A stretch of DNA of 44,740 bases. Origin: Deltaproteobacteria bacterium (GTDB taxonomy: Bacteria > Myxococcota_A > Polyangia > Polyangiales > JADJMO01). The position numbers and the translations under genes are program-made. The notes beneath the pieces are model-generated. The model was not told the DNA's origin. It searched no databases and saw nothing but the letters and a program-made list of their open reading frames with translations. The DNA is taken from NCBI GenBank assembly GCA_022843175.1, contig JALHOE010000049.1:1-44740 (forward strand). Reading direction: 5' to 3'. This document shows, piece by piece, positions 1-44,740 of the stretch (positions are counted from its first letter, which is position 1; every line of letters begins with the position of its first letter).

Positions 1-1714
1 GCGGCGCGGCGGTGGGCGCGGTCGCGGCCGGCGCGCCCGGGGTCTCGGTGGGGCCCGGGTTCTTCTGCATCCAGATGATGCCGATGAGGAAGATCGCAGC
101 GAGCCCGCCGATGATCCAGACCGCGTTCGACTTCTTCTCTTCTTCCGGCTCGCGCGCGCCCCGGGGCGGGACGGTCTTCGCGGTGGCCGCGGCGGAGGTG
201 GTGGTCTTCGGCGAGGCGCGGGGCTTCTCGCTCTCCTTCTTCCGGCCGTCGAGGGCCTCGGGCTTGCGCTCGCTGTCGGGTGCCGGCGCGTAGAGGAGGT
301 CGGAGGTGGGGGGGATCGAGGCGGCGCCCTTGAACAAGCCGGTATCGGGGGGCGCGACCGGCGTCGGCTCGGCGTCGCGCGCGACCGCGACGTGACGAAG
401 GAGCTCCTTCTCGAGATCCGCGAGGACATCCATCGACAACGGGTCGTTGGAGGTCTTCTTCATCTTCTCGCGAATGATCTCGGAGACCGGCGGCGCGTCC
501 TCGAGGCCCGGCTTGGGCAGGGTCGGCGGCTTGCTCCTCTTGGGCTCGTACACCGGCTCGGGCGACGGCACCGAGGGCGGCGCGTCCTCGAGCATGTCGG
601 ACGGCAGGCTCTCGCGCGACGAGACCGGCGGCTCGGACGACGGCGGCGCGGAGTCGGCGTGAACCAGCTCCTCGACCTCTCCGCGGGAGTCCGGGCGGGG
701 AGACGTGGGCGCGACCTCCTCGCGGATCTTCACCGGTACCGTGGGCTGCTTCACCAGCGCGATGCGCGCGAGCGCCCTGCCGGGCCGCAGCTTGGCGATG
801 TGCTCGAGCGTGCGGCGCTCGGGGATCTGCACCAGACCGCCGAGCGCTCGCCAGTCGGCCTCGATGCGCTCGCGGAGCGCGTCGATCCGCTCGGCGAACA
901 CGCGCATCGTCGGGCGGACCTTGCGATTGCGCTGCAAACCGTCGGTGATGAGCTGCACGACCTTGAGATCGATCGGCGGCTCGAACGGCAGGAGCTTCTT
1001 CGGGCCCTCTTCGATCGACTCGAGGATTTCGTCGGCGGAGTCGCCGTCGAACGGGGGCTCGCCGATCAAACAGCGATGGAGGAGCGCCGCGAGGCCGAAC
1101 ACGTCGGCGCGTCCGTCGAGCTGCACGTCGGCGTGGATCTGCTCGGGGCTGAGGTAGTCGACCGGAGAGAGCGCCTCGTGCGGCGTGCCGGGCAGGACGA
1201 GGAGGTCGTCGACCAGGCGGGCGACGCCGAAGTCGACGAGCTTGGGGACCACCTCGCCGCGCACGTCGCGGTGGAGCAGCACGTTGGCCGGCTCGATTCG
1301 CTCGTGGACGATGGAACGCTCGTGCGCGGCGCACAGCGCCCACGCGAGATCGGAGCCGAGGCGGAGCACGGTGCCCACCGGCAGCGTGCGCGCGCGATCG
1401 AGCAGCTCCTCGAGCTTCTCGGCCTCGAGCAGCTCCATCGCGACGAACGGCAGCTTTTCGTCGCCGACTGCGCTCTCGCCCGCGTCGACCAGCTCGACGA
1501 TGCTGATGTGACGGATCTTGGCGGCGGCCTTCGCCTCGCGGAAAAAGGACTCGAGAGACTTCGGAGCGATGGCCCACTTGGGCTTCAGCAGCTTGACGGC
1601 AAGCTCTCGCTCCGTGTTGTCGTCTCGCGCAGCCCACACCTCGCCGAGCGCGCCTTCCCCGAGCTTGTCGAGCAGACGGTAGCGATTGGCGATGGTCTCG
1701 CCCTTCTGTGCCAT
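1..1714 (-). CDS. Ser/Thr kinase-like protein with degenerate catalytic loop (pseudokinase), C-terminus cut by window edge
   Basis: The start is the ATG at 1714; the frame stays open to base 1, so the C-terminus is missing. Residues 12-270 form a Hanks-type kinase fold: glycine loop GEGALGEV (19-26), VAIK-type lysine K41, helix-C glutamate E60 and D161-F-G. The catalytic loop, normally HRDLKPxN, reads HERIEPAN at 137-144, so the proton-acceptor Asp is Arg139 and the loop Lys is Glu141. A long acidic and Pro-rich linker follows, then one membrane segment (WIIGGLAAIFLIGIIW, near residues 525-545) and an Ala/Pro-rich tail outside the cytoplasm. The family normally phosphorylates proteins. With these changes I expect nucleotide binding or scaffolding rather than catalysis, which is inference. 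The kinase at 11279-12250 shares the same swap. It is preceded by a flavoreductase gene 54 bases upstream. Confidence 0.9.
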   Translation of the reverse strand, partial: MAQKGETIANRYRLLDKLGEGALGEVWAARDDNTERELAVKLLKPKWAIAPKSLESFFREAKAAAKIRHISIVELVDAGESAVGDEKLPFVAMELLEAEKLEELLDRARTLPVGTVLRLGSDLAWALCAAHERSIVHERIEPANVLLHRDVRGEVVPKLVDFGVARLVDDLLVLPGTPHEALSPVDYLSPEQIHADVQLDGRADVFGLAALLHRCLIGEPPFDGDSADEILESIEEGPKKLLPFEPPIDLKVVQLITDGLQRNRKVRPTMRVFAERIDALRERIEADWRALGGLVQIPERRTLEHIAKLRPGRALARIALVKQPTVPVKIREEVAPTSPRPDSRGEVEELVHADSAPPSSEPPVSSRESLPSDMLEDAPPSVPSPEPVYEPKRSKPPTLPKPGLEDAPPVSEIIREKMKKTSNDPLSMDVLADLEKELLRHVAVARDAEPTPVAPPDTGLFKGAASIPPTSDLLYAPAPDSERKPEALDGRKKESEKPRASPKTTTSAAATAKTVPPRGAREPEEEKKSNAVWIIGGLAAIFLIGIIWMQKNPGPTETPGAPAATAPTAAP

Positions 1715-1768
1715 GGTCGCCCAAGTGTACGCGCACGCCCGTGGCAGGGGAAATTCGCGTCTGCCTGT

Positions 1769-3355
1769 TCAGTAGACGTCGCGCCGATAGCGATTGTCGG
1801 CCTCGAGCGCCGCGAGGCGAGCGGCAGCGACTTCGGGGCGCAGAGCCGCCTCGGCCGCGAGGATTTCGACCAATGCGCGGTTCACGTCGGGCGCCATCCG
1901 CTTGGCGTCGCCGCAGACGTAGAGGACGGCGCCGGCCTCGATCCACGCGTAGAGCTCGCGTGCGCTCTCGCGCATCCGGTGCTGGACGTAGACGCGCTCG
2001 GGCTGCTCGCGCGAGAACGCGACATCGAGGCGGGTCAACGAGCCCTGCTTCTGGAGCGCGCGGAGCTCGTCTCCGTAGAGGAAGTCGCAGGCGTTGCGCG
2101 CGCCGAAGAAGAGCCACGACCGCCCTCTCGCGCCCCGCGCGACGCGCTCCTCGAGGAACGCGCGGAAGGGCGCGACGCCGGTGCCGGGGCCGATCATGAT
2201 GATCGGCACGTCGTCCGCCGGGAGGCGAAAATGCGGCGCCGGATGGTGATAGACCGGCAGCTCGGTGGCGATCGGGGCGCGGTCCGCGAGCTGCGTCGAC
2301 GCGACGCCGAGGCGCTGCCGACCGAGGAGCTCGTAGCGGACGACGTCGACCGTGAAGTGCGCCTCGCCGGGGTGCGCGCGCGGGCTCGACGCGAGGGAGT
2401 ACTGCCGGGGAGCGAGCGGGCGCAGCGACTCGACGAGCTGCTGCGGCGCGATGGGCTTCTCGCCGGCGAGGAGCACGTCGAGGGCGTGACCGCCGGGGAT
2501 CGGCGCGCTGCCCGCGGCGTCGAGCAAGCGCGCGTCGACGTGGGCGAGATCGAGGTGGGTCGACAGCGCCTCGCGCAGCGTCATCGAGCCGGTGCCGCGC
2601 GACGACTCGTGAACCGCGCCGCGCAGCGACACCGGCGCGTCGCCGTCACAGTTGGCGGCGTCGAGCAGCTCCTCGACGAGCGCCGGAGCGTTGGTGGGCC
2701 ACACGCCGAACGAGTCGCCGACCTCGTAGGGGAGCTCGGTCGCGAGCTCGACGTGGAGCGTCTCCTTGGTGGAGCCCTCGCCCGACAGGCGGCGCGAACG
2801 GAGCACGCGCGCGAGCACCGGATTGCGCCGGGTCCCGGGCGCCGCTTCGTGGTGCTCGACCTTGGGCAGCTCGACCGGGAGGACCGGCGCGCCCGAGCCC
2901 GCGTCGGTCTCGGCGAGCGCACGCATCGCGGGGACCAGCCGATCGAGCCACGCCTTCCACGGCTTCTCGTAGTCGACGTCGCAGTCGACGCGCTCGACGA
3001 TCCGCTGCGCCCCGAGCTCGCCGAGCCGACGGTCGAAGTCGCGGCCGCATTGGCAGAAGCGGTCGTAGGTCTTGTCGCCGAGCGCGCACACCGCGAAGCG
3101 CAGCTCCGGCATCGCCGGCGCCGACTTCATTAAGTAGGCATGCAACGACTCGGCGTTGGAGGGCGGGTCGCCGTTGCCGTAGGTGCTCGTGATCACGACC
3201 AGGGTGCGCACCTCGGCGAGCTTCGCGTTCGCGAAGTCCGCCATGTCGATCGCCCGGGCGGACAGCCCCGCGGCGCCGAGGGCGCTCGCCGTGCGGTCCG
3301 CGAGGTCGGCCGAGTTGTTGGACTCGGTGCCGAAGATCACATGGATGGGGTGCAT
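1769..3355 (-). CDS. CysJ-like diflavin reductase (flavodoxin plus FAD/NADPH domains)
   Basis: This 528-residue protein has the layout of sulfite reductase flavoprotein and NADPH-cytochrome P450 reductase. An N-terminal flavodoxin domain carries the FMN phosphate loop FGTESNNS (8-15), STYGNGDPP and the CALGDKTY segment. The linked ferredoxin-reductase part shows the FAD motif RQYSLASSP, the NADPH motif GPGTGVAPFRAFLEER, the FFGARN segment, YVCGDAKRM and an aromatic C-terminus (RRDVY). It should move electrons from NADPH through FAD and FMN to an acceptor protein. No CysI-type hemoprotein or P450 lies in the window, so the partner is unknown and I give no cysJ symbol. It is slightly shorter than E. 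coli CysJ (599 residues) and has no membrane anchor. The alaA-like gene ends 44 bases upstream, so co-transcription is plausible. Confidence 0.93.
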   Translation of the reverse strand: MHPIHVIFGTESNNSADLADRTASALGAAGLSARAIDMADFANAKLAEVRTLVVITSTYGNGDPPSNAESLHAYLMKSAPAMPELRFAVCALGDKTYDRFCQCGRDFDRRLGELGAQRIVERVDCDVDYEKPWKAWLDRLVPAMRALAETDAGSGAPVLPVELPKVEHHEAAPGTRRNPVLARVLRSRRLSGEGSTKETLHVELATELPYEVGDSFGVWPTNAPALVEELLDAANCDGDAPVSLRGAVHESSRGTGSMTLREALSTHLDLAHVDARLLDAAGSAPIPGGHALDVLLAGEKPIAPQQLVESLRPLAPRQYSLASSPRAHPGEAHFTVDVVRYELLGRQRLGVASTQLADRAPIATELPVYHHPAPHFRLPADDVPIIMIGPGTGVAPFRAFLEERVARGARGRSWLFFGARNACDFLYGDELRALQKQGSLTRLDVAFSREQPERVYVQHRMRESARELYAWIEAGAVLYVCGDAKRMAPDVNRALVEILAAEAALRPEVAAARLAALEADNRYRRDVY

Positions 3356-3399
3356 CGAGGAGGGGACATCCTAGGATGTGGAAGCCGCGTGGGCGACGC

Positions 3400-4626
3400 C
3401 TACGCCCCGTTGGCGGACCAGCGGGTGAGCAGCCGGTCGATGCGGATGAAGACCTCGGCGATGGTCTCCTCGTCCGGCAGCAGCGTGAGGCGGAAGTGGT
3501 TTCGGTAGGGGACGTTGAAGCTCGAGCCGGGGACGACCAGCACGTGCTCCTTCTCGAGCAACTCCATCGCGAAGCGCGCGTCGTCGAAGCCGGGGATGAG
3601 CTTCTCGTCGACGCTCGGGAACGCGTACATCGCGCCGCGCGGCGGCACGCAATCGAGGAACTTCGACGCCTCGACGCCGCGGAGCAGCGCGCGACGCTGG
3701 CGGCCGAGGCGACCCGTCTCGGCGGTGAGGTCGTAGATGCTCTGCACGCCGCCGAGCGCCGTCTGCACCGCCCACTGGCCGGGGACGTTGGAGCAGAGGC
3801 GCAGCGAGGCGAGCAGCTCGAGCGCCTCGAGGTAGTCGGTCGCGTGGGACTTCTTGCCGGTGAAGAACACCCAGCCGGTGCGGAAGCCGCACGCGCGGTA
3901 GACCTTGGAGAGGCCGCCGAACGTCGCGCACAGCGTGCCCTCGCACAGCGTGGCGATCGGGATGTGCTGGGCGTCGTCGTAGAGGATGCGGTCGTAGATC
4001 TCGTCGGAGAAGATCACGAGCGAGCGCTGCTCGGCGATGCGCACGAGCTGCTGCAGCACCTCGCGCGGGTAGACGGCGCCGGTGGGGTTGTTCGGGTTGA
4101 TGAGCACGATGGCGCGGGTGCGCGGCGTGATCATCTTCTCGATCTCGGCGGGATCGGGCACGAAGCGGTGCTCGGGTCGACACGGGTAGTGCACCGGCTT
4201 GCCGCCGCTGAGGGTGACGGCCGCCGTCCACAGCGGGTAGTCGGGCGACGGGACGAGGACCTCGTCGTCGCGCTCGAGGAGCGCCTCCATGCACATGAGG
4301 ATCAGCTCGGAGACGCCGTTGCCCATGAACACGTCCTCGGCGGTGACGCCGCGGATGCCGCGCGACTGGGTGTCCATCACCACCGCCTCGCGGGCGGGGA
4401 ACACACCCTTCTGGTGGCAGTAGCCCTCGGCCTGCGCGAGGTTCTCGATCATCGCGAGCCGCATCGTCTCGGGCGTGCGGAACCCGAACTGCGCCGGGTT
4501 GCCGATGTTGAGCTTGAGGATCTCGTACCCCTGCCGCTCGAGCTCGTGCGCCCGCCGCGCGAGCGGGCCCCGGATTTCGTAGCGAACGCCCTGAAGGTGG
4601 TGGGCCCGAAGGATCGGCGCGGACAT
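3400..4626 (-). CDS. alaA: AlaA-type pyridoxal-phosphate aminotransferase
   Basis: A fold-type I aminotransferase of 408 residues, close to E. coli AlaA (405), which makes alanine from pyruvate and glutamate. Visible are the substrate and cofactor segments NPAQFGF (43-49), the NPNNPTG motif (178-184), SDEIYDR with Asp208 and Tyr211, and GGLSKVYRACGFRTGW, where Lys241 should form the Schiff base with PLP. A C-terminal VVPGSSFN and an Arg in FRLTLLP match carboxylate binding. I chose the ATG at 4626 because it gives the family length and begins just before the conserved helix; the frame continues upstream only into non-conserved sequence. It is probably transcribed with the membrane protein gene upstream and the flavoreductase downstream. 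Other alanine or aromatic aminotransferase specificities of this subgroup are possible. Confidence 0.92.
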   Translation of the reverse strand: MSAPILRAHHLQGVRYEIRGPLARRAHELERQGYEILKLNIGNPAQFGFRTPETMRLAMIENLAQAEGYCHQKGVFPAREAVVMDTQSRGIRGVTAEDVFMGNGVSELILMCMEALLERDDEVLVPSPDYPLWTAAVTLSGGKPVHYPCRPEHRFVPDPAEIEKMITPRTRAIVLINPNNPTGAVYPREVLQQLVRIAEQRSLVIFSDEIYDRILYDDAQHIPIATLCEGTLCATFGGLSKVYRACGFRTGWVFFTGKKSHATDYLEALELLASLRLCSNVPGQWAVQTALGGVQSIYDLTAETGRLGRQRRALLRGVEASKFLDCVPPRGAMYAFPSVDEKLIPGFDDARFAMELLEKEHVLVVPGSSFNVPYRNHFRLTLLPDEETIAEVFIRIDRLLTRWSANGA

Positions 4627-4675
4627 CGTCGGGCCGGGGTCTAGCCGTTCGCCGATCGCCGCACAAACCTCCTTG

Positions 4676-5206
4676 CTAGGGGCCCTGGCCGCGCGCGCGG
4701 ACCTCGTCGACGAACGCGCGCACGCGCGCGACGAGCCGCTCGGCGTGGGGCTGGTCGAAGAAGAAGTAATGGGTGTTCTCGTGGAGGGGGACGGTCCGCC
4801 CGTCCGAGAGCTCGAAGACAACGTGGTAAACGATGGAGTTGTCCGCGCCGTCGGCGATGGCGGTGCGGATGTTGGTGATGAGCTCGACGTCGATCGTTCG
4901 CGGTCGCTCGGGCGGGACCGAGATGCGGATGGTGCGATACGGGAACGGCGCCTCGAGCAGGCACGGACGACTCAGCCGGCGATAGAGCCACCCCGCCCCG
5001 AACGCCTCGGCCACGAGCAGGGCCGCCGCGCAGTACGACACGGGCGCGGGCGTGACCGCCGCGAAGAAGCCGGTGATGCCCATCACGACGAAGGCGGGGA
5101 TGAACACGCTGTCGATGAAGCGCATCCGCGCCACGAACGGGAACGACGCGCGCACCGGAGCCTCCGTCCCGGCCGCGCGGTACCCCTCGTCGGAGCTCTC
5201 GCTCAT
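4676..5206 (-). CDS. Small membrane protein with a conserved-looking C-terminal domain, function unknown
   Basis: A 176-residue protein starting at the ATG at 5206. A short hydrophilic N-terminus leads to two adjacent hydrophobic stretches (FIPAFVVMGITGFFAA and SYCAAALLVAEAFGAGWLY, roughly residues 35-70) that look like a transmembrane hairpin. The C-terminal half is a mixed alpha/beta domain with a strand-rich section and the aromatic run THYFFFDQPH. This resembles bacterial proteins in which a membrane hairpin is followed by a PH-like domain, but I cannot assign a family. The frame extends further upstream, but that part would overlap the divergent lipoprotein gene at 5298, so the start at 5206 is preferred. 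A 91-base gap separates the two divergent genes. Confidence 0.75.
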   Translation of the reverse strand: MSESSDEGYRAAGTEAPVRASFPFVARMRFIDSVFIPAFVVMGITGFFAAVTPAPVSYCAAALLVAEAFGAGWLYRRLSRPCLLEAPFPYRTIRISVPPERPRTIDVELITNIRTAIADGADNSIVYHVVFELSDGRTVPLHENTHYFFFDQPHAERLVARVRAFVDEVRARGQGP

Positions 5207-5268
5207 TCTGCGGTGAGAGTACCCCTCGGGGATGCGCTGGCGTCGACGCTCGTCTACGGTCCGACCTC

Positions 5269-5283
5269 GCTGCGCAACGCAGC
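5269..5283 (+). promoter_or_regulatory. Leader hairpin before a lipoprotein gene
   Basis: GCTGCG and CGCAGC pair perfectly around a CAA loop. The hairpin sits just upstream of a strong ribosome binding site (GGGGAGGA at 5287-5294) serving the ATG at 5298. It may stabilise the 5' leader or regulate translation; the sequence alone does not show which. Confidence 0.35.
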
Positions 5284-5297
5284 GTTGGGGAGGATTG

Positions 5298-5954
5298 ATG
5301 ACGAAGAGTCTTTGTGCGTGCGCCGCGCTGTGTTTTGCCACCGCGTGCGGCTCGAGCGACGACGGCGCGCCCGCGGTCGCCGACTCGGCGACCACGACCG
5401 ATTCGGCCCCCGCCGACGCACCGCCCGCCGACACCACGGCGACGACCGACACGGCCACGACCGACACGCCGTCGAGCGACGCCGGCGCGTGCAGTCCCAC
5501 CGGCGGCCTGCCGGCGCCGGCCGCGGGCAAGGCGGTCGTACAGGCGACGTTCTCGGAGGCAGACGGCACCTACAACGGGATGATGGACGCGTTCTCGGGC
5601 GCCGAGCTCTACGGCTCGACCGATCCCGATGGCGCGCGGTTCGTCTCGTACAACAAAGCCCCGTCGCCGAGCGACGCGACCGCGCGGCAGATGATCATCG
5701 CGGTCGGACCGATGGCGAAGGCCTGTCAGGTCTTCACCACGCCGAAGATGGCCTCCGCGAGCTATCCCTACTTCGAGTACTACGAGGGCGCGATGCTGCG
5801 TAAGCAGTTCGTGTGCGGCGGCACGGTGGTCGTCGATACCGTCTCCGGCAAGGAGTACACGTTCCACTTCGACGTCACCTGCACGGCCAAGCCCGTGTTG
5901 GACGGCAAGGGCAGCGTGCGTGTGATCGGCAAGGGCGCCGGCACCCGGGCCTAG
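5298..5954 (+). CDS. Secreted lipoprotein of unknown function
   Basis: A 218-residue protein. The ATG at 5298 has an excellent ribosome binding site (GGGGAGGA, 5287-5294) and opens a lipoprotein signal peptide ending in the lipobox ATAC with Cys17. An earlier in-frame ATG would put the signal peptide internally and is rejected. A low-complexity linker rich in Thr, Asp, Ala and Pro (about residues 20-62) follows, a common tether in myxobacterial lipoproteins. The globular part (about 65-218) contains several cysteines (CQVF, FVCGG, VTCTA) that could form disulfides. No known domain is recognised. It faces the beta-helix lipoprotein gene at 6046, with a double hairpin between them. Confidence 0.85.
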   Translation: MTKSLCACAALCFATACGSSDDGAPAVADSATTTDSAPADAPPADTTATTDTATTDTPSSDAGACSPTGGLPAPAAGKAVVQATFSEADGTYNGMMDAFSGAELYGSTDPDGARFVSYNKAPSPSDATARQMIIAVGPMAKACQVFTTPKMASASYPYFEYYEGAMLRKQFVCGGTVVVDTVSGKEYTFHFDVTCTAKPVLDGKGSVRVIGKGAGTRA

Positions 5955-5964
5955 CAGCAACGAC

Positions 5965-6022
5965 GGGGCCGCGCGCGTAAGCGCGCGGTTGCCCCATACG
6001 CGGTTGCCCCATGCGCAACCGC
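5965..6022. terminator. Two tandem GC-rich hairpins between convergent genes
   Basis: The first hairpin has arms at 5969-5976 and 5981-5988 closing on a GTAA loop, extended by GGGG (5965-5968) against CCCC (5992-5995). The second pairs GCGGTTGC (6000-6007) with GCAACCGC (6015-6022). They lie between two genes transcribed toward each other, where a bidirectional terminator is expected. There is no clear U-tract. A direct repeat of GCGGTTGCCCCAT links the two units. Confidence 0.6.
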
Positions 6023-6045
6023 GGGCTCACGCCCCTTCGCGCGAG

Positions 6046-7260
6046 TCAGTCCTTCACGCAGGCCGTGCCCTCGACCTTGTTGTCGTCGGGGAGCGTGCCG
6101 CAGTCGCCGGTGTTCGACTGGAAGGCGCCGTGCTCGTTCTTGCGGAACGTGCAGCCCTTGAACGACACCGTCTTGAGCTTCTTCGGCTCGGTCTCGTAGA
6201 AGACGACCGCGGCCTTCCCGAGCCCCTGCTTACCCGCGTATTCCACGGTGCAGTCCTCGAGGGTCGTGTTCTTGGCGCCGGGCTCGATGAACAGGCCCTC
6301 CCAATCGCCCGCGGCGGGCGAGTCGTTGGCCGAGGTGAACTTCGTCCCCTTGCCGATGAAGCCCCCGCCGTCGCCGCGACCGATGAAGATCGCCCGACCG
6401 CCCACGACCTTGAAGACGGTCTTGTCGGCGAGGGTCACCGTCGCTGCCTTGCCCTTGCCGGCGATCGCGAGGATGCCGTCGACGAGCAGGGGCACGTCGA
6501 GCTTCGGCCACGTCGCCGAGGTCTCGACGTCGCCGTCGAGGAGCCGAATGGGATCTCCGAACTTGTTGCTCCCGACCGAGCCGAGGACCTCGGGGTGCAG
6601 CACCAGCGACGCCTTGTCGTTGTCCTTGAAGACGTTGCCCTCGAGCTTCGCGAACTTCGACTTCGGGTGGATATTGTGCAGCGCCGCGTGCGCGTTCTTG
6701 CGCAGCGTGGAGTTGGTCAGCGCGATGCGGCTGGCGCCGACGTCGCCGTAGACGATGATCGCCGCCTCGCCGTGGCCCCCCTGCTTGCCGGCGTATTCGA
6801 TCACCACGTGGTCGAGCGTGGTGCCCGCCATCGTGTCACCGCCAAAGAAGATGCCGCCCCAGTCGCCCGCCGCCGGCGAGCCGTTCGCGGACGTGAAGAC
6901 GACCGGCTCGTCCTCGGTGCCCTTCGCGACGATCTTGCCGTTCTCGACGTAGATTTCGCTGCCCGGGCTCATCGAGAGCTTCGCGCCGGCGCCGAGGGTG
7001 AGCGTCGCGCCGCCGTCGATGCGGATGTGCTCTTTGACCTTGAGCGCGCAGCCGGCGGGGATCGTCCAGTCGGCCTTGATGTCGCCCTCGGGCAGCTTGC
7101 AGCCCTTGCCGCCCTTGGCCTTCGGCGCCTCGTCGTCGCCCTCGCCGCTCTTGTCCTTGGTGGTCTTGTCACCCTTGCCGCCCGTGGCGTCCCCCGAGGA
7201 CTTCTTGCAGGCGACGGAGGAGAACGCGAGGGCGACGGCGAGGAAGCAGAGCGTGCGCAT
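6046..7260 (-). CDS. Right-handed beta-helix lipoprotein with duplicated module
   Basis: A 404-residue protein. The ATG at 7260 begins a signal peptide with lipobox SVAC (Cys18), then a Lys/Gly/Asp-rich linker to about residue 55. The rest reads as parallel beta-helix rungs: ADWTIPAGCALKVKEHIRI and TLTLGAGAKLSM resemble proteins that replace sharp edges with 'extruded' helix turns. The core is duplicated: the segment with FTSANGSPAAGDWGG and VIEYAGKQG recurs about 200 residues later as FTSANDSPAAGDWEG and VEYAGKQG, each followed by a STLRKN or CTFRKN rung. Such folds often bind polysaccharide or act in surface adhesion; no catalytic residues are evident. A second lipoprotein gene lies 50 bases upstream on the same strand, probably in one transcript. 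Confidence 0.88.
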   Translation of the reverse strand: MRTLCFLAVALAFSSVACKKSSGDATGGKGDKTTKDKSGEGDDEAPKAKGGKGCKLPEGDIKADWTIPAGCALKVKEHIRIDGGATLTLGAGAKLSMSPGSEIYVENGKIVAKGTEDEPVVFTSANGSPAAGDWGGIFFGGDTMAGTTLDHVVIEYAGKQGGHGEAAIIVYGDVGASRIALTNSTLRKNAHAALHNIHPKSKFAKLEGNVFKDNDKASLVLHPEVLGSVGSNKFGDPIRLLDGDVETSATWPKLDVPLLVDGILAIAGKGKAATVTLADKTVFKVVGGRAIFIGRGDGGGFIGKGTKFTSANDSPAAGDWEGLFIEPGAKNTTLEDCTVEYAGKQGLGKAAVVFYETEPKKLKTVSFKGCTFRKNEHGAFQSNTGDCGTLPDDNKVEGTACVKD

Positions 7261-7310
7261 GCGGTAGTTCTCGCCCGCCCCTGAGGACGCTTCAAGCCCG
7301 TTCGAGCGCC

Positions 7311-7964
7311 CTACTTCTTGATTCTCACCGAGGCGGCGATTCCGTCGATGACCGGCTTGTGCTTCGCGTAGCTCCCGGGCGCAAAGTAGACCCCGACGTC
7401 GATGTAGTGCTTCTGCGTCCCGGCGGTCTTGAAGCCCTCCCAGCTCCACGACGGCCACTCGGCGTGGTCGGGGTTGAGCACCATGACGCCGCCGACGCCG
7501 TCGAGGTTCTGCATCCCGACGCGCGCCGACGCGGGGCTGTTCTTCGCGTGAAAGGCCCGCTTGTCCTCCCATTCCTTCTTGATGCCCTTGTCGGCGGAGT
7601 CGGGGACGTCGTTGTCGGTGATCGAGACGTTGAGCTTGGGGTCGTCGGGCGACTCGTAGACCATGCGCACGATTTTGCCGTCGAGCTTCTTCGGGTTCGG
7701 CTTCCACGTCGGCGGGATCGTCAGGGTGACGAGTTTGTAGGTGACCGACTTGCCCTTCTCGATCGTCGCGGCCGGATCGAACATGGGCTCGGCCTTCTTC
7801 TCGGGCTCGGCCTTCTTCTCGGGCTCGGCCTTCTTCTCGGGCTCGGCGCTCTTGGCGGCCGGTTCCGTCTTGTCGGTCTTCGGTTCGGCGGGCTTCTCTT
7901 CGGGCTTGCTGCACGCCATCAAAACGAACAGCGGCAGCGCCAAACGCGTCGTGCGAGCGATCAT
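7311..7964 (-). CDS. Lipoprotein with Lys-Lys-Ala-Glu-Pro-Glu repeats
   Basis: A 217-residue protein from the ATG at 7964. The signal peptide ends at the lipobox LMAC (Cys18). Residues 20-60 are a charged linker containing three and a half copies of the hexapeptide KKAEPE, encoded by an 18-bp tandem repeat (7785-7847). Such linkers can span the periplasm or peptidoglycan. The C-terminal domain (about 65-217) begins YKLVTLTIPPTWKPNPKK and looks like the small alpha/beta fold seen in PsbP/LpqN-type secreted proteins, which is only a shape-based guess. The gene is divergent from the DUF1592 gene, and the shared region holds a perfect dyad at 8010-8025. Confidence 0.85.
   Translation of the reverse strand: MIARTTRLALPLFVLMACSKPEEKPAEPKTDKTEPAAKSAEPEKKAEPEKKAEPEKKAEPMFDPAATIEKGKSVTYKLVTLTIPPTWKPNPKKLDGKIVRMVYESPDDPKLNVSITDNDVPDSADKGIKKEWEDKRAFHAKNSPASARVGMQNLDGVGGVMVLNPDHAEWPSWSWEGFKTAGTQKHYIDVGVYFAPGSYAKHKPVIDGIAASVRIKK
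7785..7847. repeat. 18-bp tandem repeat inside a coding linker
   Basis: The unit GGGCTCGGCCTTCTTCTC occurs three times exactly (7785-7802, 7803-7820, 7821-7838), followed by a partial fourth copy. It encodes the KKAEPE hexapeptides of the lipoprotein at 7311-7964. Perfect identity at DNA level suggests recent slippage, and copy number may vary between strains. Confidence 0.92.
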
Positions 7965-8009
7965 TGCCGCATGATATACATTTACCCACTTTACCTGCGA
8001 GCCCGACGA

Positions 8010-8025
8010 GTCACACCCGTGTGAC
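8010..8025. promoter_or_regulatory. Perfect 7-2-7 dyad in a divergent promoter region
   Basis: GTCACAC and GTGTGAC are exact inverted repeats separated by CC. The dyad lies midway in the 108-base gap between the divergent lipoprotein (start 7964) and DUF1592 gene (start 8073). The surrounding bases are relatively AT-rich for this genome, as expected of a promoter. A dimeric repressor or activator controlling both genes is a reasonable inference; the regulator is not identifiable. Confidence 0.5.
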
Positions 8026-8072
8026 ATCAAATACTTGAGCCGGTCATGACCGGTCCCCGGCTCTACGGTTCG

Positions 8073-9758
8073 ATGGCCAGGAAAGACGGGCTTCTCCTTC
8101 TCGGCGCCGCAGTCGTCGTGGGGTGCGTGGGGTCGATCGGCGCGGGGAGCGGCGACGGCCCGGGCGCCTCCAACGAGCCGCCCTCGTCGAACCCGATCGC
8201 CGACAACAACCAGGCGTTCAAGTGCGACGACAAGGCGGTGCCGGACTCGATCCCGCTCCGGCGACTCACCGCGACGCAGTACAAGAACTCCCTCCGCGAT
8301 CTGCTCAAGGAGCTCGGCGCACCGCCGACGGTGCTGACCACGGTGGCGCCGAAGCTCGACAAGCTGCCGGCCGACCGCAAGACCGCGCCCAACGGCGACA
8401 CCCACGGCGGGTTCAAGCGGCTCGATCAGATCGTCAATCAGGAGCACGTCGCTGTGGGCTACGACGTGGCGGTCGCGATCGGCAAAGCGCTCGACGTGCG
8501 CGCCATCGCCGGCGCGTGCGCGACCGACGGCAACGCCGGAAACGACGACGCGTGCCTCGACGGGTTCATCCGCAAGGTCGGCGAGCTCGCCGCCCGCAGG
8601 CCGCTCGACGACGCCGATCTCGCGTTCTACCGCGCGGCCGCCGGCGCCGAGAAGGTGTCCGCCGCGGCGCTGGGCGACGTCGTCGCCGCGCTGCTGGCCG
8701 CGCCGCGGTTCCTCTATCACGTCGAGCACGACGAGGCGCTCGACCCGTACGAGGTCGCCGCGCGCCTCTCCTATCACTTCTGGCAGACGATGCCCGACAA
8801 GGAGCTGCGCACCGCGGCCGCCGACGGCACGCTCGCGACCGAAGAGGGGTATCGCAAGCAGGTCCACCGCCTCTTCGCTGACCCGCGCACCGAGGCGACG
8901 CTCGACGACTTCTTCCGCGAGTGGCTGTGGCTCGACGAGCTGCCCGAGATGAACACTCGGGTCGGCGACGCGGTGTTCGACGCCTTCGCCGGCAAGGACG
9001 TGCCGACGGCCGATCTCCGCGAGCAGATGATCGACGACGTGCTCGGCGCGGCCCGCACCGCGGCGCGCACCGGCTCGTTCTCGAGCTTCCTCCTCGACAC
9101 CAAGCAGCACTCCCCTGCCCTCACCAACATCTACGGCGGCGGCGAGGGTCGCGTGGGGCTCATCACCCGCCCGGCGATCGTCGCGAGCGGCTCGGCCAAC
9201 ACGCGACCGATCATGAAGGGCGTCTTCATCCGCAAGGCGCTCCTCTGCGACGACATCCCCGCGCCGCCGAACAACGCGGCCGCCAACGCGCCGGTGCTCT
9301 CCCCGACGATGACCACCCGCGAGGTCGTCGAGCAGCTGACCCAGAAGCCGGGCACCGCGTGCGCGAGCTGCCACGCCAACGTGATCAACCCGCTCGGCTT
9401 CGCCACCGAGAACTTCGACGCGCTCGGCCGGCACCGCGTCGCGCAGAAGCTGTTCGACGACGCCGGCAAGCTGATCACCGAGAAGCCGGTCAACACCCAG
9501 ACCGTGCCCAAGGTGACGCCCGACGATCTCCGCGAGTCGAGCGGCGCGAGCGATCTCTCGAAGTACCTGCTCGAGAGCGGCAAGGTGCAGCGCTGCTTCG
9601 CGCGGCAGTACTTCCGCTTCACCTACGCGCGCGCCGAGAACGAGAAGGACGGGTGCGCGCTCAAAGAGGTCGCCGAGAGCGCGGCCGAGGGCAAGAGCCT
9701 CTCCGAGGTCATGATGCGAATCGCGCTCCGTCCGGAGTTCAAGCGGAGGTCGTTCTAA
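8073..9758 (+). CDS. DUF1592-family secreted protein with CxxCH heme motif (copy 1)
   Basis: A 561-residue lipoprotein. The ATG at 8073 gives a signal peptide with lipobox VVGC; an in-frame ATG at 8046 would only add nine residues. The order matches the DUF1587, DUF1595, DUF1592, DUF1588, DUF1585 arrangement known from Planctomycetes and Myxococcota: LRRLTATQYKNSLRDLL near the N-terminus, LAAPRFLYHVE and AARLSYHFWQTMPD in the middle, then GLITRPAIVASGSANTRPI, and CASCHANVINPLGF with a c-type heme motif at Cys430-Cys433-His434, then a helical C-terminus. The family's biochemical role is not established; the motif suggests a covalently bound heme and electron transfer. It overlaps the next gene by one base (TAATG), so the two are translationally coupled. 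A homologous pair lies at 32507-35451. Confidence 0.93.
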   Translation: MARKDGLLLLGAAVVVGCVGSIGAGSGDGPGASNEPPSSNPIADNNQAFKCDDKAVPDSIPLRRLTATQYKNSLRDLLKELGAPPTVLTTVAPKLDKLPADRKTAPNGDTHGGFKRLDQIVNQEHVAVGYDVAVAIGKALDVRAIAGACATDGNAGNDDACLDGFIRKVGELAARRPLDDADLAFYRAAAGAEKVSAAALGDVVAALLAAPRFLYHVEHDEALDPYEVAARLSYHFWQTMPDKELRTAAADGTLATEEGYRKQVHRLFADPRTEATLDDFFREWLWLDELPEMNTRVGDAVFDAFAGKDVPTADLREQMIDDVLGAARTAARTGSFSSFLLDTKQHSPALTNIYGGGEGRVGLITRPAIVASGSANTRPIMKGVFIRKALLCDDIPAPPNNAAANAPVLSPTMTTREVVEQLTQKPGTACASCHANVINPLGFATENFDALGRHRVAQKLFDDAGKLITEKPVNTQTVPKVTPDDLRESSGASDLSKYLLESGKVQRCFARQYFRFTYARAENEKDGCALKEVAESAAEGKSLSEVMMRIALRPEFKRRSF

Positions 9759-11272
9759 TGGATCGGCGATCGTTCCTACGTGGTGCAGCGGGCTTCAGCC
9801 TCGGGCTCCCGTTCCTTCCGTCGCTCATTTCGCCGAACAGCGCGCGCGCGGCCGAGCCGCCGGTGCCGAAGAACTTCGTCGCCTTCGCCACCCACCACGG
9901 CGGGATCTGGGGGAGCAACATGTTCCCCGCCGACCCCACCGCCGAGAAGCGCGCGTACGCGGGCCACGAGATCCGCCGCGGCGCGCTCACCGCGCGGATC
10001 GAGGGCGCGGACGCGGTGATCTCGCCGGTGCTGCGGGCGCCGTCGGCCGATCTCACGCCGGCGCTCATCGCCAAGATGAACCTCATCCGCGGCTTGGACA
10101 TCCCCTTCTACATCGCGCACCACACCGGCGGGCACCTCGGCAACTACGCCCGCAACGACGGCAACGGCGGCGACGGCAAGGTCGTGCAGGCGTCTCCGCG
10201 CCCGACGATCGACCAGGTGATGGCCTGGTCGAAGACGTTCTACCCCGATCTCTCCAACGTGCGCGAGCGCTCGATGGTGATCGGCCGGCGCATCTCCTAC
10301 GGGTGGTCGAACCCGGAGACCAGGAGCGGCACCGTGCAGGAGATGGCGACCGAGGAGAGCTCGCTCGAGCTGTTCAATCGCATCTTCGTGCCGGCCGAGG
10401 ACCCGTCGACCGCGCGTGCCCCGATCGTCGACCGCGTGTTCGCCGACTACAAACGCCTGCGCGACGGCAGCCGTCGGCTCTCGAGCGCGGACAAGACCCG
10501 CCTCGACGATCACATGCAGCGCCTGAGCGAGCTCCAGCGCAAGCTCAACGCGAAGGGTGCGTCGTGCGGCTCGGTGACCAAGCCGAGCAAGGACTCCGAG
10601 GCGGTGCGGCGCATGGCCGGCTACGACTTCAACCCGGCGCTGCAGGCCGAATCGTTCGACCTGCTCAACGACGTGATCGTCGCCGCGTTCATCTGCGGCA
10701 CGAGCCGCGTCGCGGTGGTCAACGCGGGCAGCACGTTCTCCGAGTTCACCGGCGACTGGCACCAGGACATCGCGCACAAGGCCCACCTCCCGGCGGGCAC
10801 GCAGCAGAGGACCATCGCCACCGCGCACCAGCGCTTCTTCGCCAACGTCTACGTCGACCTCATGAAGAAGCTCGACATCGACGACGGAACCGGCAAGACG
10901 CTCCTCGACCGTTCGCTGATGGTGTGGAGTCAGGAGTCGGGCGCGTACACCCACGAGTCGCAGTCGATCCCGGTGGTCATGGCCGGAGGCGCCGGCGGCG
11001 CGCTCAAGACCGGCCACTACTGCGACTACCGCGCGCTCACCCGCGTCTTCGACAGCGGCGGCTTCGAGGGCTCGACCGAGAAGACCCACGCCGGCATCTG
11101 TTGGAACCAGTACCTCGGCACCGTGCTCACCGCGATGGGCCTGCCGAAGACCGAGTACGAGCGCGATGGATTGGGTGGTTATGGAGTGAAGTACGTGGGC
11201 GAGGGCCGCGCGAAGTACTACCCGGAGAGCGTGTTCTCGGTGATGGGCGAGACGCTGCCCTTCCTCGGGTAG
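9758..11272 (+). CDS. DUF1552-family Tat-exported protein (copy 1)
   Basis: A 504-residue protein whose ATG shares a base with the stop codon of the DUF1592 gene (TAATG) and is preceded by a GGAGG-type ribosome binding site at 9744-9749. The N-terminus MDRRSFLRG is a twin-arginine motif followed by a hydrophobic stretch and ARAA cleavage site, so it should be exported folded, possibly with a cofactor. The body carries DUF1552 features: FATHHGGIWG, LIRGLDIPF, GHLGNYAR, VVNAGSTFSEFTGDWHQDIAH, LMVWSQESG and GGAGGALKTGHYCDYR. The fold of this family is related to alkaline-phosphatase/sulfatase-like DUF1501 proteins, but its substrate is unknown. The constant pairing with DUF1592 implies a two-component secreted system; the second copy lies at 32507-33826. 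Confidence 0.93.
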   Translation: MDRRSFLRGAAGFSLGLPFLPSLISPNSARAAEPPVPKNFVAFATHHGGIWGSNMFPADPTAEKRAYAGHEIRRGALTARIEGADAVISPVLRAPSADLTPALIAKMNLIRGLDIPFYIAHHTGGHLGNYARNDGNGGDGKVVQASPRPTIDQVMAWSKTFYPDLSNVRERSMVIGRRISYGWSNPETRSGTVQEMATEESSLELFNRIFVPAEDPSTARAPIVDRVFADYKRLRDGSRRLSSADKTRLDDHMQRLSELQRKLNAKGASCGSVTKPSKDSEAVRRMAGYDFNPALQAESFDLLNDVIVAAFICGTSRVAVVNAGSTFSEFTGDWHQDIAHKAHLPAGTQQRTIATAHQRFFANVYVDLMKKLDIDDGTGKTLLDRSLMVWSQESGAYTHESQSIPVVMAGGAGGALKTGHYCDYRALTRVFDSGGFEGSTEKTHAGICWNQYLGTVLTAMGLPKTEYERDGLGGYGVKYVGEGRAKYYPESVFSVMGETLPFLG

Positions 11273-11278
11273 CCAGCC

Positions 11279-12250
11279 CTACTTCTTCTTGCGCTTGGGC
11301 GGGCCCGAGGGGCGGCTGCGCGGCTTCGGCGGGCGCGGCATCGGCGGGATCGCGGGCGCGATCGTATGCAGGAGCGCCGGCGACAGCGACTCGGGGACCT
11401 CGAGCAGCGCGCCGAGCGCGTCGAGCGAGCCGGGACGCGAGAGCGCGAGGTCGTGCAGCTTGCGGGCGTAGACCCGCATCAGCGGGCGCTTGCTCCGATC
11501 TCGCGTCCACCCCTCGCGCACGACCGCGGCGATCTGCGGGTCGAGCGCGCGGAGCTCTTCGACGGCGAGCGTCGTTCGTGACTCGAGCTCGTCGGCCAGC
11601 TCCTCGGCGTGCTCGGCGTTGTAGGGGAGCCGTCCGAGGACGCAGTGGGCGAGCAGCGTCGCGAGCGCCCACACGTCGGCGCGGCCGTCTCCCTCGTCGC
11701 CCCCGAGCTGCTCGGGCGGGAGGTAGGCGAGCGGCGAGATGAGCTGGTGCGGTCCGGCGCCGAGGCGCGCGATCCCGAAGTCGACCAGCTTGGGGATCAC
11801 TTTCCCCTTCGGATCGCGGTGCAGCAGCACGTTGGCCGCCTCGACCCGGCGATGGAACACGCGCTCCTCGTGCGCCGCCGCGAGCCCATGCGCGAGCGCC
11901 TCGGCGACGCGAACCGCGAGGCCGGGCGCGAGCGGGCCGCGGCGGAGGAGGATGCGCTCGAGCTTCTCGGAGACGAGCAGCGGCATCACCACGTACGGCG
12001 CCCCGTCGTGCTCGCCCTGATCGAGCAGCTCGACGAGCGACGGCTGCGCGAGCTGACCGCTCGCCCTCGCGTCGTGGAGAAACGCGGCGACCGCCTTGGG
12101 CTCGAGCGGCCACGGCGGCGCGATGAATTTGATCGCGCACTCGCGGCCGATCTTCTCGTGCCGCGCGCGCCACACCTCGCCGAGCTCCCCCGCGCCGAGG
12201 CGCTCAATCAACGTGTAGTTGCGACCGACCTGACCACCGGGGGCGAGCAT
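11279..12250 (-). CDS. Ser/Thr kinase-like protein with degenerate catalytic loop (second pseudokinase)
   Basis: A 323-residue cytosolic kinase-fold protein ending in a polybasic, Pro-rich tail (PPKPRSRPSGPPKRKKK). Seen are the glycine loop GAGELGEV (19-26), Lys41, and D157-F-G. The catalytic loop reads HRRVEAAN at 133-140 where active kinases have HRDLKPxN, so the acceptor Asp is Arg135 and the loop Lys is Glu137. The helix-C glutamate is also replaced by Asp60. It shares VLLHRD, PKLVDFG and the same charge swap with the protein at 1-1714, so the two are probably paralogs. Phosphotransfer is unlikely; a regulatory or nucleotide-sensing role is inferred. The canonical kinase gene lies just upstream in the same direction, 15 bases away, suggesting an active/pseudokinase pair. 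Confidence 0.9.
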   Translation of the reverse strand: MLAPGGQVGRNYTLIERLGAGELGEVWRARHEKIGRECAIKFIAPPWPLEPKAVAAFLHDARASGQLAQPSLVELLDQGEHDGAPYVVMPLLVSEKLERILLRRGPLAPGLAVRVAEALAHGLAAAHEERVFHRRVEAANVLLHRDPKGKVIPKLVDFGIARLGAGPHQLISPLAYLPPEQLGGDEGDGRADVWALATLLAHCVLGRLPYNAEHAEELADELESRTTLAVEELRALDPQIAAVVREGWTRDRSKRPLMRVYARKLHDLALSRPGSLDALGALLEVPESLSPALLHTIAPAIPPMPRPPKPRSRPSGPPKRKKK

Positions 12251-12265
12251 CCAGGGGCGAGCGTA

Positions 12266-13261
<996 letters not shown>

Positions 13262-13332
13262 CCTCGCGAATGAAAGGTGACAAAGGGGGGCCCTTCGTCG
13301 CGCGCAAAGATGCGGTCGCTAGATCGCGATCA

Positions 13333-14106
13333 CTACTTCGCGGTCGCGCTCGCGCGTGCCGAGGCGACACGCCCCAGGTCGTCGACGACCTGAGCAACGA
13401 CGCTGACGGGCCCGGGGCCGAACGGACGGAGCCTCGGACCGACCGCGACATACGCGCCCTCGGCGCGGAGCTTGGCGGTGAGCGAAGAGCTCACGGTGAT
13501 GTCTGCCCCACTTACGCGCACTTCGTTCGGCAGCGAGACGTGCACGGTGGGATACGTCGGCGCCCCGGGGACGGCGTTGGCACGGAGCGCGGCCATGACC
13601 GTGCTCGCGCGCGGCATCGAGGGCGCGTCGCGATCGACGCGCACCGACCACGCAATGTTGCCGAGCGCGCCGACGGCGAAGGCGTCGCCGCGACCGCCGT
13701 CGTCGGCGAACGCGTAGTCGCCGAACGCCGGATCGACCGCGGCCGGCAGCACGCTCTGCACGCCGTGCAGCTCGACGTCGACGAAGTCGCGCGCCCTCGC
13801 CGAGTCCGGCGCGACCGCGACCTTGACGACCAGCCGCACGTCGTTGCCCTGCGAGTAGGCGAGGACGATGCCGCCCTCGTCGACGGTGTGGTCCTCGCGA
13901 TCGGTGAGCGTGAGCCCCGGGAACGAGAGCTTGTCGAGCGCGACGCCGGCGAACGCGCCGCTGGCGCCCGGCGTACGCGGGTAGGTCTTGTGGAAGTCGG
14001 TGTCTGCCGGCGTCGAGGACGACGCGCGCGAACCCAACAGAGCCGCCCCGAGCAGGGCGCCTCCGAGAAAGGCGACGCTAACGAACCGTCGTGCTTTGGT
14101 CGACAT
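13333..14106 (-). CDS. Secreted or membrane-anchored protein of unknown function
   Basis: A 257-residue protein from the ATG at 14106. A basic N-terminus and hydrophobic stretch (FVSVAFLGGALLGAALLGSRA) form a signal peptide or anchor without a lipobox cysteine. The rest is a beta-rich domain without cysteines and with no motif I recognise. The start overlaps the end of the upstream transglutaminase-like gene by 29 bases, so the two are translationally linked and probably function together. Being last of three envelope genes starting at 17115, it likely serves the same process. Confidence 0.78.
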   Translation of the reverse strand: MSTKARRFVSVAFLGGALLGAALLGSRASSSTPADTDFHKTYPRTPGASGAFAGVALDKLSFPGLTLTDREDHTVDEGGIVLAYSQGNDVRLVVKVAVAPDSARARDFVDVELHGVQSVLPAAVDPAFGDYAFADDGGRGDAFAVGALGNIAWSVRVDRDAPSMPRASTVMAALRANAVPGAPTYPTVHVSLPNEVRVSGADITVSSSLTAKLRAEGAYVAVGPRLRPFGPGPVSVVAQVVDDLGRVASARASATAK

Positions 14107-15730
14107 AGCGGTACTCCGGGGTGCCGGGGGAGAGGCGGGTGAGGTATTCGGTGCCGACGACGTTCTGCACGAGCAGCTTCGTCTGCGGGGCGAGCTTCGG
14201 GTCGGCGTCGCCGTCGAGGGCGAGCGTCGCGTCGTTGATCGTCTTCGCGCCGTCGTGGCTGGTGACGGCGTGGTAGCTGAAGCTGAACCGGCCGCTGTCG
14301 AACGGCGAGCCGAAGGTGGTGCTGCCGATGCCCATGATCGGGTTGAGCGAGAAGCCGGAGGTACCGGGCGGGCCCGTGATGATCGCGTACTTCAGCGGCG
14401 CGCCCACCATGTTGGTGTACGTGGAGAGGATGCTCGCGCAGTCGGTGCAGTTGACCGTGTTGCCGCGGCTGCGCTTGAGGAACGACGTGAGGTCGAACCG
14501 CGCGCCGGTGTAGCCGCTCGTGTAGTTCGTGTAGTACGAGGCGCCGTTGCGGCGGTCGTATTTGAGGGTGAGCTCCTCGTAGACCATCTGCACGAGCAGC
14601 TTGCGGACCTCGACCGGATCCTTGGTGGCGCCGTTGATCTTCGCCGTCGCGGCGTCGACGATCGCGACCCACGGGAGGTTCGGCGCGGTCGTGCCGATGT
14701 CGTTGCCGAGCACGCCGTAGAGGCGGACCTTCGCCTCCTGCGTCGCGCCGGGGATCGCCTTCCAGCCGTCGTCGCCCTTGGCCTCGAACTTCCACTTGAG
14801 GGTGAGGTCGTAACGGCCCACGTTGGCGACGGGCGAGGCGTCGAGCCGCAGCTTCACCGTCTCGGCCATCGGCGCGTCGGTGGCCGCGGCGCCCTCGAGC
14901 ACCAGGCGGATCGGCGGCGCGCCCGCGGGCAGCGCAGCGCCGCCCTTGGTGGTCTTGCCGATGGTGAAGGTGAGGTCGGGCTTGCTCCCGACCTTGAGCG
15001 AGACCGGGTAGCTGACGCCCTCTTCGACGACCGCGCCGGTGGCCGTGGTCTTCGGCGTGCCGAGCTCGGTCCACACCTCGGGGAATGCGCGGGGCACGCC
15101 CGCGTTGTCGTCGAGGTCGGGCTCGCCGGTGGGGACGGCGACCGAGGTGGTGATCACCGAGTCGGTGATCGGGAACGCGTTGCCGGTGGTGCCGGCGACC
15201 GCGTGGTACATGAGCGGCACCCGCGCGCCCTCGCCCGCGCCGACCTGCACGGCGGTCGCACCGAGGCGCGCGACGTAGATGTCGGCCCGCGCGGTCGCTT
15301 CCTTCTTGCTCGTGGCGCTGGCCGGACAGCCGAGGGTGGCCTCGATTGTGTATTTGCCGGGCGCGAGGCCGGGCACATCGGCCGGCGCGAACGAGGACAT
15401 CACCGTGCCGAGCGGCTCGGCGGCGTCCTCCAGCGTCTTGATCGGCGCGCCGTCCTTGAGGAGCACGACCTTGAGGGGATGGTCGCCGGCGGCGCCGCCC
15501 GGATCGCTGGTGGTGATCTTGATCGGGAACGCGAGCTTGGTGCGCAGCTCGGCGACCGGCGCCGCGGGCGCGACCGTGAGCGCGGCCTCGCAGGTCGTCG
15601 ACGGCGGCGCGGTGTCCGTGGGGGTGGTGCCCCCGTCGCCGTTCTGCGGGTTGTTGTTCTCGGGGGGCACGTCGACGCTGCTTCCGCAACCGACGAGCAG
15701 GACTGCAAGAATGGGTAAGGCGGTTCTCAC
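14078..15730 (-). CDS. Lipoprotein with transglutaminase-like cysteine hydrolase domain
   Basis: A 550-residue protein. The GTG at 15730 has a well-placed GGAGGAG ribosome binding site and opens directly into a lipoprotein signal (lipobox LVGC, Cys15); the ATG at 15760 lacks such a site and would overlap the upstream gene. Two beta-rich regions (about 45-330) precede a C-terminal domain that looks transglutaminase-like: NCTDCAS with candidate nucleophile Cys431 (or Cys428) at the start of a helix, SYHAV with His487, and INDATLALDGD with Asp500, in the Cys-His-Asp order and spacing of that superfamily. Bacterial members often cut or link peptides, including peptidoglycan. Context with a serine hydrolase gene 14 bases upstream supports envelope work. 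The triad assignment is inference. Confidence 0.85.
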   Translation of the reverse strand: MRTALPILAVLLVGCGSSVDVPPENNNPQNGDGGTTPTDTAPPSTTCEAALTVAPAAPVAELRTKLAFPIKITTSDPGGAAGDHPLKVVLLKDGAPIKTLEDAAEPLGTVMSSFAPADVPGLAPGKYTIEATLGCPASATSKKEATARADIYVARLGATAVQVGAGEGARVPLMYHAVAGTTGNAFPITDSVITTSVAVPTGEPDLDDNAGVPRAFPEVWTELGTPKTTATGAVVEEGVSYPVSLKVGSKPDLTFTIGKTTKGGAALPAGAPPIRLVLEGAAATDAPMAETVKLRLDASPVANVGRYDLTLKWKFEAKGDDGWKAIPGATQEAKVRLYGVLGNDIGTTAPNLPWVAIVDAATAKINGATKDPVEVRKLLVQMVYEELTLKYDRRNGASYYTNYTSGYTGARFDLTSFLKRSRGNTVNCTDCASILSTYTNMVGAPLKYAIITGPPGTSGFSLNPIMGIGSTTFGSPFDSGRFSFSYHAVTSHDGAKTINDATLALDGDADPKLAPQTKLLVQNVVGTEYLTRLSPGTPEYRYVDQSTTVR

Positions 15731-15744
15731 AACGGTCTCCTCCG

Positions 15745-17115
15745 TCACGGTCCGGTGCATGCGGTGAGCGGGTCGGCGACGTCCTTCGCGAGCGCGTGCC
15801 AGATGACGCACGAGCTCCACTCCATCGTCTTGATCATCTTGCTGTCGGTGCCGCTCTTCATGGAGAGCACGACGGCGTAGGAGCCGCGCGGGGTGTGCGC
15901 GATCGCGATGTCGTTGTAGTGCGCGGGATAGCCGGCGCTGCAGCAACCCGTGGGGAGCCAGCCGGCCTTGTGGTGCACCTCGGGGCGCACGCTCGAGGGC
16001 AGCTGCGTGTTGACCCAGCCGCCGTAGCCGGTGCGCGGGGAGAGCTTGGCCCACTCGAGCAGCTTGTCGCCCTTGGCCTTGCCGATCGACGCACGCTGCC
16101 AGCTCTTCTCGAGGAACGAGGCGGCGCCGTTGGGCGTGAAGAAGTTGTCGCCGCCGGCGAGGTTGGAGCAGTTGGTGGCGCGACGGGTCTTGTCGAACGA
16201 CCAGCCGCACAGCGAGATCTGCGTGATCGGGATGCCGAGCGTCTTGCTCGTGAAGTCGTTGACCGCGTTGGGGCCGCCGGCGAGGTCGATCAGCGTGCCC
16301 GCGGTGCTGTTGTTGCTGTCCTTGAAGGTGGGCAGCGCGGGCGTCTGCACCGCGGCGATGTCGTTCTTGGCGAGCGCGGCCATCGCCCAGAACCACTTCG
16401 CGCTCGAGGCCGACGTCCGCACGACGTCGGCGCGGTGGCCCCACCGCTTGCCGGTGGGGAGCCACACCACGGCGATGCCGAAGTCGGTGCCGGGTGTGGC
16501 CGTGGACGCGCGGCTCGCGATCGACGCGAGCACCGGCGCCATGTCCGGCGGCTCTTCGCACGCGGTGAACGCGTCGAGCCCGCCGGTGCCGTCGGGGCCG
16601 ATGCAGCCCTTTTCGAACTGCTGCACCTGGCCGCCGGGGCCGGCGCGCTCGTCCTCTTTGGGGTAGCCGAACGTCGGCCCGCCGCCCGCGGCGATCCACG
16701 CGTCGCGGAAGGCTCCGCGGACCGCGTAGCCGGTCTTGGCCCAGTCGGCCGCGGCGTCGGCCTCGGCGAGCGTGGCGCTGTCGAAGTCCTGCACGCGGCC
16801 CGCGCCCCACGGGTGGACGTAGAGGCCGCCGCCGGTGTCCTTGGGCGCGCCGATCTTCGGCTCGCCGCCGACGCGGTCGTAGGCGGCCTGGAGCTTCGGG
16901 TAGTGGGTCTTCTCCTCGTCGCACGCGATGACGCCGCACATCACGGGCGGCGCGCCGGTGTCGGTCGCGACCGCGCCGGTGTCGTCGGCGCTCGCGGCCT
17001 CGGTCGCGGCGTCTTCTGCCGGTGCGCCGGTCTCGGTCGCGGTCTCGTCGACGGCGTCGCCGACGTTGCCGGCGCACCCGGCGAGGACCGCGACGACGGC
17101 GAACTGCAAGCGCAT
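15745..17115 (-). CDS. LGFP-repeat lipoprotein with beta-lactamase-like serine hydrolase domain
   Basis: A 456-residue protein. The ATG at 17115 begins a signal peptide with lipobox LAGC (Cys14), followed by an Ala/Thr/Asp linker. Residues 80-172 hold two LGFP-type repeats (GGEPKIGAPK and GGGPTFGYPK, each ending in an aromatic-rich strand), a module associated with cell-wall binding. The C-terminal domain resembles class A beta-lactamase/PBP-fold enzymes: Ser237-x-x-Lys240, the SxN-like Ser267-Asn-Asn269 followed by LAGGPNAVNDF, and Lys383-Ala-Gly in place of KTG. The gap between the first two motifs (about 30 residues) is shorter than in class A enzymes (about 60), so it may not hydrolyse beta-lactams. 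A peptidoglycan peptidase or esterase role is inferred. It heads a three-gene operon. Confidence 0.85.
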   Translation of the reverse strand: MRLQFAVVAVLAGCAGNVGDAVDETATETGAPAEDAATEAASADDTGAVATDTGAPPVMCGVIACDEEKTHYPKLQAAYDRVGGEPKIGAPKDTGGGLYVHPWGAGRVQDFDSATLAEADAAADWAKTGYAVRGAFRDAWIAAGGGPTFGYPKEDERAGPGGQVQQFEKGCIGPDGTGGLDAFTACEEPPDMAPVLASIASRASTATPGTDFGIAVVWLPTGKRWGHRADVVRTSASSAKWFWAMAALAKNDIAAVQTPALPTFKDSNNSTAGTLIDLAGGPNAVNDFTSKTLGIPITQISLCGWSFDKTRRATNCSNLAGGDNFFTPNGAASFLEKSWQRASIGKAKGDKLLEWAKLSPRTGYGGWVNTQLPSSVRPEVHHKAGWLPTGCCSAGYPAHYNDIAIAHTPRGSYAVVLSMKSGTDSKMIKTMEWSSCVIWHALAKDVADPLTACTGP

Positions 17116-17135
17116 TGCGGCCGAAGGCTAGCGCA

Positions 17136-17154
17136 CCGGCGCGCCCCACGCCGG
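17136..17154 (-). terminator. Short GC hairpin between tandem genes
   Basis: CCGGCG (17136-17141) pairs with CGCCGG (17149-17154) over a seven-base loop, between the end of the lipoprotein gene at 17191 and the start of the next operon at 17115. A second small dyad, GTCCG/CGGAC (17173-17177 and 17185-17189), sits beside it. Either may end the upstream transcript; no U-tract is present. Confidence 0.35.
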
Positions 17155-17190
17155 CCGGGAGTCGCTGGAATTGTCCGCGGATAACGGACG

Positions 17191-18000
17191 TCAGTCCTTG
17201 CGGTCGCGGACCACCGTCGAAGCGACCGTGACCACCGCGAGGTCGTCACCCAAGAGCGGGATCCGGCGCCGCGCACGGCGCTCGACCTCGAGCTGCACCG
17301 TTCGCGGGGGCGGCGGGACGCGCGCCATCATCGACGCAGGGATGGTGATCGCGCCCTGGTCGTCGGCGATGCAGACGATCGCCGCGGCCGCGCCGCTCGG
17401 TGACGCGACGTTGAGCCGGAGCGCGATCGTCCCCTTGCCCGGCTCCCACTCGATTTTGTAGGCGCCCTCGCTCGGCAGCAGCAGCGGCGTGATCAGGTTC
17501 GGCCTGGCCGGCGCGGTGATCTCGGCGCGAAACAGCGCGGTGTCGACGGTGAGGAGATCGCCCGCGGCGAAGAGCGGCGCCGAGAAGGGACGGTCCGCGT
17601 AGTAGGCGCTCGACCGCGCGTTGAAGGACAGCGTGATCTTCTCGGCGTGCGAGCTCCCGGTGATCACCACCGGCCCCTCGTCGCGAAACTGCAGCTGCTG
17701 ATACGGCAGGCACTGCCCGTTGCTGCAGTAGTGCGTGCCGCCCGCGCAGGTGGGGCTGCAGGTCTGCGGCACGCCGAGCCGGCACGGCCCCTCGATCAAC
17801 GCGGGCGGCACCGCGAAGTTGACGAGCATCTCGTCGAGCTCCTCGCGGTAGGGCACGCGCGAGGAGATGAACCCCGCCGCGGCGTGGGAGCCGAAGTCGT
17901 ATTGGTGGAGGTGCACCTCGGCGACGACGCCCGGATCGCGCGCGATCAGCGCCTCGCTGCTGCAGGCGACGACGAGGGCTCCGATCCACGGGCGGCGCAC
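17191..18000 (-). CDS. Lipoprotein with small Cys-rich segment, function unknown
   Basis: A 269-residue protein. I take the GTG at 18000 as the start because the next residues (RRPWIGALVVACSSEA) form a compact lipoprotein signal with lipobox VVAC; a longer form from 18042 would overlap the divergent Nudix gene. Residues about 80-105 contain a cluster of six cysteines (CRLG, TCSPTCAGG, YCSNGQC) similar to small disulfide-bonded knots in secreted myxobacterial proteins. The rest is beta-rich with no recognisable family. The divergent Nudix gene starts only 17 bases away, so the two promoters must overlap the neighbouring coding sequences. Confidence 0.8.
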   Translation of the reverse strand: MRRPWIGALVVACSSEALIARDPGVVAEVHLHQYDFGSHAAAGFISSRVPYREELDEMLVNFAVPPALIEGPCRLGVPQTCSPTCAGGTHYCSNGQCLPYQQLQFRDEGPVVITGSSHAEKITLSFNARSSAYYADRPFSAPLFAAGDLLTVDTALFRAEITAPARPNLITPLLLPSEGAYKIEWEPGKGTIALRLNVASPSGAAAAIVCIADDQGAITIPASMMARVPPPPRTVQLEVERRARRRIPLLGDDLAVVTVASTVVRDRKD

Positions 18001-18017
18001 GGCGCTACTATGCCACC

Positions 18018-18491
18018 GTGAAGCACTGTCCGCGCTGCGCAACGCCGCTGGTGAGTCGGGAGCACGCCGGGCGCGATCGAAAGGTGTGCCCGGCCGAGGG
18101 CTGCGGCTTCATCTTCTGGGACAACCCGCTCCCGGTCGCCGCCGCGATCGTCGAGCACGACGAGGGCGTGCTGCTCGTGCGCAACCACGGGTGGCCCGAG
18201 AAGATGTTCGGTCTCGTCACCGGCTTCATCGAGCGCGGAGAGTCCGCCGAGCAAGCCACGCTCCGCGAGCTGCGCGAGGAGCTCGGCCTCGAGGGAGAGA
18301 TCGTCCGACTCATCGGCGTCTACCCGTTCGAGCAGCGCAACGAGCTGATCGTCGCCTATCACGTGCGCGCCCACGGCCCGATCACGCTCGGCGAGGAGCT
18401 CGAAGCCTACCGAGCGATCGCGCGCGACAAGCTCCGCCCCTGGCCGTTCGGCACCGGTCTCGCCGTACGCGACTGGCTCACTTCGGCTTGA
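18018..18491 (+). CDS. Zinc-ribbon Nudix hydrolase
   Basis: A 157-residue protein with a GTG start at 18018. The N-terminal zinc ribbon has cysteine pairs C4-x2-C7 and C24-x4-C29. The Nudix box spans residues 69-91 and fits GX5EX7REUXEEXGU: Gly69, Glu75, then RELREELGL with the metal-binding glutamates. It should hydrolyse a nucleoside diphosphate linked to another moiety. The ribbon-plus-Nudix layout recalls NudC-type NADH pyrophosphatases, but the protein is much shorter than E. coli NudC (257 residues) and lacks its N-terminal domain. Its 3' end overlaps the convergent lipoprotein gene by 14 bases. Confidence 0.92.
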   Translation: MKHCPRCATPLVSREHAGRDRKVCPAEGCGFIFWDNPLPVAAAIVEHDEGVLLVRNHGWPEKMFGLVTGFIERGESAEQATLRELREELGLEGEIVRLIGVYPFEQRNELIVAYHVRAHGPITLGEELEAYRAIARDKLRPWPFGTGLAVRDWLTSA

Positions 18492-18723
18492 GCTCCACGC
18501 CGGGGCAGTCGCGCGCGCACACGCCGCCGAGCAACGCCGAGCAGTTGTTCGCGTTGATGCACTGCGCGCAGACGCTGAGCCGGTCGCCATCGCACGAGAA
18601 GCCCTTCGACGAGATCTGGCAGAAGTTGAGCGTGTCGCACGCGACCTTCTGATTGGGTGACGGCGGCGGCGGCGAATCATCGCTGCAGCCCACGAGGAGG
18701 ATGACGAGGAGAAGGAGACGCAT
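18478..18723 (-). CDS. Small Cys-rich lipoprotein
   Basis: An 81-residue protein from the ATG at 18723. The signal peptide is short and ends in the lipobox LVGC (Cys13). The mature part is a Pro/Ser linker and a small domain with eight cysteines (ACDTLNFCQ, FSCDG, VCAQCIN, NNCSALL, VCARDC), so a disulfide-stabilised fold on the cell surface is likely. No family is recognised. It overlaps the end of the Nudix gene by 14 bases and is divergent from the large BNR-type lipoprotein gene at 18767, 43 bases away. Confidence 0.78.
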   Translation of the reverse strand: MRLLLLVILLVGCSDDSPPPPSPNQKVACDTLNFCQISSKGFSCDGDRLSVCAQCINANNCSALLGGVCARDCPGVELKPK

Positions 18724-18766
18724 CGTCGGCCATTGTACCGAGTCCGACAGGCGGTACGCTCGCGCC

Positions 18767-21523
18767 GTGCGCATCGTCCTCCTCTCCCTCGTCCTTGGCT
18801 GCGCGGGCGCTCCCGCGAACCTCCCGCCGCGCGTCGTCGAACCGCCGCCGAAGAAGGTCGTCGAGAAGCCCGCGGTGCGGTGGGTGTACGCGCGGCCGGC
18901 GGTCTCGCTCGGGCGCGCGCGCGAGCTCTCCGCCGGCAAGTCGCTGTTCGCCGCGCTCGAGGGGCAGCGGTGGCTTCGGAGCGGCGCTGCGTGGTCGCAC
19001 GCCGAGCGCCCCCTACCCGAGGATCTCGTCGGCGTGCTCGGGGGCGACACCTTCGACTACGTCGGCGCGAGCGGCACGGTGTACCGCACGAACGGCCCGC
19101 TCGGCGACGCGCTCGAGACGCGCCCGGCGAGCTACTCGCACGCGACCGCGAGCGACACCACGATCCTCGCGATCACCAAGGAGCACACGCTGGTCCGGTC
19201 CGTCGATCGGGGGGTGACGTACGCGGCGGTGAACGTCGCGGAGGGTGCGGTCGTCGACGTGGTGCTGTCGCGCGACGGCCGTGGCCTCGCGCTGCTCGCG
19301 CCCGAGCGCGTCTTCGTCACGAGAGATCACGGGGCCACCTGGACGCGGGGCGCGCTCCCCGACCTCGACCCGGAGGGTCTGTCGATCGCCGACGACGGCG
19401 CCCCCTACGTGGGCACCGCGGCGCGCGGCGCGAAGCTCGCGGCCTCCGGCTTCGCCGCGCCGTCGGTCGCGGAGGCGGCTGCCGAGAGCGGGCCGCGCGT
19501 GGCGGCGATCGCGGTCAACGGCGCGCGCGTGGTGGTCGTCGCCCACGAGAAGGGCAAGGAGCCGACGGTGGCGGTCACGACGCTCGACGGCGAGCGCACG
19601 TTCAAGCCGATCGCCGGGCTCGGTGCCTGCCACAGCGTCCTCGCCGCAGCGGCGAGCGATCACGTCGCCGTCGCGTGCGTTCGCCGCGAACCGGAGTCGC
19701 TCGCCGTCGCCCGCAGCTTCGATCAGGGCAAGACGTTCCGCCTCACCGAGGCGCTCCCGTTCGCCATCCCCTCCGGCTACCTCCGCGCGCGCGTGTCGCT
19801 CGCGGCTGGCAGCAAGGGCATGCTCGCCTACAGCGACGGCTATCACATCCGTTGGATCAAGAAGGAGGGCGAGACCCCGGTCGAGATCGGCAAGGATCTC
19901 TCCGTCGGAGCGCTCACCCTCGACGAGGCTCGCGCGCGGATCGTCGCCGCTGGCGATCACCTGCTCAGCGCGCCCCTCGACGGGGGCAAGGTCGAGAAGC
20001 TCGGCGAGCTCGAGTCGATCGAGGACGAGGCGCGCCTCGCGATCGACGACGACGGCCGAGTCCACCTCGCGTATGGCAACTTCCGCGGGCTGCAGGTGGT
20101 CCACGACGGGATCACCAAGGGCTATCCCCTCAAGCAGCCCCGCATCGCGCTCGCCGGCGGGCGCGGGCTCGTCGCGGTGGGTCCGCGCCTCTACGAGACC
20201 TCCGACGGCGGCGAGCACCTCCGCGACATCGGACGCGCGCCCGCGGGCCCGTTCGCCTGCGGCGCGGCGGGGTGTGCGTTCGCCTCGGCGTCACGAATCG
20301 GCTGGGGCGAAACCGGCACCTCGATCGCCGCGCAGCCGAACGTCAATCCGCCGCCCGAGGCAACGCCCTCGCCCACGATCGTCGCCTGCAAGCCGGTCGG
20401 CGCGCCGATCCGGGTCGCGGTGGGGACGCCGGAGCCCGCCGCGCAGCTCGTGCCCTCGCCGAGCGTGCCCTTCCGAGCGCCGACGCAGCTCGGCGTCGTC
20501 TCCGGCACGTTCGACAAGCCCACGGTCAGCACGCTGTTCGCGCCGACGAAGCGCAAGGCGATGGTCGTCTTCCACTCGGTCTCGAGCGGGTTCGTCGCGA
20601 TGCGCTACCTCGTCGCGCCGAAGACGGCACAGAGCGCGGGCCTCCGCGCGATCTCGCTCGACCTCGCGTGGCGGCGCGACTCCGAGAAAGCCGTGCACAA
20701 GGCGACGACCGGCGACGTCGGGACCTTCCGCATCCTCGTCGGAGCGGTGACCGAGGATCTGCACTGGCCCTACGCGGCGGGGATCGTCGACGGCGGGGTG
20801 ATCGTGCGAACGGCGCACCCGTTCATCGCGCCGCTCAAGGAGACGATGCCGCTGCCGCTCTTCGAGACCGACGACGACCCGCTGATGTTCACCGGGGCCA
20901 ACAGTGGGAACGATCCGTTCCTCTTCGTGCGCGACAACGGCAAGGTCGAGACGGTGACACCTCCCCCCGACGTGCCGGTGGTCTCCGCGATCTACCGCAG
21001 CAACGGCCGCTGGGTGGTGGTGTCGCGCGCGAACGAAGCGAAGGCGACGGTGTGGATCTCGTCGGACGAAAAGGGGACGAGCTGGCAGCGGCGCAGCGTG
21101 GGACTGTGGCCCGGCGCGGCGACGATCACGCTGAGCGAGACCGCCGGGAAGCCGGCGTTCGTCGTCGTCCCCGCGGACGGCAAGCGAGGCTTCGTCGCGA
21201 CGCTCTCGCTCGACGGCGCGCGCGGCCTCGACGTCCGCTCGTTCGGCATCCCCGCGCTCGATCGCAAGCACGCGTGCGGCACGCTCGACCCGGGGGCGCA
21301 CCGCGCCAACGTCAAGCACGAGGGCCTCGACGGTCGGGTCGGCGACGACCGCGTCGCGCTCGACAACTGGGTGCTCTCGGTCCCGCCCACGGGCGATGCT
21401 TGCGTCGCCGCGGTCGGCGGCAGCCTCTACGACCGCGGCCTGTTCGTCGGCCTCGGCAACCCGAAGCGCTCGCTCTGGTTCCTCCGCAACGAGCACGTTC
21501 AATCCGTCGACTGCCCGCTTTAG
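18767..21523 (+). CDS. Large BNR/beta-propeller-type lipoprotein (paralog A)
   Basis: A 918-residue protein. The GTG at 18767 starts a lipoprotein signal (RIVLLSLVLGC, Cys12) and is preferred to an upstream in-frame ATG that would bury it. A Pro-rich tether follows. The body shows repeated strands of the type SxDxGxTW (SVDRGVTYAAV, TRDHGATWTRG, SFDQGKTFRL, TSDGGEHLRD, SSDEKGTSWQRR), the Asp-box signature of sialidase-like and photosystem-assembly (Ycf48-like) propellers. An enzymatic triad is not evident, so it probably binds a ligand or partner. It is clearly homologous to the protein at 22688-25651: both have VxDNGKVET, a paired-cysteine segment followed by RxGW, and the same order of repeats. 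Its stop codon lies at the first arm of a 72-bp palindrome. Confidence 0.88.
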   Translation: MRIVLLSLVLGCAGAPANLPPRVVEPPPKKVVEKPAVRWVYARPAVSLGRARELSAGKSLFAALEGQRWLRSGAAWSHAERPLPEDLVGVLGGDTFDYVGASGTVYRTNGPLGDALETRPASYSHATASDTTILAITKEHTLVRSVDRGVTYAAVNVAEGAVVDVVLSRDGRGLALLAPERVFVTRDHGATWTRGALPDLDPEGLSIADDGAPYVGTAARGAKLAASGFAAPSVAEAAAESGPRVAAIAVNGARVVVVAHEKGKEPTVAVTTLDGERTFKPIAGLGACHSVLAAAASDHVAVACVRREPESLAVARSFDQGKTFRLTEALPFAIPSGYLRARVSLAAGSKGMLAYSDGYHIRWIKKEGETPVEIGKDLSVGALTLDEARARIVAAGDHLLSAPLDGGKVEKLGELESIEDEARLAIDDDGRVHLAYGNFRGLQVVHDGITKGYPLKQPRIALAGGRGLVAVGPRLYETSDGGEHLRDIGRAPAGPFACGAAGCAFASASRIGWGETGTSIAAQPNVNPPPEATPSPTIVACKPVGAPIRVAVGTPEPAAQLVPSPSVPFRAPTQLGVVSGTFDKPTVSTLFAPTKRKAMVVFHSVSSGFVAMRYLVAPKTAQSAGLRAISLDLAWRRDSEKAVHKATTGDVGTFRILVGAVTEDLHWPYAAGIVDGGVIVRTAHPFIAPLKETMPLPLFETDDDPLMFTGANSGNDPFLFVRDNGKVETVTPPPDVPVVSAIYRSNGRWVVVSRANEAKATVWISSDEKGTSWQRRSVGLWPGAATITLSETAGKPAFVVVPADGKRGFVATLSLDGARGLDVRSFGIPALDRKHACGTLDPGAHRANVKHEGLDGRVGDDRVALDNWVLSVPPTGDACVAAVGGSLYDRGLFVGLGNPKRSLWFLRNEHVQSVDCPL

Positions 21524-21594
21524 GCGCGCGCGTCAGCGAGCGCCTCGGTGATTGCACCATTCCGCACCGGTAGGCGCTCGCTTACGCGCGCGCC
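21523..21594. repeat. Dispersed palindromic element, copy 1
   Basis: Arms of 23 bases at 21523-21545 and 21572-21594 are complementary with a single mismatch. The 26-base loop contains a further CGGTG/CACCG stem. A nearly identical element occurs at 30859-30930. Both lie directly after a plus-strand lipoprotein gene and could work as transcription terminators as well as being REP-like repeats. The first arm begins on the last base of the TAG stop codon at 21521-21523. Confidence 0.88.
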
Positions 21595-21653
21595 GATTCG
21601 GCACGGTCGACGGAGGACGGCAGCGACACCAGCGCTCGATCACCACAACTGCG

Positions 21654-22664
21654 CTAGCTCGGGCACTTGCTGGCGAAGATGCAGACCGAGCTCGCGAAGC
21701 CCGGCGGCTTGCAGTACTGCCAGCCCGCGGGGCAATCGAGCTTGTCGCGCGCGGGGCGGTATTTCTTGCACGCGCCGTCGGCGCACAGCTCGTCGACGCC
21801 GGCGCACTTGAGGTTGCAGCCGCCGCAGTGGTTCGGGTCGTGCATCTTGTCGACGCAGGAGCGCACGCGGCCGCCGCTGTCGGTCGGCGAGGTGACGACC
21901 TTGCAGTCGATGTGATTGGGGATCGCGGTGCACGGGTTGGCCGCGGTCGACGACGCGTAGCTGCACGCGTTGCCGATGCACCAGCCGATCTGGGGCGCGC
22001 CGTAGCAGCGGCGGTAGGTCTTCACGCTGCCGCTCGCGTAGTACTCGAAGCAGAAATTGCCCTCGGCGCTGGTGTCGACGCACGCGCTGCTCGCGGGGCA
22101 GTCCACCGGGTAGTAGCTGCCGCTGTAGGTGAAGCCCCAGCTCTTGCACTCGCGGAGCGTCCACGCGCAGGTGGGCGAGCTCGCGGCGCACGTCTCCGAC
22201 GAGTCGTGGACCTCGAGCCCGCAGCCGCCGCAGTGGAGCGGGTCGGCGTCGACGTACGTGCAGGTGCCGCCGCACAGCTTCGCGCCGCTCGCGCACTGGC
22301 ACTTGCCGGCCACGCAGCGTGCCGCGCCCTTGAAGCCCTGCGCCTCGCACGACGCGCAGGTGGGCCCGCAATGGTCGCGGTCGGTGTTCACGTCGTAGCA
22401 GGTGTCGCCGCAGCGGAGCTGTCCGGCGGGGCACGGCACGCCGGTGTCGCTCGGCGGCATGTAGGTATCGACGCTGATGTCGACCGGCGCGACGTCGGGG
22501 AGCGACACCTCCTCCTCGGTGATCGGCGCGTCGGCGCGGCCCGGATCGACCGTCGCGTCGGCGGCGATCGGCGAGGAGTCGCGCCCGTGGTTGGCGGAGT
22601 ACTTATCGAAGTCCTGCGTGAGCCCGCAGCCCGTGAGCACGATCGCAAGGACGAGGGCGCGCAT
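21654..22664 (-). CDS. Cys-rich lipoprotein with Stig1-like repeats
   Basis: A 336-residue protein from the ATG at 22664 with lipobox LTGC. After an Asp/Ala/Pro linker, the mature region contains about thirty cysteines arranged in repeats such as CGDTCYDVNTDRDHCG, CGGTCTYVDADPLHCGGCG and KMHDPNHCGGCNLKC. The pattern CGGxC...DPxHCGxCG matches the Stigma-specific Stig1-like repeat that is widespread in myxobacterial secreted proteins. The role there is unknown, but disulfide-rich surface or adhesin functions are commonly proposed. It follows the BNR lipoprotein gene by 23 bases on the same strand and is probably the last gene of that transcript. Confidence 0.85.
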   Translation of the reverse strand: MRALVLAIVLTGCGLTQDFDKYSANHGRDSSPIAADATVDPGRADAPITEEEVSLPDVAPVDISVDTYMPPSDTGVPCPAGQLRCGDTCYDVNTDRDHCGPTCASCEAQGFKGAARCVAGKCQCASGAKLCGGTCTYVDADPLHCGGCGLEVHDSSETCAASSPTCAWTLRECKSWGFTYSGSYYPVDCPASSACVDTSAEGNFCFEYYASGSVKTYRRCYGAPQIGWCIGNACSYASSTAANPCTAIPNHIDCKVVTSPTDSGGRVRSCVDKMHDPNHCGGCNLKCAGVDELCADGACKKYRPARDKLDCPAGWQYCKPPGFASSVCIFASKCPS

Positions 22665-22687
22665 CACGGAGGGCAGGTTAGCGCGCG

Positions 22688-25651
22688 TCAGTTCACCTTG
22701 CAGCTCAGCGCGCGCGTCTCGATCTTGTTCCACACGCCGGCGGGCCGGCGGAGGAGCGTGGCCTTGGTGAGGTCGTGCGGGGGCACGATCGCCATGAAGG
22801 GGCCGCTGTACGAGCTCTCGGCGAACACGCTCTCGACGCACGCGTTGCCCGCGACGTCGATCCGGTCGACCTGCTGCACCATGTAGAGCGAGGCGGCGGT
22901 GGCGTCCTTGTCCTTCTTGTCGGGGACGATGCTGATCGCGACCGAGCGCCGGTCCTTCGACTGCATGAGCTCGGTGCGCAGACCGAGGCGGGTCTTGGGC
23001 GTGCACGCCATCAGATCGCTCGCTCCGACCTGGAGCTTCTGCGCCTCGATCCGCGTCGAATCCGGCGGGTCGTTGGTGAGGGTGTCGAACGAGAAGAGCG
23101 ACGTCGGCGCGGTGCTCATCGACCACAGCGACTGCCCGCCGATCAACACCGGCTTGCCGTCGGCGAGGCCGAGCGTCGTGGGGATGCCGAGGCTCCAGGT
23201 CTTCTCCGTCCAGGTCTTGCCGGCGTCCGACGTCATCGCCAACGTGACGTCGCCGTAGCGCAGGCTCGCGAGGACGATCTTGTTGCCGACCTTCACGGCG
23301 TCGCTGTAGACGAAGCCGGCCGCGTTCGGCGGGCGGGTCATCGTCTCGACCTTGCCGTTGTCCTTCACGAAGTAGAGCGGCGCCTCACCGTTGGCGGGCA
23401 GGAACAGCAGGCCTCCCTCGACGATGCTGTGCAGCGCGGACTGCGAAGCGAGCGCCACGCGGAACGGGCTGACCTTGTCGATCTTCGCCTTCACCGCCTT
23501 GCCCTTGGCGGCCGAGTACCACCCGAGCTCGACGTCGACCGGCTGATACTTGGTCGCGCTGTCCGGCTTGCTCTCGGTGGAGAAGCTGTAGCGAACCGCG
23601 ACGAAGCCCTCGGAGCTGCGCTGCGACCAGCGCCGATCGCGGACCGGATCGTTGGGCTTGCGCTTGGCATCGGGGCCGAGGACGGTGACCTTCGCCGGCG
23701 CCGCGGCGCCCTTGGCGACGAGCAGCTCGACCGCGCCATCCTTCGAGGGCACCGGCATCGTGAAGCGGACGTCGCCGTCGAGCGCGAGCTGGTGGCCGCC
23801 GATCTGCGCGTCGTACGGCTTCCACGCGCCGGACGGGGTGCAGCTCAAACGGAGCGGCGCGATCGGCACCGAAGCGACCGGCGGGGGCAGGGCTTCCTTC
23901 TTCTTGGGCGGGGGCTGGGTCGCCGAGGCGACCAGCGTGGCCTTGTCGTTGGGGAGGTCCCAGCCGAGTCGCACCACGCCGCCCTGCACGCAGCCGCTCT
24001 TGGTGCATCGAACGTCGCCGCTCGTCCCCGGCGCTACCTTCAGCCACTTCTCGCCGCCGTCGGCCGTCTCCCACGCGTCGTTCGCGTCGTAGGCGAAGCC
24101 GCGATCGCCGACGAGGTCGAGCTCGTAGGCCTGGAACGGGAGGTAGAGCGCGGGGTGCACGCCCATGTCGGGCGCGACGCGGACGATGCGCGACGGATAC
24201 GAGTAGGCGAGTCGCAGCCAGCCCTTCTCGTCGATCGTCGACGCGCGCGGGGTGGAGCGCGGCAGCTCGACGCCGGACACGTTGAACGAGACGTCCTTGA
24301 GCTTGCTGGTGATGAGGAGCGGCGCGTCGTTCTCCCAAGCGAGAATCCACGCGCGGTCGCGCGGCGGATCGAACTCGACGGCGTGGATGGCGGCCTTCTC
24401 GTGGAGCGGCACGTCCTGCCACTCGCCGCTCCCGACCTTGGCCTGCGCGGCCTTGCACGTCTTGGTCTCCTCGTCGCAGACCTCGCCGACGACGATCCAG
24501 CTCGGACCGACGAACATCGGGAAGCCCCAGCCGACCTTGCCGGTGAGGGTGCCGGCCGGCTCCCAGTTCTTGCCGTCGTCGGTGGTGCGCATGAACTTGG
24601 TGGCCGGCGGATCGACCTGGTCGTCGTGGATCGCGACGACGACGGTGCTCTCGTAGCCGCTCACGAACACGCGGGTGCCGTACTTGGAGGCCGCGGACTC
24701 GAGCACCGACGGCGACTGCGGCTCGGTGCCGAGCGGGCTCACGCCGGCGACGATCTTCTTGGTGCTGCCGCCCTCGTTGATGTCGGTGAGCGTGACCAGC
24801 CGATCGCCCGCGAGATAGCGGCGCGTGACGTGGTTGCCCTTCTTCGGCGCGCCGGCGTCCTTGCTGACCTGCTGGAGGAACGGCGTCGGCGTCGCGCCCA
24901 CCTCGAGCTTGCCGCCGGAGAGCTTGGCGACCTTGTCGTAGAGCGCGCCGTTGAGGAACAGCTCGCCGGCCGCGTCGCGACGGAGACCGTTTGCGCCGAT
25001 GCCGGGCGACTCGAGCGGCTTGAACGACGCGCCGTCGTCGGTGGAGAGCAACAGGCGCTGCGGGTGCAGGAGCACCAGCGCCTCGCCCTTCTGGTTGACG
25101 ACCATCGACACCGCGACGTCGCCGGGGCGCATCGGGATCTTGCTCGTGCTCCACGAGCTGCCGTTGTCGGTCGAGCGGTGGAGCGTGCCGTCCTTCTCGA
25201 GGCCGAGGAGCGCCGACTTGCCGGCGCGGAAGGTGAGCGCCTTCTGGTCCTTGGGGCCGGGCTTCATCGACTCGATCGGGCCGAGCGGATCGGTGACGGT
25301 GAACACCTCGCCCTCCTCGCCGAGGAGGAGGATCTTGTCGCCGTCCATGCGCGCGTCGACGAGGTCCTGCGGCGCGAGCGTCGGCGCCTGCTTGGGCTCG
25401 CCGCCTGCCTTGGCGAAGAGCCAGCGACGTCCCCGTTGACCGACCTGCAGCGTGCCCTTGTCTCCGAGATCGAGCTGCGCGTTCGCGACGCCGTACGCGC
25501 TCGGAAAGCTCCACGTCGCGCGCGACTCGACCTTCGGCGGCGGGGCGACCTCCTTCGGCGGCGGCGGCTTCGGCGTCTCGGGCGGCGGCGCCGCGGGCGA
25601 GCAGGCGACGAGACCGAGGAGTGCGACGGAAGGGGCTAGGCGGGCGCGCAT
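22688..25651 (-). CDS. Large BNR/beta-propeller-type lipoprotein (paralog B)
   Basis: A 987-residue protein from the ATG at 25651 with lipobox LVAC (Cys17) and a Pro/Lys-rich tether. Asp-box-like strands recur (STDNGSSWSTS, STDDGASFKPL, TTDDGKNWEPA, TADGGEKWLKV, TSDAGKTWTEK), as in Ycf48/sialidase-type propellers. It is homologous along its length to the protein at 18767-21523; for example both carry FVxDNGKVET with an adjacent PP, and CTKSGC...RLGW here matches CGAAGC...RIGW there. The two genes are on opposite strands and face each other across one other gene, consistent with an inverted duplication. It sits in a minus-strand run with the genes at 25668 and 21654. Confidence 0.88.
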   Translation of the reverse strand: MRARLAPSVALLGLVACSPAAPPPETPKPPPPKEVAPPPKVESRATWSFPSAYGVANAQLDLGDKGTLQVGQRGRRWLFAKAGGEPKQAPTLAPQDLVDARMDGDKILLLGEEGEVFTVTDPLGPIESMKPGPKDQKALTFRAGKSALLGLEKDGTLHRSTDNGSSWSTSKIPMRPGDVAVSMVVNQKGEALVLLHPQRLLLSTDDGASFKPLESPGIGANGLRRDAAGELFLNGALYDKVAKLSGGKLEVGATPTPFLQQVSKDAGAPKKGNHVTRRYLAGDRLVTLTDINEGGSTKKIVAGVSPLGTEPQSPSVLESAASKYGTRVFVSGYESTVVVAIHDDQVDPPATKFMRTTDDGKNWEPAGTLTGKVGWGFPMFVGPSWIVVGEVCDEETKTCKAAQAKVGSGEWQDVPLHEKAAIHAVEFDPPRDRAWILAWENDAPLLITSKLKDVSFNVSGVELPRSTPRASTIDEKGWLRLAYSYPSRIVRVAPDMGVHPALYLPFQAYELDLVGDRGFAYDANDAWETADGGEKWLKVAPGTSGDVRCTKSGCVQGGVVRLGWDLPNDKATLVASATQPPPKKKEALPPPVASVPIAPLRLSCTPSGAWKPYDAQIGGHQLALDGDVRFTMPVPSKDGAVELLVAKGAAAPAKVTVLGPDAKRKPNDPVRDRRWSQRSSEGFVAVRYSFSTESKPDSATKYQPVDVELGWYSAAKGKAVKAKIDKVSPFRVALASQSALHSIVEGGLLFLPANGEAPLYFVKDNGKVETMTRPPNAAGFVYSDAVKVGNKIVLASLRYGDVTLAMTSDAGKTWTEKTWSLGIPTTLGLADGKPVLIGGQSLWSMSTAPTSLFSFDTLTNDPPDSTRIEAQKLQVGASDLMACTPKTRLGLRTELMQSKDRRSVAISIVPDKKDKDATAASLYMVQQVDRIDVAGNACVESVFAESSYSGPFMAIVPPHDLTKATLLRRPAGVWNKIETRALSCKVN

Positions 25652-25667
25652 GCGCGCGAGGCTACAC

Positions 25668-26033
25668 CTAGTTCTTGGCGTTCGGTCCAGCGATCGGAGT
25701 GGGCACGGCGGGGGTGGTGGTGGGCGTCGCAGAGCTGGACGTGGTGGCCATGCCGAGCCCGGCGGGGATGCATTTGCCCGACTGCTCGTCGCACACCGCG
25801 TCGGGGCCGCATGAGCTCTTGTCGCACTTCACGGGATCGCACCGCTCGGTGGACACGTTGCACCTGGTGTTGGTCGGGCAGCCGGAGATTTTGCAGCCGC
25901 CGGCGGCGAGGTAGAGCGCTCCGCCGACCACCACGTTGGCCGCCGCGAGTCCCGGCGACGTGGAGTGCACGCGGCCGTCGGGCAGCATCGGTCCGCAACC
26001 GACCACGACCAGAAGGAGCAAGAGGGCGCGCAC
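25668..26033 (-). CDS. Small Cys-rich lipoprotein
   Basis: A 121-residue protein with a GTG start at 26033; the next residues (RALLLLLVVVGC) form a lipoprotein signal. The mature protein has a hydrophobic stretch (AANVVVGGALYLAAGGC) and an eight-cysteine segment (CKISGCPTNTRC, RCDPVKCDKSSC, VCDEQSGKC) spaced like small EGF- or Dickkopf-type knots, then a Thr/Pro tail. No family is recognised with confidence. The gene lies 9 bases after the metallophosphoesterase gene and 16 bases before the large BNR lipoprotein gene, so all three are probably co-transcribed. Confidence 0.8.
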   Translation of the reverse strand: MRALLLLLVVVGCGPMLPDGRVHSTSPGLAAANVVVGGALYLAAGGCKISGCPTNTRCNVSTERCDPVKCDKSSCGPDAVCDEQSGKCIPAGLGMATTSSSATPTTTPAVPTPIAGPNAKN

Positions 26034-26042
26034 CCTCGAAGC

Positions 26043-26834
26043 CTACGGCCCGAGCTCGAGGATCGCCAAGGTGGGGCGGCAGAGAAACCGAACGCGAACG
26101 ATCGACGTCCCGCTCCCCTCACTGACATGCATCATGGTTTTTTCGCGGCGGTACCAGCCGCGATCGAACTCGCCGCTGCCCGGGGGGCGAAAGGGAGCGC
26201 CGAAGAAGGGGATGCGCACCTGCCCGCCGTGGGTGTGGCCCGCGAGCGCGACGTGCGCGTGGTGCTTCACGTCGTCGATCCCGATCGGCGCGTGGAACAG
26301 CGCGAGGCGAAGGCCCGGTCCCGCGATGGCGGCGAGCGCGCGCGCGTCGGGAGCGCCGCTCAACGCGTCGTCGAGCCCGACGACCCACAGGTCCTCGCGC
26401 GGGTGCGCGGCCTCGTTGCGCAGGAACCGCGCACCGGCGGACGCGTAGAACGCGGCCTGATCGCCGGCCACCGGGCGCCAGTGCTCCCAGTTGCCCGCGA
26501 CCGCGAACACCCCGAGCGGCGCGCGCATCGCGGCGATCACCGGCCGCGCCACCTCGAGGTCGCCGCCGTCGACGGTGTCTCCGGTGATCGCGATGAGGTC
26601 CGGCTTCTCGCGTTCGAGCGCGGCCAGGACCTGCCGCTCGCGGAGACCGAAGCTCTGCACGTGGAGGTCGCTGAGGTGCGCGATTCGCAGCGGCGCGCGG
26701 AGCTCGGGGACCGCGACGCGCTGATGGGTGATCCGCAGGAGGTACGGCTCGACGAGCGCATCGAGACCGGCGCTCAGCGCGGCGGCGTACACGGCGCGGC
26801 GAATCCATCGCCGCTTCGCTTCTCCTCGCGCCAC
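26043..26834 (-). CDS. YaeI-like metallophosphoesterase
   Basis: A calcineurin-like phosphoesterase of 263 residues from the GTG at 26834, which has an AGGA sequence eight bases upstream. The frame is open to an ATG at 26876, but that codon overlaps the start of the divergent gene. A positively charged N-terminus with a weak hydrophobic stretch suggests a peripheral or single-pass membrane protein. Metal-binding motifs are all present: HLSDLHV, GDTVDGG, GNWEHW, a His in LFHAP, and GHTHGGQ. The family removes phosphate from diverse substrates, including UDP-linked lipid A precursors in relatives. The start sites of this gene and of the phytochelatin synthase are only 40 bases apart. Confidence 0.88.
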   Translation of the reverse strand: MARGEAKRRWIRRAVYAAALSAGLDALVEPYLLRITHQRVAVPELRAPLRIAHLSDLHVQSFGLRERQVLAALEREKPDLIAITGDTVDGGDLEVARPVIAAMRAPLGVFAVAGNWEHWRPVAGDQAAFYASAGARFLRNEAAHPREDLWVVGLDDALSGAPDARALAAIAGPGLRLALFHAPIGIDDVKHHAHVALAGHTHGGQVRIPFFGAPFRPPGSGEFDRGWYRREKTMMHVSEGSGTSIVRVRFLCRPTLAILELGP

Positions 26835-26874
26835 GGACGTGATCCTATGTCCTCGTGAACGCTCGGTGGCGCCC

Positions 26875-27951
26875 ATGACGAGCTTCTATCGCCGCCCCCT
26901 CCCCGACGCCCTCGTCCCGTTCGCGGGCGCCGAGGGTCGCGCGATCTTCCGCGAGGCGCTCGCCGACGGAACGATGGAGGGCTTCTTCGCGCAGGCCGAG
27001 CAGTTCCACACCCAACAGGAGCCGGCGTTCTGCGGGCTCGCCACGCTGGTGGTCGCGCTCAACGCGCTCGCGATCGATCCCGGACGCCTGTGGAAGGGGC
27101 CGTGGCGCTGGTATGGCGAAGAGCTCCTCGACTGCTGCGCGCCGCTCGACAAGGTGAAGAACGAGGGCATCACGTTCGATCAGTTCGCCTGCCTCGCGCG
27201 GTGCAACGGCGCCACCGTCGCGCCGACGCGCGCCAGCCACGGCACGGTCGATACGTTCCGCGCAGCCGTCGCCGCGGCGGCCGCCGCGTCGGAGGGCGAG
27301 GTGCTCGCCATCGCGTACACGCGCAAGGTGCTCGGGCAGACCGGCGACGGTCACTTCTCGACGCTGGCCGGCTACCACCGCGGCCGCGATCTCGCGCTCG
27401 TGCTCGACGTCGCCCGCTTCAAGTATCCGCCTCACTGGGCGCCGGTTCCGCTCCTGTTCGAGGCGATGCTCCCGGTGGACCCGACGACGAACCTGTCGCG
27501 CGGCTTCATCACGCTCCGCCGCGGCAAGCACCCGCCGCTCGCCTATCGCCTCGCGCCCGGCAGCGCCTCCTGGCAGGACATCGGCGCCGTCTTCGCAGAC
27601 CTCGCCATCGAGGCCGCGAGCGTCGACGACGCGCTGCGAGCGTTCTTCGCGGCGCTCCCCGAGACGATCGCGCACCTCGTCGAGGAGCACGACGCCGAGT
27701 CGCCCGAGCACCGCGACGTCGTGTGCGCGGTGACCGAGGCGCTGCGCCGAACGGAGCTCGCCGCCGCAGTGCGCCGGGTGCGCGGCCGCGACGACGATCC
27801 CGCCGTGGTGCTCGCTTTCCTCGCCCCCGACCGCGCCTTCGCGAGCGTGCCGGGGATGAACGAGCTACGCGCCACCCAGCGGCTCCCAGAGCCCCTCGCC
27901 GCCGAGATCAACCGGCTCCGCGAGCAGCTCGGGGTGATGACGTGCGGCTGA
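26875..27951 (+). CDS. Phytochelatin synthase, eukaryote-like with C-terminal extension
   Basis: A 358-residue protein from the ATG at 26875. The first 220 residues match plant phytochelatin synthases almost motif for motif: SFYRRPLP, GTMEGFFAQ, QEPAFCGLATL, IDPGRLWKGPWRW, LDCCAPL, GDGHFSTLAGY and LDVARFKYPPHW. The papain-like triad is Cys53, His160 and Asp178, equivalent to Cys56, His162 and Asp180 of Arabidopsis PCS1. The enzyme joins gamma-glutamylcysteine units from glutathione to make metal-binding phytochelatins, or hydrolyses glutathione conjugates. Most bacterial homologs are half-size; this one keeps about 130 further residues, including a plant-like ending (RLPEPLAAEINRLREQL), but lacks the cysteine-rich pairs of plant C-termini. 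Cadmium or zinc detoxification is the likely role. Lateral gain from a eukaryote is possible but untested. Confidence 0.95.
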   Translation: MTSFYRRPLPDALVPFAGAEGRAIFREALADGTMEGFFAQAEQFHTQQEPAFCGLATLVVALNALAIDPGRLWKGPWRWYGEELLDCCAPLDKVKNEGITFDQFACLARCNGATVAPTRASHGTVDTFRAAVAAAAAASEGEVLAIAYTRKVLGQTGDGHFSTLAGYHRGRDLALVLDVARFKYPPHWAPVPLLFEAMLPVDPTTNLSRGFITLRRGKHPPLAYRLAPGSASWQDIGAVFADLAIEAASVDDALRAFFAALPETIAHLVEEHDAESPEHRDVVCAVTEALRRTELAAAVRRVRGRDDDPAVVLAFLAPDRAFASVPGMNELRATQRLPEPLAAEINRLREQLGVMTCG

Positions 27952-28020
27952 TCGCGAAGGCGGAGGGCGGCACCGAGATCGACTGACCCGGGGTGAGACC
28001 GTGGTATTTTCCCGCGGCCC

Positions 28021-28647
28021 ATGCGTACCGCCGCGAAGCGCGCCCTGGTCCTGTTGTTCCTCGCATCGTGCAAGCCCGGTCCGCCGCCGGTTCAAAACGT
28101 CACGCCGCTGATGCACTCCACCGGCGACACGTTCGACACGTTCTCGCTCGGCGATCCGGTCGGCGGGTTCGTCGATCGCTACGGGGCTGCCTGCGACGAC
28201 GACCCGATCGACAAGGAGCGCTCGACGCTCTACTTCTGGTCCGGCTTCGACGGGTGCAAGGAGCAGAAGCCGTTCCCCGAGGAGACGACGGTCGTCGCGG
28301 TGACGCCCTTCTCCAAGGCGTGGCGCGACCAGCCGGTCGATCTGCTCGTGTGGTTCGGCGGCACCTACTACAACAACCGCTCGTCGCTGAAGATCAAGAT
28401 CGGCGACAAGGCGGCCGACGTCGACAAGCAGCTCGAGCTCGTCCACAAGGACGCCGTCGAGAACGTCGCCGGGCCCGAGGGAAAGATCGACGGCCTCCGC
28501 CAGGCTACCTACGCGCACGACATCCACGTCCTCTACCGCGACGAGCGGGTCGTCGGCATCGGAGTCGGCAAATTGAAGGGCGGCGAGGAGCGCGAGCACG
28601 TGCTCTCGCACGGCTACGCCCACCACCTCAAGTTCGCGAAGCCGTAA
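28021..28647 (+). CDS. Lipoprotein of unknown function
   Basis: A 208-residue protein from the ATG at 28021. The signal peptide ends in the lipobox LASC (Cys17). The mature part is a single mixed alpha/beta domain with a cysteine pair (AACDDD and DGCKEQ) and no recognisable catalytic motif. It is separated from the phytochelatin synthase gene by 69 bases with an AT-richer segment (GTATTTTC) just before the start, so it probably has its own promoter. The Amt gene follows 87 bases downstream. Confidence 0.82.
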   Translation: MRTAAKRALVLLFLASCKPGPPPVQNVTPLMHSTGDTFDTFSLGDPVGGFVDRYGAACDDDPIDKERSTLYFWSGFDGCKEQKPFPEETTVVAVTPFSKAWRDQPVDLLVWFGGTYYNNRSSLKIKIGDKAADVDKQLELVHKDAVENVAGPEGKIDGLRQATYAHDIHVLYRDERVVGIGVGKLKGGEEREHVLSHGYAHHLKFAKP

Positions 28648-28662
28648 CCTCCACGAAATCTT

Positions 28663-28705
28663 TCTCGCTGACGCGCCACGTCATCTCCCCGTAACCAAAG
28701 CGAGA
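28663..28705 (+). promoter_or_regulatory. Possible leader stem upstream of the Amt gene
   Basis: TCTCGCT (28663-28669) and AGCGAGA (28699-28705) are exact complements around a 29-base loop, 16 bases before the GAGGAGG ribosome binding site at 28721-28727. It may be the terminator of the upstream lipoprotein gene or part of the Amt leader. I looked for a sigma-54 promoter here and did not find one. Confidence 0.3.
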
Positions 28706-28734
28706 GACAGTGCGTGCCACGAGGAGGATTTGGC

Positions 28735-30042
28735 ATGCCCGAAGTGAACTCCGGAGACACAGCGTGGCTCCTTATTTCGACCGCGCTGGTGATGCTGATG
28801 ACGCCGGGTCTCGCGCTGTTCTACGGCGGCATGGTCCGCAACAAGAACGTGCTCTCGACGTTCATGCACAGCTTCTTCGCGCTCGGACTCGTGACGTTGC
28901 AGTGGGTCGTGATTGGCTACTCACTGTCGTTCGGTAAGACGCACGGAGGGCTCATCGGCGGAACCGAGTTCGCCTTCCTGCAGGGGGTGGGTGTCGACGG
29001 CGCCGGCAAGACCGTGCCGCACATCCTCTTCATGATGTACCAGGGGATGTTCGCCATCATCACTCCGGCGCTCATCTCCGGCGCGTTCGCCGAACGCATG
29101 AAGTTCTCGGCGTACTGCCTCTTCACGCTGCTCTGGTCGACGCTGGTCTACGATCCGGTCGCGCACTGGGTGTGGGGCACCGGTGGCTGGCTCGCCAAGA
29201 TGGGCGCGCTCGACTTCGCGGGCGGCACGGTCGTCCACCTCACGTCGGGTGTCTCGGCGCTGGTGGTCGCGATCGTGCTCGGCAAGCGGATCGGCTACCC
29301 CGGCCACGGCCATCGCCCGCACAACCTCACGATGACGGTGCTCGGCGCCGGCATCCTGTGGTTCGGCTGGTTCGGCTTCAACGCCGGCTCCGCGCTCACC
29401 TCTGGTGGCCTCGCGTCGCAGGCGTTCGTCAACACGCAGATCGCCGCGGCCGCCGGCTCGGTGGCGTGGGCGGGCGTCGAGGCGGTCCGTCAGGGCAAGC
29501 CCACGATGCTCGGCGTCGCCTCCGGCCTCGTCGCGGGCCTCGTCGGCATCACGCCGGCCGCCGGCTTCGTCAACCCGATGGGCGCGATCGCGATCGGCCT
29601 CGCGGCAGGCTTCGTCTGCTTCTACGGCGTGCTCCTCAAGAGCAAGCTCGGGTACGACGACACGCTCGACGCGTTCGGCGTGCACGGCGTCGGCGGCGCG
29701 CTCGGCGCGCTCCTCACCGGCGTGTTCGCGACCAAGGCGCTCACGCCGGAGAACGTCGGCGGCGTGCTGTCGGGCAACGCGAAGATCATGATCGCGCAAG
29801 GCGTCGGCGTCCTCGCCGCGGGCGCGTACGCGGTCGTGATGACCTTCGGCATCCTCAAGGCGGTCAACGCCCTCGTGGGTCTGCGCGTGTCGTCCGACGA
29901 CGAACGCGAGGGCCTCGACACCGCGCTCCACGGCGAGGTCGGCTACACGATCGGCGAGGACTCCACGACCGCAGCGCCCGAGGAGGCCGAGCCGAGCGCG
30001 ATGCCCGAGCCCGCGGCCGTCCTCCAGACCGAGTCGGCGTAG
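28735..30042 (+). CDS. amtB: Ammonium channel (Amt/MEP/Rh family)
   Basis: A 435-residue membrane protein with about eleven hydrophobic segments. The ATG at 28735 is chosen over one at 28714 because GAGGAGG (28721-28727) lies seven bases before it. Family marks include LFYGGMVRNKN, the pore histidines His168 (GGTVVHLTSG) and His317 (GVHGVGGALG), WFGWFGFNAGS and the cytoplasmic C-terminal segment with LDTALHGEVGY that contacts PII proteins. It conducts ammonium into the cell. No glnK gene is adjacent, unlike the usual glnK-amtB operon; the gene may lie elsewhere. The last 30 residues are an acidic, Ala/Pro-rich extension beyond the typical end. A lipoprotein gene follows. Confidence 0.95.
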   Translation: MPEVNSGDTAWLLISTALVMLMTPGLALFYGGMVRNKNVLSTFMHSFFALGLVTLQWVVIGYSLSFGKTHGGLIGGTEFAFLQGVGVDGAGKTVPHILFMMYQGMFAIITPALISGAFAERMKFSAYCLFTLLWSTLVYDPVAHWVWGTGGWLAKMGALDFAGGTVVHLTSGVSALVVAIVLGKRIGYPGHGHRPHNLTMTVLGAGILWFGWFGFNAGSALTSGGLASQAFVNTQIAAAAGSVAWAGVEAVRQGKPTMLGVASGLVAGLVGITPAAGFVNPMGAIAIGLAAGFVCFYGVLLKSKLGYDDTLDAFGVHGVGGALGALLTGVFATKALTPENVGGVLSGNAKIMIAQGVGVLAAGAYAVVMTFGILKAVNALVGLRVSSDDEREGLDTALHGEVGYTIGEDSTTAAPEEAEPSAMPEPAAVLQTESA

Positions 30043-30141
30043 CGGGCCCGTCGATGCGCGCGGCACTGGCCGCGACGTCGACAGACGGTGGGCACTCCAC
30101 CGTATTCAACGCCCGCTCCCCGACACCCAGCGCAATTGAAT

Positions 30142-30197
30142 GCACCCCGAGGAGGGCCGTCCACCGCGCGGCTTTCAACAATCTCTCCTCGGGGTGC
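30142..30197 (+). promoter_or_regulatory. Perfect 13-bp stem-loop abutting a start codon
   Basis: GCACCCCGAGGAG (30142-30154) is exactly complementary to CTCCTCGGGGTGC (30185-30197), with a 30-base loop; the downstream arm ends three bases before the ATG at 30201. The left arm contains a Shine-Dalgarno-like GAGGAGG and the right arm its anti-sequence. The hairpin may end Amt transcription, or it may control access of ribosomes to the lipoprotein start. Confidence 0.6.
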
Positions 30198-30200
30198 TCC

Positions 30201-30800
30201 ATGCTTACGAAATACGCTTCGCTCGCTCTCGCCTGCTTCATGATCGGCTGCGGCTCCGAAGCCGAAGCCCCCGGCACAACCGCCGCGGACACCGGTGCGC
30301 CGGTCGACACCGGGACCGTCTCGGAGGACGCGATGCCCGCGGGGGACACCGGCACCGCCACCGACACCGCGCCGCCCACCACCAACGTGACGCTCGAGGT
30401 CCAGTCGGCGACCTTCAAGAGCAGCACCGCGGCGGGAGGCGGGTTCGTGCACGCGGTCGTCTTCTCGATCAACAACCCGTCGGCGGTGGCCGTCACCTCG
30501 CTCGATACCATGGTGTTCGACTTCGGCGGCGGTCAGAAGGTGCAGCTGTCGAAGCCGGCGTGCGGCGGGATGTTCCCCATCGCCGCGGGCGCGAAGCGCA
30601 CCGTCGACACCCAGGTCGTCGTCTCGACCAGCGGCAGCCTCACCAACTTCTCCTTCATCTGCGGCAGCAGCCAGCGCTTCGGCGGCGCCTCCGGCAACGC
30701 GCCCGCGGACGCGACCTTCGCGGGACCGGTCGCGATCACCATCGGCGGCACCACCGCGTCGGGCACGTTCACGGGCAGCGGCAGCGCCACCCCGAAGTGA
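30201..30800 (+). CDS. Secreted lipoprotein, function unknown
   Basis: A 199-residue protein from the ATG at 30201 with signal peptide and lipobox MIGC (Cys17). A long Thr/Asp/Ala/Gly linker (about residues 20-65) precedes a beta-rich domain with two cysteines (KPACGG and FICGSS), ending in a Gly/Thr/Ser-rich tail. It resembles small beta-sandwich lipoproteins but no family is clear. A 13-bp stem-loop stops just before the start codon, and there is no good Shine-Dalgarno within the usual distance. A palindromic repeat follows 58 bases after the stop. Confidence 0.8.
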   Translation: MLTKYASLALACFMIGCGSEAEAPGTTAADTGAPVDTGTVSEDAMPAGDTGTATDTAPPTTNVTLEVQSATFKSSTAAGGGFVHAVVFSINNPSAVAVTSLDTMVFDFGGGQKVQLSKPACGGMFPIAAGAKRTVDTQVVVSTSGSLTNFSFICGSSQRFGGASGNAPADATFAGPVAITIGGTTASGTFTGSGSATPK

Positions 30801-30801
30801 T

Positions 30802-31002
30802 CGACCACCGCGAGCGGAGCCGCCGTCAACCGTCGACCGTCGACCGTGCCGACCCATAGGCGCGCGCGTCAGCGAGCGCCTCGGTGATTTGCACCCTTCG
30901 CAGCGATAGGCGCTCGCTTACGCGCGCGCCTGTTCGGCCGTGCTTCCAACGGAAGACGGTTGACGGTCGACGTAACCCGCGACCACCGCGAGCGGAACCG
31001 CC
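30802..31002. repeat. Direct repeats flanking the palindrome
   Basis: Two 23-base direct repeats (30802-30824 and 30980-31002, one mismatch) containing GACCACCGCGAGCGGA bracket the palindrome at 30859-30930. Inside them, heptamers of the type CGTCGAC (30825-30845) and their inverse (30955-30972) face each other. The symmetric arrangement suggests a composite inserted unit; I see no gene here. Confidence 0.7.
30859..30930. repeat. Dispersed palindromic element, copy 2
   Basis: The same structure as at 21523-21594: 23-base arms at 30859-30881 and 30908-30930 with the same single mismatch, and a 26-base loop that differs at a few positions. The arms are identical to copy 1 base for base. It lies in the 208-base gap between convergent genes ending at 30800 and 31009. 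Confidence 0.88.
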
Positions 31003-31008
31003 ACAGTT

Positions 31009-31305
31009 CTAGGGCTGCCAGGGCGTCTCGCAGATCTCGTGCTTGGTGCAGCACCACGCGCCCGGCTCGGCGGCGCGGAGCTTCGCGGTGTGCTTCGCGT
31101 CGTGCCACTTCTGCGGGCAGGGATCGGAGGCGACCTCGCAGTCGATGTTGTAGTAGCAGTCGGAGTTGCCGGGGATGAGCTCCATGAACGTGCGCCGCGC
31201 GGGCTTCGGCGGCGGCGCCACGGTCGCGTCGACCGGCGGCGTGGGATCGGCGGCGATCGGCATCGGCCGCGAGCACGCAACGCACAAGACGACCGCCCAC
31301 CTCAT
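31009..31305 (-). CDS. Small Cys-containing lipoprotein
   Basis: A 98-residue protein from the ATG at 31305. The signal peptide is very short and ends at Cys11 (VLCVACS). A Pro/Ala linker leads to a small domain with six cysteines (NSDCYYNIDCEVASDPCP and WCCTKHEIC), probably disulfide-bonded. A similar cysteine-framed domain is common in myxobacterial lipoproteins, but no name applies. It is divergent from another small lipoprotein gene starting at 31333. Confidence 0.75.
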   Translation of the reverse strand: MRWAVVLCVACSRPMPIAADPTPPVDATVAPPPKPARRTFMELIPGNSDCYYNIDCEVASDPCPQKWHDAKHTAKLRAAEPGAWCCTKHEICETPWQP

Positions 31306-31332
31306 GTCACGCGGCTAAAGTACACTCTCGTG

Positions 31333-31653
31333 ATGCGTCTCGCTGCGATTGCGTGGCTCGCGTTCGGGGCTCTGCACCTCGCGGCATGCTCGTCGAGCGA
31401 GCCGACCGGCTCGGGCCCGGACGGAGGTTGCGCGGTCGTCGACTTCCCCGATCGGATCGCCGACACGTGCGCGAGCTTTGCAGTGCAGGTCTCCGGCACC
31501 CCCGCGCAGTGCGGGTTCGACGGCACCTTCGAGGGGTCGCGCGCACAGTGCGCCTCCCTGTGCGCGCCGGGGCGCAGCTTCCGGTGCTTCGTCGTCGGGG
31601 GCGAGGCCGGGACCACGATGGTGCACTGCACCGAGGACTGCGACGGGCGGTGA
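31333..31653 (+). CDS. Small Cys-rich lipoprotein
   Basis: A 106-residue protein from the ATG at 31333, immediately preceded by an in-frame GTG. The signal peptide ends in lipobox LAAC (Cys19), followed by a Ser/Gly linker and a domain with eight cysteines (GGCAVV, DTCASF, AQCGF, QCASLCAPG, FRCF, HCTEDC). It should be a disulfide-stabilised surface protein; no family is recognised. It ends three bases before the convergent lipoprotein gene at 31657. Confidence 0.75.
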   Translation: MRLAAIAWLAFGALHLAACSSSEPTGSGPDGGCAVVDFPDRIADTCASFAVQVSGTPAQCGFDGTFEGSRAQCASLCAPGRSFRCFVVGGEAGTTMVHCTEDCDGR

Positions 31654-31656
31654 CGG

Positions 31657-32502
31657 CTACTTGCGCACGAACGCCGGGCGGGCCTTGAACGAGAGCGTCG
31701 CCGAGAGCAGCTTGCACACGCCCTCTTCCTCGGAGTAGCCGAGATCGCTCGCGAGCTTACCGAGGGTGCGGATCTGCGGGACGATGTCCTCGACGCCGGC
31801 GCCGTTCTGCACGCCGTCGGCGATCTCGTCGATCGAGATGCCGCCGCCGAGCAGCCCCTCGGCGTTGCCCTCTTGGTCGAGCGTGAACCGGACGCGCGCG
31901 TTGCGCATGTGGATCATGAACGAGACGTCGAAGATGGCGATCGGGATGTGCAGCTCGAACGGGCCGATCGAGAAGGTGTTGCCCTTGAACGAGCCCTTCT
32001 GGGCGGTGCTGATCTTCTGGTCGGCCTTGCGGAGGTCGAACGTCTGCCAGGCCTCGAGCACGCCGTCGGTGCCGAGCATCGGCTTGCCCTGGGCGAGCTT
32101 GACCTGCAGGTTCACGCACTTGTCGTTCTGCGTGTCGTCGACGCCGCTGAGGTCCATCATGATCAGCAGGCGGCCGTCGTTGATCGCGCCCTGAATGATG
32201 CCGTCGATGGCGTTGCCGACGCGCTTCTCGATCTCGGGGAGGAAGATCGCGAGCTGGTTGTCGATGCCCTGCGCACCCTGCGGATCGACGAGGTCGATCT
32301 TGCCGCAGGACTGGTCCTCGGGCTTCGACGAGACGTGGCCGTCGAGATCGAAGCCGGGGGCGGTGCCGCGCGGCTCCTCGCGGGTGAACGCGAGCGCCGT
32401 GAGGATGTAGGCCTGCGACTTGCCCGTCGTGCAGTCCGGCTCGTCGTCGGCGGACGAGCAGCCGAACATCGCGAGCACACCGGCGAGAAGGAGGGCGCGC
32501 AT
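31657..32502 (-). CDS. Lipoprotein linked to the second DUF1592/DUF1552 pair
   Basis: A 281-residue protein from the ATG at 32502 with lipobox MFGC (Cys15). The mature domain is a mixed alpha/beta fold rich in long amphipathic helices and strands (IDNQLAIFLPEIEKRVG, GRLLIMMDLSGV, GPFELHIPIAIFDVSFMIHM), with no catalytic motif seen. Its start is four bases after the stop of the DUF1552 gene, so it is the third gene of that operon. The first DUF1592/DUF1552 pair at 8073-11272 has no equivalent beside it. A partner or substrate-binding role in that secreted system is inferred. Confidence 0.82.
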   Translation of the reverse strand: MRALLLAGVLAMFGCSSADDEPDCTTGKSQAYILTALAFTREEPRGTAPGFDLDGHVSSKPEDQSCGKIDLVDPQGAQGIDNQLAIFLPEIEKRVGNAIDGIIQGAINDGRLLIMMDLSGVDDTQNDKCVNLQVKLAQGKPMLGTDGVLEAWQTFDLRKADQKISTAQKGSFKGNTFSIGPFELHIPIAIFDVSFMIHMRNARVRFTLDQEGNAEGLLGGGISIDEIADGVQNGAGVEDIVPQIRTLGKLASDLGYSEEEGVCKLLSATLSFKARPAFVRK

Positions 32503-32506
32503 CGGA

Positions 32507-33826
32507 TCAGACCTCGATCGCAGTGAGGCTCTGGTTGGTCTTGCCCTCGGAGTCGCCGAAGCTGTCGAGGGTCATGCCCATCGCGCGCGCGAGCGTGAGG
32601 ATCAGCTTGCTCGTGTTCTCCTGCGCGGGCGAGCGGTAGTGGATGCCGGTCTTGAGGTTCGCGTTGGCGGTGCCGGCGACGATGAGCGGGTAGTCGTCGA
32701 GCAGGTGCTGACGGCCGTAGGAGCAGTCGCTCGTGGCGAGGATGCCGCAGTGATCGAGCAGCGTGGACGAGCCCTCGGCCACCGCGTCGAACGCCTTCAG
32801 CAGGTAGTTCAGCTCGGTCATGATCTGGAGGAGGATCTTCGCCACCTCGGGCTGCGGAGACGGCTCGTCGTGGGTGAGCTGGTGGTGGCCCGACGTCGCG
32901 CCCTTGAAGAGCGTGTTGCTCACGCCGTGCGTGAACCAGAAGCTGAAGACCCTCGTCTGGTCGCAGGCGAGCGTCATCGCGAGGATGTCGGCCATCGCGC
33001 GCGAGATCTCGTCGAGCGGCGGACGGCCCTCGACGTCAGGGTAGGCTTCCTTGGGCGCCGCCGGCACCTTGCACGCCGCGAGGCTCGGCGGGTTCTCCTG
33101 CAGCTTCTTGAGCCGGAGCTCGAGGGCGCGAATGCCGGTGAGGTGCTGATCGAGGCGGGCCTTGTCCGTGGCGCCGAGGTTGAGGTGCAGTCGCTTGGCG
33201 TCGTCGGTGACGGCGTCGAGCACGCTCTTGCGCAGCGCCAACGTGGGGTTGGGCTTGGCCATGTCGCCCGGCATGACGAACTCGGGACCGAACACGCGCT
33301 GGAAGAGCGCGTGCGGCGAGGTCTCGGCCGGGTTGTTGGAGCGCGGGCCGTTGAACGAGAGCGTCTTGACGCCGGGCTGCACGCCGATCTCGAGGCTCTT
33401 GAAGCGCGAGTCGCCGCCGATCGCTTCGGCGATGACCTGGTCGATCGACGCCCTCGCGAACGCCTCTTTGTCGGCGGCGAGCGCGGGTGCGCCCGAGAGC
33501 AGCCCGATCGGGCCCGAGAGGTGCGGCACCGCGTTGGCGATCGGCACCTTCATGCCGGAGATCACCGACAGCTTCGCCTTCATCTCCGCGAGCGGCTGGA
33601 GCGTGGGCGAGAGCTCCCACATCGTGCCGGTGGCCTTCGGGGTCCAGATCTCGGGCAGCACCCCGTTGCCCCAGAAGAAGATGCCGAAGCGCTTGGGGAG
33701 CGCGTCGCCGTCGGCGAAAGCGGTGGCGGTGTCGTTGAGGAGCGCGTCGAAGATGGGGAGGCCGATGGTGACCAGGCCGCCACCGAGCATTCCGCGAAGG
33801 ACCGAGCGCCGATTGAGCTTCTTCAT
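32507..33826 (-). CDS. DUF1552-family Tat-exported protein (copy 2)
   Basis: A 439-residue protein whose ATG at 33826 overlaps the preceding DUF1592 stop codon as TGATG. The N-terminus (MKKLNRRSVLRGMLGGGL) is a twin-arginine signal. Family features visible are FGIFFWGNGVLPEIWTP, ISGMKVPI, GVQPGVKTLSFNGPRSNNP, FSFWFTHGVSNTLF, DHCGILATSDCSYGRQH and a C-terminal TGIHYRSP. It is shorter than copy 1 (504 residues) and only moderately similar, so the pair is not a recent duplication. Function of the family is not established. Confidence 0.92.
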   Translation of the reverse strand: MKKLNRRSVLRGMLGGGLVTIGLPIFDALLNDTATAFADGDALPKRFGIFFWGNGVLPEIWTPKATGTMWELSPTLQPLAEMKAKLSVISGMKVPIANAVPHLSGPIGLLSGAPALAADKEAFARASIDQVIAEAIGGDSRFKSLEIGVQPGVKTLSFNGPRSNNPAETSPHALFQRVFGPEFVMPGDMAKPNPTLALRKSVLDAVTDDAKRLHLNLGATDKARLDQHLTGIRALELRLKKLQENPPSLAACKVPAAPKEAYPDVEGRPPLDEISRAMADILAMTLACDQTRVFSFWFTHGVSNTLFKGATSGHHQLTHDEPSPQPEVAKILLQIMTELNYLLKAFDAVAEGSSTLLDHCGILATSDCSYGRQHLLDDYPLIVAGTANANLKTGIHYRSPAQENTSKLILTLARAMGMTLDSFGDSEGKTNQSLTAIEV

Positions 33827-35451
33827 CAGTGGGGCGCTCCCATCGCGCGAAAGGCGGGCGAGGTGGCGACGGCAGCCATCAGCGGCTTGAGCCGGTATCC
33901 GGCGGCGGCGAAGTGATCGGCGAGCGCCTTGAGCGTGGGGTTGTCCTCTTGCGTGGGCTTCATGCCGGTGCCGTATTGGAAGACCTTGCGCGCGATGCAG
34001 GGCCCGAAGTCGCGGTGGTTACGGATCGCCTCGGCGAGCTCGCCCGGGTTGTTGAACTGCTGCCCGTCGAGCTCGCCGCTCGGGTCGATGAGCGCGGCGT
34101 TCTCCTTGGTGCGGTAGCGACCGATGCCGTCGAACTGCTCGAGGCCGAGGCCGATCGGGTCCATGATCTTGTGACACCCGGCGCAGCTCGTCTCGAGGAG
34201 GTGGATCTTCACCCGCTGGCGGAGCGTCTTGGCGTCGGGCGTGGGCTCGGGGAGCGCGGTGTTGACGTTGACCGGGGGCGCCGGGATCTCGACGCACAGC
34301 AGCTTCTCGCGAACGAACTTGCCGCGCAGCGTGGCCGAGGACGAGGTGGGGTGCGCGTAGAGCGCGAGGATCGCGATCTGCCCGAGGAGACCGCGGCGCG
34401 GTGAGTCGCTCGGGAGCTCGACGGGCGCGAAGCCCTCGGCCGAGGGGGCCGGGATTTGATACATCGACGCGAGCTTCGGCGTGATGAACGTGCGGCGGGT
34501 GGTCATCACGTCGCGGATGTCGGCGTTCTTCTCGAACACCAGATCCTCGAAGAGCCGCAGGGTCTCCTCGCGCGCCATCGGGCCGAGCTCGACGCTGTAG
34601 GTGGTGAAGAGCTTCGCGTCCTTCTCGAGGCGATCGAGGTCGCCGAGGCGGAACCACTCGCGCACGAAGTTGCGGAGGCCGTCGCGCGCGAGCGGCGAGG
34701 CGAGCATCCGGTCGACCTCTTTCTTCACGCCGTCGTAGGAGGCGAGCGCGCCGTCCCGGGCCGCGTCGAGGAGCGCGTCGTCGGGGATGGTGTTCCAGAG
34801 GAAGAAGGACAGGCGCGTCGCGAGCTCGAAGCCGGTGTGCTGCTTGGGCTCGCCCTGCCCGAACACCGGGCGATAGAGGAAGTTGGGCGACTGGAGCAGC
34901 GCCGCGATGCCGAACGGGAGCCCCTTCTCGAAGGTGCCGAGGGTGGTGGCCGACGTGGTGATGACGGTGACGACCTTCGTCGTCTCCTCGGGGGTGAGCG
35001 GGCGGCGGAAGACCCTGCGGCCGAGCGCGGTGGTGAACGTGCGCGCGCACGCTTCGTCGGTGACGCCGGCCGGCTTGCAGGTGAGCACGCGGCCGAGGAG
35101 CTTCGGGTCGGCGATCACCTGATTGCCGATCGCGAAGGCCGCCGCCTCGTATTGCTCGACGCCGCGCGCCGAGACCGTGCTCTTGCTCGAGCCCACCGAG
35201 TCGAAGCCGTCGAGCGCGACGTCGGGCTCGAGGGCGGGAGGGACGACGACCTCCGGGCCGAAGAGATCGCGGATCGCGTTGCGGTATTGGGCGGTGGTGA
35301 GGCGCTGCGCGGCGCTCGCCGTGGGCGTGGGCGGGCCGACGGGACCCTTGGGCGGCTCGGGCGCGACGGCCTGCGCAGGCTGCTTCGCCTTCTCGCCATC
35401 GCACGCCGCCAGGGGAATGAGCAGGAGGGCAACCGTCGCGGCGTGCTTCAT
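33826..35451 (-). CDS. DUF1592-family secreted protein with CxxCH heme motif (copy 2)
   Basis: A 541-residue lipoprotein. The ATG at 35451 gives the signal peptide KHAATVALLLIPLAAC; an in-frame ATG at 35463 is an equally possible start. The DUF1592 order is present: AQRLTTAQYRNAIRDLFG, LLQSPNFLYRPV, ATRLSFFLWNTIPDD, GLLGQIAILALYAHPTSSSA, then SCAGCHKIMDPIGLGLEQFD with a heme c motif at Cys423-Cys426-His427, and the helical C-terminus. It is translationally coupled (TGATG) to the DUF1552 gene and heads a three-gene operon that ends with the lipoprotein at 31657. It differs from copy 1 along most of its length. Confidence 0.93.
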   Translation of the reverse strand: MKHAATVALLLIPLAACDGEKAKQPAQAVAPEPPKGPVGPPTPTASAAQRLTTAQYRNAIRDLFGPEVVVPPALEPDVALDGFDSVGSSKSTVSARGVEQYEAAAFAIGNQVIADPKLLGRVLTCKPAGVTDEACARTFTTALGRRVFRRPLTPEETTKVVTVITTSATTLGTFEKGLPFGIAALLQSPNFLYRPVFGQGEPKQHTGFELATRLSFFLWNTIPDDALLDAARDGALASYDGVKKEVDRMLASPLARDGLRNFVREWFRLGDLDRLEKDAKLFTTYSVELGPMAREETLRLFEDLVFEKNADIRDVMTTRRTFITPKLASMYQIPAPSAEGFAPVELPSDSPRRGLLGQIAILALYAHPTSSSATLRGKFVREKLLCVEIPAPPVNVNTALPEPTPDAKTLRQRVKIHLLETSCAGCHKIMDPIGLGLEQFDGIGRYRTKENAALIDPSGELDGQQFNNPGELAEAIRNHRDFGPCIARKVFQYGTGMKPTQEDNPTLKALADHFAAAGYRLKPLMAAVATSPAFRAMGAPH

Positions 35452-35577
35452 GACGAGCGTCATTTCTCCCCCGAAATCGCCCGGCGCGCAACCGGTCGGG
35501 ACCGCGAGGGGAGAGGGTTTGCGGCGGATCGCTGCGCCGCATAGCGGCGCACCCACACGTACCACTCGGAGGCCGCG

Positions 35578-37125
35578 TCAGAGCCGGCCGCTGTCGAACA
35601 CCACCCGCGCCCCGGGCGCGCCGATCAGCTTGAAGCGGAGGCTCGTCCGTTCCGTCGTGTCGACCTCGACGATCCCGACGTTGAGCCCCCCGTAGGGGTT
35701 CTCGCCCCTGCCGCCCTCGCCGGGGACGACCGCGACGCGCGCGGAGAGATCGCCGCCGGCGTCGACCCCGGCGAGCACCCGCGGCACCTGCTCGGCCCCC
35801 CACTGCGCGACGCGCGGCTGGATGTTGGAGATCGCGCTCGACGTGAACTGATAGAGCGGGGGCACGGAGTCCGCCCACTCGATGCGGAACAAGCACCCGA
35901 CGTGGATGTCGCCACCGAGGAGCATCATGCGCTGCTCGGGGTGCGCACGCTGGTGGGCGCGGAGCAGCCGCAGCAGTCGGTCGCGATCGGCGATCGCCTT
36001 GGGGTTCGACCAGCGATCGGCGACGTCGGTCGCCTGACCGAGCAGCTTGAGGCCGACCCACGCAGGCTTGTCGCTGACGTGCGCGACCGGGACCGAGACG
36101 ACGATCGCGGCGACCGGGCGCTCGGCGTGGCGCTCGAGGAACGAGCCCAGCGCCTCGAACTGCCCGTCGCTGCACACGCTCACGACGCGAGCGTCGGCGC
36201 GGCGCTCGGAGCGCAGATCCATGACGAACACGGCGACCGGGCCGTTCACGAACCCGTAGTGAAATGACGCCGACGCCTCGTGGGGCGTGAGCACGCGCGA
36301 CGCCTGGTAGTCATAGAACGCGTCGCGCGCGCCCTCGCGGATGGCCCGCCACCGCTCGCTCGAGTGGTCGGGGCTCGAGCCGTAGTTGTCGCGGATCTCG
36401 TGGTCGTCGAGGATCGGATAGCAGGGCAGCCGCCCGTGCAGCGCGGCGAACGGCTCGACCCCGAAGAAGATTCGGTGCCGCTCGTGGTAGAGGCGACGAA
36501 TCTCCTCGCGCGTGCACTCGAACACGTCCTTGCGGCCCCTCGGGGCGACGGTGCGGAAGAACTTGCCGAACAGCGAGTGCGACGGCGGATAGTCGGCATA
36601 GATCTGATCGCCCATCTCCAGGAGGAACCGCGCGTCGTGCTCCGCGAGCGCGTCGCCGACGCTCTCGAGCATGCGCACGCTCTCGGGGACGAGGTGGCCG
36701 CGGCGGTCGAACGGTTGGTGACAGCTCGCGAGCGCGAACGCGAAGCGCCCGGGCCCGGGCTGCTCGGCCGCGGTGCGGAAACGCCCCTCGCCGAGCAGGG
36801 TGCCGTCGAGCGCGCGGACTCGCACGCGATAGCTGCGCTCGGGGAGGAGCGGGTCGAGGCCCGGCGCGTCACCCGGTACGTCGAACGCGAGCGTGTCGTC
36901 GGCGGCCGCGTCCACCTCCCGCGTGACCACGGCGGCGGGCGACCACGCGTCGGGCATCGCCGTGCTCTCGGTAAGCTGCACGGTGACCCTCCGCTCCCCG
37001 GGAGCGCGCGCCCAGATCCGCACCGAGCGCGGCCCGACTGCGCCGACGGCCACCATCTCCGCGAGGGGAGAGCTCCCGAAGGCCTCTCGAGCGCGCACGT
37101 CCACCCCGCGGTCGGTTCGGATCAC
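35578..37125 (-). CDS. PhoD-type metallophosphatase
   Basis: A 515-residue protein with the motifs of the PhoD/alkaline phosphatase D family: an N-terminal beta-sandwich domain (VAVGAVGPRSVRIWARA), then ALASCHQPFD (130-140), LEMGDQIYADY (169-179), ILDDHEIRDNYGS (238-250) and GGDIHVGC, all of which bind catalytic metals in relatives. The family hydrolyses phosphomonoesters or phosphodiesters, often for phosphate supply, and is usually Tat-exported. No signal peptide is seen here from the GTG at 37125, or from the alternative ATG at 37056, so this member may be cytosolic. The start is uncertain by about 23 residues. It is preceded by the DUF2515-like gene 15 bases upstream. Confidence 0.85.
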   Translation of the reverse strand: MIRTDRGVDVRAREAFGSSPLAEMVAVGAVGPRSVRIWARAPGERRVTVQLTESTAMPDAWSPAAVVTREVDAAADDTLAFDVPGDAPGLDPLLPERSYRVRVRALDGTLLGEGRFRTAAEQPGPGRFAFALASCHQPFDRRGHLVPESVRMLESVGDALAEHDARFLLEMGDQIYADYPPSHSLFGKFFRTVAPRGRKDVFECTREEIRRLYHERHRIFFGVEPFAALHGRLPCYPILDDHEIRDNYGSSPDHSSERWRAIREGARDAFYDYQASRVLTPHEASASFHYGFVNGPVAVFVMDLRSERRADARVVSVCSDGQFEALGSFLERHAERPVAAIVVSVPVAHVSDKPAWVGLKLLGQATDVADRWSNPKAIADRDRLLRLLRAHQRAHPEQRMMLLGGDIHVGCLFRIEWADSVPPLYQFTSSAISNIQPRVAQWGAEQVPRVLAGVDAGGDLSARVAVVPGEGGRGENPYGGLNVGIVEVDTTERTSLRFKLIGAPGARVVFDSGRL

Positions 37126-37139
37126 CGCGGTACGATGCG

Positions 37140-37943
37140 TCAGGGGAAGAGCGGGTCGTGCTCGAGTGGAGCGTGAATCAGCGGGTCGCGTGCCAGAAAG
37201 CGCGCCTTCGGCCAGGCCGCGCGCACCCGCGGCGTCGGCGCGGCGCCGTAGGCCTCGCGCGAGCCGGTGTGCTCGTGGGCGATCGCCCAGGCGTAGAGCT
37301 CGTCGCGGTGCGGACCGACCACCTCGTCGAAGATCCGACGGCCCGCCTCGATGCGGAGCGTGAGCTCCGCGAACCCGCCGACGCGGATCGCGGCGCGGTT
37401 GTCGCCGGGGAAGTGCAGCGGCTGCTCGCGGCCCGACATCTCGATGAGCTGGAGGAAGCGGAGGCCCGGCGCGAAGCGTTCGTTGTGCACGACGCGCCGC
37501 TCGATGACGTTCTGCTCGTTGTGCACGAGATCGAGCACCAGCTGGCGCTCCCCGCCCTCGCGCTCGTAGCGCGCCCACGCGGCCGTCATGAACGCGGTGG
37601 TCTCGGTGCCGGGGAGCGCGGGGAGCCCGTCGCGCCGGCGCAGGTGCCCGATGACGTGTCGCCAGGCGTCGTCGAAGATCACGCGGTTGCCGCGCTCGAG
37701 GAGGAGCGCGAGCGTCTCCATGGCCTCGGCCGAGGCGTCGTCGCCCTTGCTGCGCCGCTGCTCGACGCGGGTGGCGAGATCGCCGAAGAGGTAGCCCGTG
37801 TTGCGCGAGACGAGGTGCGCCATCAGAACCCACGGCAGCTCGGGGCCGTGCGCCCGCGTGTAGCCGTAGAGCTCGAGGTAGCTCGCGGTGCGGGAGATGT
37901 TGTCGGCGTTGCGGGCTTCGAGGTCTTCGAGATCGAGGTTCAC
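37140..37943 (-). CDS. DUF2515/YppC-like protein
   Basis: A 267-residue protein with a GTG start at 37943 that overlaps the stop codon of the upstream gene (GTGA). The N-terminal part, NADNISRTASYLELYGYTR followed by ELPWVLMAHLVSRNTGYLFG, resembles the DUF2515 family, in which Bacillus YppC is found, although that family is known mainly from Firmicutes. The rest is helical with a conserved-looking HNEQNVIERRVV segment and a C-terminal YAWAIAHEHTGSREAYG. No biochemical function is known. It is between an alpha/beta hydrolase and a PhoD phosphatase in one operon. The family assignment rests on a few motifs and is moderate. Confidence 0.7.
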   Translation of the reverse strand: MNLDLEDLEARNADNISRTASYLELYGYTRAHGPELPWVLMAHLVSRNTGYLFGDLATRVEQRRSKGDDASAEAMETLALLLERGNRVIFDDAWRHVIGHLRRRDGLPALPGTETTAFMTAAWARYEREGGERQLVLDLVHNEQNVIERRVVHNERFAPGLRFLQLIEMSGREQPLHFPGDNRAAIRVGGFAELTLRIEAGRRIFDEVVGPHRDELYAWAIAHEHTGSREAYGAAPTPRVRAAWPKARFLARDPLIHAPLEHDPLFP

Positions 37944-39049
37944 GGCTCGGTGTAGACCCCTTTGTGTTGGTAGACGATCTTGTCCGACAGCGCCTCGGCT
38001 CCCTTGACGATCGCCGTGGTGCGCGCGCTCTTGTCTCCGAGGAGCAGCCGCCGCGCGAACGCCAGCGCGTGCGTGTTGGTCAGAGACCACCCGAGCTTCT
38101 CGTCGAACTTCGCGCACCCGCCCATCGCGAAGAGCTGGTGACAGCCGCCGGTGAACTCGAGCCACACGAGGTCGAGCGTGGTCACCTTGTCGAAGATCGG
38201 CTTGCCGCTGACGTCGTCGCTCCCGCTCATCAGCAGCACCGGCTTCTTCGGCGCGTCGTAGTCGTTGAACATGTCTTGATTGCCGCCGGCCATCGGGATG
38301 CCGGCGATCACGCGCGGATCGGCCACGCCCTTGGCGAGCAGCGTCAGCTCCTCGGGCTTGCACGGAACCGTCCACTGGCCGGCGTCGCACTTCGCCTTGA
38401 TGGCGTCGACGTCGAACTTCGCGCCCATCGTGGCCCAGGTCGTGTACGCGCCGAAGCTGTGGCCACTCATCACGACGCGGTCGGCGCGCGCGCGACCGTT
38501 GAACTCCGCGGCGAGCGAGTCGAGCGCGGCGCTGACGTCGAACGAGCGCTGGTAGAAGAGCGCGAACGGGCGGTCCTTGCCCTCGGGCGAGCCCAGCGTG
38601 TTGCCGAGGTGGGTCGGCGCCACGTAGATCCACCCGTGCGACGCGAAGTAGCGCGCCATGCGGAAGCTCGTGGCGGGGAAGCCAGACGAGCCGTGCGAGT
38701 AGACGTGCACCGGGTAGCTCTTGCCGTCGGCCGGCGCCGCGAGCGACGCGCCCTCGAACGACTCCGGGTCCGAGAACAACCCGAGGTACTTCGCGCCCTC
38801 CCCCTCGGCGTCGAGCGACGGATACCAGTACTCGATCGAGATCGTGCGCGAGGGCTGCCCCGCGGCGGTGTACGTGAGCTCCTTGACGCGGTGACCGACC
38901 TTGAACGGTCCAGGCTGGTCGACTGGGTACGAGAGCACGTCGGGCGCGGGCGCGGCGATCTGCGGAACGCCGGTGTCGGGAGCGTTCGCCGCCGGCGGAT
39001 CGGGGTTGCTGCTGCAGGCGAGGAGGAAGCCAGCGAGGAGTCGGCGCAC
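37940..39049 (-). CDS. Lipoprotein alpha/beta hydrolase (PAF-acetylhydrolase/dienelactone-hydrolase type)
   Basis: A 369-residue protein with a GTG start at 39049; the next residues (RRLLAGFLLAC) form a lipoprotein signal with lipobox LLAC (Cys12). The catalytic domain shows VYSHGSSG near the oxyanion site, the nucleophile elbow SGHSFGAYT with Ser197, a candidate acid in SGSDD (Asp277 or Asp278) and TGGCHQLF with His303. This order fits alpha/beta hydrolases of the platelet-activating-factor acetylhydrolase and PET-hydrolase neighbourhood, which cleave short-chain esters or lipids. It should be exposed outside the cytoplasm. It heads an operon with the DUF2515-like and PhoD genes. Confidence 0.9.
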   Translation of the reverse strand: MRRLLAGFLLACSSNPDPPAANAPDTGVPQIAAPAPDVLSYPVDQPGPFKVGHRVKELTYTAAGQPSRTISIEYWYPSLDAEGEGAKYLGLFSDPESFEGASLAAPADGKSYPVHVYSHGSSGFPATSFRMARYFASHGWIYVAPTHLGNTLGSPEGKDRPFALFYQRSFDVSAALDSLAAEFNGRARADRVVMSGHSFGAYTTWATMGAKFDVDAIKAKCDAGQWTVPCKPEELTLLAKGVADPRVIAGIPMAGGNQDMFNDYDAPKKPVLLMSGSDDVSGKPIFDKVTTLDLVWLEFTGGCHQLFAMGGCAKFDEKLGWSLTNTHALAFARRLLLGDKSARTTAIVKGAEALSDKIVYQHKGVYTEP

Positions 39050-39173
39050 GGCGCTACTCTAGCGGAACGCCATGGTTGTGCTCCGCGCGAGCGGGCGAGC
39101 GGATGCTCTCTTTTTGCGAAAGTCACGATCCGTTGGTCCGGCGCTCCGCGTCGCGATATGCTCGCGTCGGGGC

Positions 39174-39857
39174 GTGGACAGCAAATTCCCAAAATTGAAG
39201 CGCGTGAGCGTGGGGCGCGTCACGCGGCACAAGGCGATCCTCGGTTCGCTGCTTTACCAAAAACTCGCAACGCGGATCGGCGACGCGCGCGCGTCGCAGC
39301 TCGTCGGCGACGCGCTCGAACGCAGCGGCCGGAGCGAGGTGCCCGACCACCTCGACGATCTGTTGGCGTTCACCAAGGCGCACCTCATCGACGACCTCGT
39401 CGCTGCGCTCGGCGGGCGCGAGGTCTCGAGCTTCTTCGACGACCTCGAGTCCGCGGCGCGCCTCGCGTCGGGCGTGCGCCGCTCGTCGCCGCACGACGAG
39501 GTGCGCGCGGTCGTCGGTGTGATCGACCACGACGTGTTCCGCCGCGCGAACACGGCGCGCCAGCTCATCGCACGCAAGATGCAGGTCCTCGTCCTTCACC
39601 AGCTCGAGGAGCTGATCGAAGAGACCGCCCGCCCCGATGTGCTGGTGCTCGACGAAGAGGACGCGCTCTCCGGCGCGCTCTTCCGCGTGCTCTCGCTCCC
39701 CTCCTTCGATCCGGCGATCGTGGTCCGCTCCGCGAGCCAGCTCGCCGCGTCCGCCCTCGCCCACGCGGGCGTCCGGGCCTACGAGCTGATGGCGAACCAC
39801 GCGCCCGCCGAGCTCGCGATGGCCGTCGAACGCACCCTCGCCCGCAAGCGCGCCTAG
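39174..39857 (+). CDS. Protein with N-terminal helical domain and degenerate receiver domain
   Basis: A 227-residue protein from the GTG at 39174; an earlier ATG would add an unlikely basic, low-complexity stretch. Residues 1-95 are mostly helical and unfamiliar. Residues about 100-227 follow the CheY-like order: VVGVIDHDVFRR (an acidic-pair equivalent), a helix, DVLVLDEEDALSGALFRVL with a possible phospho-acceptor Asp, then IVVRSASQ (switch Ser), and a C-terminal helix ELAMAVERTLARK. The usual lysine of the KP motif is missing (AYELMANHAPAE instead). It may act as a phosphorylation-independent response module. It converges on the FAD oxidoreductase gene across a large inverted repeat. Confidence 0.7.
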   Translation: MDSKFPKLKRVSVGRVTRHKAILGSLLYQKLATRIGDARASQLVGDALERSGRSEVPDHLDDLLAFTKAHLIDDLVAALGGREVSSFFDDLESAARLASGVRRSSPHDEVRAVVGVIDHDVFRRANTARQLIARKMQVLVLHQLEELIEETARPDVLVLDEEDALSGALFRVLSLPSFDPAIVVRSASQLAASALAHAGVRAYELMANHAPAELAMAVERTLARKRA

Positions 39858-39859
39858 CG

Positions 39860-40095
39860 CCAACGCCGTTCGGATAAGAGGACCGGTCGCCGGGGAGAGG
39901 AGCCTCACGCCAAGGCCGCCCGAGATTTCCCGGGCCGCGACCCATGGGTACGCATCGACGGGTCCGCTGCAGCTTGCGGCAACGACGTCTCGGCGAGCAT
40001 CGGCAGACGGCTTCGCTCGCGGGCGTTCTTGGCGTGAGGCTCTTCTCCCTGGCGCCCGGTTCTTCGCCGCGCGGCGTTGAACCGAACGGCATTGG
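39860..40095. repeat. Large imperfect inverted repeat filling an intergenic gap
   Basis: The best arms are 39894-39921 and 40021-40048 (25 of 28 bases match when one is inverted), containing GAGCCTCACGCCAAG and its complement. Similarity continues outward: GACCGGTCGCC near 39881 against its inverse near 40050-40064, and CCAACGCCGTTCGG (39860-39873) against CCGAACGGCATTGG (40082-40095). The left copy lacks about 15 bases relative to the right one. The gap 39858-40113 holds no gene. It could be a bidirectional terminator, a structured RNA or two inverted copies of a small repeat. Confidence 0.75.
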
Positions 40096-40113
40096 CTCTC
40101 GACGACGGCGGAG

Positions 40114-42249
40114 CTACGGCGTGCGGTCGGAGCCGAGGATTTCGCTCGCTCTCGGCACGCCGGCGAGCGCGTTGGCGGCCCACAGTCCGCCCATCACCGC
40201 GGCCTCGACGCAGCCCGCGTTGAAGCCGTTGTCCGTCCAGTCGCCGCAGAGCACGACGTTGTCGAAGCCGGACTCGTCGGCCTTGAGGCGGAGCGCCGTC
40301 GAGCCGGGCACCGACAGCACGTAGCGCTCGGTCGGATCGAGGTTCACGCGCACGTAGCGAGAGCGCACGTCGGGGTCTTGGAAGTTGGGCCATAGGCCGC
40401 GGACGTACTCGCTCATGAAGGTGGCCACGACCTTCTCGTAGCGTTGCTTCTCGCGCTTCGGGAACTCGTGGTCGCTGTAGGGTGCGATCGGATCGGCGTC
40501 GATCCACGGGCCGCAGAAGTAGGCGATCGACTTGGGGCCATTGGGGCCCCACGCCTCGCGCGGGAGGAGGTCGCTCATGTCGGCCCAGGTGTCGATCGGC
40601 TCGCAGTACGCACCGACAACCGGATCCGTCTTGATCCAATCGGGCTTCGTCCACCCGAGCTCCGCGGTCGTGCGCGCGAGCCATAGCTGCAGCGCCTGCG
40701 TCTGGCAGGTCTTCACGCCGGTGACCGACGCCTGGAGGCGCGGGCTATTCGCGAGCATCGGCTTGGCGATGTCGGCCAGCGCGGCGATCGACGCGGCGAG
40801 GATCACCTTGTCGAAGTGGACCCCCTTCTCGAGGACGAGCGTCTCCGACTCGCGCCACGGGGCCGACCACGATGACTCGAAGTCGATCAGCGTGTCGCTC
40901 TCGATGTCGGTGCCGTCGTGGATCTGGCCGTAGAGCGGGGTGCTCGGCCAGCACGGGAGCTCGTTGACCGGGATGAGCGGCTGATAGCCCTTGGCCTCGT
41001 CGTTGAGCCTCACCTGCTTCTGCACGGTGATGCGGTTCACGCTGGAGCCCTCGACCGAGAGCTCCATCACCCGGTGGAAGAACTTGAAGGTGACGCCACG
41101 CGCGAGGAGCACCTGATAGAACGGCGTCGCCACGATGTCGCCCATGCCCGCCTCCATGCGGAACATGAGCGCGCCCTTGTAGGTGAAGAGCATGCGAAGG
41201 ATGCCGCGCAGCGCGGTGCCGGCGGCGAACGCGGGCTTCTGCACGTCGCCCTTCACGAAGCCGAACACCAGGTCGTAGATGCCGCGGATGGGCCCGGACT
41301 TCTTGGTGGTGGTCTCGTTGGCGCCGTTGTTCCCGAGCCACTCGGCGAGGTCGTATTTGTCGAGGTAGTTGAACCCGTGGAAGAAGACGTCGTCGTTGAG
41401 CATGCCGCACACGGCGGAGCCGGTGAGGTTGAGCGCGACCCACATCTTGCGCACGTCGAGGTTGGTGTCGACGCTGCCCTTCAGGAACCACCAGGCTACG
41501 TCCATCGCCTTCTCGATGAGCCAGGCGATGGCCGAGTGCTCGTGCGCGCGGTGGGTCGACACGTCGGACTCGAGCGAGCGAAGGACCGTGTGGGCCTGCT
41601 CGAGGAGGCTCGTGACCGGGTGGAGCCCGATGACGTCTCCCGCGGGGATGAACGCGCCATGCGACTCGTCGCGTTCGGGACGAGGCTGTGGCCCCTTGAG
41701 TCGCGCCGCCGCGACCGTCGCCGCGACGTGCGCCGGCACGTCGGCGTGCTCGTCGCCCGGAGCCTCCACGTTGATCCGACCCTCGAGCCACTTGATGAGC
41801 CACTCGATCGCCATCTCGGCGTAGGCGAGCGGCGACGGGAAGATGGTGCCGGTGCCGGGCACGTCGGTGTTCTCGGGGAAGTCGAAGGTCCACGGCTCCA
41901 TGCCGCTCGCCATCGTCTCCATGAGGACGACGTAGCTGTGCTTGTGGAACGCCTGATCCCACGTGCGGATCGGGCCGGTCTGCCGATCGAGCTTCTCGTA
42001 GGCGTCCTTCATCCAGCGGAAGGCGTTCTCGTAGAAGCCGAACCAGATGTGGAGACCGTGCTCCTCGATGCGCTTGCCCTTGTCGGGGTCGAGGTTTCTG
42101 CCGCTCGCGCCCTTGCCGCCGAGGCGGTGGCCGAGCTGGTAGAACGTGAACTCGTAGTTGGCGAGCACGTTCGCGTCCGACGTGAGCGCGTAGACCGCCG
42201 CGAGCGCCGACACGCCGCCGCCGACGACTGCGACCTTCGTTTTTGCCAT
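40114..42249 (-). CDS. FAD-dependent oxidoreductase (amine oxidase/desaturase type)
   Basis: A 711-residue protein from the ATG at 42249. The N-terminus VAVVGGGVSALAAVYAL (residues 6-22) is a dinucleotide-binding GxGxxA fold; the C-terminus VVLCGDWTDNGFNAGCVEAAVMGGLWAANAL is the conserved FAD-binding end of the amine-oxidase/phytoene-desaturase superfamily (quoted here as separate motifs VVLCGDWTDNG and GCVEAAVMGGL). RLGGKGASGR matches the second FAD contact. The length is well above the usual 450-500 residues, with large helical insertions in the middle. The substrate is unknown. It starts two bases after the acetoacetate-decarboxylase-like gene and must act with it; together they suggest oxidation and decarboxylation or cyclisation of a small metabolite. 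Confidence 0.9.
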   Translation of the reverse strand: MAKTKVAVVGGGVSALAAVYALTSDANVLANYEFTFYQLGHRLGGKGASGRNLDPDKGKRIEEHGLHIWFGFYENAFRWMKDAYEKLDRQTGPIRTWDQAFHKHSYVVLMETMASGMEPWTFDFPENTDVPGTGTIFPSPLAYAEMAIEWLIKWLEGRINVEAPGDEHADVPAHVAATVAAARLKGPQPRPERDESHGAFIPAGDVIGLHPVTSLLEQAHTVLRSLESDVSTHRAHEHSAIAWLIEKAMDVAWWFLKGSVDTNLDVRKMWVALNLTGSAVCGMLNDDVFFHGFNYLDKYDLAEWLGNNGANETTTKKSGPIRGIYDLVFGFVKGDVQKPAFAAGTALRGILRMLFTYKGALMFRMEAGMGDIVATPFYQVLLARGVTFKFFHRVMELSVEGSSVNRITVQKQVRLNDEAKGYQPLIPVNELPCWPSTPLYGQIHDGTDIESDTLIDFESSWSAPWRESETLVLEKGVHFDKVILAASIAALADIAKPMLANSPRLQASVTGVKTCQTQALQLWLARTTAELGWTKPDWIKTDPVVGAYCEPIDTWADMSDLLPREAWGPNGPKSIAYFCGPWIDADPIAPYSDHEFPKREKQRYEKVVATFMSEYVRGLWPNFQDPDVRSRYVRVNLDPTERYVLSVPGSTALRLKADESGFDNVVLCGDWTDNGFNAGCVEAAVMGGLWAANALAGVPRASEILGSDRTP

Positions 42250-42251
42250 GG

Positions 42252-43187
42252 TTAGCTCGCCTGCCAGATGACGCGCCCGAGATCGACGCTGAAGTCGAGC
42301 TTGGCCCACATCGCGATGTCGACCTTCGTCGTGTAGTCGAAGCCGAGGTGCTGGGCGACGTCGACGCTCGCCATCGGGAACGTCTTCACCGAGAAGCCGA
42401 ACGGCAACAGCCCGGCGCCGTGGAAGCCGTGGACGGTGGTGTTGGACTCGATGATCGCTTGGTAGCAGGCGGCCTTCGGATCGACGACGTCACGGAACTG
42501 CTTGAGGTAGACCACCGGCATCTTGCCCGACAGCGCCTCGGCCATCATTTTGGCGGCGACGACCGCGTCGGTGATCGGGTTCTTGATCACCTCTTCGAGC
42601 ACCTTCACGAAGGCCTCGATGCCGTCGACCACCTCGGTGATCGGATCGTGCGGTCCGAGCGACAGCTCGAGGATGCGCTGGCGCGAGACCTCGGTCTCCG
42701 GCGTGTAGGTGGGGAGCACCAGCGCGTCGGCCCAGAAGGTGCCCTCGAGATCGCTCGGCGTCTTGGGGATGCGCGACCACGCGTACGACTTGGGGAACCC
42801 GAACGACTCGCGCCCATTGACCATGGTGTACGGGTTGTCGACCCAGATGTACGGGATGAACCACGCGAGGTGATCGATCCGGCCGTCCTTCTCGGCGGCG
42901 GCGAGGATCCACCAACACACGTCGACCTCGGACACCCAGCCCCGCGTCGCGTCGCGCGGGTCCGTCGAGCGGACCTGCCCGATGTCCGCGAGCACCAGCG
43001 CCACGCTGTCGACGACGGCGCGATAGCGATACGGTGTGCCGCCGGACAGGTCGTTGAGCTGGGCGTCGAGGATCGCCTGCTGCTTCGCTCGCGAAGCGGA
43101 GACGATGAACGACGTGAGGAAGGAGTCCTTCTGCAGGTACGGCGCGCGATAGACGATCTCGTCGTCGCGCTCGACGTAGGTTGCCAT
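42252..43187 (-). CDS. Acetoacetate decarboxylase-like protein
   Basis: A 311-residue protein from the ATG at 43187. The motif NGRESFGFPK (124-133) is the signature of the acetoacetate decarboxylase superfamily, matching GRELSAYPKK in the clostridial enzyme, where the first lysine (Lys115) forms a Schiff base. That lysine is kept here (Lys133), but its pKa-tuning neighbour Lys116 is Ser134. Many ADC-superfamily members with such changes catalyse aldol or dehydratase chemistry instead of decarboxylation, so true acetoacetate decarboxylation is doubtful. It is in an operon between the TPR protein gene (9 bases upstream) and the FAD oxidoreductase gene (2 bases downstream). Confidence 0.83.
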   Translation of the reverse strand: MATYVERDDEIVYRAPYLQKDSFLTSFIVSASRAKQQAILDAQLNDLSGGTPYRYRAVVDSVALVLADIGQVRSTDPRDATRGWVSEVDVCWWILAAAEKDGRIDHLAWFIPYIWVDNPYTMVNGRESFGFPKSYAWSRIPKTPSDLEGTFWADALVLPTYTPETEVSRQRILELSLGPHDPITEVVDGIEAFVKVLEEVIKNPITDAVVAAKMMAEALSGKMPVVYLKQFRDVVDPKAACYQAIIESNTTVHGFHGAGLLPFGFSVKTFPMASVDVAQHLGFDYTTKVDIAMWAKLDFSVDLGRVIWQAS

Positions 43188-43196
43188 CGCGCGAGG

Positions 43197-44740
43197 CTAG
43201 AGACTTTCTCGGACGTTGAGCTCCAAAAAGAGCTCATCGGCGGCGCGTCGGTGTGCGACATTCTTGGTCGCACGATGAAGGGCCGCGTGCGCGAGCGCCT
43301 CTTCGTGACGCATCTGCAGTCGGCGGGCTTCGGCGATCGCGCGTTCCAACTTGGAGACCGCCCTCCGAGGCTGATCTTCGACAATGTGTAGCGCCGCGCG
43401 CATGCGCAACGCGGCGGGCCGACCGAGCGGCAGGGTGAACGCGAAGCGCTCCAGATCGGTGACGGCCGAACGCGCGCCGGCGAGGGCCGCGCGCTCGCGC
43501 GACGCCGCGTCGAGCGCGACCTCGCAGACCGCGAGGTAGCCGCTGAGCGTCGAGAACACCGTCGGCGGGATGGTGCGGATCAACGCGCTGCACCGCTCGG
43601 CGGCGGCGACGGCGGCGGCTCGGTCGCCGCGGCGGAGCTCGACGGCCGCGAGGAGGCCCGCGCAGATGAGGCTCGACGGCGCGTCGTTGAGCTTCGCGAG
43701 CAGCGTGTCGGCCTCGCGCAGCATGATCCGGGCGGGGCCGAGCTGGCCGAGCGGGATGAGCGCGCGCGCGCCGGCGTAGAGGCCCCACGAGACGAACTGG
43801 AGGTTCTCCTCGCGCCGCGCGCGCTCCTCGAGGCGACGGTAGATGTCGACGCTATCGGCGAAACGACCACGGTAGAAGAGCTCGTGACCGAGCAGCGTCT
43901 CGCCCAAGCCGAGGTGCTTCGGGTCTCGCGCGCGGGTGCTGAGGTCGATCGCGCGATCGATGAGCGCGCGGGCGTCGCCGAACGCGCCCTCGCCCATGTG
44001 GAAGGCCGTCTCGGCGATCGCGGCGAACGCCGCGCCGCTGCGGTCACGATCGGACGCGGCGTGGGCCAGCGAGAAGTAGCGACGCGCGACGCCGTGGAGC
44101 TTGCCGAGGCCCATGGTGAGCCCGAGCATCGCGTAGGGCCTGGCGATCGCCACGCCGGCACGCTCGGCGCGGTTCACCGCGCGCAGGCTCGCGGCGACCA
44201 TCACCGACGCGTCGAAGCCGTAGTACGCGCGCTCGGCGAGGAGATCGAACACCCTCGCGGACTCGGCGAGCCGCTCGCGCTCCACCTCGTCGCGCGCGAC
44301 CGACGCCGAGCCGAGCCGATGGGCTAGCTGCATCGGGAGATCGCGCGCGACCGACGCCGCCCACGCGAACGTGCGCGGACGCGCCTCGCCGAGGTGCTCG
44401 AGCGCGCGAAACAGGTGCTCCTCGGAGGCGCCGAGATCGCCGAGCGCGTACTCGGCCTCGGCGATGCGGCGCTCGAAGCGCGCGCGGCGCACCGGGTCGA
44501 GCCCAGCGGCGTCGGCGAGCGCGAGCGCGGCGCGGAAGTGACCGAGCGCCTCTCGGTTGGCGAACGTGGACATCGCACGGTCTCCGGCGAGCGCGTGGTA
44601 GCGCGCGCCGCGCAGCGGATCGCCGCCCTCGACGCAGTGGCGGGCGATCGCGCCGTAGAGGAGCGGGAAGTCCGGGGCGCCGAGGTTGCGCGCCTCGACC
44701 AGGTCCGCCGCGCGCCGGTGGAGCACGCGCCGGCGATCGC
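43197..44740 (-). CDS. TPR-rich C-terminal part of a large signalling ATPase (truncated by window edge)
   Basis: The frame is open through base 44740, so only the C-terminal 514 residues are seen. The sequence is almost entirely helical repeats of the TPR kind (for example ALGHFRAALALADAAGLDP, SLRAVNRAERAGVA, LGETLLGHELFYRGRFADSVDIYRRLEE), beginning with RRRVLHRRAADLVE, which is typical of the segment following an AAA ATPase domain. In Myxococcota this layout often follows an N-terminal Ser/Thr kinase or a guanylate/adenylate cyclase. Which one applies cannot be told here. The GTG at 44726 is internal rather than the start. The acetoacetate-decarboxylase-like gene follows nine bases downstream. 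Confidence 0.85.
   Translation of the reverse strand, partial: DRRRVLHRRAADLVEARNLGAPDFPLLYGAIARHCVEGGDPLRGARYHALAGDRAMSTFANREALGHFRAALALADAAGLDPVRRARFERRIAEAEYALGDLGASEEHLFRALEHLGEARPRTFAWAASVARDLPMQLAHRLGSASVARDEVERERLAESARVFDLLAERAYYGFDASVMVAASLRAVNRAERAGVAIARPYAMLGLTMGLGKLHGVARRYFSLAHAASDRDRSGAAFAAIAETAFHMGEGAFGDARALIDRAIDLSTRARDPKHLGLGETLLGHELFYRGRFADSVDIYRRLEERARREENLQFVSWGLYAGARALIPLGQLGPARIMLREADTLLAKLNDAPSSLICAGLLAAVELRRGDRAAAVAAAERCSALIRTIPPTVFSTLSGYLAVCEVALDAASRERAALAGARSAVTDLERFAFTLPLGRPAALRMRAALHIVEDQPRRAVSKLERAIAEARRLQMRHEEALAHAALHRATKNVAHRRAADELFLELNVRESL

Follow-up and report, generated by a model that had tools for sequence, protein, structure and literature searches.

The systems most similar to the palindrome studied here are the REP sequences and their doublets, the REPINs. 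As described in PMC3116915, a REPIN is made of two inverted copies of a short, conserved palindrome and measures about 70 bp; it is extragenic and present in many copies, with a spacer that is less conserved than the arms. The family reported below shares each of these properties. It differs from that description in that no RAYT gene flanked by intact units was found here. The GTAG and CGTC REPs (PMC3733652) provide a second comparison. In common with the present units they have a short stem, with a mismatch in some families, they lie between convergent genes or downstream of a gene, and their unit end can provide a TAG stop. Their commonest dimers have the tag outside, which is the −/+ arrangement of our doublets if AYAG is equated with the tag. 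Some of their families are confined to one species, and the CGTC REPs have no dedicated transposase, none being obvious for the units here either. GTAG repeats are reported in that account in all divisions of the Proteobacteria, alpha to epsilon, so that the mere occurrence of REPs near this group is no novelty. The main text of PMC3733652 makes no mention of myxo, Sorangium, Haliangium or Stigmatella, and myxo is likewise absent from the other REP papers that were word-searched. Among the papers listed in searches of the open-licence literature, with preprints outside their scope, we found no report of a REP family in myxobacteria.

Two further systems bear on the possible partners of such a repeat. 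The class 3 TnpA-Y1 proteins, according to PMC6006769, are HUH proteins with an NHVH motif from Planctomycetes, Acidobacteria and Proteobacteria, with atypical flanking hairpins that are sometimes very numerous in a genome. The present genome likewise contains both HUH proteins and very numerous hairpins; in contrast to the reported foot CnGA, however, the feet here are NNAG and AYAG, and the intact units do not lie next to the RAYT-like genes. The second is the intervening sequence (IVS) of 23S rRNA with its S23/IVP protein (PMC4990558). Some units here neighbor genes that match PF05635/TIGR02436 with a stem-loop upstream, as in that system. Unlike the IVS as described there, these genes are not seen in rRNA and can occur as convergent pairs, and they are accompanied by hexamer arrays and by our repeat unit, the latter in this genome only.

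We have analyzed a stretch of 44,740 nucleotides (the window) from a deltaproteobacterial assembly (GCA_022843175.1, contig JALHOE010000049.1). A preliminary description had reported two copies of a palindrome in which the arms are identical and the loop varies, and the sequence at 21523-21594 and 30859-30930 bears this out. The left arm GGCGCGCGCGTCAGCGAGCGCCT occupies 21523-21545 and 30859-30881, the right arm AGGCGCTCGCTTACGCGCGCGCC occupies 21572-21594 and 30908-30930 with the same letters in each copy, and the 26-nt loops of the two doublets (21522-21595 and 30858-30931) are unlike one another. Each palindrome consists of two inverted copies of a 24-nt unit, unit A, AGGCGCTCGCTNACGCGCGCGCCT, which is itself a small hairpin, so that the two inverted units form a hairpin of ~74 nt. 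Their positions and those of the adjacent genes are given in Table 1. No Rfam family was found in the window at the gathering threshold.

Table 1. Components of the two doublets in the window, with the genes beside the first
Feature	Position	Strand	Remarks
Gene upstream of first doublet	18767-21523	+	BNR-repeat match, weak, under cut-off
TAG stop of upstream ORF	21521-21523	+	Its last two bases (AG) open the left unit
Left 24-nt unit A, first doublet	21522-21545	−	Loop TGAC on its own strand
26-nt loop of first doublet, CGGTGATTGCACCATTCCGCACCGGT	21546-21571		Has its own ends CGGTG/CACCG
Right 24-nt unit A, first doublet	21572-21595	+	Loop TTAC; final base G, not T (mismatch)
Convergent gene across first doublet	21654-22664	−	Stig1 match, weak, under cut-off
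Left 24-nt unit A, second doublet	30858-30881	−
26-nt loop of second doublet	30882-30907		Diverged from the loop of the first doublet
Right 24-nt unit A, second doublet	30908-30931	+

Folded alone, unit A gives a 6-bp stem AGGCGC/GCGCCT, a T-C mismatch, a 3-bp stem CGC/GCG and the loop TNAC. The predicted folding energy is −15.7 or −16.7 kcal/mol per unit, and −55.1 and −53.0 kcal/mol for the doublets of the window. Variation of the unit and its genomic context were examined in a 2.4 Mb sample made up of 120 stretches of 20 kb, each from the middle of a contig, so that contig ends and small contigs are not represented. The inner core CGCTCGCTNACGCNCGCG occurs at 133 places in this sample, with none in a reversed control. 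The preliminary description had remarked on a single arm mismatch common to both copies; it is indeed present in each, and corresponds to the free base N of the tetraloop at position 12 of the unit. Since this position is G in 80, T in 36, C in 15 and A in 2 of the 133 core matches, the mismatch is not a conserved feature in itself.

The outer bases of the core matches are AGG-CCT, as in A, in 92 cases and ACC-GCT (form B) in 27. B is commonly paired with a third form, B′ (23 places), as inverted doublets, and both retain the loop and the overall shape of A. As read from the sequences, G-C to C-G exchanges affecting both sides of pairs 3-22 and 9-16 distinguish B and B′ from A and also from one another. 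Against pairing, C-C replaces pair 2-23 in B, and pair 8-17 is broken by a T at position 17 in B′ and in 14 of the 133 core matches. The exchanges thus offer modest evidence for a conserved hairpin, based on few independent events, and the structural evidence as a whole is mixed. The conserved stretch is slightly longer than 24 nt, because outside 41 single units position −1 is C or T in 31, +1 is A or G in 40 and +2 is T in 30. An extension of the stem by pairing of −1 with +1 was considered and rejected, there being 24 Watson-Crick pairs compared with 37.9 in shuffled combinations.

The palindrome had been taken to be dispersed, and its copies are far more numerous than the two in the window. 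With up to 1 mismatch allowed, the 24-mer is present at 589 places in the host assembly (277 forward and 312 reverse; reversed control 0), which comprises 9.75 Mb in 470 contigs and is 95% complete. A pattern of both arms, using 20 bases of each, has 28 exact matches in the genome against none for its reversed control, and a single 22-nt arm with up to 3 mismatches has 672 against 8; the palindrome is therefore not a chance occurrence. Within the sample, unit A with N free is found at 92, 102, 112 and 131 places (cumulatively) with 0, 1, 2 and 3 mismatches, the last step taking in B units. The reversed control gives none up to 3 mismatches, and at 4 mismatches the count is 180 vs 14. Units are denser outside the sample, with 51 per Mb in the first 1.6 Mb sampled (81 arms) compared with 69 per Mb over the 9.75 Mb (672 arms). 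At up to 1 mismatch the 24-mer is absent from 316 further genomes of the class, among them one congener. A search of four other genomes of the family with the 22-nt arm gave 5-21 places (controls 5-13), with none below 2 mismatches among the matches listed, and the viral contigs searched contained no unit.

In the sample the units lie almost exclusively between genes. Gene ends are approximate here, as the 2047 genes (85% coding) come from a simple caller based on codon usage. The 103 A units of the sample comprise 102 that are intergenic and one at a gene edge, with none inside a called gene; 24 of 27 B units are intergenic and three are at a gene edge, and of the three core matches assigned to neither form one lies within a called gene. 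Among the 67 of 69 A loci that could be classified, the flanking genes are convergent in 43, tandem in 21 and divergent in 3, although these classes contribute 23%, 44% and 33% of intergenic bases, respectively (p = 5e-13 for the excess between convergent genes and p = 1e-8 for the deficit between divergent ones). In tandem contexts the orientation of the unit relative to the genes is divided 15 against 6. Eleven units overlap the stop codon of a gene by exactly two bases, and all 11 stops are TAG. The doublet at 21522 is of this kind; it had been proposed that its left arm begins at the last base of the TAG, and the overlap with the stop is correct, although it extends to two bases rather than one, since AG belongs to the 24-nt unit. 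Such overlaps need not signify selection, because the unit sequence can itself terminate reading frames that run into it, and a TAG stop supplied by the end of the unit is a reported habit of GTAG REPs (PMC3733652).

Of the 69 A loci, 41 carry one unit, 24 carry two, and two each carry three and four. In this the family departs from the REPINs of PMC3116915, where the doublet is taken as the replicative unit, as single units here outnumber clusters. Where units have neighbors within 150 bp (34 pairs seen, 0.8 expected), 28 of the 34 pairs are inverted, 19 being −/+ as in the window and nine +/−, with six direct. The loops were expected to vary more than the arms, and they do so at 14 doublet-like places with the loop type of the window: the mean is 4.8 edits in the 26-nt loop and 1.3 mismatches per 23-nt arm, means that include one spurious-looking place and one broken arm. 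In this set 19 of 28 arms are perfect, the search itself (a short loop seed, one arm with up to 6 and the other with up to 10 mismatches) favoring intact arms. Comparable behavior is seen in copies of a small gene cassette discussed below, which are 79-87% alike over about 190-290 bp with the unit unchanged except at N. Because the arms are nearly invariant while homologous loops and cassette DNA diverge, we infer that something maintains the sequence of the unit. The unit seems to be kept as it is while the DNA nearby drifts, whether by selection or because fresh copies replace old ones. The alternatives of a mobile or a selected element, between which the earlier suggestion had left a choice, need not be exclusive for these hairpins.

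The family is a REP family in the descriptive sense, being a 24-nt palindrome of high copy number that is extragenic and found mostly between convergent genes or at gene ends. The REP-like character proposed for the palindrome at the outset is upheld by its copy number, its extragenic and gene-end position, the inverted doublets, arms that vary less than loops, and the stop overlap. It falls outside the GTAG superfamily: among 100 units one foot is NNAG, with GTAG in 18, and the other is AYAG in 70, with GTAG in just 3, and AYAG is neither the GTAG nor the CGTC foot of PMC3733652. The inverted doublets with conserved ends and a less conserved spacer that define REPINs are present (28 of 34 neighbor pairs inverted, 28 exact doublets). 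We consider it probable that this is a species-restricted REP family, of which the window copies are REPIN-type inverted doublets. Mobility of the units is suggested by their spread to many gene contexts within one species. Orthologues of the gene upstream of the first doublet were used to look for an empty site; matches were obtained in 18 of 28 genomes, the host among them, and outside the own locus these were short patches only. The one congener examined likewise gave short patchy matches at this gene, and no empty site was seen at the one locus tried.

A mechanism that would account for these properties can be proposed. A sequence-specific factor would process the units in trans as single-stranded hairpins and so bring about their spread; their uniformity would be upheld by selection or by further rounds of copying. 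Surviving units would accumulate where they are harmless, between convergent genes, where their AG ends may often give a TAG stop. The mobilizing protein might be a divergent RAYT-like protein acting in trans, one that has been lost or lies in unassembled sequence, or something tied to the four-helix-bundle cassette. The uniformity could alternatively arise from selection on a protein-binding site without mobility. This large and near-uniform REP population, which was seen in a single species but not in the 316 other genomes searched from the class, has no dedicated transposase that is obvious. It could serve to test whether a RAYT is necessary for REPs, and what keeps them uniform while the neighboring DNA drifts.

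Is there a RAYT in this genome that could mobilize the units in trans, as in classical REPINs? This would alter only the identity of the mobilizer, and we regard it as a serious though tentative candidate, somewhat less probable than its converse. The preliminary description had envisaged a RAYT-type transposase, and four divergent RAYT-like genes do exist, none of them flanked by intact units. The Y1_Tnp profile has five matches in the host genome, four of them over the Pfam cut-off. The four proteins L030-L033 (three over the Pfam cut-off), which with L029 left out were compared with the NCBIfam model REP_Tyr_transpos, score 38-44 bits against it, far below the cut-off of 80. A degenerate unit with 4 mismatches is found 195 bp downstream of L031; at about 60 units per Mb, however, one nearby degenerate unit is weak evidence. 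The internally mismatched hairpin of unit A would suit TnpA-REP, which is reported to recognize palindromes with a bulge (PMC8266576). On the other side, no intact unit lies beside any of the five Y1_Tnp loci within the 0.4-1.5 kb of flank, and L030, L031 and L033 have a different flanking motif in common. By eye this resembles GCTTCGCCCG..AGGCCGCCGGCAGG; as a candidate second REP family it was rejected, four patterns giving 0 copies in the 2.4 Mb sample. A cognate RAYT flanked by repeats, as in REPINs and REPtrons, is thus not seen in an assembly with about 5% missing, and the gene concerned may lie in what is absent from the 470 contigs.

A separate observation concerns L029 (about 1501-1830), where the Y1_Tnp match has an HUH motif that seems to read EVHV, so that one histidine may be missing; judged from its sequence, this is perhaps a domesticated or dead relative.

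The units might instead be immobile functional hairpins, acting as terminators, stabilizers of mRNA 3′ ends or protein-binding sites, that arose in place and were kept by selection at gene ends. Their position at gene ends and between convergent genes, their strong folds and the maintenance of their sequence are all consistent with this, and a T-rich stretch is found in 5 of 206 unit flanks (2.4%) compared with 0.6% of random intergenic positions. Yet a hairpin followed by a T-run, as expected of an intrinsic terminator, is lacking in the other 201 flanks, and terminators require no fixed sequence. Moreover tandem arrays, the occurrence of both orientations and the absence of the units from the congener and the family are not expected of an origin in place. 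We consider this explanation unlikely.

Equally doubtful, in our judgment, is the proposal that the units belong to a mobile or repeated four-helix-bundle gene cassette, with the doublets as its gene-less derivatives and the cassette rather than a RAYT as the partner. The cassette was reached by following A units into a repeated segment, which contains small genes matching PF05635/TIGR02436, models named for the IVS protein and four-helix-bundle proteins; several of the host genes score below the cut-offs. An alignment of five such genes (A1) had 18 matches in the host genome, and among the matches listed 17 entries represent 16 genes. Twelve A1 genes were examined, omitting C151 (at a contig start), C69:32621 and one match outside those listed; two further A1 genes at contig starts have 119 and 157 bp of upstream DNA, in which no unit is present. 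An exact unit is present 78-200 bp upstream, on the opposite strand, in 11 of these 12, three of the 11 being gene fragments; the exception, C63, is a distant member. By comparison, a unit lies in the 300 bp upstream of 24 genes among the 2047 called. Both convergent A1 pairs among the matches listed (C54 and C30) lie between units arranged as A(−)...A(+), as in the doublets of the window.

The A1 copies are paralogues, however, and so not independent; by our reading about four divergent lineages represent independent cases. The cassette is linked to 8 of the 69 sampled A loci only. Among the 134 genes that flank A loci the A1 family, with six members, is the only cluster above two; but the largest clusters in three random gene sets of equal size had 4, 7 and 3 members, so that clustering alone is not unusual. 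By eye, the loops of the window are unlike cassette DNA, and a four-helix bundle of 105 amino acids has no known catalytic site, which also counts against a role as partner. Several PF05635 matches are without the unit. None was seen in the flanks examined of L212, L213, L214 and L219, nor in the 157 and 119 bp of upstream DNA available at L216 and L224. A B unit lies about 480 bp from L220, and the subfamily resembling L213 has a unit at one of four places in the sample.

The four-helix family extends well beyond this genome. It is present in 16 of the 38 genomes searched (own included), several of them multicopy and often with convergent pairs, and a separate listing contains 77 loci related to the four-helix alignment. 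In those other genomes whose cassettes were read, the cassette has a long stem-loop upstream of the gene and hexamer arrays outside, with no unit A. It looks like a repeated or mobile element; among the papers listed from the open-licence literature, preprints outside scope, we found nothing on the cassette as such an element or on a link of four-helix proteins to REPs. The unit is absent from the ends of the cassettes of eight other genomes, and from all 316 at up to 1 mismatch. The occurrence of multicopy cassettes without the unit in other genomes of the order argues against the proposed partnership, and the unit is thus not inherent to the cassette. In this species the unit was added to the cassette, or the cassette copies were homogenized after one addition. 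A REPtron-like arrangement can nonetheless be imagined, in which inverted REP units became the ends of a ~1.1 kb IVP/S23-like cassette of two convergent genes, each preceded by a structured RNA, and the cassette serves as partner of the family, while gene-less doublets spread separately. We think this improbable; the case nevertheless provides a test of a role in mobile elements for four-helix-bundle proteins that are associated with RNA hairpins outside rRNA.

Least likely by far is that the copies of what we take to be a dispersed REP family result from ordinary segmental duplication or from an artefact of the fragmented assembly: the similarity of the cassette copies, that of L166 and L197 (86% over 174 bp) and an off-locus match of at least 45 bp at 81 of 89 A or B loci would fit duplication, but among the matches listed these are mostly short alignments of doublet on doublet, the flanks mostly differ beyond about 3 nt outside the unit, and just 14 of the 134 genes flanking A loci fall in any shared cluster.

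Several minor observations relate to the cassette and its surroundings. At L218 (G000:C38, about 17863-18195) a doublet of the window type adjoins an N-terminally truncated four-helix gene of another subfamily. The cassette is multicopy in genomes G008, G191, G182, G003, G006, G015, G026 and G315 (L257-L269 and L272-L296; L270 and L271 are from the own genome), and several genomes have it as a convergent gene pair spanning about 1 kb, in which a long stem-loop precedes the start codon. The hexamer arrays (GCAGAC and variants, for example L094 at about 11130-11390) contain the commonest 14-mer of the sample after low-complexity filtering, with 81 occurrences compared with 76 for the 14-mer of unit A. 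The idea that units target these arrays was not supported, 4 of 61 non-cassette A loci being near an array (6.6%) against 3.1% of random positions. Finally, the DNA upstream of the four-helix genes (for example L222 at about 1309-1497, and L277-L288) contains a candidate structured RNA, with nested stems around a G/C-rich hairpin such as GACCGCTTCGCGGTC, the shape of which appears by eye to be similar between genera.
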